Of a DNA stretch of 64,000 bases, positions 1 through 64,000 are shown piece by piece. The notes beneath the pieces are model-generated. The model saw only the letters and a list, made by a program, of their open reading frames with translations, was not told where the DNA came from and did no database searches. This stretch comes from Arthrobacter sp. StoSoilB20 (GTDB lineage Bacteria; Actinomycetota; Actinomycetes; Actinomycetales; Micrococcaceae), in contig NZ_AP024651.1 of the NCBI RefSeq assembly GCF_019977295.1, forward strand, positions 3,348,001 to 3,412,000. Reading direction: 5' to 3'. Every line of letters starts with the position of its first letter. Position 1 is the first letter of the stretch. The translations under genes and the position numbers were made by a program.

Positions 1-533
1 ATCCCTTTGAGCTGTGGGACAGTGCCCGCAGGTCCCGGGAGGAAGGCTACCTGGCTGAAGCCCGTACGCACGGTGAGCAACGGGACGAGTCCGACTTGGC
101 CGGCGGTGGCTATGAGCGGGTAGCACTGTCCGTGATGCGGGCGTTGTCCGGGGGTGGATCTGCCCAGCTGATCCTGAACGTTCCCAACGCGCCGGTCTCG
201 CCTGCTGGTCCGGCGGGCAAGGTGGCCGTGCCCGGGTTGCCGGCCGACGCCGTCGTCGAGGTTCCCTGTGAGGTGACGCCCGACGGCGCGTGGCCGCTTG
301 CGCAGGAACGGCCGGGCGGCCAATTCCTCACCCTCATGCAGCACGTCAAAGAGGTGGAGCGGCTGACCATCCGTGCTGTGGTGCACGGCGAGCGCAGTGC
401 TGCCGTTGATGCCTTCGCGGCGCACCCTTTGATCGGAACGGCGGAGCTGGGAGAACAACTCCTCACCGGATACGAGGCAGCGTTTCCCGAACTCGCCCGG
501 CTGTGGAGGTGGCCTACAGCTTCCGGTACATGA
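1..533 (+). CDS. GH4 family glycosidase (6-phospho-beta-glucosidase-like), C-terminal part
   Basis: The 3' end of a gene that begins left of the window; the open frame starts at base 3. About 176 codons are visible. The segment GYERVALSVMRAL followed by LILNVPN and VVEVPCEV is the typical C-terminal block of NAD- and metal-dependent family-4 glycosidases, which hydrolyse phosphorylated beta-glucosides in the cytoplasm by an oxidation-elimination mechanism. The N-terminal Rossmann fold and the metal ligands lie outside the window, so the substrate (6-phospho-beta-glucoside or another GH4 substrate) cannot be settled. The last 20 bases overlap the 3' end of the convergent acetyltransferase gene. 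Confidence 0.8.
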   Translation, partial: PFELWDSARRSREEGYLAEARTHGEQRDESDLAGGGYERVALSVMRALSGGGSAQLILNVPNAPVSPAGPAGKVAVPGLPADAVVEVPCEVTPDGAWPLAQERPGGQFLTLMQHVKEVERLTIRAVVHGERSAAVDAFAAHPLIGTAELGEQLLTGYEAAFPELARLWRWPTASGT

Positions 534-1032
534 CGTGCAGGCCCACGTAGCCGATCTCCGGATGATCGAATGCCTCAGGCACCGTCGCCAGGATCCGGAA
601 GCCCATGGACTGCCACAACCACACCGCCCGGACGTTGCTCTCCACCACGGCGTTGTACTGCATGGCGTAGAAGCCTGCAGCCTTCGCTTCAGTCAACGAA
701 TAGGCGCAAAGGGCGCGGGCAACACCTTGGCCTGAGTGGTTGGCTCCCACCATGTACCCGGCATTGGCTACATGACTGCCGCCGCCGGCCTGGTTGGCGT
801 GGAACTCTCCTGTTCCAAGGATCACGCCCGAGTCCCTGGCTACGGCCACGAACGTCTGGCCGGGAGCGTCTTTGATCCACTTGCTCCGGGCCGCTTCCTC
901 GGACGTGTCACGGTCCCAGGTAAAGGTCTCACCGGCACGGATCACCGGTTCCAGGATGGCCCAGATCCCGGGCCAGTCCGCGGGGATGGCTTGGCGGATG
1001 TCGAAAGTCTGTTCTTCGCTCACAGCCGCCAC
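514..1032 (-). CDS. GNAT family N-acetyltransferase
   Basis: A 172-residue single-domain GNAT protein that should move an acetyl group from acetyl-CoA to an amine. The acetyl-CoA pyrophosphate loop is seen as HSGQGVARAL near residues 99-108, after the beta-4 strand (NAGYMVGA). The C-terminal part (NVRAVWLWQSMGF) is the usual GNAT motif B region. The overall pattern is closest to the phosphinothricin/L-amino-acid acetyltransferase group, but the acceptor is unknown. A GTG at 1032 gives the listed start; a second in-frame GTG at 1023 is equally possible. The gene diverges from mshA and meets the GH4 gene tail to tail. Confidence 0.85.
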   Translation of the reverse strand: MAAVSEEQTFDIRQAIPADWPGIWAILEPVIRAGETFTWDRDTSEEAARSKWIKDAPGQTFVAVARDSGVILGTGEFHANQAGGGSHVANAGYMVGANHSGQGVARALCAYSLTEAKAAGFYAMQYNAVVESNVRAVWLWQSMGFRILATVPEAFDHPEIGYVGLHVMYRKL

Positions 1033-1169
1033 GCTAGCAGCCCCGTCCAGCGGTGGTGCTGCCCGCAGCTGTGTGTTGGCACCTTCGGAGGCAGTGGACG
1101 GCAGGAGTAGTGTTTTCTGCAGGGCAAAGGCGTGTTTGCTGTTTTGCTGTTCGTGTCAGGAGGAATGCG

Positions 1170-2414
1170 GTGCCGTTGATCCGTCGTGTGGCGTTCCTGT
1201 CCTTGCATACCTCCCCCATGGAGCAGCCAGGTGCCGGAGATGCCGGTGGGATGAACGTCTACGTGCGGGCCCTGGCCATGGCGCTGGCGGAGACCGGGGT
1301 GGAAGTGGAGATCTTCACCCGATCCACCAAAGCCGGCCAACCCGCCGTCGAACATCCAGGTCCCGGCGTCTGCGTCCATAACGTCATGGCGGGGCCTCGC
1401 CGCAAAGTCCCCAAGGAAGAGCTGCCGGCCCTCCTGCACCAGATGGTGGAACAGATCGACATGATCCGCGGCAGCCAACTGCACGGCCGCTACGATGCCA
1501 TCCATTCACACTATTGGGTGTCCGGCGTGGCCGGGCTGGAACTGTCAGGGCTATGGGGCGTGCCGCTGGTGCACACCATGCACACCATGGCCAAGGTCAA
1601 AAATCTTGTCCTCGAATCCGGCGAACGCCCCGAGCCCCGGCGCCGCGAAGAGGGCGAACAGCGGATCGTCGACGGCGCTACCCGGCTGGTCGCCAACACT
1701 CCAGCCGAGGCCGAGGAACTGGTTTCGCACTACGGTGCCGATCTTGACCGGATCGACGTGGCCCCGCCCGGCGTCGACCTCAAGGTCTTTACGCCCTCGT
1801 TCCGGCGGAAGTCACGGTCCCTGCGCGGAGTCAGGCCGGACAGTTTCCATATCCTCTTCGCCGGGCGGATCCAGCGGCTCAAAGGCCCCCAGGTGTTCGT
1901 CAAGGCCGCTGGGATCCTGCGCAAGCGCCGACCCGACATCGATCTCGAGCTGACCATTCTGGGCTCCCTCAGCGGTGCCAAGGACTTCAATCTCCAACAC
2001 ATCATCGACGACGCCGGACTGGCCGACGTCGTGACGCACCGCCCGCCTGTGGTGGCACCTGAACTGGCGGGTTGGTTCCGCTCCGCAGACGTCGTGGTCA
2101 TGCCCTCTTTCAGCGAATCCTTCGGTTTGGTCGCTTTGGAAGCACAAGCGTGCGGTACACCAGTGGTGGCCACCAACGTGGGCGGACTGTCACGGGCCAT
2201 TTCCGATGGCCGGACGGGCATGCTGGTGGACGGGCACGACCCCTCCGACTGGGCAGACGCCTTGGAGGACCTCTACGACGACGTCCAGACCCGTGAAGAC
2301 ATGGGACGGTTGGCCGCAACCCACGCCGAATCCTTCGGATGGCAACGGACAGCAGCCATCACGCTTGAAAGCTACCGCGAAGCAGTGGGCGGCCTGCTGG
2401 TTCCCCGGCGCTGA
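1170..2414 (+). CDS. mshA: D-inositol-3-phosphate glycosyltransferase (mycothiol step 1)
   Basis: A 414-residue GT4/GT-B retaining glycosyltransferase. It transfers GlcNAc from UDP-GlcNAc to 1D-myo-inositol 3-phosphate, the first step of mycothiol synthesis in actinobacteria. The N-terminal loop HTSPMEQPGAGDAGGMNVYV, the HSHYWVSG acceptor motif and the C-terminal E-x7-E signature (SESFGLVALEAQACGTPVV) fit MshA. The start is taken as GTG 1170 because an AGGAGG box lies at 1158-1163 with 6-base spacing and because VPLIRRVAFLSLHTSPM matches the MshA N-terminus. The longer frame from 1053 reads through the intergenic region. The inositol-phosphate synthase that makes its acceptor is encoded 2 kb downstream on the other strand. 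Confidence 0.92.
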   Translation: MPLIRRVAFLSLHTSPMEQPGAGDAGGMNVYVRALAMALAETGVEVEIFTRSTKAGQPAVEHPGPGVCVHNVMAGPRRKVPKEELPALLHQMVEQIDMIRGSQLHGRYDAIHSHYWVSGVAGLELSGLWGVPLVHTMHTMAKVKNLVLESGERPEPRRREEGEQRIVDGATRLVANTPAEAEELVSHYGADLDRIDVAPPGVDLKVFTPSFRRKSRSLRGVRPDSFHILFAGRIQRLKGPQVFVKAAGILRKRRPDIDLELTILGSLSGAKDFNLQHIIDDAGLADVVTHRPPVVAPELAGWFRSADVVVMPSFSESFGLVALEAQACGTPVVATNVGGLSRAISDGRTGMLVDGHDPSDWADALEDLYDDVQTREDMGRLAATHAESFGWQRTAAITLESYREAVGGLLVPRR

Positions 2415-2516
2415 GTCTTCGCCGGTTCGGCCGTCTCGACTGGTAGATTGACGCGCACAGCGAACCAACGCCTGCAGCACCACCCCGCTGCCGGCATACC
2501 CAGCCAAAGGACGACG

Positions 2517-4205
2517 ATGTCTGAAAACAAGGTCCTGTCCGATCTTGAAATTGCCCGCAAAGCCACTATCCAGCCCATCGTGGACATTGCCCGACGCGCA
2601 GGCATCACCGAGGACGCCCTTGAGCTGTATGGGCCCTACAAGGCCAAAATCAATCCGTCAAAGCTGGTTTTTCCCGCTGGGAAGACCCCCGGCAAGGTAG
2701 TACTGGTGTCCGCCATGTCCCCCACCCCGGCAGGCGAAGGCAAGTCCACCACCACCGTGGGGCTGGCCGACTCCCTGGCCCGCGCAGGGCACAACGTGAT
2801 GATTGCCCTTCGCGAGCCCTCCTTGGGGCCGATCCTGGGGATGAAGGGCGGAGCCACCGGCGGCGGGTACTCCCAGGTGCTTCCCATGGACGACATCAAC
2901 CTGCACTTCACCGGCGATTTCCATGCGATCACCTCCGCGAACAACGCGCTCATGGCCCTGGTGGACAACCATATTTTCCAAGGCAACGAACTCAATATCG
3001 ATCCCCGCCGCATGACATTCAAACGCGTGCTGGATATGAACGACCGCTCGCTGCGGGAAGTGGTGATCGGCCTCGGCGGACCTGTTCAGGGCGTACCGCG
3101 GCAGGACGGCTTCGACATCACCGTGGCCTCCGAAATCATGGCGGTCTTCTGCCTGGCTAAAGACCTGGACGACCTCCGCGCACGGCTGGGCCGGATCACT
3201 TTTGGCTACACCTACGATCGCTCGCCGGTCACCGTAGCGGACCTCGGTGTCGAAGGCGCACTGACCATGCTGTTGAAGGACGCCATCAAACCAAACCTCG
3301 TCCAGACCATCGCCGGAACCCCTGCATTGGTCCATGGTGGCCCGTTCGCCAACATCGCCCACGGCTGCAACTCCCTGATCGCCACCAGCACGGCCATGCA
3401 GTTAGCCGACATCGTGGTCACAGAAGCCGGGTTCGGGGCAGACCTCGGCGCGGAAAAGTACATGGACATCAAGGCGAGAATCGCCCAGGTGGCGCCATCC
3501 GCCGTCGTAGTGGTGGCGACGATCCGCGCCCTGAAGATGCAGGGCGGGGTCCCCAAGGACCAACTCAGCGAACCCAACGTCGAGGCCGTTGCTGCCGGGG
3601 TGGAGAATCTTCAGAGGCATGTCCGCAACGTGTCCAAGTTCGGCATCTCCCCCATTGTGTCCATCAACAAATTCGCCACGGACACCCCGGAGGAACTGGA
3701 GTGGCTGCTCGACTGGTGCGCCGCGGAAGGCGTCGAGGCCGCCGTCGCCGATGTCTGGGGCCGGGGCGGAGGAGGCGACGGCGGTGACGGTCTTGCTGGG
3801 AAGGTTGCAGCCGCCTTGTCCGCGCCGTCGGACTTCCACCACCTCTACCCGCTGGAGATGCCTGTGGAGGACAAGATCCGGACCATTGTGCAGGAGATCT
3901 ACGGGGCGCACGGCGTCGACTTCTCGGTTCCGGCCCTGAAGCGACTGGCGGAGATCGAGAAAAACGGTTGGTCCGACTTCCCTGTCTGCATGGCCAAGAC
4001 CCAATACTCCTTCACCGATGACGCTTCCAGGCTCGGCGCTCCCAAGGGTTTCACGGTGCACGTCCGCGAACTGATTCCCAAGACCGGCGCCGGTTTCATC
4101 GTGGCGTTGACCGGTGCTGTCATGACCATGCCGGGACTGCCCAAGGAACCGGCCGCGATGCGCATGGACGTGGACGCCGACGGTCAACCCACCGGCCTCT
4201 TCTAA
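2517..4205 (+). CDS. fhs: Formate--tetrahydrofolate ligase
   Basis: A 562-residue protein, the usual length for this family. It makes 10-formyl-tetrahydrofolate from formate, ATP and tetrahydrofolate, feeding purine and one-carbon metabolism in the cytoplasm. A P-loop-like nucleotide site ([18 protein letters not shown]) lies near residues 62-80. [20 protein letters not shown] follows at the usual distance, and [15 protein letters not shown] is also family-typical. The start is ATG 2517, preceded by AAAGGA. An upstream in-frame extension to 2448 has no ribosome site and no family similarity. The gene is followed by a repeat-rich spacer and a hairpin that faces the convergent inositol-phosphate synthase gene. 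Confidence 0.95.
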
Positions 4206-4366
4206 CCCGCTCTCACATCCCCTGCCCTCCAGACCCACGCTCTCTCACATCCCCTGCCCTCCAGCCCCACGCTCTCTCACATCCCCCTGCCCTCCAGCCC
4301 CACGCTCTCTCACTCTCTTGAGAAAAGGGAGCGAGCGTCGGCCCCAAACCGGAAGGACGTGAGAGA
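4206..4366. repeat. Intergenic tandem and inverted repeat after fhs
   Basis: Three tandem near-identical units lie at 4209-4238, 4239-4270 and 4271-4303 (30, 32 and 33 bases). Each reads GCTCTCTCACATCC, then a C-rich stretch ending in CAGCCCCAC; unit 1 lacks one CT. A truncated fourth start lies at 4304-4314. TCTCTCAC at 4306-4313 is repeated inverted as GTGAGAGA at 4359-4366, across a GAGCGAGCG-containing loop. No reading frame is supported. It looks like a mobile or expanded intergenic palindromic element of the REP type; its family is not known to me. Confidence 0.75.
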
Positions 4367-4381
4367 AGGTTCGGGAAACGA

Positions 4382-4414
4382 CAAACGCCCCCGTAATGGA
4401 TACGGGGGCGTTTG
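4382..4414 (-). terminator. Intrinsic terminator of the inositol-phosphate synthase gene
   Basis: A perfect 14-bp stem (4382-4395 with 4401-4414) and a 5-base loop, rich in G/C with A/T ends. It lies 15 bases beyond the stop codon of the minus-strand gene ending at 4430. It may also stop transcription arriving from fhs on the plus strand. Confidence 0.8.
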
Positions 4415-4429
4415 GTAAAACGGGAGTGT

Positions 4430-5515
4430 TTAGCGCTCGATGTCGCCGCGGATGAAGGCTTCGACCTTATCGCGGGCGAGGTCGTCGTTGAACTGCTCCG
4501 GGGGCGACTTCATGAAGTAGCTGGACGCGGAAAGCAGCGGGCCGCCGATGCCGCGGTCCAGGCCGATCTTGGCCGCACGGATGGCGTCGATGATGACACC
4601 TGCCGAGTTCGGGGAATCCCAGACCTCAAGCTTGTATTCAAGGGACACCGGTGCGTCGCCGAAGTTGCGGCCCTCGAGGCGCACGAAGGCCCACTTGCGG
4701 TCGTCCAGCCAAGCCACGTAGTCCGACGGCCCAATGTGGACGTCGTCCGCGTGCAGTTCGGCCTCAACGTTGGAGGTCACAGCCTGGGTCTTGGAGATCT
4801 TCTTGGATTCCAGGCGGTCGCGCTCCAGCATGTTCTTGAAGTCCATGTTGCCGCCGACGTTGAGCTGGTAGGTGCGGTCCAGCGTCACGCCGCGGTCTTC
4901 GAAGAGCTTGGCCATGACGCGGTGCGTGATGGTGGCACCGATCTGGCTCTTGATGTCATCGCCCACGATCGGGATGCCGGCCTCGGTGAACTTGTCAGCC
5001 CATTCCTTGGTTCCTGCGATGAACACGGGCAGGGCGTTGACGAACGCCACACCGGCGTCGATCGCGCACTGGGCGTAGAACTTTGCAGCCTGGTCCGAGC
5101 CAACGGGCAGGTAGCAGACCATGACGTCGGCCTTGGCCTCGCGCAGCGCTGCGACGATGTCCACGGCTTCCTCGGGTGCCTCAACGATGGTCTCGCGGTA
5201 GTACTTGCCCAGGCCGTCGAGCGTGTGGCCGCGCTGGACCGTTACGCCGGTGGCGGGAACGTCGGCAATCTTGATGGTGTTGTTTTCGCTGGCGCCGATG
5301 GCGTCGGCCAGGTCCAGTCCAACCTTTTTGCTGTCAACGTCGAAAGCAGCAACGAACTGGACGTCGTTGACGTGGTACTGGCCGAACTCGACGTGCATCA
5401 GACCCGGGATCGTGGCCTTGGGGTCAGCGTCGCGATAGTACTGAACACCTTGGACCAACGATGCAGCGCAGTTACCTACGCCGACAATGGCAACACGAAT
5501 CGGATGTGAAGACAC
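4430..5515 (-). CDS. ino1: Inositol-3-phosphate synthase
   Basis: A 361-residue NAD-dependent synthase that converts glucose 6-phosphate to myo-inositol 3-phosphate, the precursor of phosphatidylinositol and mycothiol. The N-terminal Rossmann loop [16 protein letters not shown] (residues about 8-23) is diagnostic of the prokaryotic Ino1 type. The motifs [30 protein letters not shown] and LNVGGNMDF, which line the active site, are all present. The start is GTG 5515, preceded by AGAGGAG in the minus direction. The longer open frame to 5626 adds 37 residues without family similarity. The gene stands alone, with a terminator directly downstream. It pairs functionally with mshA at 1170-2414. Confidence 0.92.
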
Positions 5516-5627
5516 GGAACTCCTCTTGAGACTAAACCTCATATGCCAGGCGCAGCCCTGACTGAGTCCAGGGCACGACTGATTGGCACGGCGCCATTCG
5601 GCGCACTCTTGCATTGTAACCAACACA

Positions 5628-5661
5628 GCAGGGGCCGGCTTTGTTCCCGGCCGGCCCCTGC
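5628..5661 (-). terminator. Intrinsic terminator after the aldo/keto reductase gene
   Basis: A 12-bp perfect GC stem (5628-5639 with 5650-5661) and a 10-base loop, 24 bases past the stop codon at 5686. A TACAAT box on the minus strand (5613-5618) right after it is a possible -10 element for ino1, but no good -35 box is visible. Confidence 0.75.
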
Positions 5662-5685
5662 AGTTTTATGGCGGTACTTTGGAGG

Positions 5686-6723
<1,038 letters not shown>

Positions 6724-6752
6724 ACGTACCATCCTGCCACTGCGCAAACCGG

Positions 6753-6788
6753 GGTGACGGCGCCGTCCGCTATGTGGGCGCCGTCACC
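6753..6788 (-). terminator. Intrinsic terminator-like hairpin after treZ
   Basis: A perfect 12-bp stem GGTGACGGCGCC (6753-6764 with 6777-6788) and a 12-base loop, 15 bases beyond the treZ stop. There is no strong U-run on the minus strand, so termination may be partial. Confidence 0.6.
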
Positions 6789-6803
6789 TTCAGTTTGGAA
6801 GAC

Positions 6804-8576
6804 TTACTGGACGCGCACGACGGCGGCGCTTCCGCCGGGAAGCGTCAGCGTCCCCTCGTCCAGGACTGCTTCGCCGTCAGTAGCCAGCAGGATGCTGCCG
6901 CTCAGTGGCGTCCCGAGTGCATCGTCGCCGAAGTTGCAGATCACACGGACAGTGCCTCGGGACATCTGCAGCCAGTGTTCGTCGTCGTCGAACTCAACCG
7001 AAGTCTCACCGAAGCCGCCGTCCACCAACTCGGGAGTGTCCCGGCGCAGCTGTGCTAAATCCTTGTACAGCTGCAGCAAGCGGGCGTGGTCTCCCTCGCC
7101 TGCTTCATCCCATTTGAGCTTGGAACGCTGGAACGTCTCCGGGTCCTGTGGGTCGGGCACCACAGCGGGGTCCCATCCCATGCGTTCGAACTCCTTGATC
7201 CGCCCTTCCGCTGTGGCCTTTCCAAGCTCAGGTTCCGGGTGGGAGGTGAAGAACTGCCACGGTGTGGAAGCTCCGAACTCCTCGCCCATGAACAACATAG
7301 GCGTGAAGGGGGACGTCATGGTCAGCACTGCCCCAATGGCCAACTTTCCGTATGACAACGACGCCGTGAGCCGATCACCGGTTGCCCGGTTGCCGATCTG
7401 GTCGTGGTTCTGCAGGCAGACTACCAGTGCCGACGGGTGGGCAAGGTCCCGCCGGATAGGCCGGCCATGATGCCGCCCACGGAAACTGGAGTAGCTGCCA
7501 TCGTGGAGGAACCCACGTTCCAGGACCTTTGCCAACACGGCCAGTGAGTCGAAGTCCGCGTAGTAGCCAGTGGTTTCGCCACTGAGGTTGACGTGCACTG
7601 CGTGGTGGAAATCATCGCTCCATTGGCCTTCGAGCCCGTAACCGTTGTCCTTGCGCGGGTAGATGAGCCGCGGATTGTTCAGGTCCGATTCGGCGATCAT
7701 TGTCCGGGGAACCCCGGTTTCGGCTTCGACCTCATCACCCAGTGCCCCGAACTCCTCGAGGATGTGCACGGCGCGCTCGTCACGCAAAGCGTGTACCGCA
7801 TCAAGGCGGAGCCCGTCCACGTGGTAGTCCCGCAGCCACATGGCCGCGTTTTCCAGGATGTAGCGCCGGACGTCGTCCGAGCCGGGGCCGTCGAGGTTAA
7901 CGGAGTCACCCCAGGTGTTTCCCTCCCCCGACTTCAGGTAGGGACCGAATTTGGGCAGGTAGTTCCCACTTGGCCCAAGGTGGTTGTAGACAACGTCCTG
8001 GATGACGCCCAAGCCGGCAGCATGGGCGGCATCAACAAAGCGCTGGTACGCTGCCGGGCCGCCGTAGGGCTCGTGGACCGCGTACCAAAGAACGCCGTCG
8101 TAACCCCAATTGTGGACGCCGTTGAAGCCGTTGACCGGCAGCAACTCAATGAAGTCCACACCGAGGTCCACCAGGTAGTCCAGTTTGGCGGCGGCAGCAT
8201 CCAGTGTCCCTTCAGGGGTGAAGGTGCCCAGGTGCAACTCGTAGATGACAGCTCCCTTGAGCGGCCGGCCCTTCCACCCGGAGTCCTGCCACTGGTGGAC
8301 GGAGGGATCGAAGGTGACGGACAAACCGTGAACGCCTTCCGGTTGCCGCCTCGAACGCGGGTCCGGGAATGGCCCCTCGCCGTCCACGATGTACCCATAG
8401 GGCACGCCGTCGCCTTCCTGGCCGGGCGCCTCAGCGGGCGCCCGCCACCAACCGGGGGCGGCGGCGTCGTGGTGTTCCATCGGGTATTCGCGCCCGTCGG
8501 CAAGAAGCCGGACCGAATCAGCGTTCGGCGCCCAGACGTCGTAGCGGTTTTTTCCAGCAGCGTGCTCCAGCATCAT
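6804..8576 (-). CDS. treZ: Malto-oligosyltrehalose trehalohydrolase
   Basis: A 590-residue GH13 enzyme that cuts trehalose from maltooligosyltrehalose, the last step of the TreYZ pathway. It has an N-terminal beta-sandwich ([18 protein letters not shown]) and a catalytic barrel with [20 protein letters not shown] (nucleophile Asp), [12 protein letters not shown] (acid/base Glu) and [11 protein letters not shown]. The TreZ-type signature [16 protein letters not shown] separates it from glycogen branching enzymes. Two consecutive ATGs (8576 and 8573) follow an AAGGGAG box. It is the last gene of the glgX-treY-treZ operon, 51 bases after treY. Confidence 0.94.
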
Positions 8577-8627
8577 GCTCCCTTATGCGTGTTCAAGCGT
8601 GCGTTGCAGTGATGGTTTGATGTGGGG

Positions 8628-10940
8628 TCAGTCGGTGGGGACCAGCAAGGCCACGGGATACTTTTCCAGCAGCGTCTCCAACAAGATGTTGCCGGCACCG
8701 TACGTGGCTCCGGTGAGTTCGTCACGGACGTTTCCGGATACCTCGATTGCGGTGCCCCGCCAGCCACCTTCCCGGGCAAGCCGTTTGGGCAGGCGCGTGG
8801 CCACAGTGAGGGCACCGCGGCCGGCAGCGCCGCGATCAAAGGCCACCACGTGGCCGGCTGCGGCCCCGTGCACTCCTACCGGCGTGTATCCGCTGAAGAG
8901 TTCAGGCCGGTCACGCCGCAACCTCAGTGCCCGTGACACCACCAACAGCTTGGCCGCCTCATCCGTGAAAGCCGGTGAGGCCCCGTTGTCCAACTCCGCC
9001 AGCGCGGTTATACGAGCCTGGAAGTCGACAGGGCGCCTGTTGTCCGGGTCGGTGAGGGAACCGTCCCTGAATTCGGTGCCCTGGTAGACATCCGGCACAC
9101 CGGGCATGGTCAGCTGGACCAGCTTGGCCGACAATGAGTTGGATGTTCCATGGGGTTCCAGCTCAGCGACAAAGTTGGTCAAGGCTGCTCCAACTTCAGG
9201 CGAATCAAAGACGGAGTCGACGGCGGCCGCCAGGTGACGTTCGAACTCCTGGTTGGGGTCGGTCCAGTTGGTCGAATTCCCCGCCTCACGTGCAGCCTTC
9301 AGGGCGTAGGACTGCAGGCGTCCGCGATCTGCAGGCCAGGCACCGACGATCGATTGCCATACAAGGGCAGCCAAGGGACCGTCAGGGATGGGGGCCAACT
9401 CCTGGACGGTGCCCAGGAACAGTTCCCATTCAGGGACGGCCTCGGAGATGACCGAGATACGGGCCCTTGCGTCCTCGCTCCGCTTGGTGTCATGGGTGCT
9501 CAGTGTGGTCATGGAGAGCGGCAAAGCCTGCTGCCTGCGGGCCATCCGCCTATGGAAGACGTCGGTGGATACCGCGAATTCCGTCGGATCTGCTCCCACT
9601 TCGGTAAGGGTCCCCAGCCGGCTGTAACGGAAGAAGGCGGTATCTTCCACCCCCTTGGCCATGACCATTCCGGAGGTCTGCTGGAAACGTTGTGCCAAAG
9701 CACCGGAGGAATCCATCAGCAGTGGCGTCAGGAGCTCCAGCACCTCATTGAGGTCAGCACGGCTTTCCCCGGCACGACGGATTGATTCGGCCAGGACATC
9801 CTTGCCGTAAGGAAGGTAGGTGCGGTAAATGGGGAAGCAGCAGATGACTTCGGCGATCGCATCGGCAACTTTCTCCGCCGGCAAGTCCATGGACGGTGGC
9901 ACCAATCGCGCCAACCGGAGGATTTCCGAACGCAGGATTCCGTCGGCGATCCGGCGCTTGGTCCCATGGATCATCGCAGCGTAGTTCGCCGGGGATTCCG
10001 CGTCCCGCAACCTGGCGTCGAGGGAATTCAGGTATTCCTCTGCGGCCGGATCCACGAAGAGCCTGTCGACGTCGGCAAGGGCGTCGTAGCCGGTGGTCCC
10101 TTCACACTCGAAGGTGTCCGGCAGTTCTTCTCCGGGTTCAAGGATCTTTTCGACCAGCAAGTAGGCCCCACCGGTTGCTTCCCGCAGCCGGGCGAGGTAA
10201 CCCTCGGGGTCGGCGAGCCCATCCGGGTGGTCGATCCGCAACCCGTCCACCAGTCCTTCGCGGAACCAGCGAACGATCTCCTCGTGGGACTCGTCAAAGA
10301 CCCAAGGGATTTCGACACGCAGCCCGGCGAGGGTGTTGACGGCGAAGAACCGGCGGTAGTTCAACTCAGCGTCCGCCCGGCGCCAACCCACCAGTTCATA
10401 GTGCTGCCGTGCATGGACTTCCCGCGGGTTGTCCCCGGAGGTATAGGTCCCCTCGGCCAGGGGGAAGCTGTGATCGTAGTAGCGCAGTTCGCCGTCCACC
10501 ACCGACAACCCGTCAAGGTCGTCATCGCTTCCCAGTACAGGGATGCGGATCTTGCCTCCGCCGAAGTCCCAGTCGACGTCGAAGGCCTCCGCGTACTTTG
10601 AACCGCGGCCTTCCTTCAGCAACTGCCACCACCAGGCATTTTGCTTCGGTGAAGCAACACCCATGTGGTTGGGCACGATGTCAGCCAGGACGCCAAGGCC
10701 CTTTTCCTTCGCCGCCTTGGACAGCGCCGAAAGCCCTTCAGGGCCTCCGCGGGAAGGATCGACGGTTGAAGGATCGGTCACGTCATAGCCGTGATCCGAA
10801 CCCTCTTCCGCGGTCAGGATCGGGGAGACGTAAACCCAGTCGATGCCAAGCGAACGCAGGTATCCGGTGAGATCCGCTGCGTCCTGGAGAGTGAAACCAG
10901 CGCGGATTTGGAGCCTGTAGGTTGAGACGGGTGTCTTCAT
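8628..10940 (-). CDS. treY: Malto-oligosyltrehalose synthase
   Basis: A 770-residue GH13 intramolecular transglycosylase that turns the reducing-end alpha-1,4 bond of a maltodextrin into an alpha,alpha-1,1 bond. The N-terminus [19 protein letters not shown] and the barrel motifs [58 protein letters not shown] and [10 protein letters not shown] are typical of TreY. Its ATG overlaps the glgX stop by 4 bases (10937-10940), which indicates translational coupling. It works with GlgX upstream, which frees the dextrin, and TreZ downstream, which releases trehalose. Confidence 0.95.
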
Positions 10941-13219
10941 GAATCCGCCTTCTTCCCGTCACCTTCGTCATTGGTCCCCTCGGGTGCGGAGTCCTTGTAG
11001 TCGAAAGGCAGCGATGTCACGGCAGGAGCCGTGATGGACGCGTTTTCCGGTGTGCTGGTCTGCGTCAGGGCAGCAAGGGAGGCCGCCACGGAGTGGTCGG
11101 GTTCAATTTCCGGAGTGCTGTGGGCCCGCAGGACCACCAAGGACTTCCCGCCGACCATCAGGATCTGGTCGGGCTTGACCACTCCCGCTTCAGCACCTTC
11201 TCCGGCGGTGTCGATCATGACGTCCCAGGCTGCGGCGTACTCATCCGAAGGAATCCGGAAGCCGACTTCTTCCTGGTCTGCGTTGAAATAGAGCAGGAAG
11301 TTGACGTCCGTGATGCGACGGCCCTGCGTGTCCTGGCCATGGATGCCATCACCGTTGAGGAATACGCCAACGGACCGACCCAAGGCTTCATCCCAGTCCG
11401 ACGGGCTCATGGTGCTGGCGTCCGCGTCAAGCCATACGATGTCGGGCAGTCGCTCGCCTTCGCCTCGCAGGACCGGCCTGCCGTCGAAGAAGCGGCTGCG
11501 ACGCAGGCTCGGATGTTTGGCCCGGAGGGCACTGACGGCGGCCGTGAACTCGATCAGGGGCTGGTCCACGTTGTCCCAGTTGATCCAGGTCAGTTCCGAA
11601 TCCTGGCAGTACCCGTTGTTGTTGCCGTTCTGGGTCCTGCCGAGTTCATCGCCGTGCAGGAGCATGGGGACGCCCTGAGACAGGAACAGCGAGGCGATGA
11701 AGTTGCGCTGCTGGCGCGCCCTCAAGCCAAGGACAGTGGGATCATCCGTGGGACCTTCGGCCCCACAGTTCCACGAGCGGTTGTGCGATTCGCCGTCGTT
11801 GTTGCCTTCGCCGTTGGCCTCGTTGTGTTTCTCGTTGTAGGAGACGAGGTCCGCCAGGGTAAAACCGTCGTGGGCAGTGACGAAGTTGATCGATGCCACC
11901 GGGCGGCGGCCCGAGTGCTCGTAAAGGTCCGCGGAGCCGGTGAGCCGGGACGCGAATTCGCCCAGGGTTGAGGGTTCGCCGCGCCAGAAGTCACGCACGG
12001 TGTCGCGGTACTGGCCGTTCCATTCGGTCCATTGCGGCGGGAAGTTGCCCACCTGGTAGCCGCCGGGACCAACGTCCCATGGTTCGGCGATGAGCTTCAC
12101 CTGGGAAACCACGGGGTCCTGCTGGATGAGTTCGAAGAATGTGGAGAGTTTGTCCACATCGTAGAATTCGCGGGCAAGCGTGGATGCGAGGTCGAAACGG
12201 AACCCGTCCACGTGCATCTCGGTGACCCAGTACCGCAGGGAGTCCATCAGCAACTGCAGGGAGTGCGGGCTGCGGACATTGAGTGAGTTGCCGGTGCCGG
12301 TGTAGTCCATGTAGTACTTCTGGTCGTCTTCCACCAGGCGGTAGTACGCGGAGTTGTCGATTCCCTTGAACGAGAGGGTCGGTCCAAGGTGGTTTCCTTC
12401 GGCTGTGTGGTTGTAGACCACATCAAGGATGACTTCGATTCCGGCGGTGTGCAGTGCCCGCACCATGGCCTTGAAGTCCTGGACCTGCTGGCCAGTGTCA
12501 CCTTTGGAGCTGTAGCTGTTGTGGGGGGCAAAGAACCCAATGGTGTTGTAGCCCCAGTAGTTGTTCAGGCCCTTGTCCTGCAGGATGCCGTCATTGACGA
12601 ATTGGTGCACCGGCATGAGCTCGATCGCCGTGATTCCCAGCTTCTGCAGGTGGGAAATAACCGCCGGGTGCGCGACGCCGGCATACGTGCCGCGCTGCTC
12701 CTCCGGCACCTCGGGATGCATCTGGGTAAGGCCTTTGACGTGGGCCTCGTAGATCACGGACTTGTGATATGGAATCCGCAGCAGCTTGTCGCCGTCCCAA
12801 TCGAAGAACGGGTTGATGACGACACCCAGCATCATGTGCGGTGCCGAGTCCTCGTCATTGCGGGAGTCCGGGTCATCCATGTTGTAGGAGAACAAGGATG
12901 GATCCCAGTCGATCTGCCGGTGGATGGCCTTTGCATAAGGATCCAGCAGCAGCTTATTGGGATTGAACCTTTGGCCGGCGTCGGGGTCGTAAGGACCGTG
13001 CACCCTGTAGCCGTACTTTTGTCCGGGTTGGACCTGCGGCAGATAACAGTGCCATACGTAACCATCAACCTCGGTAACTTCTACGCGGACTTCCCCGCCG
13101 TCGTCGTCGAAGAGGCACAATTCCACTTTTTCGGCCTTCTCGCTAAACAGCGCGAAGTTGGTGCCGGTGCCGTCAAAGGTGGCACCCAGCGGATAAGCCG
13201 ATCCAGGCCAGACTTCCAT
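10937..13219 (-). CDS. glgX: Glycogen debranching enzyme GlgX/TreX
   Basis: A 760-residue GH13 isoamylase-type debranching enzyme that hydrolyses alpha-1,6 branches of glycogen. An N-terminal CBM48-like domain ([20 protein letters not shown]) is followed by the barrel with [45 protein letters not shown] and [20 protein letters not shown]. The start is ATG 13219 with AGAGGAG just upstream. A longer frame to 13255 adds 12 residues without a ribosome site. First gene of the trehalose operon; its position before treY points to the TreX role of supplying linear maltodextrin. Confidence 0.93.
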
Positions 13220-13287
13220 GCGTTCTCCTCTTGATGATGCGAACAACTGTTGCAAGCCTACTCATGACCCCGACAACGACAGTAACC

Positions 13288-14865
13288 TTAGGGTCTTGTT
13301 CGGTCGTATTCCGCGCTGAGCGAACCAATCACACGCGGTATCGCCGACATGATCGCGGAAGCTGTAAGGGGCCCTCCGTTGAATTCTTCCGAAGCCTGCG
13401 ATCCAGCCCGCCCGTGAAGGCTCGCAGCAACGGCAGCCAATGCAGCCCAGCGGTCCTCAACGTCCAGGCCCAGGCCGGCATATGCGCCGTCGTCGTCCTT
13501 GATGGATTCCGCGCTTTGGGCGAGCAAAGCGCCCAGGATACCGGCCAGGACATCGCCACTGCCTGCGGTCGCCATCCAGGCCGTGCCTTCGGACTGGCTG
13601 AAAACAACGCCCGACGGCGACGCCACCAGTGTGGTGGCTCCCTTCAGGAGCACCGTGGCGCCGGTTTGTTGTGCGGCCTGACGTACCCAGTGCAGCGGTC
13701 GCGATTCCACGTCCTCCCGCGTCACGGCCATCTCACCGGTTGAGGGCAGCGACTCGAGGAGAGTGGCCAGTTCTCCAGCGTGTGGCGTCAGGATCCAGTG
13801 GGCCGGGCAGTGGTCCGGCAGGAGGCTTAAAGCACCTGCATCCACTACCACGGGCAGATCCGCGGCCAAGGCAGTCGCAGCAGCGGACCTGGCCCGCTCA
13901 AGCTGCTCTTCCCCATCGACGCCGGAGCCCAGCAACCATGCTTGGACCCGGCCGGGTTTCTCCGGTTCCCACAGAGCTTCCGGGGTTTTGGCCAGCACCA
14001 ACTGCGCTACCGCTTGGGGACCGGCGTAACGCACCATCCCGGCGCCCGCGAGGGCCGCCGCATGGACGCCCAGGACAGCGGCACCGGCAAACCGCACCGA
14101 GCCCGCCACAACGCCCAGGACACCCCGCGTGTATTTGTGTGCCCGGCGTCCGGGACGGGGCAGCACTGCGGAAATTTCTGCAGAAGTGAGGCGGCGGAGC
14201 TCCGGCCGGGTGGATTCGAGCAACTCTTCAATGCCGATGTCCACCACCTGGACCCGGCCCGAACAGCCTTCCCCCGGGTCGGTCATGAGGCCTGCTTTGA
14301 CGCCGCCAAACGTCACCGTAACGTCCGCATCCAGCACAGGCCAGTGGACTTCGCCTGTGGTGGCATCCAGCCCGCTGGGCAGATCGCAGGCCACTACCAA
14401 GGCGGGACGCAGTTCCTGAAGGGAAGCAATAAGTTCCGCGGAGGTCCCACGGAGGCCTCCACGGGCACCCGTGCCAAGCAGGGCATCAATGATCACGTCA
14501 TTTCCTGCGCATACGACTGCGAGTTCCTCAGCGTTCCCCGGCTCGAGGTAGAGGGTCCGACCACCGGCTGCCTTGAAGGCTGCCAACGCCTCGGGATGGA
14601 CTTCAGCAGCGGCGAGGACCGCCGTCGTGCGCATTCCCTGGCGTGCCAGCAGCGCTGCCGCAAAGAGGCCATCGCCACCATTGTTGCCCTTGCCTGCCAG
14701 GACGGTGACGCTGGCACCGGCCAGCCGGCGCCGTGTCCTGACTTCGCGTGCTACGGCCTGGGCCAGCCCATAGGCTGCCCGTTGCATGAGAACAGCGCCC
14801 CCACCGGCGTCCAGGTACGGTTGTTCCGCATCCCTGATCTGTTGTCCGGTGAAGGCGCTGATCAT
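13288..14865 (-). CDS. nnr: Bifunctional NAD(P)H-hydrate epimerase / ADP-dependent dehydratase
   Basis: A 525-residue repair enzyme for hydrated NADH and NADPH. The N-terminal YjeF_N epimerase domain (about residues 1-220) carries GKGNNGGDGLFAAALL and VIDALLGTGARG. The C-terminal carbohydrate-kinase-like dehydratase domain carries ILTPHAGELATLL, TVLLKGATTLVA and GSGDVLAGILGALLAQ. The fused arrangement and the length match the bacterial Nnr. It lies 17 bases downstream of acpS and is probably co-transcribed with glmS and acpS. Confidence 0.94.
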   Translation of the reverse strand: MISAFTGQQIRDAEQPYLDAGGGAVLMQRAAYGLAQAVAREVRTRRRLAGASVTVLAGKGNNGGDGLFAAALLARQGMRTTAVLAAAEVHPEALAAFKAAGGRTLYLEPGNAEELAVVCAGNDVIIDALLGTGARGGLRGTSAELIASLQELRPALVVACDLPSGLDATTGEVHWPVLDADVTVTFGGVKAGLMTDPGEGCSGRVQVVDIGIEELLESTRPELRRLTSAEISAVLPRPGRRAHKYTRGVLGVVAGSVRFAGAAVLGVHAAALAGAGMVRYAGPQAVAQLVLAKTPEALWEPEKPGRVQAWLLGSGVDGEEQLERARSAAATALAADLPVVVDAGALSLLPDHCPAHWILTPHAGELATLLESLPSTGEMAVTREDVESRPLHWVRQAAQQTGATVLLKGATTLVASPSGVVFSQSEGTAWMATAGSGDVLAGILGALLAQSAESIKDDDGAYAGLGLDVEDRWAALAAVAASLHGRAGSQASEEFNGGPLTASAIMSAIPRVIGSLSAEYDRTRP

Positions 14866-14882
14866 TGTTCTTGAGAGTCCGC

Positions 14883-15230
14883 TTAGCCCTCGGCGAGCAC
14901 AGTGGCCGTGGCAATGCCACCGTCATGGCTCATGGACAAGTGCCAGCGCTTGACGCCCTTGGCCTCAGCCACTGCCAGCACCGTGCCCTTGACCTGGACC
15001 GTGGGGCCGTTCTCATCGAGGCCAATCCAGCAGTCCTGCCAGTTCATGCCCGCGGGGGCACCCAGAACCTTGGCCACGGCTTCCTTGGCCGCAAAACGGG
15101 CAGCCAGGGAACGGGTGTTCAATTCCCGTTCGGCAGGAACAAACAGCCGATCCCGGAGCCCGGGCGTCCGCTCCAGCTGCCTGCCGAACCGCTCGATGTC
15201 TACGACGTCTACGCCAATGCCAACAATCAT
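14883..15230 (-). CDS. acpS: Holo-[acyl-carrier-protein] synthase
   Basis: A 115-residue phosphopantetheinyl transferase that activates acyl-carrier protein for fatty-acid synthesis using CoA. The magnesium-binding motif [14 protein letters not shown] at the N-terminus and [15 protein letters not shown] in the middle are family signatures, and the C-terminal [16 protein letters not shown] is also typical. The start lies 4 bases from the glmS stop, so the two are probably translated from one message. Confidence 0.95.
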
Positions 15231-15234
15231 GGCG

Positions 15235-17118
15235 TTATTCTACGGTCACGCTCTTGGCGAGGTTGCGCGGCTGGTCTACGTCGTAGCCCTTGGCGCCGGC
15301 CAATTCAGCGGCAAAGATCTGCAGCGGAACAGTGGTGAGCAGCGGCATCAACAGGGTGGGCGTCTCCGGTACGTAGAAGACCTGCTCTGCGTAATCCTTG
15401 ACCGACTCGTCGCCTTCTTCGGCAATGACCAGGGTGCGCGCACCACGTGCACGGACTTCCTGGATGTTGCTGACGACCTTTGAGTGCAGGGAGTCGCGGC
15501 CACGCGGGGACGGAACCACGACGAAGACCGGCTGGCCATCGTCGATCAGGGCGATCGGACCGTGCTTGAGCTCGCCGGCAGCGAAGCCTTCAGCGTGGAT
15601 GTAGGCGATTTCCTTGAGCTTCAAGGCGCCTTCCAGGGCAACCGGGTAGCCCACGTGACGGCCAAGGAACAGCACGGACTTTTCGTCCTTCATGCTGCGC
15701 GCGAGCTCGCGCAGGGGCCCTGCGTTGTCCAGGATGTGCTGGATCTTGGCGGGGATCTTGTTGAGGTCCGCCAGGACGTCCTTGATCTGGCCCGAGAAGA
15801 TGTTGCCGCGCAGCTGGGCAAGGTACAGGCCCAGGAGGTAAGCGGCCGTGATCTGCGCCAGGAATGCCTTGGTGGAGGCAACCGCGATTTCCGGGCCGGC
15901 GTGCGTGTAGAGCACGGCGTCGGATTCGCGCGGGATGGTGGAACCGTTGGTGTTGCAGATGGAGATCGTCTTGGCGCCTTGTTCACGGGCGTAGCGGACG
16001 GCCATCAGGGTGTCCATGGTCTCACCGGACTGGCTGATGGAAACCACCAGGGTGTTGGAGTCCACAATCGGATCGCGGTAGCGGAACTCGTGGGCGAGCT
16101 CCACCTCCGTGGGGATCCGGCACCAGTTCTCAATCGCGTACTTGGCCACCAGGCCGGCATAAGCCGCGGTGCCGCAAGCGAGCACGATGATCTTGTCAAC
16201 CTGCTTGAGGAGTTCGGGGTCGATGCGGACCTCGTCCAGCGTCAGCTTGCCATCGAGGTCCGAGCGGCCCAGGAGGGTCTGTGCAACAGCGTCAGGCTGA
16301 TCGTGGATTTCCTTCTCCATGAAGGAGTTGAAGCCACCCTTTTCGGCCGATGCCGGGTCCCAGTCGACGTGGTATTCCTTGCCTTCGGCAGGAGCGCCGA
16401 AGAAGTCGGTGATTTCCACGGAGTCCGCGGTGATGGTGACGATCTGGTCCTGGCCCAGTTCCACGGCGCGGCGGGTGTAGTCGATAAAGCCGGAGACGTC
16501 CGAGCCGAGGAAGTTCTCTCCTTCGCCCAGGCCAACCACCAGCGGGGAGTTGCGGCGGGCAGCTACGACGACGTCGGGCTGGTCTGCGTGGACTGCAAGA
16601 AGGGTGAAGGCGCCTTCAAGGCGCTGGCAGGCCAGGCGCATCGCTTCGGTGAGGTTTCCGCCGTCGCCATTGAGCTGGGTGCGGAAGATATCGCCAACAA
16701 GCGCGGCGGCAACTTCGGTGTCGGTTTCGGACTCGAAGGTAACGCCCTTTGCCAGGAGCTCCTGCTTGAGTTCAGCGAAGTTCTCAATGATGCCGTTGTG
16801 AATAAGTGCAAGGCGGCCGCCATCGGAAAGGTGCGGGTGCGCGTTGCGGTCGGTCGGGCCACCGTGGGTAGCCCAACGGGTATGGCCGATGCCGGTCAGG
16901 GATTCAGGAACTGGATTTGCTTCCAGTTCACCGATCAGGTTGCTCAGCTTGCCGGACTTTTTACGGGATGAGATTTTCCCGTCAGCCACCACTGCGACGC
17001 CAGCGGAGTCATAGCCGCGATACTCAAGACGACGCAGCCCTTCCACGACGACGTCAAGGGCGCTGTGACCAGCTGCCTTGCGAGACGAATTGCCAACATA
17101 GCCTACGATTCCACACAT
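15235..17118 (-). CDS. glmS: Glutamine--fructose-6-phosphate aminotransferase (isomerizing)
   Basis: A 627-residue enzyme that makes glucosamine 6-phosphate from fructose 6-phosphate and glutamine, the entry to UDP-GlcNAc and hence peptidoglycan and mycothiol. The N-terminal nucleophile Cys2 lies in [10 protein letters not shown]. The glutaminase domain includes [19 protein letters not shown], and two SIS sugar-isomerase domains follow ([19 protein letters not shown]). The C-terminus [13 protein letters not shown] is the conserved family end. The start must be ATG 17118 because Cys must be residue 2; the longer frame to 17202 has extra N-terminal sequence. glmM lies about 2 kb away. Confidence 0.96.
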
Positions 17119-17257
17119 GGGTACTAGCCTAACGGCTAGCGCAAACAACTGACGTGGGACATCCCAGCTCTTCCCCTTGCCAGTATGATGTCCAACCCTC
17201 ACAATTCACCCTCCCGTCGTCGCGCATTTCCTGTTCCGCCTCGCGGAGGGCAGAATC

Positions 17258-18229
17258 ATGAGCGTGACTTTGCAACGCACCGAAGCTAATGGCGACGGCG
17301 CTTCCCCGTTTGTAGAGCTGGACCGTCAAACGTGGTCCAGGCTTGCAGCGCAGATGGAGCAGCCCCTCAACGAAGAGGACATCTTCCGTCTCCGCGGACT
17401 CGGCGACCCCTTGGACATGAAGGAAGTCAGGGAGGTCTACCTCCCCCTTTCCCGGCTCCTGCACCTGTATGTACAGGCTTCGCACCAGCTCCATGCAGCC
17501 ACCACCACGTTCCTGGGCGAACAGACCCAGCGCACACCGTTCGTGATCGGCGTCGCCGGCTCAGTGGCCGTTGGCAAGTCCACCATCGCCCGCGTGCTCC
17601 GCGAAATGCTGCGGCGCTGGCCCGGGACCCCCAATGTGGAACTCATCACCACGGACGGATTCCTTTATCCTTTGGCCGAGCTGAAGCGCCGGCACCTTTT
17701 GGAGCGCAAAGGTTTTCCCGAGTCCTACGACAGGCGCGGACTGCTTCGCTTCGTCTCCGAAGTCAAAGGTGGCGCGGAAGAAGTGCGGGCGCCGTGGTAT
17801 TCCCACGTAACGTACGACATCGTGCCGGGGAAGGAAGTCGTGGTGCGGCGTCCCGACGTCCTGATTGTCGAGGGTCTCAACGTCCTGGCTCCCGCCCGTC
17901 CCCGCATGGACGGCAAGCAGGGACTGGCAGTCAGCGACTTCTTCGACTTTTCCATCTACGTGGACGCCAAAACCTCCTACATCGAGGAATGGTACGTGGA
18001 CCGTTTCCGCAAACTGCGCACCACCGCATTCGCGCAGCCGGAATCCTACTTCCACCGCTACGCCACGCTGTCCGATGACGACGCCGAATCCACCGCACGC
18101 GGCATCTGGAAGCGCATCAACGAACCAAACCTCGAAGAAAACGTGCTGCCAACACGCGGGCGCGCCCAATTGGTGTTGACCAAGGACGCAGACCACTCCA
18201 TCCGCCGGATGCTGCTGAGGAAGGTCTAG
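17258..18229 (+). CDS. coaA: Type I pantothenate kinase
   Basis: A 323-residue P-loop kinase that phosphorylates pantothenate, the first step of CoA synthesis. The Walker A motif [16 protein letters not shown] is at about residues 99-114. The downstream [26 protein letters not shown] and [10 protein letters not shown] are typical of CoaA (PanK-I), not of the CoaX type. ATG 17258 has a GGAGG box 9 bases upstream. The gene diverges from glmS and is followed after one base by the carboxypeptidase gene. Confidence 0.95.
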
Positions 18230-18230
18230 C

Positions 18231-19100
18231 GTGGCCGACTCCCATAAGCTCCCGAGCCGGCGCGTTTTTACAGGCTTGCTCACCGCCGGAGCTGGAATGG
18301 CGGCATTGGCTGCGTGCACACCTGAGAAGGCTGTCCCCTCCCCCGTAGCTGCAAACGCCGCCAGTGAAGCCGCTGCGCCGTCTGCAGCCCCCTCCAGCGC
18401 CCCCGCTACGGAGTCTGCGGCTGTTTCCCCGTCCCCCAGCGCGGAGTCCCCCACCGCGGCACCATCCAGTTCGGCACCGTCCAGCGCCGTTGCACCCCAG
18501 CATTCCCTCACTGACCCCGCCAGCCCTTGGGTGATCGTCAACAAGCACCGCCCACTGATCCCTCAGGACTTCGTCCCGGCCGATTTGGTCCAGCCGAAGG
18601 TCCGACTCGCCGTCAGCGGCGAAGCTTCCCTGCTTAACAGCACGACGGCGGCTGCCGCGGAAAAGATGTTCGGCGCGGCGGCAACAGAGGGCATCATCAT
18701 GACCTTGGCTTCGGGCTACCGTTCCTACTCCACCCAAGTGGCCACGTACGGAGGGTACGTCGCCAGCACGGGGCAGGCGGCTGCGGACCGCGCCTCAGCC
18801 CGCCCGGGTCACTCCGAGCACCAGACGGGCTGGTCCTTCGATATCGGCGACGGGGGTGGAGCCTGCAGCTTCCAGCCGTGCTTTGCTGAGCAGCCCTCGG
18901 CGGTCTGGGCCAAGGCCAACGCCCACAGGTTCGGTTTTGTGGTCCGCTATCCCTGGATGCTCCACGACACCACCGGGTACTTCTACGAGTCCTGGCACTT
19001 GCGGTATATCGGCGTGGAAGCGGCAACCGACATGGCCACGCGCGGCATTGCCACCCTGGAAGAGTACTTCGGGCTCGAAGCAGCCCCGGACTACCTCTAA
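18231..19100 (+). CDS. Tat-exported lipoprotein D-alanyl-D-alanine carboxypeptidase (VanY family)
   Basis: A 289-residue protein starting at GTG 18231. Residues 1-25 form a twin-arginine lipoprotein signal (SRRVFTGLL, then a lipobox ending ALAAC), so it should be lipid-anchored outside the membrane. A Ser/Ala/Pro-rich spacer of about 70 residues follows. The C-terminal VanY/peptidase M15 domain has SGYRSYSTQ, RPGHSEHQTGWSFDIGD and ESWHLRYIG, which hold the zinc-binding His, Asp, His set and the catalytic Glu. It trims D-Ala from peptidoglycan stems. It begins 1 base after the coaA stop and looks co-transcribed with it. Confidence 0.88.
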   Translation: MADSHKLPSRRVFTGLLTAGAGMAALAACTPEKAVPSPVAANAASEAAAPSAAPSSAPATESAAVSPSPSAESPTAAPSSSAPSSAVAPQHSLTDPASPWVIVNKHRPLIPQDFVPADLVQPKVRLAVSGEASLLNSTTAAAAEKMFGAAATEGIIMTLASGYRSYSTQVATYGGYVASTGQAAADRASARPGHSEHQTGWSFDIGDGGGACSFQPCFAEQPSAVWAKANAHRFGFVVRYPWMLHDTTGYFYESWHLRYIGVEAATDMATRGIATLEEYFGLEAAPDYL

Positions 19101-19110
19101 GCCCTTAAAC

Positions 19111-19154
19111 AGCGTCGGCCCGCTCCCCTGGCGTCCAGGGTGCGGGCCGATGCT
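19111..19154. terminator. Bidirectional terminator between the VanY-type gene and glmM
   Basis: Outer arms 19111-19123 and 19142-19154 pair over 13 bases with one G-T wobble. An inner CCCTGG/CCAGGG stem extends the structure. It sits between convergent stop codons at 19100 and 19167. Confidence 0.75.
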
Positions 19155-19166
19155 CATTCAAACTTC

Positions 19167-20531
19167 CTAGACGGTCATTTCGCTGGACACGCCCAGTCGT
19201 TCTTTGACCACTGCGGCAAGACTGTTGCAGATGCGCTCAGCTGTTTCCATATCAGCGGCTTCCACCATGACACGGACCAAAGCTTCAGTACCTGACGGGC
19301 GGAGCAGCACGCGGCCGGTCTCACCCAATTCCAGCTCGGCGGCAGCAACAGCCGCTGCCACGCCTTCGTCGGTGCCGGCGCGGGCCTTGTCGACGCCCTT
19401 GACGTTGATCATCAGCTGCGGGAGCTTGGTCATGGCCGTGGAGAGTTCCTTGAGGCTGCGGCCGGTCAGGGCGACCTGCGCCGCGAGCTGCAGGCCGGTC
19501 AGGACGCCGTCGCCTGTGGTGGCGTAGTCGGAGAAGATCACGTGGCCGGACTGTTCCCCGCCAAGGTTGTAGCCGCCGTCGCGCATTTCTTCCAGGACGT
19601 AGCGGTCGCCGACGCCGGTTTCACGAATGGTGATGCCGGCGTTCTTGAGGGCAATCTTAAGGCCGAGGTTGCTCATGACCGTGGCCACCAGGATGTTGTC
19701 CTTGAGCTTCCCTGCATCATTGAGGGCCAGCGCGAGGATGGCCATGATCTGGTCACCATCCACTTCATTGCCTTCGTGGTCCACGGCAAGGCAACGGTCG
19801 GCGTCGCCGTCGTGGGCTACCCCAAGATCTGCACCGTGCTTGACCACGGCTTCCTTCAGCGGGCCCAGGTGTGTGGAGCCCACACCTTCGTTGATGTTCA
19901 GGCCGTCCGGCTCAGCGCCGATCACTACAACATCAGCGCCGGCGTCCTTGAACACCTGGGGCGAGCAACCACTCGCTGCACCGTGGGCACAGTCGAGGAC
20001 TACTTTGAGGCCGTCCAGGCGCTTGGGCAGCGTACCCAGCAGGTGCACGATGTAGCGGTCCTCAGCGTCGGAGAAGCGCTGGATGCGTCCGACGTCGGCT
20101 CCCACGGGGCGCTGCGGCTCTTTGCCAAGCTGTGCCTCGATGGCGTCTTCGACGTGGTCCGGGAGCTTCTGGCCGCCGCGGGCGAAGAACTTGATCCCGT
20201 TGTCCGGCGCGGGGTTGTGGGAGGCCGAGAGCATGACGCCGAAATCGGCGTCGAGGTCTGCCACCAGGTAAGCGGCCGCAGGGGTGGGAAGAACACCGGC
20301 GTCATAGACGTCGATTCCGGAGCTGGAAAGCCCGGCTTCCACGGCGGCTGCGAGGAACTCGCCACTCGCTCTGGGGTCCCTGGCGACGACGGCGCGCGGC
20401 CGCTTGCCATTGGTTGTGCGGTCATGGCCGAGTACGACGGCGGCGGCCTGTGCGAGCTGCATAGCCAGCTCGGCGGTGAGCAATCCGTTCGCGAGACCGC
20501 GCACGCCATCTGTTCCAAATAATCTAGACAT
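19167..20531 (-). CDS. glmM: Phosphoglucosamine mutase
   Basis: A 454-residue enzyme that converts glucosamine 6-phosphate to glucosamine 1-phosphate, the step after Glm[16 protein letters not shown] at the N-terminus and the phosphoserine loop [17 protein letters not shown] are diagnostic of GlmM. The magnesium loop [13 protein letters not shown] and the phosphate-binding [17 protein letters not shown] are also present. It follows rplM-rpsI on the same strand but is separated from them by a strong hairpin, so it probably has its own promoter in 20532-20620. Confidence 0.96.
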
Positions 20532-20622
20532 CGGCTCAAGTTTAGACGACTACGGGACACCATCAGTTCAGGGGCGTGTCGGAGCGTCATATGGACGGGC
20601 TTCAACGGTGGGTGTTTAACGG

Positions 20623-20661
20623 CGAAAGCCCGCCCCGCCGAAGTGGCGGAACGGGCTTTCG
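20623..20661 (-). terminator. Intrinsic terminator after rpsI
   Basis: The outer stem CGAAAGCCCG (20623-20632) pairs with 20652-20661, and an inner CGCC/GGCG stem extends it. It lies 27 bases past the rpsI stop. A second small hairpin CCCCC-GCAA-GGGGG precedes it at about 20665-20678. Confidence 0.8.
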
Positions 20662-20687
20662 ATACCCCCGCAAGGGGGCCAAGCAGA

Positions 20688-21194
20688 TTAACGCTTGGAG
20701 TACTGCTGGGCCTTGCGTGCCTTCTTGAGACCAGCCTTCTTACGCTCGATGACGCGGGCGTCACGGCGCAGGTAACCGGCCTTCTTGAGGGTGGCGCGGT
20801 TGTTGTCGACGTCGATCTCGTTCAGCGAGCGAGCAACACCGAGACGCAGTGCACCGGCCTGGCCGGAGATGCCACCGCCGTGGATACGGGCGATAACGTC
20901 GTAAGCGCCTTCAAGATCAAGGATCTTGAAGGGCTCGTTGACATCCTGCTGGTGCAGTTTGTTCGGGAAGTAGTTGTCCAGCGTGCGGCCGTTGATGGTC
21001 CACTTGCCGGAACCCGGAACAACGCGAACGCGTGCAACGGCTTCCTTGCGACGGCCAACAGCTGCACCGGCAACGGTCAGTGCCGGGCGCTCCTTCTTGG
21101 GCGCATCTTCAGCAGATGTGCTTTCAGAGGTGTAGCTGGTGAGGGTTTCCTCAGCCTCGACGGCTTCGGCGGTCAGTTCTTCGTTCTGAGCCAC
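20688..21194 (-). CDS. rpsI: 30S ribosomal protein S9
   Basis: 168 residues. The conserved S9 core begins near residue 45 ([17 protein letters not shown]) and ends in the universal basic tail [12 protein letters not shown], which reaches toward the P-site tRNA. The first 40 or so residues are a Glu/Thr/Ser-rich extension typical of actinobacterial S9. It lies 39 bases after rplM, the usual rplM-rpsI pair. Confidence 0.97.
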
Positions 21195-21233
21195 GGTTCT
21201 CCTTGTAATAAAAAGTTTAGTTGGTGGCCAGGA

Positions 21234-21677
21234 CTACTGGGCGACCTGGGTGATTTCGAAAGTCTTCGGCTGCTGTGCAGCGTGGGGGTGCTCAGCGCCA
21301 CGGTAGACCTTGAGCTTGCCCAACTGCTGTGCAGCGAGAGAGTTCTTGGGGAGCATGCCCTTGATGGCCTTCTCAACAGCGCGAACCGGGTTGGATTCCA
21401 ACAGCTCGGCGTAGTTGACGGAGGTCAGGCCGCCCGGGTAACCGGAGTGGCGGTATGCGCGCTTCTGCTCCAGCTTGGCGCCGGTGAGGGCAACCTTTTC
21501 AGCGTTGATGATGATGACGAAGTCGCCCATGTCCATGTGGGACGCAAAGGTCGGCTTGTGCTTTCCGCGCAGCAGTGTTGCGGTCTGGCTGGCAAGACGA
21601 CCAAGGACAACGTCGGTGGCGTCAATGACGTGCCACTGGCGGTTGATATCGCCGGGCTTCGGGGTGTACGTACGCAC
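21234..21677 (-). CDS. rplM: 50S ribosomal protein L13
   Basis: 147 residues, the usual size. The N-terminus [19 protein letters not shown] and [19 protein letters not shown] are conserved L13 sequence, as is [14 protein letters not shown]. Translation starts at GTG 21677. It is an early-assembling 23S rRNA-binding protein and the first gene of the rplM-rpsI operon. The promoter should lie in the 280-base leader upstream. Confidence 0.97.
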
Positions 21678-21964
21678 GGTTTTGCCTCGTTCTTGTTCTG
21701 GCGTTCATGTTTTAGGCGACACGCAGTGAGGCGTGTACCTACTATGTATGCGCTACCGGAGCAGAGGTGAGGGCTCTATGTACCAGTCATCCCAGGATCT
21801 CGATATGCCCCAGGAGTTAGCGATCCTGCAACTGGATCCCCCGCAAGGCATGTGTCATCGAGATAGGACACGCACAACGACTCTAAACAATACCTTCAAC
21901 GGGGCGTCCGGGTCAAAATGGGGTAACCGCCCCTGGGGGCAGCGCGCTGATTAAGGGAGAGCAC
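21678..21964. promoter_or_regulatory. Divergent intergenic region between rplM and the tad locus
   Basis: It must hold the rplM promoter on the minus strand and a promoter for the prepilin peptidase gene on the plus strand. I see no confident -35/-10 pair for either. AAGGGAG at 21954-21960 is the ribosome site of the peptidase gene. The small open frame at 21733-21954 has no ribosome site or recognisable protein and is not called. Confidence 0.4.
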
Positions 21965-22609
21965 ATGACCGACGGGGCCGCCTTTCCCTTCGTTATCGCC
22001 CTCGCCGGCTTCCTCCTAAGCCCGGCCGCCGAGTGGCTCATCTCGGCGAGGCTGCCGCGGCTCGGCAGCCTCCCTCCACTAAGGATCCGGACCACGACGG
22101 CGGCTGTCACCTCGCTGCTGTTCGGCTTGCTCGCATGGCGGTTTGGCTTTTCTCCCGAGTTGCCGGCTTTCCTTTTGTTGGCCGTTCTTGGCGTGCAACT
22201 TTCGCGGATCGACTTCGCCCTGCATTTGCTGCCCAACACCCTTATATTGATGCTTCTTGGCGGCGGGCTGCTGCTCCTTGCGGCGTCCGCGGCCCTTGCC
22301 CCTGGATGGCCGGAACTCTTCCGGGCCCTCGCAGGAGGGGCCATTTTGTTCGCAGGCTACTTAATTCTTGGCCTTCTTTCGCCCGGAAGCATCGGAATGG
22401 GCGATGTGAAGCTCGCCGCGCCCCTGGGACTGTACTTGGGGTACTTGGGTTGGCAGCAAGTACTCTTCGGGGGACTACTGGGATTCGTGGTGGGCGGGGT
22501 GCTCACGGTACTGATGTTGCGCTTGCGACGCGCGGAAAAGCCTAAGGAAACAGCCCACGGACCGGCAATGATCATCGCGGCCATCAGCGTTGCCCTGGTC
22601 ATGAACTGA
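21965..22609 (+). CDS. tadV: Prepilin peptidase (type IV leader peptidase, TadV/CpaA type)
   Basis: 214 residues with about six hydrophobic segments. It removes the leader of Flp prepilin at the inner face of the membrane. The two catalytic aspartates of the A24 family are seen: Asp83 in SRIDFALHLLPN and Asp147 in GSIGMGDVKLAAPLG. The N-terminal zinc-binding methyltransferase half of PilD is absent, as expected for the short TadV/CpaA type. It opens the tad locus, 322 bases before the pilin gene. Confidence 0.9.
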   Translation: MTDGAAFPFVIALAGFLLSPAAEWLISARLPRLGSLPPLRIRTTTAAVTSLLFGLLAWRFGFSPELPAFLLLAVLGVQLSRIDFALHLLPNTLILMLLGGGLLLLAASAALAPGWPELFRALAGGAILFAGYLILGLLSPGSIGMGDVKLAAPLGLYLGYLGWQQVLFGGLLGFVVGGVLTVLMLRLRRAEKPKETAHGPAMIIAAISVALVMN

Positions 22610-22931
22610 CCTGACTGGGTACGCACTTAACTCCGGGTCTGCCACTCCCCCAATTAATAAGGCAGCTTTCGAAACCAAGTAGTTTCGACCCCTTTTTACT
22701 CCAGAACTGAGTACTGGCCACCTTCTTTGAGTGGCCGCGGGTAGCGAGCCCTCCCGCAAGTCGAGTACGGCTACGCATTGTCGCAGCTGCCTCCCAGGGT
22801 GAATTCTTATCTCATCGAATTCCGGACCGCTAAAGGCAACATGGGGGTAGTTCGGAAGTCGAAGCAAATTCCGATAATTTGCTGGACCTATAACCTGTTT
22901 CGCAAATCATTTTTCTGGGAAGGATTTTCCA
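22610..22931 (+). promoter_or_regulatory. Leader and probable promoter region of the Flp pilin gene
   Basis: No gene is supported in these 322 bases. TCGAAAC-N6-GTTTCGA (22669-22688) followed by CCCCTTTTT is a weak intrinsic terminator for the peptidase gene. A perfect inverted repeat GCAAATT-N5-AATTTGC spans 22864-22882, and a -10-like TATAAC lies at 22889-22894. The repeat overlaps the position expected for a -35 box, so it could be an operator. AAGGA at 22920-22924 is the pilin ribosome site. Confidence 0.45.
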
Positions 22932-23126
22932 ATGTCTGCTTTTATGCTTTCTGTTACCTCGTACATTGCCGGCGTCAAGGCCCGCCTCACCTCCGAAGAG
23001 AAGGGCGCGACGATGGTTGAATACGGCATCATGGTCGCCGGCATCGCGGCACTTTGCATCTTCGCCGTATTTGCCCTCGGCAACCAGGTACTGGCGCTCT
23101 TCAACGGCCTCGACCTCACCCCGTAG
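22932..23126 (+). CDS. flp: Flp family type IVb pilin
   Basis: A 64-residue prepilin. A 25-residue leader ends in EEKG. The mature part begins ATMVEYGIMVAGIAAL, with the family Glu5-Tyr6 pair, followed by one hydrophobic segment. After cleavage by the peptidase encoded upstream it should polymerise into the Flp pilus fibre on the cell surface. An AAGGA box precedes the ATG. A perfect 14-bp hairpin just after the stop probably stabilises or ends a short pilin message, giving much more pilin than assembly proteins. Confidence 0.92.
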   Translation: MSAFMLSVTSYIAGVKARLTSEEKGATMVEYGIMVAGIAALCIFAVFALGNQVLALFNGLDLTP

Positions 23127-23136
23127 CGGTATCAAC

Positions 23137-23176
23137 TTTGGTTGGTCTCGGCATCGATGAGTCGAGACCAACCAAA
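23137..23176 (+). terminator. Hairpin between flp and the downstream tad genes
   Basis: Perfect arms TTTGGTTGGTCTCG (23137-23150) and its complement (23163-23176) around a 12-base loop, then CTTCTTTAAC. The U-run is weak, so partial read-through into tadE is likely. Confidence 0.75.
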
Positions 23177-23220
23177 CTTCTTTAACACGGTTTCTACCCG
23201 GATCTGGGACTGGAGAGAAC

Positions 23221-23628
23221 ATGAAATCGGAGACAAGGGAACGAGGGGCGGCTGCCGTCGAAATGGCCATTGTGCTTCCCCTGCTGTTGTTGATTCTCCT
23301 GGGAATCATGGAGTTTGGGCGCGCGTACAATGTCCAGGTTTCCCTGACACAAGCAGCTCGCGAAGGCGCCCGCTACGCCGCAGTTCACTATGACGAAGGT
23401 GCCCTGGACGTTACAGGAGCAGCCCTGGCCGGAGCGCCGGCTCTTGAAGGCCTGGGCGTCACCGTCACCAACAATGCGTCCAGTTGTGCACCTGGATCAA
23501 ACGTCGAAGTAACAACCAGCGTGTCACTTCCCTCCATGTCAGGATTCTTGGACTCAGGCTTCTTCGGTCCTTCCGGAATATTTCCACTGAACATGACAGG
23601 GGTCGGGGTGATGAGATGCGGTGGCTAA
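23221..23628 (+). CDS. tadE: TadE-like pseudopilin
   Basis: 135 residues. The N-terminus RERGAAAVEMAIVLPLLLLI is a TadE domain: a short charged leader with a Glu-containing hydrophobic helix like that of pseudopilins. EFGRAYNVQVSLTQAAREGA follows, as in the family. Two cysteines (SSCAPG and MRCGG) may form a disulfide outside the cell. TadE is thought to be a minor pilin needed for Flp pilus assembly. Its last 13 bases overlap the next gene. Confidence 0.87.
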   Translation: MKSETRERGAAAVEMAIVLPLLLLILLGIMEFGRAYNVQVSLTQAAREGARYAAVHYDEGALDVTGAALAGAPALEGLGVTVTNNASSCAPGSNVEVTTSVSLPSMSGFLDSGFFGPSGIFPLNMTGVGVMRCGG

Positions 23629-24653
23629 TTCAAATTTCACGGAGGATCCGCGCAACAACTGACAAGGACAGTAGTGAACGTGGCGCCACCACCGTCATTG
23701 TTGCCGGCATGATGGTCGCACTCCTGGGATTCGCAGCCCTGGCTGTAGATGTCGGAGCACTCTATGCCGAGAAGGCACAGCTCCAGAACGGGGCGGACGC
23801 TGCGGCCCTCGCCGTTGCGACAGATTGCGCCGAAGGCAGCTGCGCCAACAGCAGCTCCACTGCCAATAGCTTCGCAAATGACAACGCGAACGATTCGACC
23901 AGCGGTGCAACTGTGACATTTCCCGCTTCCACGACAGTCCGCGTTGTGACGAATGCCCGGGACACCAACGGACAAAACAGCTTCTCACTGTTCTTCGCCC
24001 GGGTTCTGGGTGTCGAAACCGAACAGGTCGGGGCTTTGGCTGAGGCTTCGTGGGGCGCGCCCACCAGCGCAACGACGTTGCCTTGGACGGTGAGCGAATG
24101 TGTCTTCAAGAAGTACTTGTCGCCTGCCCAGTTGGCCTCATTGAACTCAACCGGGAACTTCTCAGGTGACCCCGTTCCAACACACGTGACCTTAAGATAT
24201 GACACAAATGCACCCGCAGTTGGTGGATGTGTTGCTCAAAACGGCTATCAGCCCGGGGGCTTTGGATGGCTGGCAACCAACTCCGGCTGCACCACGGATA
24301 TCTCCATTAGTGCTGCCGTCCAGGGTCAACCTGGGAACCACTTTCCCAACGGGGCGACCTGCGCATCCGCGCTTGCCCACATCATGGATCAACCCGCGTT
24401 GATTCCGCTCTTCAAGACGGCGGCCCAGAACGGCAACAAGACGAAGTACACACTGGTGGGTTTCGCAGCCTTCCAAGTGACTGGGTACAAGTTCGATGGC
24501 GGCCAAAACCTGGACCCGGCTGCTCCAAGCTGCACCAACAATTGCAGGGCTATCCAGGGATTCTTTTCCCGCTTCGTGACTCTCGAAGAAGGTTCGCAGG
24601 TTTCGGGCGGCATCCCCAACTATGGAGCGTCGGTCGTGACGCTCACCGAGTAA
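23616..24653 (+). CDS. TadG-related pilus assembly protein
   Basis: 345 residues from ATG 23616, which overlaps the tadE end by 13 bases. An N-terminal membrane anchor (ERGATTVIVAGMMVALLGFA) is followed by DVGALYAEKAQLQNGADAAA, the TadE/TadG N-terminal pattern. A long extracytoplasmic domain with several cysteines follows (TDCAEGSC, SECVFKK, SCTNNCR). No von Willebrand A domain is evident, so it is TadG-like only at the N-terminus. A longer frame to 23484 overlaps tadE in another frame and is not credible. Confidence 0.8.
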   Translation: MRWLIQISRRIRATTDKDSSERGATTVIVAGMMVALLGFAALAVDVGALYAEKAQLQNGADAAALAVATDCAEGSCANSSSTANSFANDNANDSTSGATVTFPASTTVRVVTNARDTNGQNSFSLFFARVLGVETEQVGALAEASWGAPTSATTLPWTVSECVFKKYLSPAQLASLNSTGNFSGDPVPTHVTLRYDTNAPAVGGCVAQNGYQPGGFGWLATNSGCTTDISISAAVQGQPGNHFPNGATCASALAHIMDQPALIPLFKTAAQNGNKTKYTLVGFAAFQVTGYKFDGGQNLDPAAPSCTNNCRAIQGFFSRFVTLEEGSQVSGGIPNYGASVVTLTE

Positions 24654-24708
24654 ATGCTCAACGAGCGTCTACTAAGGAACCTCACGAGAACTCGAAGGGA
24701 GTTACAAA

Positions 24709-25476
24709 GTGAAAACACGCCTACTGGGAGGCATTGCTGCACTGCTTTTGGCAGTCATTGGCACCGTCTTGCTGGTCACCTATGTTCAGGGGGCCGACAA
24801 GCGGGCGCAGCAAGGGCTTGATCCCGTATCAGTACTTGTTGTTAAAGAACGCATTCCCGCCGGCACCAAGGCAGAGGAGCTTCAATCCAAGCTCAAAACC
24901 GAAACCTTGCCGCAGTCAGCAGTTGCACCAGGCACCATTAGCGCCCTCACTGATCAAAAGGGCAAAGTTACCTCTTCGGATCTTCAACCCGGGGAACAGT
25001 TGTTGGGAGTCAAGCTGGTCAGCCCCAAGGAACTTGTCCCTGGAACTGTTCCTGTCCCGGAGGGCTTGCAGGAAGCAACCTTTGTTCTTGCTCCGGAGCG
25101 CATGCTCGGAGGGCGGGTTGAGGCCGGGGATACAGTGACTGTCTTCGCCTCCTTCAAACTGGACGAGGCTGTCCCTGCAGGAGCCAATCTGCCCGCAGGT
25201 ATGACGGGCTGGAAAGACTTCACTGAGCTCCTTTATCACGACGTCCTGGTCACCGCGGTTCAGCAGGCGGCCCCCGATGCCGAAAAGTCAGCCGGCACTG
25301 AAAAGGCCGTCGCACTTCCCAACGGTTCGGCGTACGTCACGGTGGCCCTGAGCGACGCCAACGCCGCCAAGATGGTTTTTGGTGCAGAGTTCGGCACTCT
25401 TTGGCTTTCCAAGCAGACAGACAAGACCGCCAAGAGCGATCCCCCAACCACCACGTTTGGAGGGCTGGTCCAATGA
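24709..25476 (+). CDS. cpaB: Flp pilus assembly protein CpaB/RcpC
   Basis: 255 residues starting at GTG 24709. One N-terminal transmembrane helix (GGIAALLLAVIGTVLLVTYV) is followed by a SAF domain (VLVVKERIPAGTKAEEL) and an RcpC-like region (FVLAPERMLGGRVEAGDTVTV). It is a periplasmic/extracytoplasmic assembly factor that in Gram-negatives sits near the secretin; its role in a single-membrane cell is uncertain. Its stop overlaps the next ATG by 4 bases. Confidence 0.88.
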   Translation: MKTRLLGGIAALLLAVIGTVLLVTYVQGADKRAQQGLDPVSVLVVKERIPAGTKAEELQSKLKTETLPQSAVAPGTISALTDQKGKVTSSDLQPGEQLLGVKLVSPKELVPGTVPVPEGLQEATFVLAPERMLGGRVEAGDTVTVFASFKLDEAVPAGANLPAGMTGWKDFTELLYHDVLVTAVQQAAPDAEKSAGTEKAVALPNGSAYVTVALSDANAAKMVFGAEFGTLWLSKQTDKTAKSDPPTTTFGGLVQ

Positions 25477-26672
25477 GCCGCTTCGTAGCCATCACCGCCG
25501 TCCGGGACTTTGAAGCCCGGATTCGACAAGCCATTTCCGGAGCCCTGCATGGTGAGCTACAAACATTGTCACCCGCCGTGCTCCAAGCCGGCACCGACGA
25601 TATTTTCGAGCAACTGACTGGAGCCCCGCCTGAAGTCATGATCCTCGGCCCTGGCGTCAATCCCGACGATGCCTTCAAACTGGCCACAGTGATTGACCTT
25701 CAGTATCCCGAAATCAGCCTGCTGATGGTCGCCGAACCAACTGCGGACGTTGTCCTAAAAGCCATGCATGCCGGAGTCCGGGACGTGGTGGCACCTGAAG
25801 CCGACGTCAACGAGCTTCGCGTCCTCTTGGAGCGTGCTTGCTTGGCAGCTGCCAGCCGGCGACGCGGAATGAAGCCTGCTGCCGAATCCGGGCAGGAGCG
25901 TGGCCGGGTCATTGCCGTCATGTCGCCTAAAGGTGGCGTAGGCAAGACAACCGTTGCCACCAACCTGGCCATCGGGCTGGGCACAGTCGCACCTATGAGC
26001 GTGGTGATCGTGGACCTGGATTTGCAATTCGGAGATGTTGCCTCCGGCCTCTTGCTGGAACCGGAACACTCCATCACCGAAGCCGTGCACGGAGCAGCAG
26101 CCCAGGACTCGATGGTGCTGAAGGCGTTCTTGACAGTCCATCCCGCTGGAATCTATGCCCTGTGTGCTCCTCAAAAGCCATCGGATTCGGACTACATCAC
26201 CGCCGAACACGTGACCCGGCTCCTTAACCAATTGGCTACCGAGTTCAAGTACGTCGTGGTGGACACCGCACCGGGTCTTGGTGAACACTGCCTGGCGACC
26301 CTGGAGTTGGCTACTGACGGCGTCTGGGTCTGCGGGATGGATGTTCCGAGTATCAGGGGTCTCCGGAAGTGCTTCAGTGTGCTGAAGGAGCTCCAGCTCT
26401 TACCTCAAGGACGCCACACCGTCCTGAACTTCGCGGACAGGAAGAGCGGTCTTTCCGTCCAGGATGTTGAGGCCACCATAGGTGTTCCCATTGACACCGT
26501 GATACCTCGTTCAAAGACACTTCCCTACTCCACGAATCGCGGCATTCCTGTCCTTCAAGGCACCGCCAGGGACGCCTCAATCAAAGGGCTGCGGAAACTG
26601 GTGCAACGATTCGATCCTCAGTTGGAATCAACGCCCCAAACCAAACTGCACCGGAGGGTGGTGGTGTCGTGA
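25473..26672 (+). CDS. cpaE: CpaE/TadZ-like pilus localisation ATPase
   Basis: 399 residues. The first 130 or so form a receiver-like domain (EVMILGPGVNPDDAFKLATV, MHAGVRDVVAPEAD). A MinD/ParA-type ATPase follows, with a deviant Walker A SPKGGVGKTTVATNLAIGL near residue 150 and VVIVDLDLQFGDVASGLLLE. TadZ proteins place the pilus machine at its site in the cell. ATG 25473 overlaps the cpaB stop and GTG 26669 of cpaF overlaps this gene's stop, both by 4 bases, so the three genes are translationally coupled. Confidence 0.88.
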   Translation: MSRFVAITAVRDFEARIRQAISGALHGELQTLSPAVLQAGTDDIFEQLTGAPPEVMILGPGVNPDDAFKLATVIDLQYPEISLLMVAEPTADVVLKAMHAGVRDVVAPEADVNELRVLLERACLAAASRRRGMKPAAESGQERGRVIAVMSPKGGVGKTTVATNLAIGLGTVAPMSVVIVDLDLQFGDVASGLLLEPEHSITEAVHGAAAQDSMVLKAFLTVHPAGIYALCAPQKPSDSDYITAEHVTRLLNQLATEFKYVVVDTAPGLGEHCLATLELATDGVWVCGMDVPSIRGLRKCFSVLKELQLLPQGRHTVLNFADRKSGLSVQDVEATIGVPIDTVIPRSKTLPYSTNRGIPVLQGTARDASIKGLRKLVQRFDPQLESTPQTKLHRRVVVS

Positions 26673-28111
26673 AACTGTCTGAGAGGCTTTCAAAAAACAA
26701 CCCACTCCATGCAGTTGGCTCCACAGTATCCGAATCGGGAGATTTCACCTCAGGCGGAAACGGGGGCGGATCACCGTCCAATTCGTCACCGATCCTGGGG
26801 GGTACCCCTACCGCTCCGGCAGTGGATGCACTGGCGGGACTCAAACAGCGCGCCGCCTCTTCGCTCTTCACACGCCTCGGAAACCGGATGGGCGATACGT
26901 CATCGACTGAAGAGGACCTGCGGTCCTTTGCGGTAGAGGAACTCTCGGCCGTTATCGATGATGAGCAGGTACCTCTATCCCCTGAGGAACGTCGGAGGCT
27001 TATTCGCGAGATTTCCGACGAAGTCATGGGCTACGGTCCATTGCAGCGATTGCTGGAGGACCCCTCCGTCACCGAAGTCATGGTGAACCGCTTTGACCAG
27101 ATCTACGTGGAGAGACATGGACAGCTGGCGTTGACAGAGCTGCAGTTCAGTTCAGATGAGCATCTGCGGAAAGTCATCGAGAGGATCGTTTCGAAGGTCG
27201 GCCGCCGTATTGACGAGTCGTCCCCCTTGGTGGATGCCCGTCTGGAAGACGGCTCCCGTGTCAACGCGATCATTCCCCCCTTGGCTGTCAATGGCCCTTC
27301 GCTGACCATCAGGAAATTCAGCCACGTTCCACTGACTGTGCGGAACCTCATCGAATGGGGATCCATGAGCCAGGAAATCGCCGAGCTGCTGAGTGCGTGC
27401 GTCCGGGCAAGATTAAATGTCATCGTCTCCGGCGGCACAGGCACCGGAAAGACGACACTGCTCAACGTGCTGTCCTCCTTCATTCCCGAATCCGACCGAA
27501 TCGTCACCATCGAGGACGCGGTGGAGCTGCAGCTCCAGCAACGCCACGTCGTCCGCTTGGAGAGCAGGCCACCCAATATCGAAGGCAAGGGAGCCATCTC
27601 CATCCGGGACCTCGTGCGGAATTCGCTCCGTATGCGCCCTGACAGAATCATCGTTGGTGAGGTTCGTGGAGGCGAGTCTTTGGACATGCTGCAGGCAATG
27701 AACACTGGTCACGACGGATCGCTGTCCACCGTCCATGCCAACTCCCCCCGCGATGCAATTGCCCGTTTGGAGACGCTGGTGCTCATGGCCGGAATGGATC
27801 TCCCGCTTAGGGCAATCCGCGAGCAAGTGTCCTCCGCCGTGGACCTCATTGTTCAAGTGACCCGCCTGCGCGATGGGAGCCGACGGATAACCCACCTCAC
27901 GGAGGTGCAAGGGATGGAAGGCGACGTCGTGACGCTGCAGGATGCTTTCCTCTTCGATTACTCCGCAGGCTTGGACGCCCAAGGCCGCTTCCTGGGCAAA
28001 GCCATTCCCACAGGTATTCGACCCCGCTTCCTGGACCGCTTTGGGGAACTCGGCATCCAGGTATCGCCGGCGACCTTCGGTGTCACGTCAATACCGGCAG
28101 GGAGGCGATAA
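26669..28111 (+). CDS. cpaF: Flp pilus secretion ATPase CpaF/TadA
   Basis: 480 residues. An N-terminal variable region of about 90 residues precedes a full type II/IV secretion ATPase core. The core has a Walker A VSGGTGTGKTTLLN, an Asp box region IVTIEDAVELQLQQRHVVRL, a Walker B RIIVGEVRGGESLDML and a His box TGHDGSLSTVHANSPRDA. It powers pilus extension, and in some Tad systems retraction, from the cytoplasmic face. It starts with GTG and ends with a TAATG junction to the next gene. Confidence 0.94.
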   Translation: MKLSERLSKNNPLHAVGSTVSESGDFTSGGNGGGSPSNSSPILGGTPTAPAVDALAGLKQRAASSLFTRLGNRMGDTSSTEEDLRSFAVEELSAVIDDEQVPLSPEERRRLIREISDEVMGYGPLQRLLEDPSVTEVMVNRFDQIYVERHGQLALTELQFSSDEHLRKVIERIVSKVGRRIDESSPLVDARLEDGSRVNAIIPPLAVNGPSLTIRKFSHVPLTVRNLIEWGSMSQEIAELLSACVRARLNVIVSGGTGTGKTTLLNVLSSFIPESDRIVTIEDAVELQLQQRHVVRLESRPPNIEGKGAISIRDLVRNSLRMRPDRIIVGEVRGGESLDMLQAMNTGHDGSLSTVHANSPRDAIARLETLVLMAGMDLPLRAIREQVSSAVDLIVQVTRLRDGSRRITHLTEVQGMEGDVVTLQDAFLFDYSAGLDAQGRFLGKAIPTGIRPRFLDRFGELGIQVSPATFGVTSIPAGRR

Positions 28112-29055
28112 TGATGGATTCTCCAGCCCTCTTCGGTCTAGCCATCGCGTTGTGCATGGCAGCTCTCGTTCTCCTGGTGGCCGTCGTACTGAAACCCCGG
28201 AACGGCCCTATCCCGGTCGAGCGCCGCCGTGCCGAATTGCCGCAGGACAGTTCGGCAGTAGGGCACATCTCAGAGTCCGCAGTTCGCATCGTTGAAATCT
28301 TCATCGGTAAATCCGGCGGTCCTTTCAACCGCGAGGTTCTCTACAGGGCAGGCGTCAAACAGGCGCCCGCAGACGTGACTGTCATTGTCGTCATCGCAGC
28401 CCTGATCCTCGGCGCCCTGGGCTGGTTACTGGCCAGCCCCGTTGTCGGCATCCTCCTTGCCCTGGCTGCTCCTATTGGCGCCAAATTGATGCTTGTCCTT
28501 AAGACAGAGAAGCGCCGGGGCAAATTCGAGATGCAACTAACGGATACGATCCAGATGCTGATCGGCGGCCTGCGGGTAGGCCATAGCATCATGAGGTCCT
28601 TGGAAGCTTCCGCCCTTGAATCACAGGCGCCGACATCGGAAGAGCTCGCCCGCATTGTCAACGAAGTAAGGATTGGCAAGGACCCTCGACGGGCCCTCGA
28701 AGAGTGCGCAGCGCGTATGGACAGCGAGGATTTCCGCTGGATAGGACAAGCCATCCAGATCAATCGCGAAGTTGGTGGGGACCTTGCGGAGGTATTGGAA
28801 CAAGTAGCGGGAACCATGCGGGAACGAAGTGAAATTAAGGGGCACGTTCGTTCTCTCAGCGCGGAAGGCAAAATGTCTGCCCTGATTCTCATGGCGTTGC
28901 CCGTTGCCGTGGCATTGGTGCTGACAGTTATCAACCCTGGCTACATCCGACTCTTCGTTGAGCGTCCATTAGGCATCGCCATGATCGTCCTGAGCCTGTT
29001 GATGTTTACCATCGGCGGTTTCTGGATGAACCGCACTGTGAAAATCAAGTTCTAG
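28111..29055 (+). CDS. tadB: TadB-like type II secretion F-domain platform protein
   Basis: 314 residues with an N-terminal hydrophobic helix, two central helices (around VIVVIAALILGALGWLLA), a cytoplasmic F domain (LTDTIQMLIGGLRVGHSI, EVGGDLAEVLEQVAGTMRER) and two C-terminal helices. Together with TadC it forms the inner-membrane platform that the CpaF ATPase drives. A GGAGG box lies inside the end of cpaF; the ATG shares one base with the cpaF stop. Confidence 0.88.
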   Translation: MMDSPALFGLAIALCMAALVLLVAVVLKPRNGPIPVERRRAELPQDSSAVGHISESAVRIVEIFIGKSGGPFNREVLYRAGVKQAPADVTVIVVIAALILGALGWLLASPVVGILLALAAPIGAKLMLVLKTEKRRGKFEMQLTDTIQMLIGGLRVGHSIMRSLEASALESQAPTSEELARIVNEVRIGKDPRRALEECAARMDSEDFRWIGQAIQINREVGGDLAEVLEQVAGTMRERSEIKGHVRSLSAEGKMSALILMALPVAVALVLTVINPGYIRLFVERPLGIAMIVLSLLMFTIGGFWMNRTVKIKF

Positions 29056-29066
29056 GAGACCCGGTC

Positions 29067-29945
29067 ATGTCACCATTTGTGTGGGCTCTTATCGCCCTCA
29101 TTATTGTGCCTTTGGCATATTTCATCTGGACGCTAACGACTGCGGACCGCAAAGGCATCGTTGCGATTCAATCCAACCTTGGTTCGGGCTTCGCTTCAGG
29201 ATCAGGTTCCATCGTGCGGCGCCCACTGGTCCTGCTCGAAGTTGCCCGAAAGCTCACTCCAGGCAGTTATGAAGCGAAACTGGATCAATGGCTGGCCCTC
29301 GCCGGGCGTCCACAATCAATGCCTCTGGGTAAACTCATCGCTTTGAAACCGACTCTGGCCCTCGCAGGAGCCGTTGGCGGAACTCTTCTGTTCTTGCTGA
29401 GCCCGGTCCCGGCCATCGTTGGGCTTGGACTGTTCCTCACCATTTTCCTTTACTTCCTGCCGGACCTCCTGATCTACAACGTCGGTATCAAACGGCAGGA
29501 TGCCATCAAGCTTGAATTTCCGAACACACTCGATCAGATGTTGATTTCCGTAGAGGCCGGCCTCGGCTTTGAATCCGCAATGGAGCGCGCATCAGCACAA
29601 GGAACCGGCCCTCTTGCGGAGGAACTTATTCGGACACTGCAGGACATCCAAGTAGGACGCCCGCGACAGGAATCCTATGACGCTCTTGCAGATCGGTGCT
29701 CGGTACCGGACGTTCGCAGTTTCGTCCTGGCCGTCATTCAGGCGGACAAGTACGGCATCGGAATAGCCAACGTACTACGCGCCCAGGCTAAGCAAGCCCG
29801 CGTGAAAAGACGGCAGAATGCCGAGGAAAAGGCCCAGAAGTTGCCGGTCAAGGTGCTTTTTCCGCTGTTGTTTTGCATCTTTCCAGTGCTGTTCATAGTC
29901 CTTCTGGGGCCAGCGGTCATCAGGATCATAGAGGCCTTTTCGTAA
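29067..29945 (+). CDS. tadC: TadC-like type II secretion F-domain platform protein
   Basis: 292 residues, the second platform protein of the locus. It has an N-terminal helix, two middle helices (LALAGAVGGTLLFLLSPVPA), an F domain (FPNTLDQMLISVEAGLGFES and YGIGIANVLRAQAKQARVKR) and a C-terminal helix (LLFCIFPVLFIVLLGPA). It starts 11 bases after tadB with a GGAGA ribosome site and is the last gene of the tad locus. Confidence 0.88.
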   Translation: MSPFVWALIALIIVPLAYFIWTLTTADRKGIVAIQSNLGSGFASGSGSIVRRPLVLLEVARKLTPGSYEAKLDQWLALAGRPQSMPLGKLIALKPTLALAGAVGGTLLFLLSPVPAIVGLGLFLTIFLYFLPDLLIYNVGIKRQDAIKLEFPNTLDQMLISVEAGLGFESAMERASAQGTGPLAEELIRTLQDIQVGRPRQESYDALADRCSVPDVRSFVLAVIQADKYGIGIANVLRAQAKQARVKRRQNAEEKAQKLPVKVLFPLLFCIFPVLFIVLLGPAVIRIIEAFS

Positions 29946-30006
29946 AGGCTCCCCCGCTGGAAATAGACCGGCACTTCGCGGATCCCAGACCACGGAGTGC
30001 CACAAC

Positions 30007-30041
30007 GGCCCCCTTCCGGTACCCAGAGCCGGGAGGGGGTC
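30007..30041. terminator. Terminator-like hairpin between tadC and truA
   Basis: Arms 30007-30019 and 30029-30041 pair over 13 positions, two of them G-T wobbles, around a 9-base loop. It lies between convergent stop codons (29945 and 30071). There is no clear U-run on either strand. Confidence 0.5.
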
Positions 30042-30070
30042 CTCCAATGCCCGGACCCCAACGGAAAGAA

Positions 30071-30961
30071 CTACTGTCGTCGCGCCCGCGTCAGCTCAGC
30101 CCGGGCCAGCAGCTCGGCGTCCGTTGGATAGGCAACTTCTTCCAGCACCAACGGGTGGGGTGCGGCCAGAACGGACTTGGCGTCCCGCTTGCGTTCCAGC
30201 AGCCGGGAGTGCAACCAGCCCGGGGACTCCAAGCCCTCCCCCACACGCAGCGCAGACCCCACCAAGGAGCGCACCATGTTGTGGCAGAAAGCATCAGCCT
30301 GAACGGTGGCAACAATGACACCATCGCCGGCACGGTCAAAGGTGAACTTCTGCAGCTCACGAATGGTAGTGGCACCTTCCCGTGGCTTGCAGTAGGAACG
30401 GAAATCCTGAAGTCCAAGCAAAGCCGCAGCGCCTTGGTTCATCAGCGAAACATCCAGCGCAGTCTTGTGCCACAGGGTAATCCCCCGCAGGACAGGGTCC
30501 CACCGCTCCGGGCCATCGGCGATGCGGTAGCTGTACCTACGCCACAAGGCAGAAAAGCGGGCGTCAAAGCCCTCGGGCGCCAGGCCGGCGTCGTGCACTT
30601 CAACGGCCCCCGTAAGGTCACCGAGAATCCGGCTCAAGGCGCCACGGAGCCGCCGCAAGAGCGCGACGCCGGGATCGAGTTCGTGCCCGCGCGGCAGTGA
30701 CAGCCACTCGGCTTCGGTCAGGTCCAGGTGAACCACCTGCCCGCGGGCGTGGACGCCGGCATCAGTTCTGCCGGCAACCGTCACACGGACCGGCCGTTGC
30801 AGCAAGAGAGCCAGTGCTTCTTCCAAAGAGCCCTGAACAGTCCGGAGACCCGGCTGCAATGCCCACCCGTTGAAAGGACCGCCGTCGTAGGAGAGATCAA
30901 GCCGGACACGCAAAAACCCGCCGCCCCCCAAAACGGGGGCAGCGGGTTTTCGTTCGTTCAT
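30071..30961 (-). CDS. truA: tRNA pseudouridine(38-40) synthase
   Basis: 296 residues. It isomerises uridines 38-40 in the tRNA anticodon arm. The catalytic Asp lies in VAGRTDAGVHARGQVV. LDLSYDGGPFNGWALQPGLR and ALWRRYSYRI are also family features. ATG 30961 lies 32 bases after the rplQ stop. The first 17 codons run through an intrinsic terminator (30913-30950) and encode a Gly/Pro/Ala-rich stretch unlike other TruA proteins. A TTG at 30913 would start right at the conserved LRVRLDLSYDG but has no ribosome site. The real start is therefore uncertain. Confidence 0.9.
   Translation of the reverse strand: MNERKPAAPVLGGGGFLRVRLDLSYDGGPFNGWALQPGLRTVQGSLEEALALLLQRPVRVTVAGRTDAGVHARGQVVHLDLTEAEWLSLPRGHELDPGVALLRRLRGALSRILGDLTGAVEVHDAGLAPEGFDARFSALWRRYSYRIADGPERWDPVLRGITLWHKTALDVSLMNQGAAALLGLQDFRSYCKPREGATTIRELQKFTFDRAGDGVIVATVQADAFCHNMVRSLVGSALRVGEGLESPGWLHSRLLERKRDAKSVLAAPHPLVLEEVAYPTDAELLARAELTRARRQ
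30913..30950 (-). terminator. Intrinsic terminator after rplQ, inside the truA frame
   Basis: 16-bp arms (30913-30928 with 30935-30950) with one G-T wobble and a 6-base loop, followed on the minus strand by TTTTTGCG. It begins 42 bases beyond the rplQ stop and 10 bases into the longest truA frame. Confidence 0.85.
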
Positions 30962-30992
30962 AGACTAAGTCTACTGTGAAGAATTCAGTGAA

Positions 30993-31553
30993 TTACTTCT
31001 TGTCCTCAGCGGCCGGAGCCTCTTCGGTTTCAGCAGCTTCAGCTTCAGCAACCTCTGCCTCAGCGGCCGGAGCCTCTTCGGTTTCAGCAGCTTCGGTCTC
31101 TACGACCTCTGCCTCAGCAGCCGGAGCTTCGGCAGCCGGAGCAGCCTTGGCAGCGGCAGCCGTTGCTTCAGCAACAACGGCCTGCTTCGGGGAAACCGGC
31201 TCGAGAACGAGCTCGATGACAGCCATGGGAGCGTTGTCGCCCTTGCGGTTGCCGATCTTGGTGATGCGGGTGTAGCCACCATCGCGGTTGGCAACGGCGC
31301 CGGCGATGTCGGTGAACAGCTCGTGGACAACGCCCTTGTCGCTGATCAGGCCGAGAACGCGGCGGCGGGAAGCGAGGTCGCCACGCTTGGCGAAGGTGAC
31401 CAGACGCTCTGCGTACGGCTTAAGGCGCTTGGCCTTGGTGACCGTGGTGGTGATGCGCTTGTGCTCAAACAGAGCAGCTGCCAGGTTCGCGAGCATCAGG
31501 CGCTCGTGAGCCGGGCCGCCTCCGAGGCGCGGACCCTTAGTGGGGGTAGGCAT
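30993..31553 (-). CDS. rplQ: 50S ribosomal protein L17
   Basis: 186 residues. The L17 core occupies about residues 1-120 ([40 protein letters not shown]). The last 60 residues are an Ala/Glu/Pro/Thr-rich acidic tail with an 18-residue period ([18 protein letters not shown]), encoded by about 2.5 copies of a 54-base repeat at 31006-31150. Many actinobacteria have extended L17 tails; the neat repeat suggests recent expansion. Last gene of the alpha operon before a strong terminator. Confidence 0.96.
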
Positions 31554-31619
31554 AGTTATTTCTCCTGTTATGTAAGCCGGTCAGGTCCATCGCTGGACCC
31601 GGCGGCCAAGATCTGCTGT

Positions 31620-32630
31620 TTAGAGCTCGTCGTCGCTGAACGCGGCGTCGTCCTCTTCGATGGCTGCGGCGCGGGCTGCGAGATCGAAACCGGGAGGGGA
31701 GTCCTTGAGGGACAGACCCAGTTCGACGAGCTTTGCCTTGACCTCGTCAATGGACTTCGCACCGAAGTTACGAATGTCCATCAGGTCAGCCTCGGAGCGG
31801 GCAACGAGTTCACCCACGGTGTGGATGCCCTCACGCTTGAGGCAGTTGTAGGAACGGACGGTGAGGTCCAGATCCTCGATCGGCAGAGCCATGTCAGCTG
31901 CCAGGGCAGCGTCCGTCGGCGACGGGCCAATCTCGATACCTTCAGCTGCGGTGTTCAGCTCACGAGCCAGACCGAACAGTTCCACCAGGGTGGTGCCTGC
32001 GGAAGCAACAGCATCGCGCGGGGCGATTGCCTGCTTGGTCTCGACGTCGACAATGAGCTTGTCGAAGTCGGTGCGCTGCTCAACACGGGTAGCTTCCACG
32101 CGGAAAGTTACCTTCATGACCGGCGAGTAGATCGAGTCGACCGGAATGCGGCCGATCTCGGAGTCGCCGGACTTGTTCTGAGCTGCCGAAACGTAGCCAC
32201 GGCCGCGCTCGATGGTCAGTTCGAGTTCGAACTTGCCCTTCGAGTTCAGTGTGGCAATGTGCAGATCCGGGTTGTGGAATTCGACGCCGGCCGGCGGAGC
32301 GATGTCCGCGGCGGTGACGACTCCGGGGCCCTGCTTGCGCAGGTACGCAACAACCGGCTCATCGTGCTCGGAGGAAACCGAAAGGTTCTTGATGTTCAGG
32401 ATGATCTCGGTGACATCTTCCTTGACACCCGGAACCGTGGTGAACTCGTGCAGCACGCCATCGATCCGGATGCTGGTTACAGCGGCACCGGGGATGGAGG
32501 AGAGCAGGGTACGGCGGAGGGAGTTTCCGAGGGTGTAGCCGAAGCCCGGCTCCAGCGGTTCAATGATGAAACGGGAGCGGTTCTCGGATACAACTTCTTC
32601 AGACAGGGTGGGGCGCTGTGCAATGAGCAC
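31620..32630 (-). CDS. rpoA: DNA-directed RNA polymerase alpha subunit
   Basis: 336 residues. The N-terminal dimerisation domain has [20 protein letters not shown]. The C-terminal DNA- and activator-binding domain (from about residue 245) has [20 protein letters not shown] and [14 protein letters not shown], joined by a flexible linker. The start is GTG 32630. It lies between rpsK and rplQ; the rpsD gene that often precedes rpoA is absent and a large hairpin occupies the gap. Confidence 0.98.
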
Positions 32631-32701
32631 TTAGGTTTCCTTTCGGCGAGCATCCGCTATATGACGCAACACAGGTGGTGGAAATCGGCTTCGGTTTCCA
32701 G

Positions 32702-32765
32702 CCTGACCAGCCGGGCCATGCTGATGGATGATCGAAACCATCCATAGCAGGCCCGGCCGGTCAGG
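32702..32765. other. Long imperfect hairpin between rpsK and rpoA
   Basis: The sequence 32702-32730 pairs with 32739-32765 over about 25 bases with small bulges (core GCCGGGCC/GGCCCGGC and TGGATG/CATCCA). No U-run follows in the transcribed direction, so it reads as a processing or attenuation structure more than a terminator. Confidence 0.65.
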
Positions 32766-32779
32766 CAGGGAAGACCTAA

Positions 32780-33181
32780 TTAGACGCGGCGGCGCTTCGG
32801 CGGGCGGCAACCGTTGTGGGCGCTGGGGGTGACGTCCTGGATGGAGCCAACCTCGAGGCCAGCGGCCTGAAGTGAACGGATTGCGGTTTCGCGTCCGGAA
32901 CCCGGGCCCTTGACGAATACGTCAACCTTGCGCAGACCGTGCTCCTGAGCGCGCTTTGCAGCAGCTTCGGCAGCCATCTGGGCAGCGAACGGGGTGGACT
33001 TACGGGAGCCCTTGAAGCCAACCTCACCGGCGGAAGCCCATGAGATGACAGCACCGTTCGGGTCCGTGATGGACACGATGGTGTTGTTAAAGGTGCTCTT
33101 GATGTGCGCCTGGCCAAGCGCAATATTCTTCTTATCCTTGCGACGCGGCTTACGAACCGCTCCACGAGTCTTCGGGGGCAT
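32780..33181 (-). CDS. rpsK: 30S ribosomal protein S11
   Basis: 133 residues, normal length. The core [40 protein letters not shown] and the C-terminal [18 protein letters not shown] are standard S11, which lines the platform of the 30S subunit near the mRNA exit. It lies 51 bases after rpsM. Confidence 0.98.
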
Positions 33182-33232
33182 TGTTTCTCCTACAGAAAGT
33201 TATCGGGGGAAAACCAGGTCAATCCCGAGGGA

Positions 33233-33610
33233 TTAACGTCCGGCCTTCTTCTTGCCGGCGACGGTGCGCTTCGGACCCTTGCGGGTACGTGCGTTGGTCT
33301 TCGTACGCTGTCCGCGTACGGGCAGGCCCTTGCGGTGGCGCAGGCCTTCGTAGCTGCCGATCTCTACCTTGCGGCGGATATCAGCGGCTACCTCGCGGCG
33401 AAGGTCACCCTCAACCTTGTAGTTGCCTTCAATGTAGTCACGCAGCTGGACCAGTTCGGCGTCAGTCAGGTCCTTGACGCGAACGTCAGCGCTGATGCCG
33501 GTGGCAGCCAGGGTTTCGTGTGCACGGGTCTTGCCCACGCCGTAGATGTAAGTAAGCGCAATTTCCAACCGCTTTTCGCGGGGAATGTCTACGCCAGCGA
33601 GACGAGCCAT
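33233..33610 (-). CDS. rpsM: 30S ribosomal protein S13
   Basis: 125 residues from ATG 33610. [30 protein letters not shown] and the basic end [20 protein letters not shown] match S13, which contacts the P-site tRNA and the 50S subunit. The longer open frame to 33727 reads through the 196-base spacer before rpmJ and is rejected. Confidence 0.98.
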
Positions 33611-33806
33611 AGTGGCGGTACTCCTTGAATAAACCGGAGGTCGTAGGCAGTACACCCACACGTTCCGTGTGGCCCCAGCCTCCGACCGGGGGTTCGCTGA
33701 CCAGGCTCTGAAATGCAGTCCTGGCACAGCTTGTGCTGCCTTTATTTACTTGCGTGGGCTAGCAACCCAGGTTTGCCCTTGCGGGCGCTGATTCCCGGAA
33801 GGGGAA

Positions 33807-33920
33807 TTAGCCCTGGCGCTGCTTGTGGCGCGGGTTCTCGCAGATCACCATGACCCGGCCGTTACGGCGGATCACTTTGCACTTGTCGCAGATCTGCTTG
33901 ACGCTCGGCTTGACCTTCAT
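33807..33920 (-). CDS. rpmJ: 50S ribosomal protein L36
   Basis: A 37-residue protein that is easily missed: [20 protein letters not shown] followed by [17 protein letters not shown]. Cys11, Cys14, Cys27 and His32 form the zinc ribbon, so this is the zinc-binding (C+) form. It lies between infA and rpsM, its usual place in the alpha operon. The 196 bases that follow before rpsM hold no gene that I can see. Confidence 0.96.
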
Positions 33921-33992
33921 GGCGTTCCTTTGCGTGTTTTGCAGTTGATCTGCTGGAGCGGCTTAGGCACTGTTGCCTGGCCGCCCAGCAAT

Positions 33993-34214
33993 TTACTTGT
34001 AGCGGTAGACGATACGACCACGTGTGAGGTCGTATGGGCTCAGCTCAACCACTACCCGGTCCTCGGGGAGGATTCGAATGTAGTGCTGTCGCATCTTCCC
34101 AGAGATGTGTGCGAGAACGACGTGCTTATTGGTGAGCTCAACACGAAACATCGCATTGGGCAGCGCCTCAGTCACAACGCCCTCGATCTCAATGACCCCG
34201 TCCTTCTTGGCCAT
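33993..34214 (-). CDS. infA: Translation initiation factor IF-1
   Basis: A 73-residue OB-fold protein: [20 protein letters not shown], with [19 protein letters not shown] and the end [13 protein letters not shown]. It binds the 30S A site during initiation. ATG 34214 has a GGAGG box just upstream. The 43-residue upstream extension of the open frame is leader. It is the first gene of the infA-rpmJ-rpsM-rpsK-rpoA-rplQ string. Confidence 0.98.
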
Positions 34215-34346
34215 ATCCTCCGCTAACTGTTGTTTGCCGCCGTCCTTCAGTAGGCACCGAAGATCCAGCGGACGTTTTTTGTTTGCTTGGCCACCTTGGA
34301 GCCACGACACCAAAAAGGGCGTGGCTGCACAGACAACCAACAAATA

Positions 34347-34375
34347 ACTCTACGCCAATCAGGCCGGAAAGTTAA
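34347..34375 (-). promoter_or_regulatory. Candidate promoter of the infA operon
   Basis: On the minus strand TTAACT (34370-34375) and TAGAGT (34347-34352) are 17 bases apart, a fair match to the housekeeping TTGACA/TANNNT pattern of actinobacteria. It would give a leader of about 125 bases before infA. Confidence 0.45.
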
Positions 34376-34408
34376 ATCCGTCCATGGTAGCGCAAGGGTC
34401 GGCCGCCG

Positions 34409-35425
34409 TCACTCCCCCGCAGGCCTGAAAGCCGGGAATTCGCCTGCCGTAGTCGAGACACTTTCCGCAGCCCGGACGCCGTCGAGTATCGCCAGCCTGA
34501 CGGCTTCCGCCGCGGCGCTTTGGAGTGTTATGAGCGAAATCTGCCGCGCCTGTTCGGTACTGCGGTCAAGCCCGACGGCGCCGGTCGCCAGGGCGAATAC
34601 GGTGTCACCGTCCGCCAGGGTATGGGACGGATCCAGGGCCCGTGCCAAGCCCGCATGCCCGGCCGAGGCAGTCCGCTTGCACTCAGCCGCGTCCAGCACG
34701 GCATTGGTAGCGATCACCACGAGCGTGGTGTTGAGTCCCTGCGGCGGGGCCGTCAATGGCGCTTCCCGTTGGCCCTCCGGGCCTGGAGCCCGGCGGCGCG
34801 CGTCCAAGGGAGGAACGACCGAGCCCGCAGAGGACTTCAGGTCCGGAGGGCCAAACAACGGCGAGCCGAGCGCGTTCACCACTGCAATAGCCCCAATGAC
34901 CACTCCGCCATCAAGAGTGATCGACGACGTTCCAATCCCGCCCTTGTACTGGCCGCGCGCAACCACCGCCCCCGTCCCGGCACCCACGTTTCCACGTTCG
35001 ACGGCGGCATGGTCACCTGAGGCGAACGCTGCGGCGGCCGCTTGGTAACCCATGTCCGCGTCGGGTCGCGCCTTGACGTCGCCGCCGCGCCCGAGGTCAA
35101 AGATGGCCGCGGCAGGCACAATCGGCACTACAGTCCCCGGAACAGCAAACCCCCTGCCCTGCTCCTCACACCACAACTGCGCCCCGCCAGCCGAGGCCAA
35201 CCCAAAAGCACTGCCTCCGGTCAACACCACGGCATCCACAGTGGAAACCAGGGTGGTCGGATCCAGCGCGTCGGTCTCATGAGTCCCCGGACCCCCACCA
35301 CGAACATCCACGGAGCCAACAGTCCCCACGGGAGGCAGCACCACGGTCACTCCGGACAACCAGCCCTCCCCCACCCTCTGCACATGCCCAACCCGTATGC
35401 CCGCAACATCGGTGATCGAATTCAT
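34409..35425 (-). CDS. P1 family self-processing peptidase (DmpA/NylC-like)
   Basis: 338 residues from ATG 35425. N-terminal nucleophile hydrolases of this family include D-aminopeptidase DmpA and 6-aminohexanoate-oligomer hydrolase NylC. They cut themselves before a Thr or Ser. ITDVAGIRVGHVQRVGEG, VLTGGSAFGLASAGGAQLW and GNVGAGTGAVVARG are family blocks, and Asn-Thr in GLNTTLVVIATNAVLD is the likely cleavage site with Thr as nucleophile. The 25 residues or so before it (SSAGSVVPPLDARRRAPG) are encoded by a repeat also found in the intergenic region upstream. The substrate is unknown. Confidence 0.87.
   Translation of the reverse strand: MNSITDVAGIRVGHVQRVGEGWLSGVTVVLPPVGTVGSVDVRGGGPGTHETDALDPTTLVSTVDAVVLTGGSAFGLASAGGAQLWCEEQGRGFAVPGTVVPIVPAAAIFDLGRGGDVKARPDADMGYQAAAAAFASGDHAAVERGNVGAGTGAVVARGQYKGGIGTSSITLDGGVVIGAIAVVNALGSPLFGPPDLKSSAGSVVPPLDARRRAPGPEGQREAPLTAPPQGLNTTLVVIATNAVLDAAECKRTASAGHAGLARALDPSHTLADGDTVFALATGAVGLDRSTEQARQISLITLQSAAAEAVRLAILDGVRAAESVSTTAGEFPAFRPAGE
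34789..34824. repeat. Short copy of an intergenic repeat inside the P1 peptidase gene
   Basis: CCGGCGGCGCGCGTCCAAGG followed directly by GAGGAACGACCGAGC. The same two halves occur at about 35475-35495 and 35550-35567, separated there by about 55 extra bases. It encodes in-frame residues just before the predicted self-cleavage site. Confidence 0.7.
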
Positions 35426-35802
35426 GGCTCCATTCTCCCCCTGCGGACCCAAACAAACTGCGGTAGGGCTGGACCCCGGCAGCGCGCGTCCAAGGTGGGC
35501 CCACGACGGCCGGGTTCCCTGGCCGAGCTTGCGAGGTTAGGGCGCCGTTGGGGAGGAACGACCGAGCGCGCCGAGGGGTTCGGCCCCACCGCAGGGTGGG
35601 CGCAGGTGCAAAGTGGGAGCCCGGCCTCGAATACGAACCAGCGAGTAACGCCGGGTAAACGGGTTGGGAAGTGTAAGACAACTATCGCTACGGGGCACCA
35701 ATTTGGCCCAATCCCCTGCTGTGCATGTGGTGAGCTAAGCCTGTCTTCGCCGCCCCGGTCCGGGAGCTGGCGCCCCTGTTCGCCCGAAAACGTAAGTGAC
35801 CC
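35426..35802. repeat. Intergenic region with full-length copy of the repeat
   Basis: 377 bases between divergent genes with no supported reading frame. Bases 35475-35567 hold the long copy of the GCGCGCGTCCAAGG...GAGGAACGACCGAGC element, which continues into GCGCCGAGGGGTTCGG. The rest should carry promoters for the peptidase (minus) and the ABC permease (plus); I see no confident consensus for either. TAAGTGACCC just before 35803 is a poor ribosome site. Confidence 0.55.
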
Positions 35803-36789
35803 ATGACTACCCGACAGATCCACAGCAGCACTGCGCCTGCCGGCAGGCCAGAGACAAAACCGCCGGCCCCGCCGCTTGAGCCGGCCAAGGACCTCCCGGC
35901 CAGGAGACGCTGGTCAGGCCGCAGCCGGAAGGACTTCCTGGTCTTCCTTGCCATGGCTTTGCCGAACCTCGTGCTGATCGGCACCTTCACGTACTGGCCC
36001 CTGATCAACAACATCTATTACTCCACGCTGGATTGGACGCTGGGTTCTGCGTCAGCCACGGTGGTGGGGCTGCAGAACTATGTCACGTTCTTCACCAGCG
36101 AGGACGCAGGCAAGGTTCTTGGCACTACGGCGATTTTTACGTTGGTGACGGTCGGTGGCTCCATGGTCCTTGGGTTGCTGGTTGCCCTTGCCTTGAACTC
36201 CAGAGTCCGCGGAACCACCTTCGCGAGGTCCGCAGTGTTTGCTCCTTATGTACTGTCCGGGGTGGGCGTCGGGTTGGTGTGGTTGTTCATTTTCGATCCC
36301 GGCTATGGCGTGCTGGCCTGGATTCTTCAGGCGTTTGGCCAGCAAAGCCCGCAGTGGATCAACGATCCCCAGTTGTCCTTGGTGATGGTGATCATCGTTT
36401 ACGTGTGGAAGAACCTGGGCTATTGCGCCGTGGTGTACCTCGCCGGGCTCCAGTCCCTTCCCCAAGATGTCATGGAAGCTGCAGCGCTTGACGGGGCAAA
36501 CAGCGTGCGGCGCTTCTTCAACATCTCCCTGCCGCTGCTCTCTCCCACCACGTTCTTCCTGCTGATCACCACCATGCTCAGTTCCCTGCAGGCGTTCGAC
36601 CTCATCCGCATCATGACGCCGCTGGGCAATGGCACCAGCACGTTGATCTACGAGGCCTACCTGCAAGCATTCGGCGCATATAACCGTGCCGGCTATTCGG
36701 CCGCCATCTCAGTGGTCCTCTTCGCCATCCTGCTGATCATCACGGTCCTCCAACTGCGGTTTGTTGAGCGAAAGGTCCACTACTCATGA
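35803..36789 (+). CDS. Sugar ABC transporter permease, UgpA/MalF type
   Basis: 328 residues. A Pro-rich cytosolic start is followed by six membrane segments (first: FLVFLAMALPNLVLIGTFTY). The ATPase-contact loop is seen as DVMEAAALDGANSVRRFFNI, close to the EAA consensus. It is one of two permeases of a carbohydrate-uptake importer encoded with its partner permease and binding protein. It overlaps the next gene by 4 bases. No ATPase gene is present in the window. Confidence 0.92.
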   Translation: MTTRQIHSSTAPAGRPETKPPAPPLEPAKDLPARRRWSGRSRKDFLVFLAMALPNLVLIGTFTYWPLINNIYYSTLDWTLGSASATVVGLQNYVTFFTSEDAGKVLGTTAIFTLVTVGGSMVLGLLVALALNSRVRGTTFARSAVFAPYVLSGVGVGLVWLFIFDPGYGVLAWILQAFGQQSPQWINDPQLSLVMVIIVYVWKNLGYCAVVYLAGLQSLPQDVMEAAALDGANSVRRFFNISLPLLSPTTFFLLITTMLSSLQAFDLIRIMTPLGNGTSTLIYEAYLQAFGAYNRAGYSAAISVVLFAILLIITVLQLRFVERKVHYS

Positions 36790-37727
36790 GCGCAACCTCA
36801 CCCACCGCCGTCGTGCCTTCACCGGACCCCGCGCCTTCACCGGACCCACAGCAGGAAGCGAGCCAGGAGCCGCAGCAGCGGCCGCGTCCCTTCTCCAGCG
36901 CGAACCTGCTCCAGACTGTGGCAACCGGCTACGTTCCGTTGATCATCGCCACATTGGTGGTCTTTTTGCCCCTGCTGTGGATGCTGTTGAGCTCTTTCAA
37001 GCAGCCGGGCGAGATCGTCACCATGGACCTGAAGCTGCTGCCGGAGTCGCTCAACCTGGAAAACTACGCGACGGCGCTGTCCACTGTCCCGTTTGCGCAG
37101 TTCTTCGCCAACAGCCTGATCGTGACCCTGATCGGTTCATCCATCAAAGTCATCCTGGCCATTCTGACCGCCTATGCGTTGGTGTTCGTGCGCTTCCCGT
37201 TCAAGAACGTGATCTTCGTGCTGATCCTGGTGGCCCTCATGGTCCCGGCCCAAGTCTCCATCCTGCCCAACTACATCCTCATCGCAGGCATGGGTGGCAA
37301 GAACACTTTATGGGGCATCATCCTCCCCGGCCTCGGGACGGCATTTGGCACCTTCCTGCTGCGCCAACACTTCCTGACGCTGCCGCCGTCGATCCTGGAA
37401 GCCGCGGAAATTGATGGGGCCGGCCACTGGCGGCGGCTGTGGCAGATCATTGTGCCGGTCTCGGTGCCGTCGATCGCCACCGTGGCATTGGTAACAGTGG
37501 TCAGCGAATGGAACGACTACATTTGGCCGCTCATCATCACCGACCGCCCCGAAACCATGACGTTGCCTGTGGGCCTGACGCTGCTGCAGAACTCCGAAAG
37601 CAATGGCGCCGGGTGGGGAATCCTCATGGCCGGAGCCGTACTGGTGATCGTCCCCATCCTCCTGGTGTTCGCAGCACTCCAGCGCTACATCGTGGCCGGC
37701 CTGACCCAAGGCAGCGTCACCGGCTGA
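36786..37727 (+). CDS. Sugar ABC transporter permease, UgpE/MalG type
   Basis: 313 residues, the second permease. A Pro/Gln-rich N-terminus of about 40 residues precedes six membrane segments. The EAA loop reads PPSILEAAEIDGAGHWRRLW. VFLPLLWMLLSSFKQPGEIV and SEWNDYIWPLIIT are typical of MalG-type subunits. ATG 36786 overlaps the previous stop (ATGA). Confidence 0.92.
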   Translation: MSATSPTAVVPSPDPAPSPDPQQEASQEPQQRPRPFSSANLLQTVATGYVPLIIATLVVFLPLLWMLLSSFKQPGEIVTMDLKLLPESLNLENYATALSTVPFAQFFANSLIVTLIGSSIKVILAILTAYALVFVRFPFKNVIFVLILVALMVPAQVSILPNYILIAGMGGKNTLWGIILPGLGTAFGTFLLRQHFLTLPPSILEAAEIDGAGHWRRLWQIIVPVSVPSIATVALVTVVSEWNDYIWPLIITDRPETMTLPVGLTLLQNSESNGAGWGILMAGAVLVIVPILLVFAALQRYIVAGLTQGSVTG

Positions 37728-37788
37728 TTTCTCCCTTCCGCACCATTCGCATCGAAACACCAGTAAAGAGTTATTGAGAGGAAGCACC

Positions 37789-39135
37789 ATGCATACCAAC
37801 CTTGACCGCCGACATTTCCTGGGCCTGGCCGGACTCGGCGCCGGAGCAGCAGCACTTGCCGCTTGCGGTGGGCCTTCGACGGCGGGCCCGGCAGGCGTCG
37901 TCGACACTGCAGGGATCGACTTCAATGGCGTGAAGCCGGCCGCCTCCATTGACTTCTGGACCAACCACCCAGGCAAGTCGCAGGACGTGGAGAAGGCAAT
38001 CATTGAGAAGTTCCACGCCAAGTTCCCGGAGATCAAGGTCAACCTGGTCACGGCCGGCGCGAACTACGAGGAAATTGCACAGAAGTTCCAGACGTCGCAG
38101 GCCGCGAAGACCGGTCTCCCGGCCCTGGTGGTGCTCTCGGACGTGTGGTGGTTCCGCTACTTCTCCAACGGCAGCATCATCCCCTTGGACGGACTGGTGA
38201 AGCAGCTGGACATCAAGATCGATGACTTCCAGAAGTCGCTGGTGGACGACTACAAGTACGACGACAAGCAGTGGGCCCTCCCCTATGGCAGGTCCACCCC
38301 GCTGTTCTACTACAACAAGGACCATTTCAAGGCCGCGGGCATCCCGGACCGTGCACCGGCCACATGGCAGGAATTCGCAGAATGGGCTCCGAAGCTCAAG
38401 GCCACCTCCGGCGCGCAGTACGCCTACATCTATCCCGCGCTTGCCGGATACGCGGGATGGACCCTGCAGAACAACCTGTGGGGCTGGGGCGGCAGTTGGT
38501 CCAAGGACTGGGACATCACCTGTGACTCGGCTGAGTCCGTCGCGGCACTGCAATGGGCCCAGGATTCGATCTATAAGGATGCGTGGGCCGGTGTTTCCTC
38601 CAAGGAAGCCGCGGACGACTTCGCCGCAGGTATCACCTCATCCACCATTTCCTCCACCGGTTCCCTGTTGGGTGTACTGAAGGCAGCCAAGTTCAATGTG
38701 GGCGTCGGCTTCCTTCCAGGCGGTCCCGAGGTAGCCAGCGGAGTGTGCCCGACCGGTGGTGCCGGTCTCGGTATCCCAAGCGGCGTCACCAAGGAGGAAC
38801 AGCTCGCTGCAGCCACGTTCCTGAAGTTCATGACCGAGCCTGAGAACACGGCCGCCTTCTCCGCCGCAACCGGCTACATGCCCACGCGCCTTTCAGCCGA
38901 CATGTCCGCTGTTCTCGCAGCGACCCCGCAGATCAAGACCGCAATGGACCAACTCTCTGTGACCAAGGTCCAGGACAACGCCCGGGTATTCCTTCCGGGC
39001 GCGGACCAGGAGATGGCCAAGGCAGCGGCCAAGATCCTCACGCAGCAGGGCGACGTCAAGGCAACCATGACGGAGCTGAAGAAAACGCTCGAGGGCATTT
39101 ACACCAAGGACGTGCAGCCCAAGCTGAAGGGCTGA
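37789..39135 (+). CDS. Extracellular solute-binding lipoprotein, UgpB-like
   Basis: 448 residues from ATG 37789, with GAGAGGAAG upstream. It has a Tat-like lipoprotein signal (DRRHFLGLAGLG, lipobox AALAACGG) and then a family 1 binding protein fold. VVLSDVWWFRYFSNGSIIPL and GRSTPLFYYNKDHFKAAGIP strongly recall UgpB, the sn-glycerol-3-phosphate binding protein, so glycerol phosphate or a related phosphorylated or disaccharide solute is the best guess. Placing the binding protein last is common in actinobacterial sugar importers. A 16-bp terminator follows. Confidence 0.87.
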   Translation: MHTNLDRRHFLGLAGLGAGAAALAACGGPSTAGPAGVVDTAGIDFNGVKPAASIDFWTNHPGKSQDVEKAIIEKFHAKFPEIKVNLVTAGANYEEIAQKFQTSQAAKTGLPALVVLSDVWWFRYFSNGSIIPLDGLVKQLDIKIDDFQKSLVDDYKYDDKQWALPYGRSTPLFYYNKDHFKAAGIPDRAPATWQEFAEWAPKLKATSGAQYAYIYPALAGYAGWTLQNNLWGWGGSWSKDWDITCDSAESVAALQWAQDSIYKDAWAGVSSKEAADDFAAGITSSTISSTGSLLGVLKAAKFNVGVGFLPGGPEVASGVCPTGGAGLGIPSGVTKEEQLAAATFLKFMTEPENTAAFSAATGYMPTRLSADMSAVLAATPQIKTAMDQLSVTKVQDNARVFLPGADQEMAKAAAKILTQQGDVKATMTELKKTLEGIYTKDVQPKLKG

Positions 39136-39152
39136 ATCCTCCTTCAGGCATG

Positions 39153-39188
39153 ACAAGAGCCGGGCTGCTGAGGCAGCCCGGCTCTTGT
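39153..39188 (+). terminator. Intrinsic terminator of the ABC importer operon
   Basis: A perfect 16-bp stem (39153-39168 with 39173-39188) and a 4-base loop TGAG, 17 bases after the binding-protein stop codon. It also separates this operon from the convergent map gene. Confidence 0.85.
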
Positions 39189-39252
39189 GCTTAGGGTTGT
39201 ACGGCTCCAGGTTTACGGGAGCGGTGCAGGGATTACGGCATAGGTACAGGCG

Positions 39253-40080
39253 TTACGGGATCGGTACAGGCACGACGCCGAGCGGCGCCAACTGCGCGGC
39301 GCCTCCGTCCGGTGCGGACAGGACCCAAATGCCTTTTTCGTGCACGGCTACGGAGTGCTCCCACTGGCAGGAACGCTTGCCGTCTGTGGTGACCACGGTC
39401 CAGTCGTCGTCGAGGGTGGCGGTCTCGATGCCGCCACGGACCAGCATGGGCTCAATGGCCAGGCACAGACCGGGGCGGATCTTCGGTCCGCGGTGGCCGG
39501 TACGGTAGTTCAGCACATCCGGTGCCATGTGCATTTCCGAACCAATGCCGTGCCCTACATAGTCTTCAAGGATGCCTAACGGCTTGCCTTGGACCGAGGA
39601 CACGTAATCATCAATGGCGTTGCCGATATCGCCGACAAACTTTCCCTTGGCGAGGGCGGCAATACCCCGCCACATGGCAGCCTCGGTAACGTCGGAGAGC
39701 CGCTGGTCTTCGGGATCGGCTGCACCGACAATGACCGTCCGGGCCGAGTCGGAATGCCAGCCGTCCACAATGCAGCCACCGTCGATGGAGATGATGTCAC
39801 CGTCGTTGAGGATCTTGTTTCCAGGGATCCCGTGGACCACTTCCTCGTTGACGGAGGTGCAGATGGTTGCGGGGAAGCCGTGATAGCCGAGGAAGTTGGA
39901 CTTGGCTCCTGCGTCGTTGAGGACCTCGGCAAAAACACCGTCCAGGTCCTTGGTGGTGACGCCCGGCTTGGCCGCCGCAACTGCAGCGTCAAGTGCTCGG
40001 CTCAGGACAAGCCCGGCCTCCTGCATCTTGCGCATTTGCTCGTTGGTCTTGTATTCAATGCGGGGCTGACCGAACGCCAT
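39253..40080 (-). CDS. map: Methionine aminopeptidase, type I
   Basis: 275 residues from ATG 40080 with AGAGGAG upstream. It removes the initiator Met from nascent proteins. Metal ligands are visible in IISIDGGCIVDGWHSDSA (two Asp), VGHGIGSEMHMAP (His), AIEPMLVRGG (Glu) and WEHSVAV (Glu). FPATICTSVNEEVVHGIP is the substrate loop. The frame from 40113 adds 11 residues with no ribosome site. It is normally next to adk but is displaced here by the 5.7-kb biosynthetic operon, whose last gene ends 33 bases upstream. Confidence 0.96.
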   Translation of the reverse strand: MAFGQPRIEYKTNEQMRKMQEAGLVLSRALDAAVAAAKPGVTTKDLDGVFAEVLNDAGAKSNFLGYHGFPATICTSVNEEVVHGIPGNKILNDGDIISIDGGCIVDGWHSDSARTVIVGAADPEDQRLSDVTEAAMWRGIAALAKGKFVGDIGNAIDDYVSSVQGKPLGILEDYVGHGIGSEMHMAPDVLNYRTGHRGPKIRPGLCLAIEPMLVRGGIETATLDDDWTVVTTDGKRSCQWEHSVAVHEKGIWVLSAPDGGAAQLAPLGVVPVPIP

Positions 40081-40113
40081 GTTCTCCTCTGGAAGATTTG
40101 CTGATGGAGCCAA

Positions 40114-41025
40114 TCATGCTCCGTGCTTGAACCATTTTCCCGCATCGGCCACTGTGGTCGAAATTGGCTCGACTCCCAGCTCCTGCCGGAGTCGATTCAA
40201 GGAGTAGGTCCGCTCACGCCCGAGTTGGCTGACCGCGTACCGGGTGAGCCGCGGATTCCGGCCGCCCAGCCGGGCAATCGCCTCCGAAACTCCGGCAATG
40301 GCCATGGCCGCAGGTTCCGGGAGATACCTGATATTCACTCCCTCCAGTCCAGAGGCGTCGAGGACCTGCCGCAGCACTGCGCCCAGTTCAACCGGCTCAG
40401 CATCGGCCACGTTCACTGCACCCCGGACTTCGGATCGACAGGAGGCCAGGACGGCTTCAGTCAGATTCTCCACGTGGGTCAGTTGGTGCTTGACCCTGGC
40501 ATGTCCGACGCTGAGCAAAGTACTGCGCCTGATGTTGGCGATCAGACGCGGCAACAGCGTCCGGTCACCTGGCCCGTAGACACCGTGGGGGCGCAGTGCC
40601 ACGGCATTGCCGTGACGACGGGCTTCGACGTCGGCGAGCGCCTTGCTGCGTCCGTAAGCGTTCAGGTGGTGCGTCGCTACTTCGTCCTCAGCCCTGTTGA
40701 TGCATGCTTCCCACCATGGGTAGACGCTGGAGCTTGAGATGTGGACCAGGCGGGTTCCTGCGAAAGCCTCTGCAACGGCCCGCGTACCCAGGACGTTGGA
40801 CCGGTGGAAGACCGGAGGAGCACCCCAATCGGCAACATGTGCTGCGGCATGCACCACCGCGTCAACACGGGGAAGCCGGGCGGGCGGAAGACCCGTAAGG
40901 TCCCAGTAGTCCAGTCCGGCCGTGCGCTGCCTGGCGAAGCGAACCACTTCCCACCCCCGCGCCTCCGCTGCGCCGGCTACGGCTCCTCCGATGAATCCTG
41001 TGGCACCGGTGACCGCGATCCTCAT
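40114..41025 (-). CDS. NAD(P)-dependent epimerase/dehydrogenase, OleD/3-beta-HSD-like
   Basis: 303 residues, extended short-chain dehydrogenase. The cofactor loop is VTGATGFIGGAVAG at the N-terminus. The catalytic Ser is in HISSSSVYPW, and Tyr and Lys in NAYGRSKALAD. AAHVADWG, ALRPHGVYGPGDRTLLPRLI and the C-terminal TYSLNRLRQELGVEPIST are arranged as in the 3-beta-hydroxysteroid dehydrogenase/OleD group. OleD reduces a 2-alkyl-3-ketoacid to the 3-hydroxyacid, which is the inferred role here. It is the last gene of the five-gene operon; its ATG overlaps the ligase stop by 4 bases. Confidence 0.85.
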   Translation of the reverse strand: MRIAVTGATGFIGGAVAGAAEARGWEVVRFARQRTAGLDYWDLTGLPPARLPRVDAVVHAAAHVADWGAPPVFHRSNVLGTRAVAEAFAGTRLVHISSSSVYPWWEACINRAEDEVATHHLNAYGRSKALADVEARRHGNAVALRPHGVYGPGDRTLLPRLIANIRRSTLLSVGHARVKHQLTHVENLTEAVLASCRSEVRGAVNVADAEPVELGAVLRQVLDASGLEGVNIRYLPEPAAMAIAGVSEAIARLGGRNPRLTRYAVSQLGRERTYSLNRLRQELGVEPISTTVADAGKWFKHGA

Positions 41026-42764
41026 AGTGCCGCCTTTGGCTGGGAGCGTGTTGCGAACTCCTGCCGCAATGCTGCACGGTCGGGTTTCCTGTGCCGGCCG
41101 CCCGACGGGATGGAATCCAAAACTTCAATATGGTCCGGGAGGGCGGATTCATCGATAAGCCTTGGCAGTTCACGGGCAAGTCTCGACACCAGCGTGCCCG
41201 GATTTTCGCCGGTTGATCCCACCACGGCCAACCACACTGCCTCATCTCCGACCTCATCGGCGACGCCCACCATCACTGCCTGCCGGACCCCAGGGACGCC
41301 GGCGATGACGGGCTCATAAAGCGCCGGGTAGATGTTGGTCTTCCCCCGGATGATCATGTCCTTCTTCCGTCCGATCATCACCAACCTCGGCGCGCTGCCG
41401 TTGTCATTGCCGCTGCCGTGGTCAAGCCGGACCAGGTCCCCGGTGGCGTGCTCCACCATCGGCTCCTCACCCAGATAGCCGTGGCACACGTTGGGACCTC
41501 GAACAAACAGTTCATGGTCTTCAGCCACCCGGATTCCGACGGCGGGAAGCGGCTCCCCGAGGAAGTCACCTTCACCGCTTCCGTCGGGGGCCGTTATTTC
41601 CGCGTTTGTTCCTGAGGCGAAGGCCAGTTTCTCGTGTCCGTCGGCTATGGAGATGGGGAGCGCTTCGGTCATGCCGTAGATCAATTTGAAGTCGATGCCG
41701 GGGAGCAAGTGAACGGCGCGTTTGAGGAATGGTGCCAGAACCGGCGCCGCCCCAAGCATGACCGTCCTGAGGGAAGCAGGCAGCCTGACCGTACCGGCCT
41801 CGATCGAATCCAGGATGGGCGCCAACTGTGACGGCACCAGGAAAAGGTGGGTGGCGCCGTCGTACGCTGTCTTTTTGCCAGCCACAGGCCCAAGCTCGGC
41901 GGCAAGCCGAAGAGGGTCGATGTGGGCGGAAAACCCGTACGCCGGCATGGTCCAGTGCGCACCCGCGATGAGGGCCGGCAGCCCCATCATGAGCTGCTCG
42001 GAGTGGACCCTGTCACCTTCATTGAAGGTGCAGCGCGTGGTGAGTTGTTCAAACCCCGCGGCGAGCGATCCCCGGGTGTGGACCACTCCTTTGGGAGCGC
42101 CGGTGGTCCCCGAGGTGAAGATAATCACTGCCTCCTGGGCCGATGCGCCCTGCCCGTGGCTGGAAACGCCGGCGTCCCATACTTCCTCTACCCCGTTCCT
42201 TGTTGCCAGGTTCCTGACAGGGGTTGCGCCCCTGGGTACACCCGGCAGCCACGGACCTGAGTAATAGTGGCGCACGTCCATGGCACCGTAATCCGGAAGG
42301 AGGAGACCCCTGCTCCGGGCCACCGGATGCAGCGGGCTTTTAGTGCTCAGTGCATACAGTAATGACTCAGCCGCTGCCCAGCGCGGCGATGCGAGGCCGG
42401 CACGGTCCCGGAAGAGCGCGGGACCTATCCCCGGGTCGATAAACACCACCGAGCCACCCGCACGCACGGCACCCAAGGCGAGGGTGAACGCTGCGGGGCT
42501 GGGCCGCACGGAGAACAGCATGCGCTCCCCTGGGCCGAACCCGTCTTCCCTCAGACTGCGTGCCGTAGCCTCGATCCCGTCCACGAGTTCGCGGTAAGTG
42601 ATGGTGTGTCCGGGCTTCACGCGATCGGCGCCCCACCTGACCCTGATGCGGCGGACTTTACCCGGGGCTGTGATTGCAGGGTGTTCCGGGAACCGTTCCG
42701 CTGCCGAAAACACGGCAGCGATCAAGTCGGCAGCGGGTGCCGGTTCAACAGTCGCCTCAGGCAT
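41022..42764 (-). CDS. AMP-dependent acyl ligase, OleC-like
   Basis: 580 residues, ANL superfamily. Motifs are in order: A3 IIFTSGTTGAPKG, A5 YGMTEALPIS, A7 TGDLVRLD, A8 GRKKDMIIRGKTNIYP and the catalytic Lys region RHRKPDRAAL. The stretch SVRPSPAAFTLALGAVRAGG followed by VVFIDPGIG resembles OleC (beta-lactone synthetase) as I remember it. The A8 region is more like ordinary fatty-acyl ligases. It could therefore form a beta-lactone from a 3-hydroxyacid, or simply an acyl-AMP/CoA. The ATG overlaps the P450 end by 8 bases. No carrier-protein domain is attached. Confidence 0.85.
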   Translation of the reverse strand: MPEATVEPAPAADLIAAVFSAAERFPEHPAITAPGKVRRIRVRWGADRVKPGHTITYRELVDGIEATARSLREDGFGPGERMLFSVRPSPAAFTLALGAVRAGGSVVFIDPGIGPALFRDRAGLASPRWAAAESLLYALSTKSPLHPVARSRGLLLPDYGAMDVRHYYSGPWLPGVPRGATPVRNLATRNGVEEVWDAGVSSHGQGASAQEAVIIFTSGTTGAPKGVVHTRGSLAAGFEQLTTRCTFNEGDRVHSEQLMMGLPALIAGAHWTMPAYGFSAHIDPLRLAAELGPVAGKKTAYDGATHLFLVPSQLAPILDSIEAGTVRLPASLRTVMLGAAPVLAPFLKRAVHLLPGIDFKLIYGMTEALPISIADGHEKLAFASGTNAEITAPDGSGEGDFLGEPLPAVGIRVAEDHELFVRGPNVCHGYLGEEPMVEHATGDLVRLDHGSGNDNGSAPRLVMIGRKKDMIIRGKTNIYPALYEPVIAGVPGVRQAVMVGVADEVGDEAVWLAVVGSTGENPGTLVSRLARELPRLIDESALPDHIEVLDSIPSGGRHRKPDRAALRQEFATRSQPKAAL

Positions 42765-43941
42765 TCGCCAACTCCAAACTCTTGTATCCCGGAATGAGAA
42801 CGCCCCTGCTGATACGTCGGTTGGAGATGGTCCAAGGGTGCTGAAGGTACCGGTTCAGCAGCACGTCCAGAGCGGCATTGATCTCGGCCATGGCCAAGGG
42901 CATGCCAATACAGAAGTGTGCACCGGCACCGAACCACAACTGGCGCGCTTCCGGGGGCACGGCCGCGTCGGGATCGAAACCACGCAGGCTTTTGGCTGCG
43001 TGGATGGTGGACAAGAGAATGCGGTCTCCCGCGCGAACCTTGGTTTGCCCGATGAATCCCGGCGCTACCGCATCCCTGAGCATCATCGGCGAAGGCACCG
43101 TGAAGCGCAGCGCCTCATTGACTGCGGCAGGAAGCAGCGCTCGGTCCCGGGCCAGTTCCTCAACCCGACCGCTGTCGTTGAGGAGGGCCACCATCCGCGG
43201 AAGAAAGGAGACCAAAGTTTCGGTGCCCACCATGACAAAAGCACTGATGATGCCCATGGCCTCGTCCTCGGACATTCCCAGTTCCCGGAGCCTTCCGGGA
43301 AACGTCCCTGGATCACTCTCCCGGTATGCCGTTCTGGCCGGTCCGGCCAGGACTCCGACGGCGGAACGGCCCTTGGCGATCTGCCGCACCGTCAGGGTAG
43401 GGCGGCCCAGGCGGACAAGGGAGGAGATCGAAGAGCCAAGATTGAAAAGCTCCTTGTTGGGAAGCCTGCCAGGAGCGTCGTCCGGCACCCCCAGCATACG
43501 GGAGATCACTCCCCCGGCGAGATCCTTGACGCAGTCCACCACATCAACTGAACGCCCCGCGTCCAGTGCCTTGCAGAAGTGTGAGTCGAAGGCTGACGCT
43601 GCGGGTTCCACTATCCCGGCTACCGATCGCGGTGTGAACAGATCACTCAGGCGCTGCCGCAATCTCTTGTGCTCTTCGCCATCCATGTTCACCAAGGCCT
43701 TGGGGCCAACAACAGGAGTCCAGAGGGCACCCGAGCCGGAGGGTCCGTTCTTGATAAACCTCTGTTGGTCCATAAGAACCTCACGGACCAAAGCCGCTTC
43801 GCTGACCAACACCCCCACACCCGGAAGCCTCACCACCGGCTTCAGGCTCCCCAAGCCCCGGATCGTCGGATAAAGCAGCGGATGGGCGCCCCGGTGAATG
43901 CGCCGTTCCCATTGCCCGGCAGTGGATCGGTCCACCGTCAA
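42757..43941 (-). CDS. Cytochrome P450
   Basis: About 394 residues, soluble bacterial type with no membrane anchor. The heme-binding loop is FGAGAHFCIGMPLAMAE with the thiolate Cys. The K-helix ExxR is NEALRF. The I-helix reads AFVMVGTETLVSFLP, in which Gly-Thr-Glu-Thr replaces the usual Gly-x-Asp/Glu-Thr. It should hydroxylate or otherwise oxidise the operon's product, using an outside ferredoxin, as none is encoded nearby. TTG 43941 overlaps the glycosyltransferase stop by 4 bases. GTG 43935 or an upstream start at 43986 (49-base overlap) are alternatives. Confidence 0.9.
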   Translation of the reverse strand: MTVDRSTAGQWERRIHRGAHPLLYPTIRGLGSLKPVVRLPGVGVLVSEAALVREVLMDQQRFIKNGPSGSGALWTPVVGPKALVNMDGEEHKRLRQRLSDLFTPRSVAGIVEPAASAFDSHFCKALDAGRSVDVVDCVKDLAGGVISRMLGVPDDAPGRLPNKELFNLGSSISSLVRLGRPTLTVRQIAKGRSAVGVLAGPARTAYRESDPGTFPGRLRELGMSEDEAMGIISAFVMVGTETLVSFLPRMVALLNDSGRVEELARDRALLPAAVNEALRFTVPSPMMLRDAVAPGFIGQTKVRAGDRILLSTIHAAKSLRGFDPDAAVPPEARQLWFGAGAHFCIGMPLAMAEINAALDVLLNRYLQHPWTISNRRISRGVLIPGYKSLELANA

Positions 43942-44714
43942 CGGATATCCACATGTTCGGGCCGGTACCGGTGGTCTGCGTACCATGCCAAGGTGTTCTT
44001 CAAGCCCCAGGCCTTGACACGGCGCGACGAGCCGAAAACGACAACATCGCGTCGCAGGGCGTAGTTCCGTGTCAGCTTCCTTACCTGGTTGGACAAGGCC
44101 CTGTCCTCATGGAGGTCCTCGATACTGGACCGGGGGAATCCGCCGCTGCGGTGATACATGTCCGAAGTGATGGCCATGTTGCAGCCCGGGAGCATCTGGT
44201 AGGGCCCCAAGTAGCCCTCGCCCTTGTTCCCGGGACGGATGCGACCAAAGAACGAAGCGACCTCCACCGCAAGCAACATCATTCGACGTTCGCCTGCGCT
44301 GATCCCCTCATCAAGCCTCGGATTCAATTGGCCGGCGATCAGTTCCAGCCCGTCCTCGAACGCAGCCATGATCCTTGAAGTCCAGTCAGGGGCGGCGAGG
44401 CAATCGGAATCGGTGCGGGCCAACCATATGGCGCCGTGCTCCACACCGAACCGCATGCCGGTGTCCGCTGCCGCGCCGGTACCCTTCTGCTCCTCAACCA
44501 GGAGGCGGATATCCATCTCTGGATGATCCGAGGCGAACTTTGCCACGATGCTGCAGCTGCTGTCAGTGGAACCGTTGTCCACAACCACCACAGTGAAGTC
44601 CTTGAACTCCTGTGCCGCCAGGGACACCAGGGTCTGACGTACCAATTTTTCCTCGTTCAGCATCGGAACAGCGATGCACAGCGGCCTGGTGGGATCCGTG
44701 CCCGCCGACGCCAT
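43938..44714 (-). CDS. Family 2 glycosyltransferase
   Basis: 258 residues from ATG 44714 (AGGA 9 bases upstream). It has a single GT-A domain with no membrane helix. IAVPMLNEEKLVRQTLVSLA, VVVVDNGSTDSSC and the metal-binding ARTDSDCLAAPDW are the nucleotide-sugar motifs. IEDLHEDRALSNQVR matches the ED base/acceptor region. The sugar donor and acceptor are unknown; in this operon a lipid-like acceptor is plausible. GTG 44750, overlapping the synthase stop by 4 bases, is an alternative start adding 12 residues. The longer frame to 44999 lies over the synthase gene and is rejected. Confidence 0.88.
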   Translation of the reverse strand: MASAGTDPTRPLCIAVPMLNEEKLVRQTLVSLAAQEFKDFTVVVVDNGSTDSSCSIVAKFASDHPEMDIRLLVEEQKGTGAAADTGMRFGVEHGAIWLARTDSDCLAAPDWTSRIMAAFEDGLELIAGQLNPRLDEGISAGERRMMLLAVEVASFFGRIRPGNKGEGYLGPYQMLPGCNMAITSDMYHRSGGFPRSSIEDLHEDRALSNQVRKLTRNYALRRDVVVFGSSRRVKAWGLKNTLAWYADHRYRPEHVDIR

Positions 44715-44746
44715 GTTCACCGTTCCTGGCTGCGGGTTCACGGCCG

Positions 44747-45790
44747 TCACAGCCGCACCACAGCCATGCCCAGGCTCACGCCGCCGGCCAGGCCCACCAA
44801 GGCCACGAGATCTCCCGGTCCACACCGCCCACTGTCCATTGCCAGTTTCAGTTGCAGGGGAAGGCTGACCGAGGCAAGGTTGCCGAAGTCCTCCACGGAA
44901 GGGACCAGCAATTCCATGGGGACACCCGCGCGCTTGGCAAAGATATCGCGGTACGGAGCACTGACCTGGTGGACGCACACCACGGCGAAATCCGTCCATG
45001 ACAACCCAAGCCGGTCAAGGGTTTCGTCGAGGAGCCCGGACCCCAGATCGAGGAATGCGTCCTTCAGCTTCTCGCCATCCATGCTGAAATAGCTGGCCTC
45101 CGGGTCGCGGGGAAAAGCCGATCCGCCTGCCGAGAGCGTTCCCACGGACCAGTGGCTGCTTCGGGCAGTGAATGCCATGGACAGGATTCCGGCCGCTCCT
45201 TCGGGTCCTTGTGGCTCCGGGTCTGCCGCCTCCAGCAACACTGCGGCACCGCCGTCGCTCATGGTGTAACCCGGAAAGCCGGACGCAAAAGTCTCGAAGT
45301 CCGGAACTGTCCATCGGACCGCCCTCGACGGGGATTCGCCAGTGGCCACCACAACTCGGCGGTAGCGTCCGGTGGCGATCAGGGAGTCCGCTACCTCCAC
45401 ACCGTTGAGGAAACTGTTGCAGGCGTTCTTCACGTCCATTACGGGGCAGGCGAGCCCCAGCTTTGCCGCAACCATGTGCCCTGTAGCCGGCTCCACCATG
45501 TCCTGGCTGGCTGAAGCGAAAATCAGGAGGTCCACGTCCGGAGCCTGAAGTCCGCACCCGGCCATAACCTTGGCAGCAGCGTTTGCCGCGAGGTCGGAGG
45601 CTTGTTCGGTATCAGCCATGACGCTCCGGAATCGGATGCCCGTAACGCGTCCTATCAGCCCCTTCGGGACCCGAAACCCTGGACTGCACTCACCAATACG
45701 GCGCTCGACAGTGGCCGTGTCCAACCGTCCGGACGGCAGGTAAACCTCGAGCCCCGAAATCCGGCTGTGCCTGGATAAAGCAGTGTGCAT
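44747..45790 (-). CDS. 3-oxoacyl-ACP synthase III / OleA-like condensing enzyme
   Basis: 347 residues from ATG 45790 (GGGGGA just upstream). Thiolase fold with the FabH-type triad: Cys124 in KNACNSFLNG, His274 in VCVHQVSAPY and Asn304 in FGNLASVSLPLQL. Family members decarboxylatively condense malonyl-ACP with an acyl-CoA (FabH) or join two acyl-CoAs head to head (OleA). The AMP ligase and OleD-like reductase beside it favour the OleA-like reaction, but the sequence alone does not decide. It is the first gene of the five-gene operon. A terminator hairpin lies only about 30 bases upstream. Confidence 0.87.
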   Translation of the reverse strand: MHTALSRHSRISGLEVYLPSGRLDTATVERRIGECSPGFRVPKGLIGRVTGIRFRSVMADTEQASDLAANAAAKVMAGCGLQAPDVDLLIFASASQDMVEPATGHMVAAKLGLACPVMDVKNACNSFLNGVEVADSLIATGRYRRVVVATGESPSRAVRWTVPDFETFASGFPGYTMSDGGAAVLLEAADPEPQGPEGAAGILSMAFTARSSHWSVGTLSAGGSAFPRDPEASYFSMDGEKLKDAFLDLGSGLLDETLDRLGLSWTDFAVVCVHQVSAPYRDIFAKRAGVPMELLVPSVEDFGNLASVSLPLQLKLAMDSGRCGPGDLVALVGLAGGVSLGMAVVRL

Positions 45791-45821
45791 GCGGTCCCCC
45801 AATAGTCAGCCGCGAAACGAA

Positions 45822-45860
45822 AAGGGTGTGCCCCGCACCAATGGTACGGGACACACCCTT
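45822..45860 (-). terminator. Terminator-like hairpin after adk
   Basis: Arms 45822-45840 and 45842-45860 are complementary at 17 of 19 positions (AAGGGTGTG/CACACCCTT outer part), closing tightly at the centre. It lies 39 bases past the adk stop and should end the secY-adk message. Transcription past it would be needed if the next operon has no promoter of its own. Confidence 0.7.
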
Positions 45861-45899
45861 AGCTCCAGAGCCGGGTAATCCGGCTATGTGGAAAACAAG

Positions 45900-46478
45900 C
45901 TAGACGGCCTTGGCCGACTCGATCGCCGTGAGGACACGATCGGTAACTTCATCGATACCGCCAATGCCATCAACCTGCGTGAGGATGCCACGCTCGGCGT
46001 ACTTGGCCACAACGGCTTCGGTCTGCTCGTGGTACAGATCGAGGCGGTGACGGATCACGGTCTCGTTGTCGTCCGAGCGGCCCGTTTCCTTGGCACGGCC
46101 AAGGAGACGGGTAACCAGTTCTTCGTCGTCGGCGGTCAGCTGGAGCACGACGTCGAGCTCCTGCTGTCCTTCGGCGAGGATCTGGTCCAGGTAATCAACC
46201 TGGGCAGTGGTGCGCGGGTAGCCGTCCAGGAGGAAGCCGTTCTCCACATCGCTCTGGCTCAGGCGGTCGCGAACCATGTCGTTCGTAACACTGTCCGGAA
46301 CGAAGTCGCCTGCGTCCATGTACTTCTTGGCTTCGATGCCCAAGGGGGTTTCGCCCTTGACGTTGGCACGGAAGATGTCGCCGGTGGAGATGGCGACTAC
46401 GCCGAGGCGCTCGGAAATCCGCTCAGCCTGTGTACCCTTGCCCGAACCGGGAGGTCCAATGATCAGCATTCTCGTCAT
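45900..46478 (-). CDS. adk: Adenylate kinase
   Basis: 192 residues, the short-LID form. P-loop IGPPGSGKGTQAERI at the N-terminus, AMP-binding ISTGDIFRANV and FLLDGYPRTTAQVDYLD, then GRAKETGRSDDNETVIRHRL in place of the long zinc LID. It interconverts AMP, ADP and ATP. Its ATG overlaps the secY stop by 4 bases. Confidence 0.97.
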   Translation of the reverse strand: MTRMLIIGPPGSGKGTQAERISERLGVVAISTGDIFRANVKGETPLGIEAKKYMDAGDFVPDSVTNDMVRDRLSQSDVENGFLLDGYPRTTAQVDYLDQILAEGQQELDVVLQLTADDEELVTRLLGRAKETGRSDDNETVIRHRLDLYHEQTEAVVAKYAERGILTQVDGIGGIDEVTDRVLTAIESAKAV

Positions 46479-47785
46479 CGCAAAAGCCCTTCGTAGTGAC
46501 GTTGTTGTAGCTGCGCATCAATCTGCTTGACGGTTTCCAGGCCGACACCCACCATGATCAGGATTGACGTGCCACCGAACGGGAAGTTCTGGTTGGCATT
46601 GATCAGGACGAGTGCAACCAGCGGAATCAACGCCACGAAGCCCAGGTAGAGGGCTCCCGGCAAGGTGATCCTGGAAAGCACGTACTGCAGGTAGTCCGCG
46701 GTCGGTTTACCCGCCCGGATGCCCGGAATGAACCCGCCGTACTTCTTCATGTTGTCCGACACTTCTTCAGGGTTGAAGGTGATGGCCACGTAGAAGTAGG
46801 TGAAGAACACGATCATGGCAAAGTAAAGCGCCATGTAGATGGGGTGGTCGCCACGGGTGAGGTTGTTGTTGATCCACTCAACCCATGGAGCCATCTGCTC
46901 CCCTGCTGCCGGCTGGTTGAACTGCGCAATCAGTCCGGGCAGGTAAAGCATGGAGGAAGCGAAGATGACGGGCACGACGCCGGCCATGTTCACCTTGATG
47001 GGAATGTAGGTGCTGGTTCCACCCACCGTGCGGCGGCCAATCATGCGCTTGGCATACTGGACCGGAACCCGGCGCTGGGACTGTTCCACGAACACAACCA
47101 ATGCCACAGTCAGCAAACCAACCGCCAGGACGGTAAAGAATGTGCCCGGGCCCTTGGTCTCCCAAATGGATCCGAGAGAGCCGGGGAAGCTGGCCGCGAT
47201 GGAAGTGAAGATGAGCAGCGACATACCGTTGCCCACGCCCTTTTCCGTGACGAGCTCGCCCATCCACATGATGAGGCCGGTACCGGCCGTCAACGTGATG
47301 ATGATCAGGATGGTCGCGATGATGCTCTCATCAGGAATGATGGGCAGGTTGCAGCCCGGGAGCAGTTGACCCGAGCGGGCCAGCGACACCAGCGTGGTGG
47401 CGTTCAGCAGGCCCAAGGCGATGGTGAGGTAACGGGTGTACTGGGTCAACTTTGACTGTCCCGATGAACCCTCTTCGTAGAGCTGCTGGAACCGGGGAAT
47501 GACCACCCGAAGCAACTGAACGATGATGCTCGCCGTGATGTAGGGCATGATGCCCAAGGCAAAGACTGAGACCTGCAGCAACGCGCCGCCGCTGAACAAG
47601 TTCACCAGCTGGTAGATGCCCTGCGAGGTTTCACCGTTGTTCAAGCATTGCTGGACATTCTGGTAGTTCACACCAGGCGAGGGGATGAAAGCTCCCAAGC
47701 GGAAGATTGTGATGATTCCCAGCGTGAACAACAACTTGCGTCGCAAATCAGGCGTCCGAAACGCCCGGCCGAATGCGCTTAGCAA
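46475..47785 (-). CDS. secY: Preprotein translocase subunit SecY
   Basis: 436 residues with ten membrane segments, forming the SecYEG protein channel. RRKLLFTLGIITIFRLGAFI at the N-terminus, GIMPYITASIIVQLL and GVVPVIFASSMLYLP are conserved SecY sequence. It follows rplO at 187 bases, with a strong bidirectional terminator in between, so it needs its own promoter close to 47786-47890. It is translationally coupled to adk. Confidence 0.97.
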   Translation of the reverse strand: MLSAFGRAFRTPDLRRKLLFTLGIITIFRLGAFIPSPGVNYQNVQQCLNNGETSQGIYQLVNLFSGGALLQVSVFALGIMPYITASIIVQLLRVVIPRFQQLYEEGSSGQSKLTQYTRYLTIALGLLNATTLVSLARSGQLLPGCNLPIIPDESIIATILIIITLTAGTGLIMWMGELVTEKGVGNGMSLLIFTSIAASFPGSLGSIWETKGPGTFFTVLAVGLLTVALVVFVEQSQRRVPVQYAKRMIGRRTVGGTSTYIPIKVNMAGVVPVIFASSMLYLPGLIAQFNQPAAGEQMAPWVEWINNNLTRGDHPIYMALYFAMIVFFTYFYVAITFNPEEVSDNMKKYGGFIPGIRAGKPTADYLQYVLSRITLPGALYLGFVALIPLVALVLINANQNFPFGGTSILIMVGVGLETVKQIDAQLQQRHYEGLLR

Positions 47786-47894
47786 GCGTCCTCCTGAGTA
47801 GAAAGTACAAGGATGTGATGGGGCTCAATGAAACCCAACAACCGAGTCTAACTGCTTGTGACGCCGTCGTAATAATCGAGAGTCCACAACCACG

Positions 47895-47946
47895 AAAAAA
47901 ATCCCGGTACACAGGGCCGAAGCCCCGCGTACCGGGATCCTTTTTT
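47895..47946. terminator. Strong bidirectional terminator between rplO and secY
   Basis: Perfect 10-bp arms ATCCCGGTAC (47901-47910) and complement (47929-47938) with an inner GGGC/GCCC stem. A-tract 47895-47900 on the left and T-tract 47941-47946 on the right give U-runs in both directions. Confidence 0.88.
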
Positions 47947-47972
47947 GCTACGGGCATCAGCCCCGCTGACTC

Positions 47973-48455
47973 TTAGAGAGCAGTGGTGCTTCCGCCTGCT
48001 GCGGCAATCTTTTCCGAGGCGCTGGCGGAGAATGCGTGGGCCGTAACATCAACCTTGACGGTGATGTCGCCGGTGCCAAGCACCTTCACGGGCTGGTTCT
48101 TGCGAACGGCACCCTTCTCAACCAGGGACTCAACGGTGACAGCGCCACCTTCCGGGAACAGCTCGTTGAGCTTCTCCAGGTTTACAACCTGGAACTCAAC
48201 CCGGAACGGGTTCTTGAAGCCGCGCAGCTTCGGCAGGCGCATGTGCAGCGGCAGCTGGCCGCCGGCAAAGCCAGCCTTTACCTGGTAGCGGGCCTTCGTA
48301 CCCTTGGTACCGCGACCAGCGGTCTTACCCTTGGAGCCTTCACCACGACCAACACGGGTCTTGGCGGTCTTGGCACCCGGGGCGGGACGCAGGTGGTGGA
48401 CCTTCAGAGCGTTCTGCTTCTCAGCAGTCTCTGCGGCGGTCTTGTTCTCTGCCAT
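47973..48455 (-). CDS. rplO: 50S ribosomal protein L15
   Basis: 160 residues. [20 protein letters not shown] and [17 protein letters not shown] are the conserved basic N-terminal part that penetrates 23S r[23 protein letters not shown] follows. The ATG shares its first base with the rpmD stop (TAATG). It is the last gene before the terminator that divides the spc operon from secY-adk. Confidence 0.97.
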
Positions 48456-48661
48456 TACTTCGCCTCCTCTACATTCACGAGGTGCGGAACCGTGTTCAGC
48501 ATTCCAACGGTCACGGCATCAGCGGTGCGGACAACAGTGTGTCCGATGCGCTTGAGTCCGAGGGACCGAAGGGTGGCGATCTGGTTCTGCTTGGCGCCAA
48601 TGACGCCCTTGATCTGGGTGATCTCCAACTGGGCGTCGGAGGGAGTCAGGTTCTTAGCCAT
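48455..48661 (-). CDS. rpmD: 50S ribosomal protein L30
   Basis: 68 residues from ATG 48661, with [20 protein letters not shown] and [20 protein letters not shown], the single L30 fold. It lies 2 bases after rpsE and overlaps rplO by one base. The longer frame to 48859 lies over rpsE and is not real. Confidence 0.96.
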
Positions 48662-48663
48662 GA

Positions 48664-49368
48664 CTAAACACCTGCCTTCTGGTTCTGGAGCGCGCGCACC
48701 AGAGCAGCAGGAGCAACCTCGTCCAGCGGCAGGCCACGGCGGGCAGCCACGGAAGCGGGCTCTTCGAGCTGCTTCAGAGCGGCAACGGTCGCGTGAACGA
48801 TGTTGATCGCGTTGGAAGAACCGAGCGACTTGGAGAGGATGTCGTGGATACCCACGCACTCCAATACCGCGCGGACCGGACCACCGGCGATAACACCGGT
48901 ACCGGCGGAAGCCGGACGCAGCAGGACTACGCCTGCAGCAGCCTCACCCTGCACACGGTGCGGGATGGTGTTGCCAACGCGGGGAACGCGGAAGAAGGAC
49001 TTCTTGGCCTCTTCAACGCCCTTGGCGATAGCAGCGGGAACTTCCTTGGCCTTGCCGTAGCCCACGCCGACCATTCCGTTGCCGTCACCGACGACGACGA
49101 GAGCGGTGAAGCTGAAGCGACGACCACCCTTGACGACCTTGGCAACGCGGTTGATGGTGACAACGCGCTCTACGAACTGGCTCTTCTCAGCCTCACGACC
49201 GCCGTCGCGGCCACCACGGCCACCACGGTCGCCGCGGCCCTGGCCACGGTCGCCGCGCTCGCCACGACGTCCGCCTCGGCGGTCATCGGCAGCGGGTGCG
49301 GTCTCAGTTGCTTCAGCAGCTACAGCTTCAGTCACCTGAATGTCCTTTTCGTTATTTTCAACGGTCAC
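48664..49368 (-). CDS. rpsE: 30S ribosomal protein S5
   Basis: 234 residues, about 65 longer than E. coli S5. Residues 1-62 are an extension with an Arg/Gly-rich stretch ([19 protein letters not shown]), probably flexible and RNA-binding. The core starts at [20 protein letters not shown] and includes [21 protein letters not shown]5 acts in decoding accuracy. Overlaps rplR by 4 bases. Confidence 0.96.
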
Positions 49369-49748
49369 AGTGCCAGCCCACCTTCGCGAGCACCGTCAGC
49401 GACGGCGGCGATGCGGCCGTGGTACTTGTTACCGCCACGGTCGAAGACAACAGCCTCGACGCCTGCAGCCTTGGCGCGCTCTGCAACGAGCTCGCCGACG
49501 CGCTTGGCCTTGGCAGTCTTGTCTCCGTCGAATGCGCGAAGGTCAGCTTCCAGGGTGGAAGCGTAAGCCACGGTTACACCCTTGCTGTCATCGACAACCT
49601 GGACGAATACGTGACGTGCCGAACGGTTGACGACCAAACGAGGACGTACAGCCGTACCGGTGATGCGCTTGCGGATACGAAGCTGGCGACGGCTGCGTGC
49701 AGCAGACTTGCTCTTGTTCGAACGCTTCTTGTTAATTGCGATGGCCAT
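49365..49748 (-). CDS. rplR: 50S ribosomal protein L18
   Basis: 127 residues. [39 protein letters not shown] and the C-terminal [20 protein letters not shown] match L18, which binds 5S rRNA together with L5. It starts 3 bases after the rplF stop. Confidence 0.97.
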
Positions 49749-49751
49749 GGT

Positions 49752-50288
49752 TTACTTACCAGCCTTTCCGACCTTGCGGCGGATGACTTCGCCGGCGTAA
49801 CGGACACCCTTGCCCTTGTAGGGGTCAGGCTTGCGCAGCTTGCGAATGTTGGCAGCAACCTCGCCGACCTGCTGCTTGTTGATACCCGAAACAGAGAGCT
49901 TGGTCGGACCCTCTACTACGAAGGTGATGCCTTCGGGTGCAGAGACGTTAACCGGGTGGCTGTAGCCCAGAGCGAACTCCAGGTCAGAACCCTTGGCCTG
50001 AACGCGGTAACCAGTACCAACGATTTCAAGCTTCTTCTCGTAGCCCTCGGTAACGCCCTGGATCATGTTGGCGATCAGGGTGCGGGTCAGGCCGTGCAGC
50101 GAACGCGAGTTGCGCTCGTCGTTCGGGCGGGTGACCGTCAGGGTGTTCTCTTCCTGGGTAACCTCGATCGGGCTGGCCACAGTGTGGCTCAGCTCGCCTT
50201 TGGCACCTTTGACGCTGATGACGGAGCCATCGAGCTTGACCTCAACTCCGGCAGGAACGGTGATGGGGAGACGTCCAATACGTGACAT
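49752..50288 (-). CDS. rplF: 50S ribosomal protein L6
   Basis: 178 residues, normal length. [20 protein letters not shown] at the N-terminus and the C-terminal [20 protein letters not shown] identify L6, which sits near the sarcin-ricin loop and the factor-binding site. It lies 18 bases after rpsH. Confidence 0.98.
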
Positions 50289-50306
50289 TATTCTCTTCCT
50301 TTCCCG

Positions 50307-50705
50307 TTACCAGACGTACGCGAGGACTTCGCCGCCCACGCCCTTCTTGCCGGCCTGCTTGTCAGTCAGGAGGCCGGAAGAGGTGGACAGGATTGCGATA
50401 CCCAGGCCACCCAGCACGTGCGGCAGGTTGGTGGACTTCGCGTAAACGCGGAGACCCGGCTTGGAGATGCGGCGGACGCCAGCGATGGAACGCTCGCGGT
50501 TCGGACCGAACTTCAGGTCGATGGTCAGCTTCTTGCCAACCTCGGCGTCTTCTTCCTTCCAGCCGGCAATGTAGCCTTCTGCCTTCAGGATGTCGGCAAC
50601 GCGTGCCTTCAGTTTGCTGTACGGCATGGACACGGTGTCGTGGTATGCCGAGTTTGCATTGCGCAGACGCGTGAGCATGTCTGCGACAGGATCTGTCATA
50701 GTCAT
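50307..50705 (-). CDS. rpsH: 30S ribosomal protein S8
   Basis: 132 residues. [20 protein letters not shown], the middle [18 protein letters not shown] and the end [14 protein letters not shown] are conserved. S8 organises the central domain of 16S rRNA. It follows rplE directly, with 78 bases between; no rpsN (S14) lies in the gap, where many bacteria have it. Confidence 0.98.
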
Positions 50706-50783
50706 TTGGGCTATAGCCCTTCCTCGTACCGGTTTCCGCTGCGCCGGCTCTCAAGAGCCTGCGAAGACGGACCTGTCACGTAG

Positions 50784-51362
50784 TTAGTTTTCGGTCTTGA
50801 ACGGGAAACCAAGCGCCTTGAGCAGCGCGCGGCCTTCGTCATCGGTCTTGGCGGTGGTGACGACCGTGATGTCCATACCGCGAACGCGGTCGATGGAGTC
50901 CTGGTCGATCTCGTGGAACATAACCTGCTCGGTCAGACCGAAGGTGTAGTTGCCGTTGCCATCGAACTGCTTGCCGTTGAGGCCGCGGAAGTCACGGATA
51001 CGCGGCAGAGCCAGCGAAACCAGACGGTCCACGAATTCCCACATGCGGTCCCCACGCAGAGTTGCGTGTGCACCGATCGGCATGCCTTCGCGCAGCTTGA
51101 ACTGTGCGATCGACTTGCGGGCCTTGGTTACCTGCGGCTTCTGGCCGGTGATCAGGGTGAGGTCGCGGACAGCGCCGTCGATCAGCTTGGAGTCCTTGGC
51201 GGCATCTCCAACACCCATGTTCACTACAACCTTGACCAGGCGGGGAACCTGGTTGACGTTCGCGTAGCTGAATTCCTCCTGCAGGGACTTCTTGATGGTC
51301 TCTGCATACTTGGTCTTCAGACGCGGAACGATCTTCACTGGAGTCTCGAGAGTCTCAGTCAT
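50784..51362 (-). CDS. rplE: 50S ribosomal protein L5
   Basis: 192 residues. [40 protein letters not shown] and [20 protein letters not shown] are typical. L5 binds 5S rRNA and forms a bridge to S13. The ATG shares one base with the rplX stop (TAATG). Confidence 0.98.
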
Positions 51363-51721
51363 TAGATGTCCTTCCCGGTGGCCTTGGACACGCGGATACG
51401 GACGGTCTTGGTAGCGCCGTCCCTCTCAACGGTGTCGAGACGGAAACCAACACGGGTCGGCTTCTTGGTCGACGGGTCAACCAGAGCAACGTTGGAAACG
51501 TGGATCGGGGCTTCAACAACCTCGATGCCACCGGTCTTGGTGCCGCGCTGCGACTGACCGACCTTGGTGTGCTTGGTGACGCGGTTGATTCCCTCTACCA
51601 GCACGCGGTTGGTGTCCGGGAATACGCGCAGAACCTTGCCCTGCTTGCCGCGGTCTCCGCCGCGTTCCTGCTTGGCACCGGTGATGACCTGAACGAGGTC
51701 ACCCTTCTTGATCTTAGCCAT
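51362..51721 (-). CDS. rplX: 50S ribosomal protein L24
   Basis: 119 residues with the KOW motif [20 protein letters not shown] and [20 protein letters not shown]. It is an assembly-initiating 23S rRNA-binding protein. It starts 3 bases after the rplN stop. Confidence 0.97.
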
Positions 51722-51724
51722 GGA

Positions 51725-52093
51725 CTAAAGCACCTCCGGGGCCAGCGAAACGATCTTCATGAACTTCTTGTCGCGAAGTTCACGACCAACCGGGCCGAAG
51801 ATACGGGTACCGCGGGGGTCACCGTCGTTCTTCAGGATCACAGCTGCGTTTTCGTCAAACTTGATGTAGGAACCATCCGCACGGCGGCGTTCCTTCTTGG
51901 TACGAACGATGACAGCCTTGACGACGTCACCCTTCTTTACGTTTCCGCCAGGGATAGCGTCCTTGACGGTAGCGACGATCACGTCGCCAATGCCTGCGTA
52001 GCGACGACCGGATCCACCGAGAACGCGAATGGTAAGGATTTCCTTAGCACCCGTGTTGTCGGCGACCTTGAGTCGCGACTCCTGCTGAATCAA
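51725..52093 (-). CDS. rplN: 50S ribosomal protein L14
   Basis: 122 residues. [40 protein letters not shown] and [20 protein letters not shown] are universal L14 sequence. The start codon is TTG (52093), preceded by AAGGAG with 6-base spacing; no ATG or GTG is available at the conserved N-terminus. It opens the spc part of the string after a 353-base gap, so it should have its own promoter. Confidence 0.97.
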
Positions 52094-52446
52094 TTTTTAC
52101 TCCTTGCGTCGCGCCGGTTCTCAGACCGAAATCATGCATACGGAATGAGCCTTGCGGAACGGTTGATCGGGGTGTCTCTTGACCTGCCTGGATTTTGCCA
52201 GTACAGGCCTAAACGCCCGTGCCACAAGCATCAGCTTCCCTTGCAGAAAACTCTGCGCGGGGCAGTATGCAGCGGCACGATTGTTTACGAGGTAGTTGAT
52301 GACGCACAAGTGGCGCCATACAAACTCAATATCCTAGCACGTTTTCAGCCCGAAGCCGAAACGTCCGGACAAGCGGAAAGGCCCGCATTCCCAAAGGAAC
52401 ACGGACCTTTCCAGTGAATCACTGCCAGGCAAGCCTGACGTTGGAT
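52094..52446 (-). promoter_or_regulatory. Gap between S10 and spc operons
   Basis: 353 bases with no gene. The distal part (52375-52412) is the terminator of the S10 operon. The part nearer rplN must hold the promoter and leader of the spc operon. I cannot point to a convincing -35/-10 pair. AAGGAG at 52098-52104 is the rplN ribosome site. Confidence 0.5.
52375..52412 (-). terminator. Intrinsic terminator of the S10 operon, after rpsQ
   Basis: 17-bp arms (52375-52391 with 52396-52412) and a 4-base loop. Three pairs are G-T wobbles only when read on the minus strand, so the structure is stable in the direction of rpsQ transcription and weaker in the other. Confidence 0.8.
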
Positions 52447-52743
52447 TTACTTGGCCTTTTCGAGGATCTCCACCAGACGCCACCGCTTGGTAGCGGAGAG
52501 CGGGCGGGTCTCAGAGATGAGAACGAGGTCGCCGATGCCGGCGGTGTTCTCTTCGTCGTGAGCCTTGATCTTCGAGGTGCGGCGAATAACCTTGCCGTAC
52601 AGAGCGTGCTTCACGCGGTCTTCAACCTGAACAACGATGGTCTTTTCCATCTTGTCAGAGACAACGTAGCCGCGACGCGTCTTACGGTAACCGCGCTGTT
52701 CAGCGCTGGCTGCTGCTTCCGTCACAGTTTCCTTCTCGCTCAC
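52447..52743 (-). CDS. rpsQ: 30S ribosomal protein S17
   Basis: 98 residues. A 17-residue Glu/Ala-rich start precedes the OB-fold core [20 protein letters not shown] and [21 protein letters not shown]17 is a primary 16S rRNA binder. It overlaps rpmC by 4 bases and is the last gene of the S10 operon here. Confidence 0.97.
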
Positions 52744-53060
52744 TTGGCGTCCTCTCCAGCTTCAACCTCGGCCTTTTCAGCCTTGGCAGCCTTCTTGGAC
52801 TTCTTTTCTTCCTTGGCTTCCACAACCGGTGCGGCAACCTCGGCACGAATGCCCAGCTCGCGCTCACGCAGAACGGTGTAGATGCGTGCGATGTCCTTCT
52901 TTACCGCGCGCAGGCGACCGTGGTTCTCCAGCTGTCCGGTGGCGGACTGGAAACGCAGGTTGAACAGCTCTTCCTTGGACTTGCGGAGTTCTTCAACGAG
53001 ACGCTCGTTGTCGAAACCGTCCAGCTGTGCGGGTGCGAGATCCTTCGACCCTACTGCCAT
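52740..53060 (-). CDS. rpmC: 50S ribosomal protein L29
   Basis: 106 residues. The core helix pair ([40 protein letters not shown]) ends near residue 73. The remaining 33 residues are a Lys/Glu/Ala-rich tail ([20 protein letters not shown]) absent in most bacteria. L29 lies at the tunnel exit, so the tail could reach nascent-chain factors. It starts 2 bases after rplP. Confidence 0.96.
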
Positions 53061-53062
53061 TT

Positions 53063-53479
53063 CTATTCACCACCTTCGCGACGCACAATGCGTGCCTTCA
53101 ACGGGAGCTTGTGGATTGCCAGGCGCAGGGCCTCGCGAGCTACCTCTTCATTGACACCGGAGAGTTCGAAGAGAACCCGGCCCGGCTTGACGTTTGCGAC
53201 CCACCATTCCGGAGAACCCTTACCGGAACCCATGCGGGTTTCGGCAGGCTTCTTCGTCAGCGGACGGTCCGGGTAGATGTTGATCCAGACCTTGCCGCCA
53301 CGCTTGATGTGGCGGGTCATCGCGATACGAGCGGACTCGATCTGACGGTTGGTTACGTATGCCGGGCTCAGAGCCTGGATACCGTACTCACCGAAGCTGA
53401 CCTTGGTGCCGCCCGTAGCAGCGCCGGAACGACCCGGGTGGTGCTGCTTACGGTGCTTGACTCGACGTGGGATAAGCAT
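53063..53479 (-). CDS. rplP: 50S ribosomal protein L16
   Basis: 138 residues. [39 protein letters not shown] and [20 protein letters not shown] are conserved L16, which shapes the A-site tRNA elbow and is needed for peptidyl transfer. Its ATG directly follows the rpsC stop codon. Confidence 0.98.
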
Positions 53480-54301
53480 TTAAGCCTGTCCTCCTTCTGC
53501 TGCAGGAGCAGCAGCTTCAGCGGCCGGTGCTTCAACGGCAGCAGGTGCTGCCTCAGCTGCCGGACGGTCGTTACGACGACGGCGGTCGCCACCCGGGCGG
53601 CCCGGACGGTCTCCTGCACGGCCACGGGACGGAGCAGCAGCTGCCTGCTGAGCCAGTTCCTTGGCAGTTACGTCACCCTTGTAGATCCAAACCTTCACAC
53701 CGATACGGCCGAAGGTGGTCTTGGCTTCGTAGAAGCCGTAGTCGATGTTCGCGCGGAGGGTGTGCAGGGGCACACGGCCTTCGCGGTAGAACTCCGAGCG
53801 GGACATTTCTGCGCCACCCAGACGACCCGAGCAAGCAACACGGATGCCCTTGGCACCCGCACGCTGTGCGGACTGCATTGCCTTCTTCATCGCACGGCGG
53901 AAAGCCACGCGGGAAGTCAGCTGCTCAGCGATGCCCTGGGCAACAAGCTGTGCTTCCATCTCGGGGTTCTTGACCTCGAGGATGTTCAGCTGAACCTGCT
54001 TGCCGGTGAGCTTTTCGAGCTCGCCGCGGATGCGGTCTGCTTCTGCGCCGCGGCGGCCGATGACGATGCCCGGGCGTGCCGTGTGGATGTCCACGCGGAC
54101 ACGGTCACGGGTGCGCTCGATTTCGACCTTGGCGATGCCGGCGCGCTCCATGCCGGTGGACATGAGCTGACGGATCTTGATGTCCTCGCGGACGAAGTCC
54201 TTGTAGCGCTGTCCGGGCTTGGTGCTGTCAGCGAACCAGTGCGAAACGTGGTCGGTGGTGATGCCGAGTCGGAACCCGTGCGGGTTTACTTTCTGTCCCA
54301 C
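53480..54301 (-). CDS. rpsC: 30S ribosomal protein S3
   Basis: 273 residues. [20 protein letters not shown] starts the protein. The KH domain has [20 protein letters not shown], and the C-terminal domain has [20 protein letters not shown]. Residues from about 218 on form an Arg/Pro/Gly then Ala/Glu-rich tail, again an actinobacterial extension. GTG 54301 directly abuts the rplV stop. S3 helps unwind mRNA at the entry tunnel. Confidence 0.98.
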
Positions 54302-54667
54302 TTAGCGAGCCTCCTCTTTCTCCGGGGTTGCGACAACCAGCGTGATGTGGCTGGTCCGCTTCCTAATGCGGTAGGCGCGGCCCTGGGCACGCGGCTGGAA
54401 CCGCTTCATGGTCGGGCCTTCATCAACAAATGCTGCGGTGATGAAGAGGTCGCTGTCGTCGAATGCAACGCCGTCACGGTCCGCGAGGACACGTGCGTTG
54501 GCCATTGCCGACTGAAGTACCTTGAATACCGGCTCCGAAGCTGCCTGGGGGGCAAACTTCAGAATTGCCAGAGCCTCATTCGCTTGCTTACCACGAACAA
54601 GGTTGACGACGCGCCGGGCCTTCATAGGCGTTACGCGGATGTGACGCGCAATAGCCTTGGCTTCCAT
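54302..54667 (-). CDS. rplV: 50S ribosomal protein L22
   Basis: 121 residues. [40 protein letters not shown] and the tunnel-lining hairpin [20 protein letters not shown] identify L22, which takes part in macrolide binding in the exit tunnel. It lies 38 bases after rpsS. Confidence 0.98.
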
Positions 54668-54705
54668 TGCTTTCCTTCTCTCGTCTAAGACGTAAAGTCA
54701 GGCGC

Positions 54706-54987
54706 CTAGCGGCGCTTGCCCTTACGGTCGTCCTTAACATGGCCGCGGAATGTCCGCGTGGGAGCGAATTCGCCGAGCTTGTGCCCGACCATCGACTCTG
54801 TGACAAACACCGGGATGTGCTTGCGTCCGTCGTGTACGGCGATCGTGTGCCCGAGCATGTCGGGGATGATCATCGAACGGCGGGACCAGGTCTTGATGAC
54901 GTTCTTGGTGCCCTTATCGTTTTCCCGTGCGACCTTCACAAAGAGGTGCTGGTCAACGAAAGGACCTTTTTTCAGGCTGCGTGGCAT
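54706..54987 (-). CDS. rpsS: 30S ribosomal protein S19
   Basis: 93 residues. [40 protein letters not shown] and [20 protein letters not shown] are standard. It forms the head bridge with S13. It lies 12 bases after rplB. Confidence 0.98.
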
Positions 54988-54999
54988 GTGTCCAGGCTC

Positions 55000-55839
55000 C
55001 TATCGCTTGTTCTTGCCAGTACGGCGGCGACGAACAATAAGCTTGTCGCTCTCTTTGTTCGGACGGCGGGTACGGCCCTCGGGCTTGCCGTTCGGGTTAA
55101 CCGGGTGACGTCCACCGGAAGTCTTACCTTCACCACCACCGTGCGGGTGGTCAACCGGGTTCATGGCTACACCACGGACGGTCGGGCGAACGCCCTTCCA
55201 GCGCATGCGGCCGGCCTTGCCCCAGTTGATGTTCGACTGCTCGGCGTTGCCGACCTCGCCGACGGTTGCGCGGCAGCGCACGTCAACGTTGCGGATTTCA
55301 CCGGAGGGCAGACGCAGCTGGGCGAAACGGCCTTCCTTGGCAACGAGCTGTACCGAAGCACCTGCGGAACGTGCCATCTTGGCGCCGCCACCCGGACGCA
55401 GTTCAACTGCGTGGATTACGGTACCAACCGGGATGTTGCGCAGCGGCAGGTTGTTGCCCGGCTTGATGTCAGCGTCGGGACCAGCCTCGACGAAGTCACC
55501 CTGGGACAGCTTGTTGGGGGCGATGATGTAACGCTTGGTGCCATCAACGTAGTGCAGGAGTGCGATGCGAGCCGTGCGGTTCGGGTCGTACTCGATTTCG
55601 GCAACGCGGGCGTTGATGCCGTCCTTGTCGTGACGACGGAAGTCGATCAGACGGTACTGGCGCTTGTGCCCACCACCCTTGTGACGGGTGGTGATCTTAC
55701 CGGAGTTGTTACGGCCGCCTGTTTTGTGCAGCGGACGCAGCAACGACTTTTCCGGAGTCGATCGCGTGATTTCAGCAAAGTCGGCTACGCTCGAGCCACG
55801 ACGGCCCGGGGTAGTCGGCTTGTATTTACGGATTCCCAT
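55000..55839 (-). CDS. rplB: 50S ribosomal protein L2
   Basis: 279 residues. [40 protein letters not shown] and the C-terminal [20 protein letters not shown] match L2. The conserved His in the HPHGGGEG loop lies near the peptidyl transferase centre. The protein binds domain IV of 23S rRNA. Confidence 0.98.
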
Positions 55840-55868
55840 AATTTATTTCCTCGTTAAAGTGGTCTCCG

Positions 55869-56174
55869 CTACGCGAGCGGACCGCCGAAGATGTCGATTG
55901 TGCCTTCTTTGAGGGTGACAATTGCACGCTTGGTGCTCTTGCGCTGTCCCCAGCCGAATTTGGTGCGCTTGCGCTTACCGGCACGGTTGATGGTGTTGAT
56001 CGAGTCAACCTTGACCGAGAAGATCTTCTCAACGGCCAATTTGATCTCGGTCTTGTTCGAGCGAGGGTCCACCAGGAAGGTGTACTTGCCTTCGTCGATC
56101 AGACCGTAGCTCTTTTCCGAAACGACGGGTGCAAGCACGACGTCGCGCGGGTCCTTGATGGTGGTCACGCTCAC
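55869..56174 (-). CDS. rplW: 50S ribosomal protein L23
   Basis: 101 residues. [20 protein letters not shown] and the long loop [20 protein letters not shown] identify L23, which offers the docking site for trigger factor and SRP at the tunnel exit. It starts with GTG 56174, overlapping the rplD stop by 4 bases. Confidence 0.97.
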
Positions 56175-56788
56175 TTGGAGGCCTCCTCGTTCTTTGCCTT
56201 GTCAGCGACGAACGCCTCGAAAGCAGCCTTGGTGAAGACCACGTCGTCGGAGACAAGCACGTCGTAGGTGTTCAGCTGATCTGCGTACAGAACGTGAACA
56301 TCCTGGAGGTTGCGCACGGACAGTGCAGCAACATCGTTGGCGCGCTCGATAACAACGAGCAGGTTCTTGCGCTCAGTAACGGAGCGCAGCGAAGCCAGTG
56401 CTTCCTTGGCGGACGGCTTGGTGCCGGCTACCAGTTCAGCGATGACGTGGATGCGGCCGTTGCGGGCGCGGTCAGACAGGGCGCCGCGGAGTGCAGCAGC
56501 CTTCATCTTCTTGGGGGTGCGCTGGCTGTAGTCACGAGGGGTCGGACCGTGGACAACGCCACCGCCGGTCATGTGAGGAGCACGGATGGAACCCTGACGG
56601 GCGCGGCCGGTACCCTTCTGCTTGAACGGCTTGCGACCTGCACCGGAAACCTCGGCGCGGGTCTTCGTCTTGTGGGTACCCTGGCGTGCAGCAGCGAGCT
56701 GTGCGACGACGACCTGGTGCAGCAGCGGCACGTTGGTCTGGACGTCGAAGATCTCTGCAGGCAGGTCTACCTTGACAGTGCTAGTCAT
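56171..56788 (-). CDS. rplD: 50S ribosomal protein L4
   Basis: 205 residues. The globular part ([20 protein letters not shown]) surrounds the long tunnel loop [20 protein letters not shown], where macrolide-resistance changes are known in other species; this copy shows the ordinary sequence. It starts 4 bases after rplC. Confidence 0.97.
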
Positions 56789-56792
56789 TGAA

Positions 56793-57443
56793 CTAGGCTC
56801 CCTTCACGGCGGTGCGTACGAGTACGACCTGGCCGCGGGCGCCGGGAACGGCACCCTTGATAAGGAGCAGCGACTTCTCAACGTCAACAGCGTGAACGGT
56901 GAGGTTCAGCGTGGTGTGACGTTCGGCGCCCATGCGGCCGGCCATTTTCAGGCCCTTGAAGACGCGGCTCGGGGTGGATGCGCCACCGATGGAGCCAGGC
57001 TTACGGTGGTTCTTGTGGGCACCGTGGGAAGCGCCAACGCCGTGGAAGCCGTGACGCTTCATAACACCGGCGAAGCCCTTACCCTTTGAGGTGCCGACGA
57101 CGTCGATCTTCTGGCCGGCTTCGAAGATCTCAACAGAGAGCTCCTGGCCCAGCTCGTAGGATGCGGCGTCTGCGGTACGCAGTTCGACGACGTGGCGGCG
57201 AGGGGTGACGCCGGCCTTTTCAAAGTGACCAGCCAGCGGCTTGGTGACCTTGCGGGGGTCGATCTGGCCGTAGCCGATCTGTACGGCGACGTAGCCATCC
57301 ACCTCTGCGTTGCGCAGCTGGGTGATGACGTTGGAGTCAGCCTGGACAACAGTTACCGGGATGAGCTTGTTGTTCTCGTCCCAGACCTGGGTCATGCCGA
57401 GCTTCGTGCCCAGCAGGCCCTTTACGTTACGGGTTGCGGTCAT
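56793..57443 (-). CDS. rplC: 50S ribosomal protein L3
   Basis: 216 residues. [40 protein letters not shown] and [20 protein letters not shown] are conserved. L3 starts assembly of the 50S subunit, and its loop reaches the peptidyl transferase centre. It lies 17 bases after rpsJ. Confidence 0.98.
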
Positions 57444-57460
57444 AGTCTCTCAGCACCTCC

Positions 57461-57769
57461 CTAGAGCTTGATTTCGATGTTCACGTCTGCAGGCAGATCG
57501 AGACGCATAAGCGAGTCGACGGCCTTCGGCGTGGGGTCGATGATGTCGATCAGACGCTTGTGAGTACGCATTTCGAAGTGCTCACGGCTGTCCTTGTACT
57601 TGTGAGGAGAGCGAATAACGCAGTAAACGTTCTTCTCCGTGGGCAGCGGCACCGGGCCGACTACCGTTGCGCCTGCGCGCGTGACCGTCTCAACGATCTT
57701 CCGCGCTGAAACATCAATGACCTCGTGGTCATATGACTTCAGCCGGATGCGGATTTTTTGTCCCGCCAT
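57461..57769 (-). CDS. rpsJ: 30S ribosomal protein S10 (NusE)
   Basis: 102 residues. [20 protein letters not shown] and [20 protein letters not shown] with [20 protein letters not shown] are universal S10. Besides its 30S role it pairs with NusB in antitermination. First gene of the S10 operon, after a 395-base gap that must hold the promoter. Confidence 0.98.
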
Positions 57770-58164
57770 GTCGCCTGACTCTCTTTCAGCTAGTGCTGCT
57801 CTAGTTAGGGCTGCTCTGTTTACTTACCTGTTGATGTGGCCGCCGAAGCGTTTGAGGTTTTACCACCACACGCCGCACAAGCTGAATCCGGATATTCCGG
57901 GTTCCTCAACCTGCCGGCGCACCGACCCCCGCGGTCGGGCGTGTCGCGATTTCCACGCAGACTCGACCGCATTCCATGGGGTTCAGGGTTATGTTTGGGC
58001 TTCAACCTGGACCCTGACACCCGGCATTATCCGGATCGGGACACGAAGAAGCGCTTGAACAACTCATCCAGTATGGCGGAAATATGGGGTAAAGGCCAAT
58101 CGGAGGCGGAAGAGCCCCCTGCAGGGCCATTGCCCGGCGGTCTGCGCCTGAGGAAGATGGGTGC
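57770..58164. promoter_or_regulatory. Divergent intergenic region between rpsJ and the GH1 gene
   Basis: No gene is supported. It must contain the S10 operon promoter and leader (minus strand) and the GH1 promoter (plus). I find no confident -35/-10 pair. Two small features are a CCGGA-TAT-TCCGG repeat at 57888-57900 and an AAGCGCTT palindrome at 58049-58056, the latter of the sort bound by LacI-family sugar repressors. GAGGAAG at 58150-58156 is the GH1 ribosome site. Confidence 0.4.
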
Positions 58165-59598
58165 ATGACGGTCCAGGATTCAGGCTCGGTGGAAGATCTG
58201 GCCGCGCGGCTGCGCCCCGGTTTCACGCTGGGAGTGGCCTCGGCTGCTTTCCAGATTGAAGGATCACTGACGGCCGATGGCCGTGGCCCTTCGGGTTGGG
58301 ATGCGTTTGCGGAAAAGCCAGGAGCAATAGTCGACGGCGGCTCCCCCAGCGTAGCGTGCGACCATTACAACCGCGCTGATGAAGACATCGCCTTGATGCA
58401 GGAACTCGGCGTGGACTCCTACCGTTTCTCGCTGTCCTGGCCGAGGATCCAGCCTGGCGGCAAAGGTTCAGTCAACCAGCGCGGGTTGGATTTCTACGAC
58501 CGGCTGATAGACAAACTCCTGGCCGCAGGCATCTCCCCCATGGCTACCCTGTACCACTGGGATACCCCGTTGGAACTGGAGCACGCCGGCGGGTGGATGA
58601 ACCGTGATACTGCCGAGCGCTTTGCGGTTTACTGCGCCGCCGCTGCACAACGGTTCGGAGACCGCGTGGATCATTGGGTCACCATGAACGAGCCCGTGTC
58701 AGTCACGGTGCAGGGGTACTCCCTGGGGGTGCACGCCCCGGGCCGGCAACTCCTGTTCGATTCCCTGCCGGCGGCACACCACCAATTGCTGGGGCACGGA
58801 ATGGCGGTACGCGCCCTCCGTGATGCGGGCGTCAAAGGACAGATCGGAGTATCCAACATGCACTGCCCCGTGGAGCCCGCCGGCACCAGCCTCGGCGACC
58901 GGCTGATGGCGCAGGCGCTGGACCTGATCCTCAACCGCATCTATGCCGATGCCATACTCCTTGGCCAGTACCCCAGGCCACCCCTGCCCATGAAACCTTG
59001 GTTCCGCTCCCTTGGTACTGTCCACGACGGCGATCTCGAGCTGATCAGCCAGCCGTTGGATTTCTACGGACTCAACTACTACTACCCCGTCAAGGTCGCT
59101 GCGGGTCCGGGCCCGGCGGAGATCCCCACGGGAACCTCTCCCGAGATGACCAAGGTCCCGTTCCACCTGGCGGCGTACCAGGAGTACGACACCACCGGAT
59201 TCGGCTGGCCTGTTGCACCGCAGTATCTGGCGTTGTTGCTAAGGGAGATGAAGGACAGGTACGGAGAGGCCCTTCCCCCGCTCTACATCACCGAAGGCGG
59301 TGCCAGTTTTCCGGAACCGCCCCACGTTGACGGCCCGGTCCAGGACACCAACCGCATCTCCTACCTCGCCGAGCACCTTGGCCACGCCCTGACCGCAACC
59401 GGCCCGGGCGGGATTGCCGAGGATGTGGATCTGCGCGGCTATTACGTCTGGACACTTCTGGACAACTTTGAGTGGGCCGCAGGCTATTCACAGCGCTTCG
59501 GGCTGGTCCACGTCGACTTCCACACCTTGGAACGGACACCCAAAGAATCCTATTACTGGCTGCGCGCGCTGGAGAGGGCACGTAGCCGTGAACCGTGA
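58165..59598 (+). CDS. GH1 family beta-glucosidase
   Basis: A 477-residue retaining glycosidase of the cytoplasmic GH1 type. FTLGVASAAFQIEGSLTADG at the N-terminus, acid/base Glu176 in VTMNEPVSV, FYGLNYYYPV and YYVWTLLDNFEWAAGYSQRF are all present. The nucleophile is Glu377 in YITEGGAS. Most GH1 enzymes have TENG here, so Asn378 is replaced by Gly. Likely substrates are cellobiose or aryl-beta-glucosides. No transporter or regulator lies beside it, and it diverges from the S10 operon. Confidence 0.92.
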   Translation: MTVQDSGSVEDLAARLRPGFTLGVASAAFQIEGSLTADGRGPSGWDAFAEKPGAIVDGGSPSVACDHYNRADEDIALMQELGVDSYRFSLSWPRIQPGGKGSVNQRGLDFYDRLIDKLLAAGISPMATLYHWDTPLELEHAGGWMNRDTAERFAVYCAAAAQRFGDRVDHWVTMNEPVSVTVQGYSLGVHAPGRQLLFDSLPAAHHQLLGHGMAVRALRDAGVKGQIGVSNMHCPVEPAGTSLGDRLMAQALDLILNRIYADAILLGQYPRPPLPMKPWFRSLGTVHDGDLELISQPLDFYGLNYYYPVKVAAGPGPAEIPTGTSPEMTKVPFHLAAYQEYDTTGFGWPVAPQYLALLLREMKDRYGEALPPLYITEGGASFPEPPHVDGPVQDTNRISYLAEHLGHALTATGPGGIAEDVDLRGYYVWTLLDNFEWAAGYSQRFGLVHVDFHTLERTPKESYYWLRALERARSREP

Positions 59599-59631
59599 GC
59601 CCTCACCACCCAACCAGGTTAAAACGACGGG

Positions 59632-59757
59632 CTAATTGTTCTTGTTGGCACGCCGGATCCGCTTGGCGCGCTCAATTTCGCTCCGAAAGTTCTTGCGGCC
59701 CCACAGCACACCACCACCGACTGCGGCAATGACTGCCAGGAAAATCAGGAATTCCAT
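59632..59757 (-). CDS. Small single-pass membrane protein (41 residues)
   Basis: MEFLIFLAVIAAVGGGVLWG then a basic tail RKNFRSEIERAKRIRRANKNN. There is one hydrophobic helix at residues 3-19, and the positive charges after it suggest an N-out/C-in topology. ATG 59757 has GAGGAG 8 bases upstream. It lies 28 bases after the giant membrane protein on the same strand and may be co-transcribed. I do not recognise a family. Confidence 0.7.
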   Translation of the reverse strand: MEFLIFLAVIAAVGGGVLWGRKNFRSEIERAKRIRRANKNN

Positions 59758-59785
59758 ACTGCGCTCCTCTTCGTAGACTGCCAGA

Positions 59786-62700
59786 TTATCGGATTCCGTC
59801 CTTCTCCTGTCCCCACGGGGTGGGGCCAGGCATGGCATTGTTCGGTGGACCGTCCTGCGCCGATGCACTGTCCGGGCTGGCACCATCCGGCCGTCCGCCC
59901 TGCTGCGGCACACCACCAGGCACGCCACCCGACCAACCGCCCTGCTGCGGCACACCACCAGGCACGCCACCCGACCAACCGCCCTGCGGCGGCACACCAC
60001 CAGGCACACCGCCCGACCAACCACCCTGCGGCGGCACACCACCTGGCCCACCACTAGGCACACCACCCTGCGGCGGCACACCACCTGGCCCACCACTAGG
60101 CACACCACCCTGCGGCGGCACGCCACCCGACCATCCGCCCTGGGAAGGCACACCGCCCGACCAACCACCCTGCGGAGCCACCCCACCCGGAGCACCACCC
60201 GGCCCACTACCCGGGGCCGCACCTCCTGCAGGTGCCTGAGGCTTCCTGTTCAGGCGCCAAACGGCCAGGACAATCAGTGCCAGGGCGACCAACGCAAGCA
60301 TGGCGAACGCGTACGAACGCAGCGCCCACATAACGCTGAGCGCTACGCCTGCAGCACCCCACCACACCATGGCCCTCTCGGCCAGCAGCAACCCGGCAAC
60401 AAGAAGCACCGCGTGCCCTACCAGGACATACAGTTGCTGGGGGGCGGTCCCGCCGAAGATGGTTCCCAAAGACGTCGTCGACAGCAGACCCGCGGCAATG
60501 CAGAGCCGGAGCAGGCCTTCGCTGCGCTGCCCCTTGATGTAGCGCATCCCTGCTAAAACAGCCGCGGCCAGGACGTACCACTGCACTGCCCAGAACCAGT
60601 CCGGTGCGGCGTCGCCAACGAAGAGCACAGCCCGCTGAAGGGCTGCCAGGGAGACCAGCGCCGCTACTTCACCCGTCAACCATTTATTGAAGGGCGTCTC
60701 AACAACAATCAACACACCGGTAGCGACCACCAGGACAAATCCCACCCAGGACGTCTGATCACGAATCATCCCAGCAGTGGCCGATGAAGCCAGGGCTACG
60801 GCCGCTGTTGCCGCGAGGGCATTTCGCCGCAACGGCTGCAGGAGAACCGCAGCCCCGCCCAGCCACTTCATCGCGTAAAGAAGCACGGCCGTACCAACAC
60901 CACCTACGAGCCAAGGTGCGTAATCGCTCCACACTCCAAGTGCAGCACCCGGGAGCAAACCGTCGACGGCGGGAACGGCGCCCACCAGCACGGACGGGGC
61001 GGCACCGAGGTACATCGCCGGCAACTGCTCAACATGCGAGGCAGCGAACAGCACTGCTGCGAGGACCAGCACCGCCAGCCCGGTCAGGGCGTTTGAGACG
61101 TCAAGGGCCAACAGGCCCCCGGTCATGACGAAGGCAAGCGATGCAATGAACCAGAACCAGCGCTCGGCAACGTGGGCTGGGGTTTGTCCGGCGCGGATGA
61201 CGGCATACACAACCCGGGCAACCACAATCACGACGGCAAGCCCCAAAAGCACCACCGGCACTTGTGCCCTGTCCAGAAGTGGTTGGAACAACCATGTGCC
61301 CGCCGGGAACGCCAGGGACGGTCCGGCAGCAATCACGCCCCCTGCCATGGCTGCGGCACTGAAGTATTGGGATCCCCGGACGCCCAGGAGACGCCAAACG
61401 ATCGCGGCGGAGGCTGCGGAGAGCGCCAACTGGACGATAACCACCCAACGGCCACCGCCGTCGTAGGATCCCGCGAGCAGGTACACCGCGGGCAACAGGA
61501 GCTGGGCCGCCAAAGCAGCCCAGACCGCCGACTGCTGGAAGGCAATGTCCAGGCCTCGGCTGCGTTGGATCCACGTGATTGCGTGCTGCAGCACAAGGAC
61601 CACGGCCATGGTCATGGAAACCGTGGTGGTCGACTCTGAGAGATCGCCCACCAGGACTCCGATGAAAGCCAAGGACAAAACACGCAGGCCCAGCATGTAG
61701 GCGCCACGAACGTAGCGGCCCTTTTCCACTGCCACCATGAAGCCGCTGTAGGCTGCGAAGACTCCTAGGAGAATCTCCACATCCCGGACACTTCCGAAGC
61801 GCAGGGCAAGGAGCAGCCCGAGGGTCACGGGCGCGAAGATCCAGGCCGCCGGGTGCCGTCTCAGGACTACGCCGCAGAGAACTGCCGCGAGAGCAGTCGA
61901 AATTGCCACCACCCCGGGTTGCCAACCCCCACGCAGGAACTGCTCTCCCGAGCCGGCGGAAACTGTCAGGATGGTCGCCGCTCCGGCCATCACCGCTACC
62001 ACCACGTAGGCATCCACCATGGAAGCGTGCGGGAAGCGTCGGCGGATATTTTGCTGCAGCGGCAGGACCAGTTGCAGAGCCGCCACTCCTGCTACCACCA
62101 ACGCCACAGTGGGAAGTTCGCCGGCGACGCCAACGCTCCAACCACGCCGCAGCGCCTCCAGGTAGGCCGAACCGGCCAGGACGGTACCTGCCACCCGTGC
62201 CAGCCACCAGTAGGACTGGCGGTGGAAGGAAGCGGGAATTCGGAGGGCGGTGGCGGCAAAGTACGCCACCGCTGCCAGGAGCACCACGTTTGCCAACGCC
62301 ATTGAGACGGCGGCCCACGCAACCCCTCCAGCAACCATGACCGACGCCGGGGCGACGACTTCGCCGAGGGTAGGGCGCCAACTCCCCGCCGCAGCGCTGT
62401 CCTGCCGTGACGGCGGAAACAACAATGCACCAGAGGCCACACCGGCAAACAACACCAGGAGCACGGCCGTGACAATGAAGGGATGACCGGCAGTACGGTC
62501 CACCAATGGCAGAACCAGCAAGCCTGCTGCAGCGAGCCCCCAGAACCCGGAAAGTGTAGCCTGCGGAGCAAGCAGTTCCACCCCCGCACGCTTCAGGCAC
62601 GCACTGGCCAGTTGCTGCGCAGCTGCTGCTGCAACGAGGGCAACCAAGGAAACGGCAATCCTGTCCGGACTGTCCGGGAAGATACCGGCAACTGCGATGG

Positions 62701-64000
62701 GCACCGCCGCCGTTGCCGCTGTTCGTGCTGCTAGGACCAGCACAGGCCTGAAGGAGACCGGATGCACGGCCGCCCGCACAGACCAATACAGGGCGGCGGA
62801 TGCCAGCAATGCCGACACCGGCCACGCGCCCAGCAGGCCCATGAACGGCAGGGCCACCGTGAGGACAACTGCGGGCGCAAACTCGGTTCCGGCGCCCAGC
62901 TTCCAGCCCACCAGCATTGCCGTCACCATCGTGGCAGCGAGCGGAAGATACGTTGGCAGTTCATAGGTCCCGAGGCCCAACACCACTGTGAGGACGGCAG
63001 CGGTGGCCAACTGCAGGCCCAAGCAGGACACGGCGTCGTTCCACCAGTGCCGCAGCTTCAGGGCCCCTCCCCCAAAAGCAACTCCCAAGGATTGAACGCC
63101 GCAGCAAATGACTGCCGCAAACAGCACCGTACTCACATCCGAAGTGGTGTCCCACACCAGTCCCAACAACGCCAGCGTCAGGGCCATGCGCGCCGCGTAG
63201 ACGTGCTGCAGCCTGTACCGGGCCTTCGGAATGAAGGCCATCACGGCAAAGTAGGTGCCACACATCAACATGACCAGCGGGTATTCGCCCCGGGCAAGGA
63301 GTTGTGGGGTGACCGTCACAGCCAGCGCCACCAAGGGAACCACATAGGGATGGAGCACCATCAGCGGACGGACATAGAGCGGCGGCAACCACCTGGGTCG
63401 AACCAACGCTCCCAACGTGAGCACAATGGCGATTCCAATCAACGCCGTGAAATACCAGACCAAAGCGCCGCCGAGCACGGACACTCCGGACCAGGCTGTC
63501 GAGACAACGAAACTGAGGGAAAGGAAGGCCAGGACCTTGTTGTCCAGCCGTACTGCTGTGTAGGCATATACGGCGGTCCCCAAAATTGAGGTCACCAGCC
63601 ATGCTGCCGGACCGTTGGGCAGTACGAAGTTGTACATGGCGAGCCCTGTTACGGGGATCAGGGCCAAGCCCGTTCCAACGAACGCAATTGCGGCAGGACG
63701 CAGGCGCGGCAGTTTGGCGTGGATGATCAACCCGGCGACGTAGAACAGGGTGGTAATGAAACAGATGCCTGCGAAACGGAACAGTTCCGGCAGGCTTGTC
63801 CCGACGAACAAGGCACCGGCTGCCACCAGCAGAAGACTGGCGACGTAGAGCGTGATGTTGATGTTCTGCTGGTCACGCTTGGCTTTGCGCGCGGCTGCCG
63901 CCTCCGGAGTTTCCCGCGCAATGGGAACCTGCTGGCGCACTGCCGGTTGCGGCTGTACCGTCGCGGGACGCTGCGGCACCGAGGGAGGTTGGGAACCCGA
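59786..64000 (-). CDS. Giant multi-pass membrane protein with Gly/Pro-rich repeat tail (5' end outside window)
   Basis: At least 1,405 codons are open and the frame continues past the right edge; GTG 63979 may or may not be the start. After a Pro/Gln-rich cytosolic start come a charged segment (EAAAARKAKRDQQNINITLY) and, I estimate, some 35-40 hydrophobic helices in a row. The C-terminal 140 residues are soluble and low in complexity, with GGVPPQGGWSGGVPGGVPQQ-type units. The build resembles the large actinobacterial membrane proteins grouped as SCO7613 C-terminal domain proteins; that match is from memory. Function unknown. Confidence 0.75.
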   Translation of the reverse strand, partial: SGSQPPSVPQRPATVQPQPAVRQQVPIARETPEAAAARKAKRDQQNINITLYVASLLLVAAGALFVGTSLPELFRFAGICFITTLFYVAGLIIHAKLPRLRPAAIAFVGTGLALIPVTGLAMYNFVLPNGPAAWLVTSILGTAVYAYTAVRLDNKVLAFLSLSFVVSTAWSGVSVLGGALVWYFTALIGIAIVLTLGALVRPRWLPPLYVRPLMVLHPYVVPLVALAVTVTPQLLARGEYPLVMLMCGTYFAVMAFIPKARYRLQHVYAARMALTLALLGLVWDTTSDVSTVLFAAVICCGVQSLGVAFGGGALKLRHWWNDAVSCLGLQLATAAVLTVVLGLGTYELPTYLPLAATMVTAMLVGWKLGAGTEFAPAVVLTVALPFMGLLGAWPVSALLASAALYWSVRAAVHPVSFRPVLVLAARTAATAAVPIAVAGIFPDSPDRIAVSLVALVAAAAAQQLASACLKRAGVELLAPQATLSGFWGLAAAGLLVLPLVDRTAGHPFIVTAVLLVLFAGVASGALLFPPSRQDSAAAGSWRPTLGEVVAPASVMVAGGVAWAAVSMALANVVLLAAVAYFAATALRIPASFHRQSYWWLARVAGTVLAGSAYLEALRRGWSVGVAGELPTVALVVAGVAALQLVLPLQQNIRRRFPHASMVDAYVVVAVMAGAATILTVSAGSGEQFLRGGWQPGVVAISTALAAVLCGVVLRRHPAAWIFAPVTLGLLLALRFGSVRDVEILLGVFAAYSGFMVAVEKGRYVRGAYMLGLRVLSLAFIGVLVGDLSESTTTVSMTMAVVLVLQHAITWIQRSRGLDIAFQQSAVWAALAAQLLLPAVYLLAGSYDGGGRWVVIVQLALSAASAAIVWRLLGVRGSQYFSAAAMAGGVIAAGPSLAFPAGTWLFQPLLDRAQVPVVLLGLAVVIVVARVVYAVIRAGQTPAHVAERWFWFIASLAFVMTGGLLALDVSNALTGLAVLVLAAVLFAASHVEQLPAMYLGAAPSVLVGAVPAVDGLLPGAALGVWSDYAPWLVGGVGTAVLLYAMKWLGGAAVLLQPLRRNALAATAAVALASSATAGMIRDQTSWVGFVLVVATGVLIVVETPFNKWLTGEVAALVSLAALQRAVLFVGDAAPDWFWAVQWYVLAAAVLAGMRYIKGQRSEGLLRLCIAAGLLSTTSLGTIFGGTAPQQLYVLVGHAVLLVAGLLLAERAMVWWGAAGVALSVMWALRSYAFAMLALVALALIVLAVWRLNRKPQAPAGGAAPGSGPGGAPGGVAPQGGWSGGVPSQGGWSGGVPPQGGVPSGGPGGVPPQGGVPSGGPGGVPPQGGWSGGVPGGVPPQGGWSGGVPGGVPQQGGWSGGVPGGVPQQGGRPDGASPDSASAQDGPPNNAMPGPTPWGQEKDGIR
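59890..60225 (-). repeat. Coding tandem repeat (Gly-Gly-Val-Pro-x-Gln-Gly) in the giant membrane protein
   Basis: About 15 imperfect units of 21-45 bases, with the plus-strand core CCACCCTGCGGCGGCACACC, encode PQGG(W/V)-SGG-(V)P(GG) units. Several adjacent units are identical over 30 or more bases, a sign of slippage or recombination. Confidence 0.85.

Follow-up and report, generated by a model that had tools for sequence, protein, structure and literature searches.

Gene content and conservation of the operon

What would a bacterium make from a set of genes in which an OleA-like synthase, a ligase and a reductase are packed together with a cytochrome P450 and a glycosyltransferase? This question is raised by five minus-strand genes spanning positions 40114–45790 of a 64,000-nucleotide stretch of the Arthrobacter sp. 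StoSoilB20 genome (hereafter, the window), which encode, in order, a KASIII-type synthase, a GT2 glycosyltransferase, a P450, an AMP-binding ligase and an SDR reductase (Table 1). All five open reading frames lie where an earlier note, made from the letters of this DNA, had placed them, and Pfam assigned each protein above cut-off, which bears out the gene set and its placement on the minus strand. Overlaps of 4 bp join the synthase to the GT2 gene and the ligase to the reductase gene, and the P450 and ligase genes overlap by 8 bp. Between GT2 and P450 the overlap is 49 bp if the P450 begins at the ATG at 43986 and 4 bp if it begins at the TTG at 43941, the latter being the probable start.

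Table 1 Features of the operon and its flanks (positions within the window)
Feature	Position	Strand	Remarks
adk, spc ribosomal-protein operon	45900..46478	minus	upstream flank
Intrinsic terminator-like hairpin	45822..45860	minus	18 pairs; lies between adk and the synthase gene
KASIII/thiolase-fold synthase, OleA-like	44747..45790	minus	Glu100-Pro101, Cys124, His274, Asn304; Asn right after catalytic Cys
GT2 glycosyltransferase, GT-A fold	43938..44750	minus	GTG start; DxD (D114, D116), HED (E215, D216)
Cytochrome P450	42757..43986, or 42757..43941 from TTG	minus	heme Cys (FGAGAHFCIG) and ExxR intact
AMP-binding ligase, class I adenylate-forming	41022..42764	minus	divergent; branches as sister to the OleC beta-lactone synthetases
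SDR reductase, OleD-like	40114..41025	minus	YxxxK intact
map, methionine aminopeptidase	39253..40080	minus	downstream flank; 33 bp past reductase

A search for the same five-gene order in relatives, which the earlier note had proposed, showed all five genes in this order at 66 of 80 homologous loci, only 17 of those lying between adk and map; six of the 14 loci without the complete order are interrupted by a contig end. Against four relatives, dN/dS of the five genes ranged from 0.046 to 0.148, although the more distant pairs approach saturation at synonymous sites. The complete order and these low ratios together argue that the operon is not a chance run of open reading frames. Counted by alignment column, active-site residues are kept in all five proteins. 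Cys124, His274 and Asn304 of the synthase, which had been named correctly beforehand, are invariant together with Glu100 in 81/81 aligned relatives and in the 36 rows of alignment A1, and the catalytic Tyr and Lys of the SDR are present in 67/67 aligned sequences.

Synthase matches at E ≤ 1e-50 occur in 33 of the 394 sampled genomes of the class and the GT2 in 18 of 121 same-genus genomes (source genome included in both counts), and the GT2 was found in 3/396 genomes of a phylum sample, probably a lower bound because few candidates per genome were scored. Architectures also vary: some lineages keep the synthase, P450 and reductase without ligase or GT2 and with no close ligase elsewhere, a Thermomonospora locus (L082) carries GT2 and ligase as one open reading frame, and at one locus (L187) the reductase is split across two frames.

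A site within the spc ribosomal-protein operon

The spc ribosomal operon harbours the five genes, with adk on one side of them and map on the other, a siting absent from the earlier note. A terminator search detected no terminator-like site in the gap between the reductase gene and map, and a hairpin comparable to that preceding the synthase gene is found in the adk–map gap of relatives without the cluster (for example, L160, L161 and L163). A promoter scan returned one site against 1.6 expected by chance, and the window gave no matches in searches for Rfam families or tRNA genes.

Some near relatives bear deletion scars at the adk–map place. Recent insertion was considered as a full account of the cassette and rejected; the shuffled controls in this part of the analysis preserved single-base composition only. 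Lipid profiles could be compared between strains with the cassette at adk–map and their scar-bearing near relatives, which form a natural contrast. It is conceivable, though we regard it as doubtful, that the operon supplies an envelope glycolipid linked to growth: a glycosylated head-to-head lipid would replace the Ole olefins, and its genes, inside the spc operon, would be co-transcribed with map. Strains that carry the operon mostly lack canonical olefin genes (12 of 15).

A synthase subfamily beside OleA

According to PMC7064751, Glu followed by Pro is essential in Xanthomonas campestris OleA (E117), and only two OleA proteins in the alignment of that paper lack the pair. The window synthase combines Glu-Pro with the Cys-His-Asn triad, and 108/108 family synthases have the pair (some of these loci represent one genome twice). 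It aligns with the Glu-Pro of Xanthomonas 3fk5, a structure deposited as FabH yet carrying the OleA EP...NACL pattern, and the FabH in the same alignment has Phe at this place. Around the catalytic Cys, the family reads NACN in 108/108 synthases, as against NACL in OleA; judged by its sequence, the synthase is a separate subfamily. It does not match the survey pattern for OleA, EPxx[AS]x(14,18)DxxNACL, used in PMC7158056, and has Gly at the [AS] place; because NACN is universal in the family, the pattern of that published olefin survey is blind to the subfamily.

Profile scores left the synthase short of the curated cut-offs. PRK09258 (NF006720), a model that is not named OleA but is passed by canonical OleA proteins of the genus at about 460 bits, gave it 159.4 bits (cut-off 285, not passed), with the FabH-type PRK09352 just behind at 150 bits; the NCBIfam fabH model (TIGR00747) gave 124 bits and was likewise not passed (cut-off 292). 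Fifty-five same-genus genomes have PRK09258 matches of 459–467 bits, and all 15 such loci examined show the OleA pattern. Canonical OleA and an NACN-type synthase occur together in only 3/101 same-genus genomes, and nothing in the source genome matches as strongly as canonical OleA or OleD does. In the reverse direction, a profile of the family synthases scored four canonical OleA proteins at 115–121 bits versus 79 for the FabH of the source genome, which has its own copy adjoining a FabF-like gene (named by reading the sequence).

The best sequence match among solved structures was the FabH 4ryb (120 bits), with X. campestris OleA 3row at 100 bits. The AlphaFold model (pLDDT 88.8) adopts a KASIII fold, for which Foldseek ranked FabH above OleA by E-value and gave OleA slightly higher TM-scores, so that the two were not separated. 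In the synthase tree the family is set apart with moderate support (84/94). The phylogeny suggested in the earlier note yields a subfamily of its own beside OleA, albeit one that misses the PRK09258 cut-off and scores nearly as well with a FabH-type model. Ordinary FabH was rejected as the identity of the synthase on the grounds of Glu-Pro, the family profile and the trio context described below.

Ligase, reductase and the missing OleB

Synthases of the same subfamily are found in synthase–ligase–reductase trios at 5 of 22 wider loci, the main line of evidence for an Ole-type pathway, and on the synthase tree these trio synthases fall inside the family. At L229, the one trio compared with NCBIfam models, the ligase is plainly OleC, with 542 bits to an olefin beta-lactone synthetase model and 536 bits to PRK09274, above its cut-off of 478, and the reductase, at 359 bits, is plainly OleD-like; all five trio ligases group with canonical OleC (100/99). 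By these assignments, subfamily synthases also adjoin clear OleC and OleD proteins.

The window ligase itself is more divergent. It contains the SVRPSP...DPGIG stretch reported previously, but its proposed likeness to OleC was upheld only in part. It reaches 83 bits with the OleC NCBIfam models (cut-off 900 or 850) and 136 bits with PRK09274 (cut-off 478), passing none; a canonical OleC domain of the genus, at 298 and 356 bits, also falls below these cut-offs. For a family ligase from Saccharopolyspora, a long-chain acyl-CoA ligase model gives a better score (146) than PRK09274 does (129), the family ligase profile gives fatty-acyl-CoA-type ligases up to 137 bits versus 135–143 for OleC, and in pairwise comparison the window ligase is nearer to a fatty-acyl-CoA-type ligase (93 bits) than to actinobacterial OleC (≤60). 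On the other side, the ligase tree unites OleC and the family ligases against eight other ligases with support of 98/91 (few outgroups), the family being sister to, and outside, OleC. The A5 motif, YGMTExLP-like with Leu in 74/75 and Pro in 75/75 sequences, is shared with canonical OleC and differs from that of the five other ligases in which it could be located.

For the reductase, the OleD model NF042422 gave 108 bits against a cut-off of 580. It is nonetheless the best of 19 matches to this model in the source genome, the next scoring 61.5 bits, and a family reductase profile scored four canonical OleD proteins at 137–151 bits versus ≤57 for the other SDRs of the genome. Its SDR active site is intact and it resembles OleD more than other SDRs, at a score far below the curated cut-off. 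The GT2 model (pLDDT 86.7) returned only general GT-A matches in Foldseek (TMq about 0.6), with no specific donor among them.

The absence of OleB noted earlier was confirmed. A canonical OleBC query (E ≤ 1e-10) found no match to its OleB half in the source genome, aligning through its ligase half only (residues 391–853), as it did in three other genomes with window-type clusters; it matched at full length in 3/3 same-genus genomes with canonical OleA, among them the genome from which the query had been taken. A canonical OleABCD pathway was rejected, as the genome has no OleB and no OleA or OleD match of canonical strength. Overall, the OleA/C/D direction of the earlier note is supported by Glu-Pro, the OleD-model rank and the ligase tree, although the curated cut-offs are missed throughout.

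Proposed pathway and alternatives

From these relationships we infer, with slightly better than even confidence, that the operon encodes a lipid pathway of OleA/C/D-like type without OleB, in which the P450 and the GT2 act as tailoring enzymes. The synthase would carry out an OleA-type head-to-head condensation of two fatty-acyl thioesters: one acyl group would sit on Cys124, and Glu100 from the adjacent subunit would deprotonate the other. The SDR would then reduce the 2-alkyl-3-keto acid to the 2-alkyl-3-hydroxy acid, which the ligase would adenylate and most likely close to a beta-lactone, this closure being the weakest step of the proposed route. Hydroxylation of one alkyl chain by the P450 and glycosylation of the resulting hydroxyl by the GT2 would complete the route. 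Its most likely product is predicted to be a P450-oxidised and glycosylated lipid, either a 2-alkyl-3-hydroxy compound or the corresponding dialkyl beta-lactone. Beta-lactones act as reactive warheads, and to our knowledge glycosylated head-to-head beta-lactones would constitute a new compound class.

The fate of the hydroxy acid is where the closest competing explanation departs. Condensation and reduction could proceed as in OleA and OleD, with the ligase forming, for transfer, the acyl-AMP or acyl-CoA of either the 2-alkyl-3-hydroxy acid or a starter fatty acid, and the product would then be an open-chain hydroxylated glycolipid. We consider this possible, at roughly one chance in four: the ligase stands apart from OleC, scores below the cut-offs of the OleC models and is as near to fatty-acyl-CoA-type ligases, the single GT2–ligase frame of L082 hints at coupling of activation and glycosylation, and ligase-free variants of the cluster exist; the grouping of the family ligases with OleC, drawn against few outgroups, and the OleC-like A5 motif tell against it.

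More unlikely is a synthase of FabH/CerJ type, producing or transferring a beta-ketoacyl unit, so that the cluster would yield a small specialised metabolite and no head-to-head lipid. The lead of 4ryb over 3row and of FabH in the Foldseek E-values would suit such an enzyme, yet the OleA-type Glu-Pro is invariant, the family profile puts OleA above FabH, and subfamily synthases partner true OleC and OleD-like proteins. Finally, that the five genes are neighbours with no common pathway, or a decaying remnant, is strongly disfavoured and highly improbable. The cluster is indeed missing from many relatives, as the GT2 count in the genus illustrates, and the reductase of L187 is broken, but the complete order recurs across loci, only 17 of the 66 being at adk–map, dN/dS is low in all five genes and the active sites are conserved.

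Comparison with known systems

The fold and Cys-His-Asn triad of the synthase are common to FabH (beta-ketoacyl-ACP synthase III), in which, as aligned here, Glu-Pro is lacking. With the OleABCD olefin pathway (oleA-oleBC-oleD in Arthrobacter relatives) the operon shares the superfamilies of synthase, ligase and reductase and the catalytic residues of OleA; it differs in lacking OleB, in its NACN synthase subfamily and in the additional GT2 and P450. The latter two are presumably also missing from the cores of the lipstatin and nocardiolactone clusters. Those clusters are described in PMC7064751 as oleACD without oleB, in producers that make beta-lactones, and, compared by description only, the window has a similar OleA/C/D-like set without OleB.

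The nearest counterpart is a cluster of Actinoplanes atraurantiacus for which the same source (2020) lists OleA, a glycosyltransferase, OleC, P450 and OleD, with no OleB in the genome, and proposes a P450-hydroxylated, glycosylated beta-lactone. The earlier statement that no described pathway has this exact set therefore fails, since the window operon likewise encodes the five protein types without OleB. The OleA homologue of that cluster was active on p-nitrophenyl hexanoate and gave no reaction on any acyl-CoA tested, little protein having been recovered (PMC7064751). Full-text literature searches retrieved no description of a product for a GT2- and P450-bearing OleA/C/D-like cluster, and the A. 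atraurantiacus locus is absent among the matches listed in our homologue searches. The likeness is by published description, and the gene order differs, with the P450 preceding the ligase in the window; the A. atraurantiacus order does occur in two genomes of 7–9 Mb (L190, L191), where each of the five genes belongs to the family, and at four more loci. What this analysis adds is the NACN subfamily and its architectures, together with its location inside the ribosomal operon and the deletion scars in some relatives.

A conserved five-gene operon between adk and map

Inspection of the junction sequences confirmed five tightly packed minus-strand genes, as the earlier note had described, with adjacent genes overlapping by 4–8 bp given a TTG start for the P450 gene at 43941; the alternative ATG at 43986 would overlap the GT2 gene by 49 bp. 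A terminator scan found no terminator-like hairpin in the 33-bp gap between the SDR gene and map, and together with the hairpin behind adk this suggests that transcription of the cluster may extend into map.

Features located in the window
Feature	Position	Strand	Basis or context
KASIII-type synthase (KAS), GT2, P450, AMP-binding ligase (LIG) and SDR (RED) genes	40114-45790	-	ORFs and family assignment
adk	45900-46478	-	Flank of cluster; spc ribosomal-protein operon
map	39253-40080	-	Flank of cluster; spc ribosomal-protein operon
Strong terminator-like hairpin	45860-45822	-	After adk
1397-aa polytopic membrane protein, C-terminal GGVPPQGGWSGGVPGG-type repeat tail	59786-63979	-	

The cluster is real and under selection. 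Compared with four relatives, its genes gave dN/dS values of 0.046–0.148, with synonymous sites approaching saturation when the relative was more distant; adk and map gave 0–0.048 in the same comparison. Active-site residues were tallied by alignment column across relatives. Glu100, Cys124, His274 and Asn304 of the synthase were present in 81/81, the GT2 DxD and HED motifs in 76/76, and the SDR Tyr and Lys in 67/67. The P450 retained its heme Cys in 75/77 (two gaps) and the ExxR Glu in 74/77 (two gaps, one Gln). Ligase residues A5 Glu and A7 Asp were invariant (75/75) and A10 Lys was found in 74/75 (one gap), while the P-loop Lys was replaced by Arg in 15/75 and by Gln in 1/75.

Elsewhere in the window, the 1397-aa membrane protein matched no Pfam family at E ≤ 0.001, and its gene coincides with a strong AT skew at 60–64 kb.

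Distribution and variant architectures

Scanning genome contigs with the synthase yielded 176 relatives, and the 80 best were taken forward (some loci represent one genome twice). The search for the window gene order recovered it complete on a single strand in 66 of these 80; six of the 14 incomplete loci stop at a contig end and eight are variants. Hosts among the best 80 included Arthrobacter, Paenarthrobacter, Saccharopolyspora, Lentzea, Pseudonocardia, Cellulosimicrobium, Promicromonospora, Streptomyces and Microbacteriaceae. In many Promicromonosporaceae and Cellulomonadaceae loci (L036, L041, L044 and others), a second, divergently transcribed P450 gene lies just upstream of KAS, its product 32–36% identical to the window P450. 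Counting the source genome, the synthase occurred in 7/149 sampled genomes of the source strain's family (E ≤ 1e-30), 13/347 of its order (E ≤ 1e-60) and 33/394 of its class (E ≤ 1e-50), and the GT2 in 18/121 of its genus (E ≤ 1e-40). At least 3 of 396 phylum genomes carried the GT2, a low count that probably reflects the few candidates scored per genome.

Wider flanks were surveyed for 22 of the 33 class matches, all of whose synthases (22/22) carry EPA(T/N)...D(V/I)xNACN. The window order occurred in six, KAS-GT2-LIG-P450-RED in six (one with an extra GT2), a KAS-LIG-RED trio in five, KAS-GT2-LIG in two and the synthase alone in two; in the remaining KAS-GT2-LIG-P450 locus, RED was not detected. 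In a Thermomonospora locus (L082, ~10986-13349, probably on the same contig as L217), a single reading frame adjoining KAS encodes both GT2 and ligase, and neither the P450 nor the OleD-like RED of the family was found at the locus. Other variants were KAS-LIG (L040), KAS-P450 (L188) and, in three Micrococcaceae genomes (L185–L187), KAS-P450-RED without GT2 or ligase, with RED split over two frames in L187. A search of the L185–L188 genomes for a close ligase at another site gave no E-value better than 1e-18, and one genome had no match at 1e-10, whereas two positive-control genomes gave 3e-105 and 1e-113.

Relationship to canonical Ole proteins and FabH

Against NCBIfam models, the synthase scored 159 bits with PRK09258 (cut-off 285), 150 with PRK09352 and 124 with fabH. 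The profile of its own family gave four canonical OleA proteins of the genus 115–121 bits versus 79 for the strain's FabH. All 108 family synthases (some loci being one genome twice) have the Glu-Pro described as the mark of OleA in the covered parts of PMC7064751; it aligns with the Glu-Pro of Xanthomonas 3fk5, deposited as FabH and OleA-like by its EP...NACL pattern. The OleA sequence pattern used to survey olefin genes, as given in the covered parts of PMC7158056, did not match the family synthase because Asn follows the catalytic Cys where canonical OleA has Leu. An AlphaFold model of the synthase (pLDDT 88.8) matched FabH and OleA alike: FabH led by E-value, while OleA reached a TMq of up to 0.86 versus ≤0.83 for FabH among the matches listed, 3fk5 (0.85) apart. 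In the synthase tree, the family, with the trio synthases nested inside it, stood apart from canonical OleA and from FabH with moderate support (84/94).

By score, the identity of the ligase is ambiguous: the family profile gave OleC 135–143 bits and fatty-acyl-CoA-type ligases up to 137, and pairwise the window ligase scored 93 bits to a fatty-acyl-CoA-type ligase versus ≤60 to actinobacterial OleC. The tree sided with OleC, uniting it with the family ligases as sister branches against eight other ligases (98/91), although this branching was not settled in a smaller tree. The reductase was the best of 19 genome matches to the OleD model (108 bits; next 61.5).

The five trios (L227, L229, L230, L233, L234) are KAS-OleC-OleD loci whose ligases all group with canonical OleC (100/99). 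For L229, run on NCBIfam, the ligase was identified as OleC (542 bits; PRK09274 536, above its cut-off) and the reductase as OleD-like (359 bits, cut-off 580). Directly upstream of the L227 and L229 trios we read a large PKS-like frame, and these could be combined polyketide/beta-lactone clusters.

No OleB was found at E ≤ 1e-10: an OleBC query matched the source genome by its ligase half only, and was full-length in three positive-control genomes (one the query source). PF08541 matched at three places in the source genome, interpreted as the genes of FabH, of a type III PKS and of the window synthase. At G000:C1:2591023 (L102:5148-8133), the source genome has a type III PKS-like gene that is followed, judging from the sequence, by methyltransferase-like and FAD-oxidoreductase-like genes. 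Among 101 same-genus genomes, 55 had a match above the PRK09258 cut-off, taken as canonical OleA, 15 the window-type synthase and three both (Fisher p = 0.005, uncorrected for relatedness). The OleA pattern was present in 15/15 inspected loci above this cut-off, and OleBC and OleD-like neighbours in 4/4 taken with flanks.

Genomic site and history

All 17 Arthrobacter and Paenarthrobacter loci among the best 80 of 176 relatives have the cluster between adk and map, which were not seen in the flanking DNA examined for the other 63. In Arthrobacter sp. Leaf337 (L038:8790-9669), several overlapping partial adk copies lie upstream of the cluster, either an assembly fault or a tandem partial duplication. 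In 25/25 same-genus genomes chosen from those without GT2, adk and map adjoin (gap 81–227 bp). We scored each gap for a match to the 3′ end of a reductase gene against 200 shuffles: four gaps beat all 200, a fifth was reached by a single shuffle, and for each of the remaining 20 between 3 and 196 shuffles did as well. By eye, the clearest gap (L160) reads GKWLKHGA in the reductase frame ~30 bp before map, and L161 reads GKWLKQEA. Such matches could be deletion scars or intergenic DNA captured by the gene. Because reductases at other sites share the same C-terminus up to the aligned Trp, the matches are most simply read as deletion scars, which places the cluster in an ancestor of part of the genus, with loss at least there. 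Synthases of the genus are nearest to those of Pseudonocardiales rather than other Micrococcales (83/84; 95/81 in a second tree), which suggests acquisition by transfer.

Predicted pathway and comparison with known systems

The pathway would comprise head-to-head condensation, then reduction, then activation with probable lactone closure, together with P450 hydroxylation and glycosylation. Tailoring roles fit GT2 and P450, since both are absent from the trios, and the variants lacking a ligase argue against lactone closure being obligatory in every lineage. A full-text literature search, with most subscription papers outside its coverage, found no product of a GT2/P450-bearing Ole-like cluster.

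The earlier note knew of no described pathway with this exact set, a view contradicted by PMC7064751. That paper describes an Actinoplanes atraurantiacus cluster in which OleA, OleC and OleD are joined by a glycosyltransferase and a P450, with no OleB, and the steps it proposes are condensation, reduction, hydroxylation, glycosylation and closure of the lactone. The Actinoplanes OleA showed activity on p-nitrophenyl hexanoate; little protein was recovered, and it reacted with none of the acyl-CoAs tested. The covered parts of the paper report no isolated product. The window cluster comprises the same five protein types, likewise without OleB, and is a real, conserved lipid operon with a predicted pathway that varies on an idea published before.
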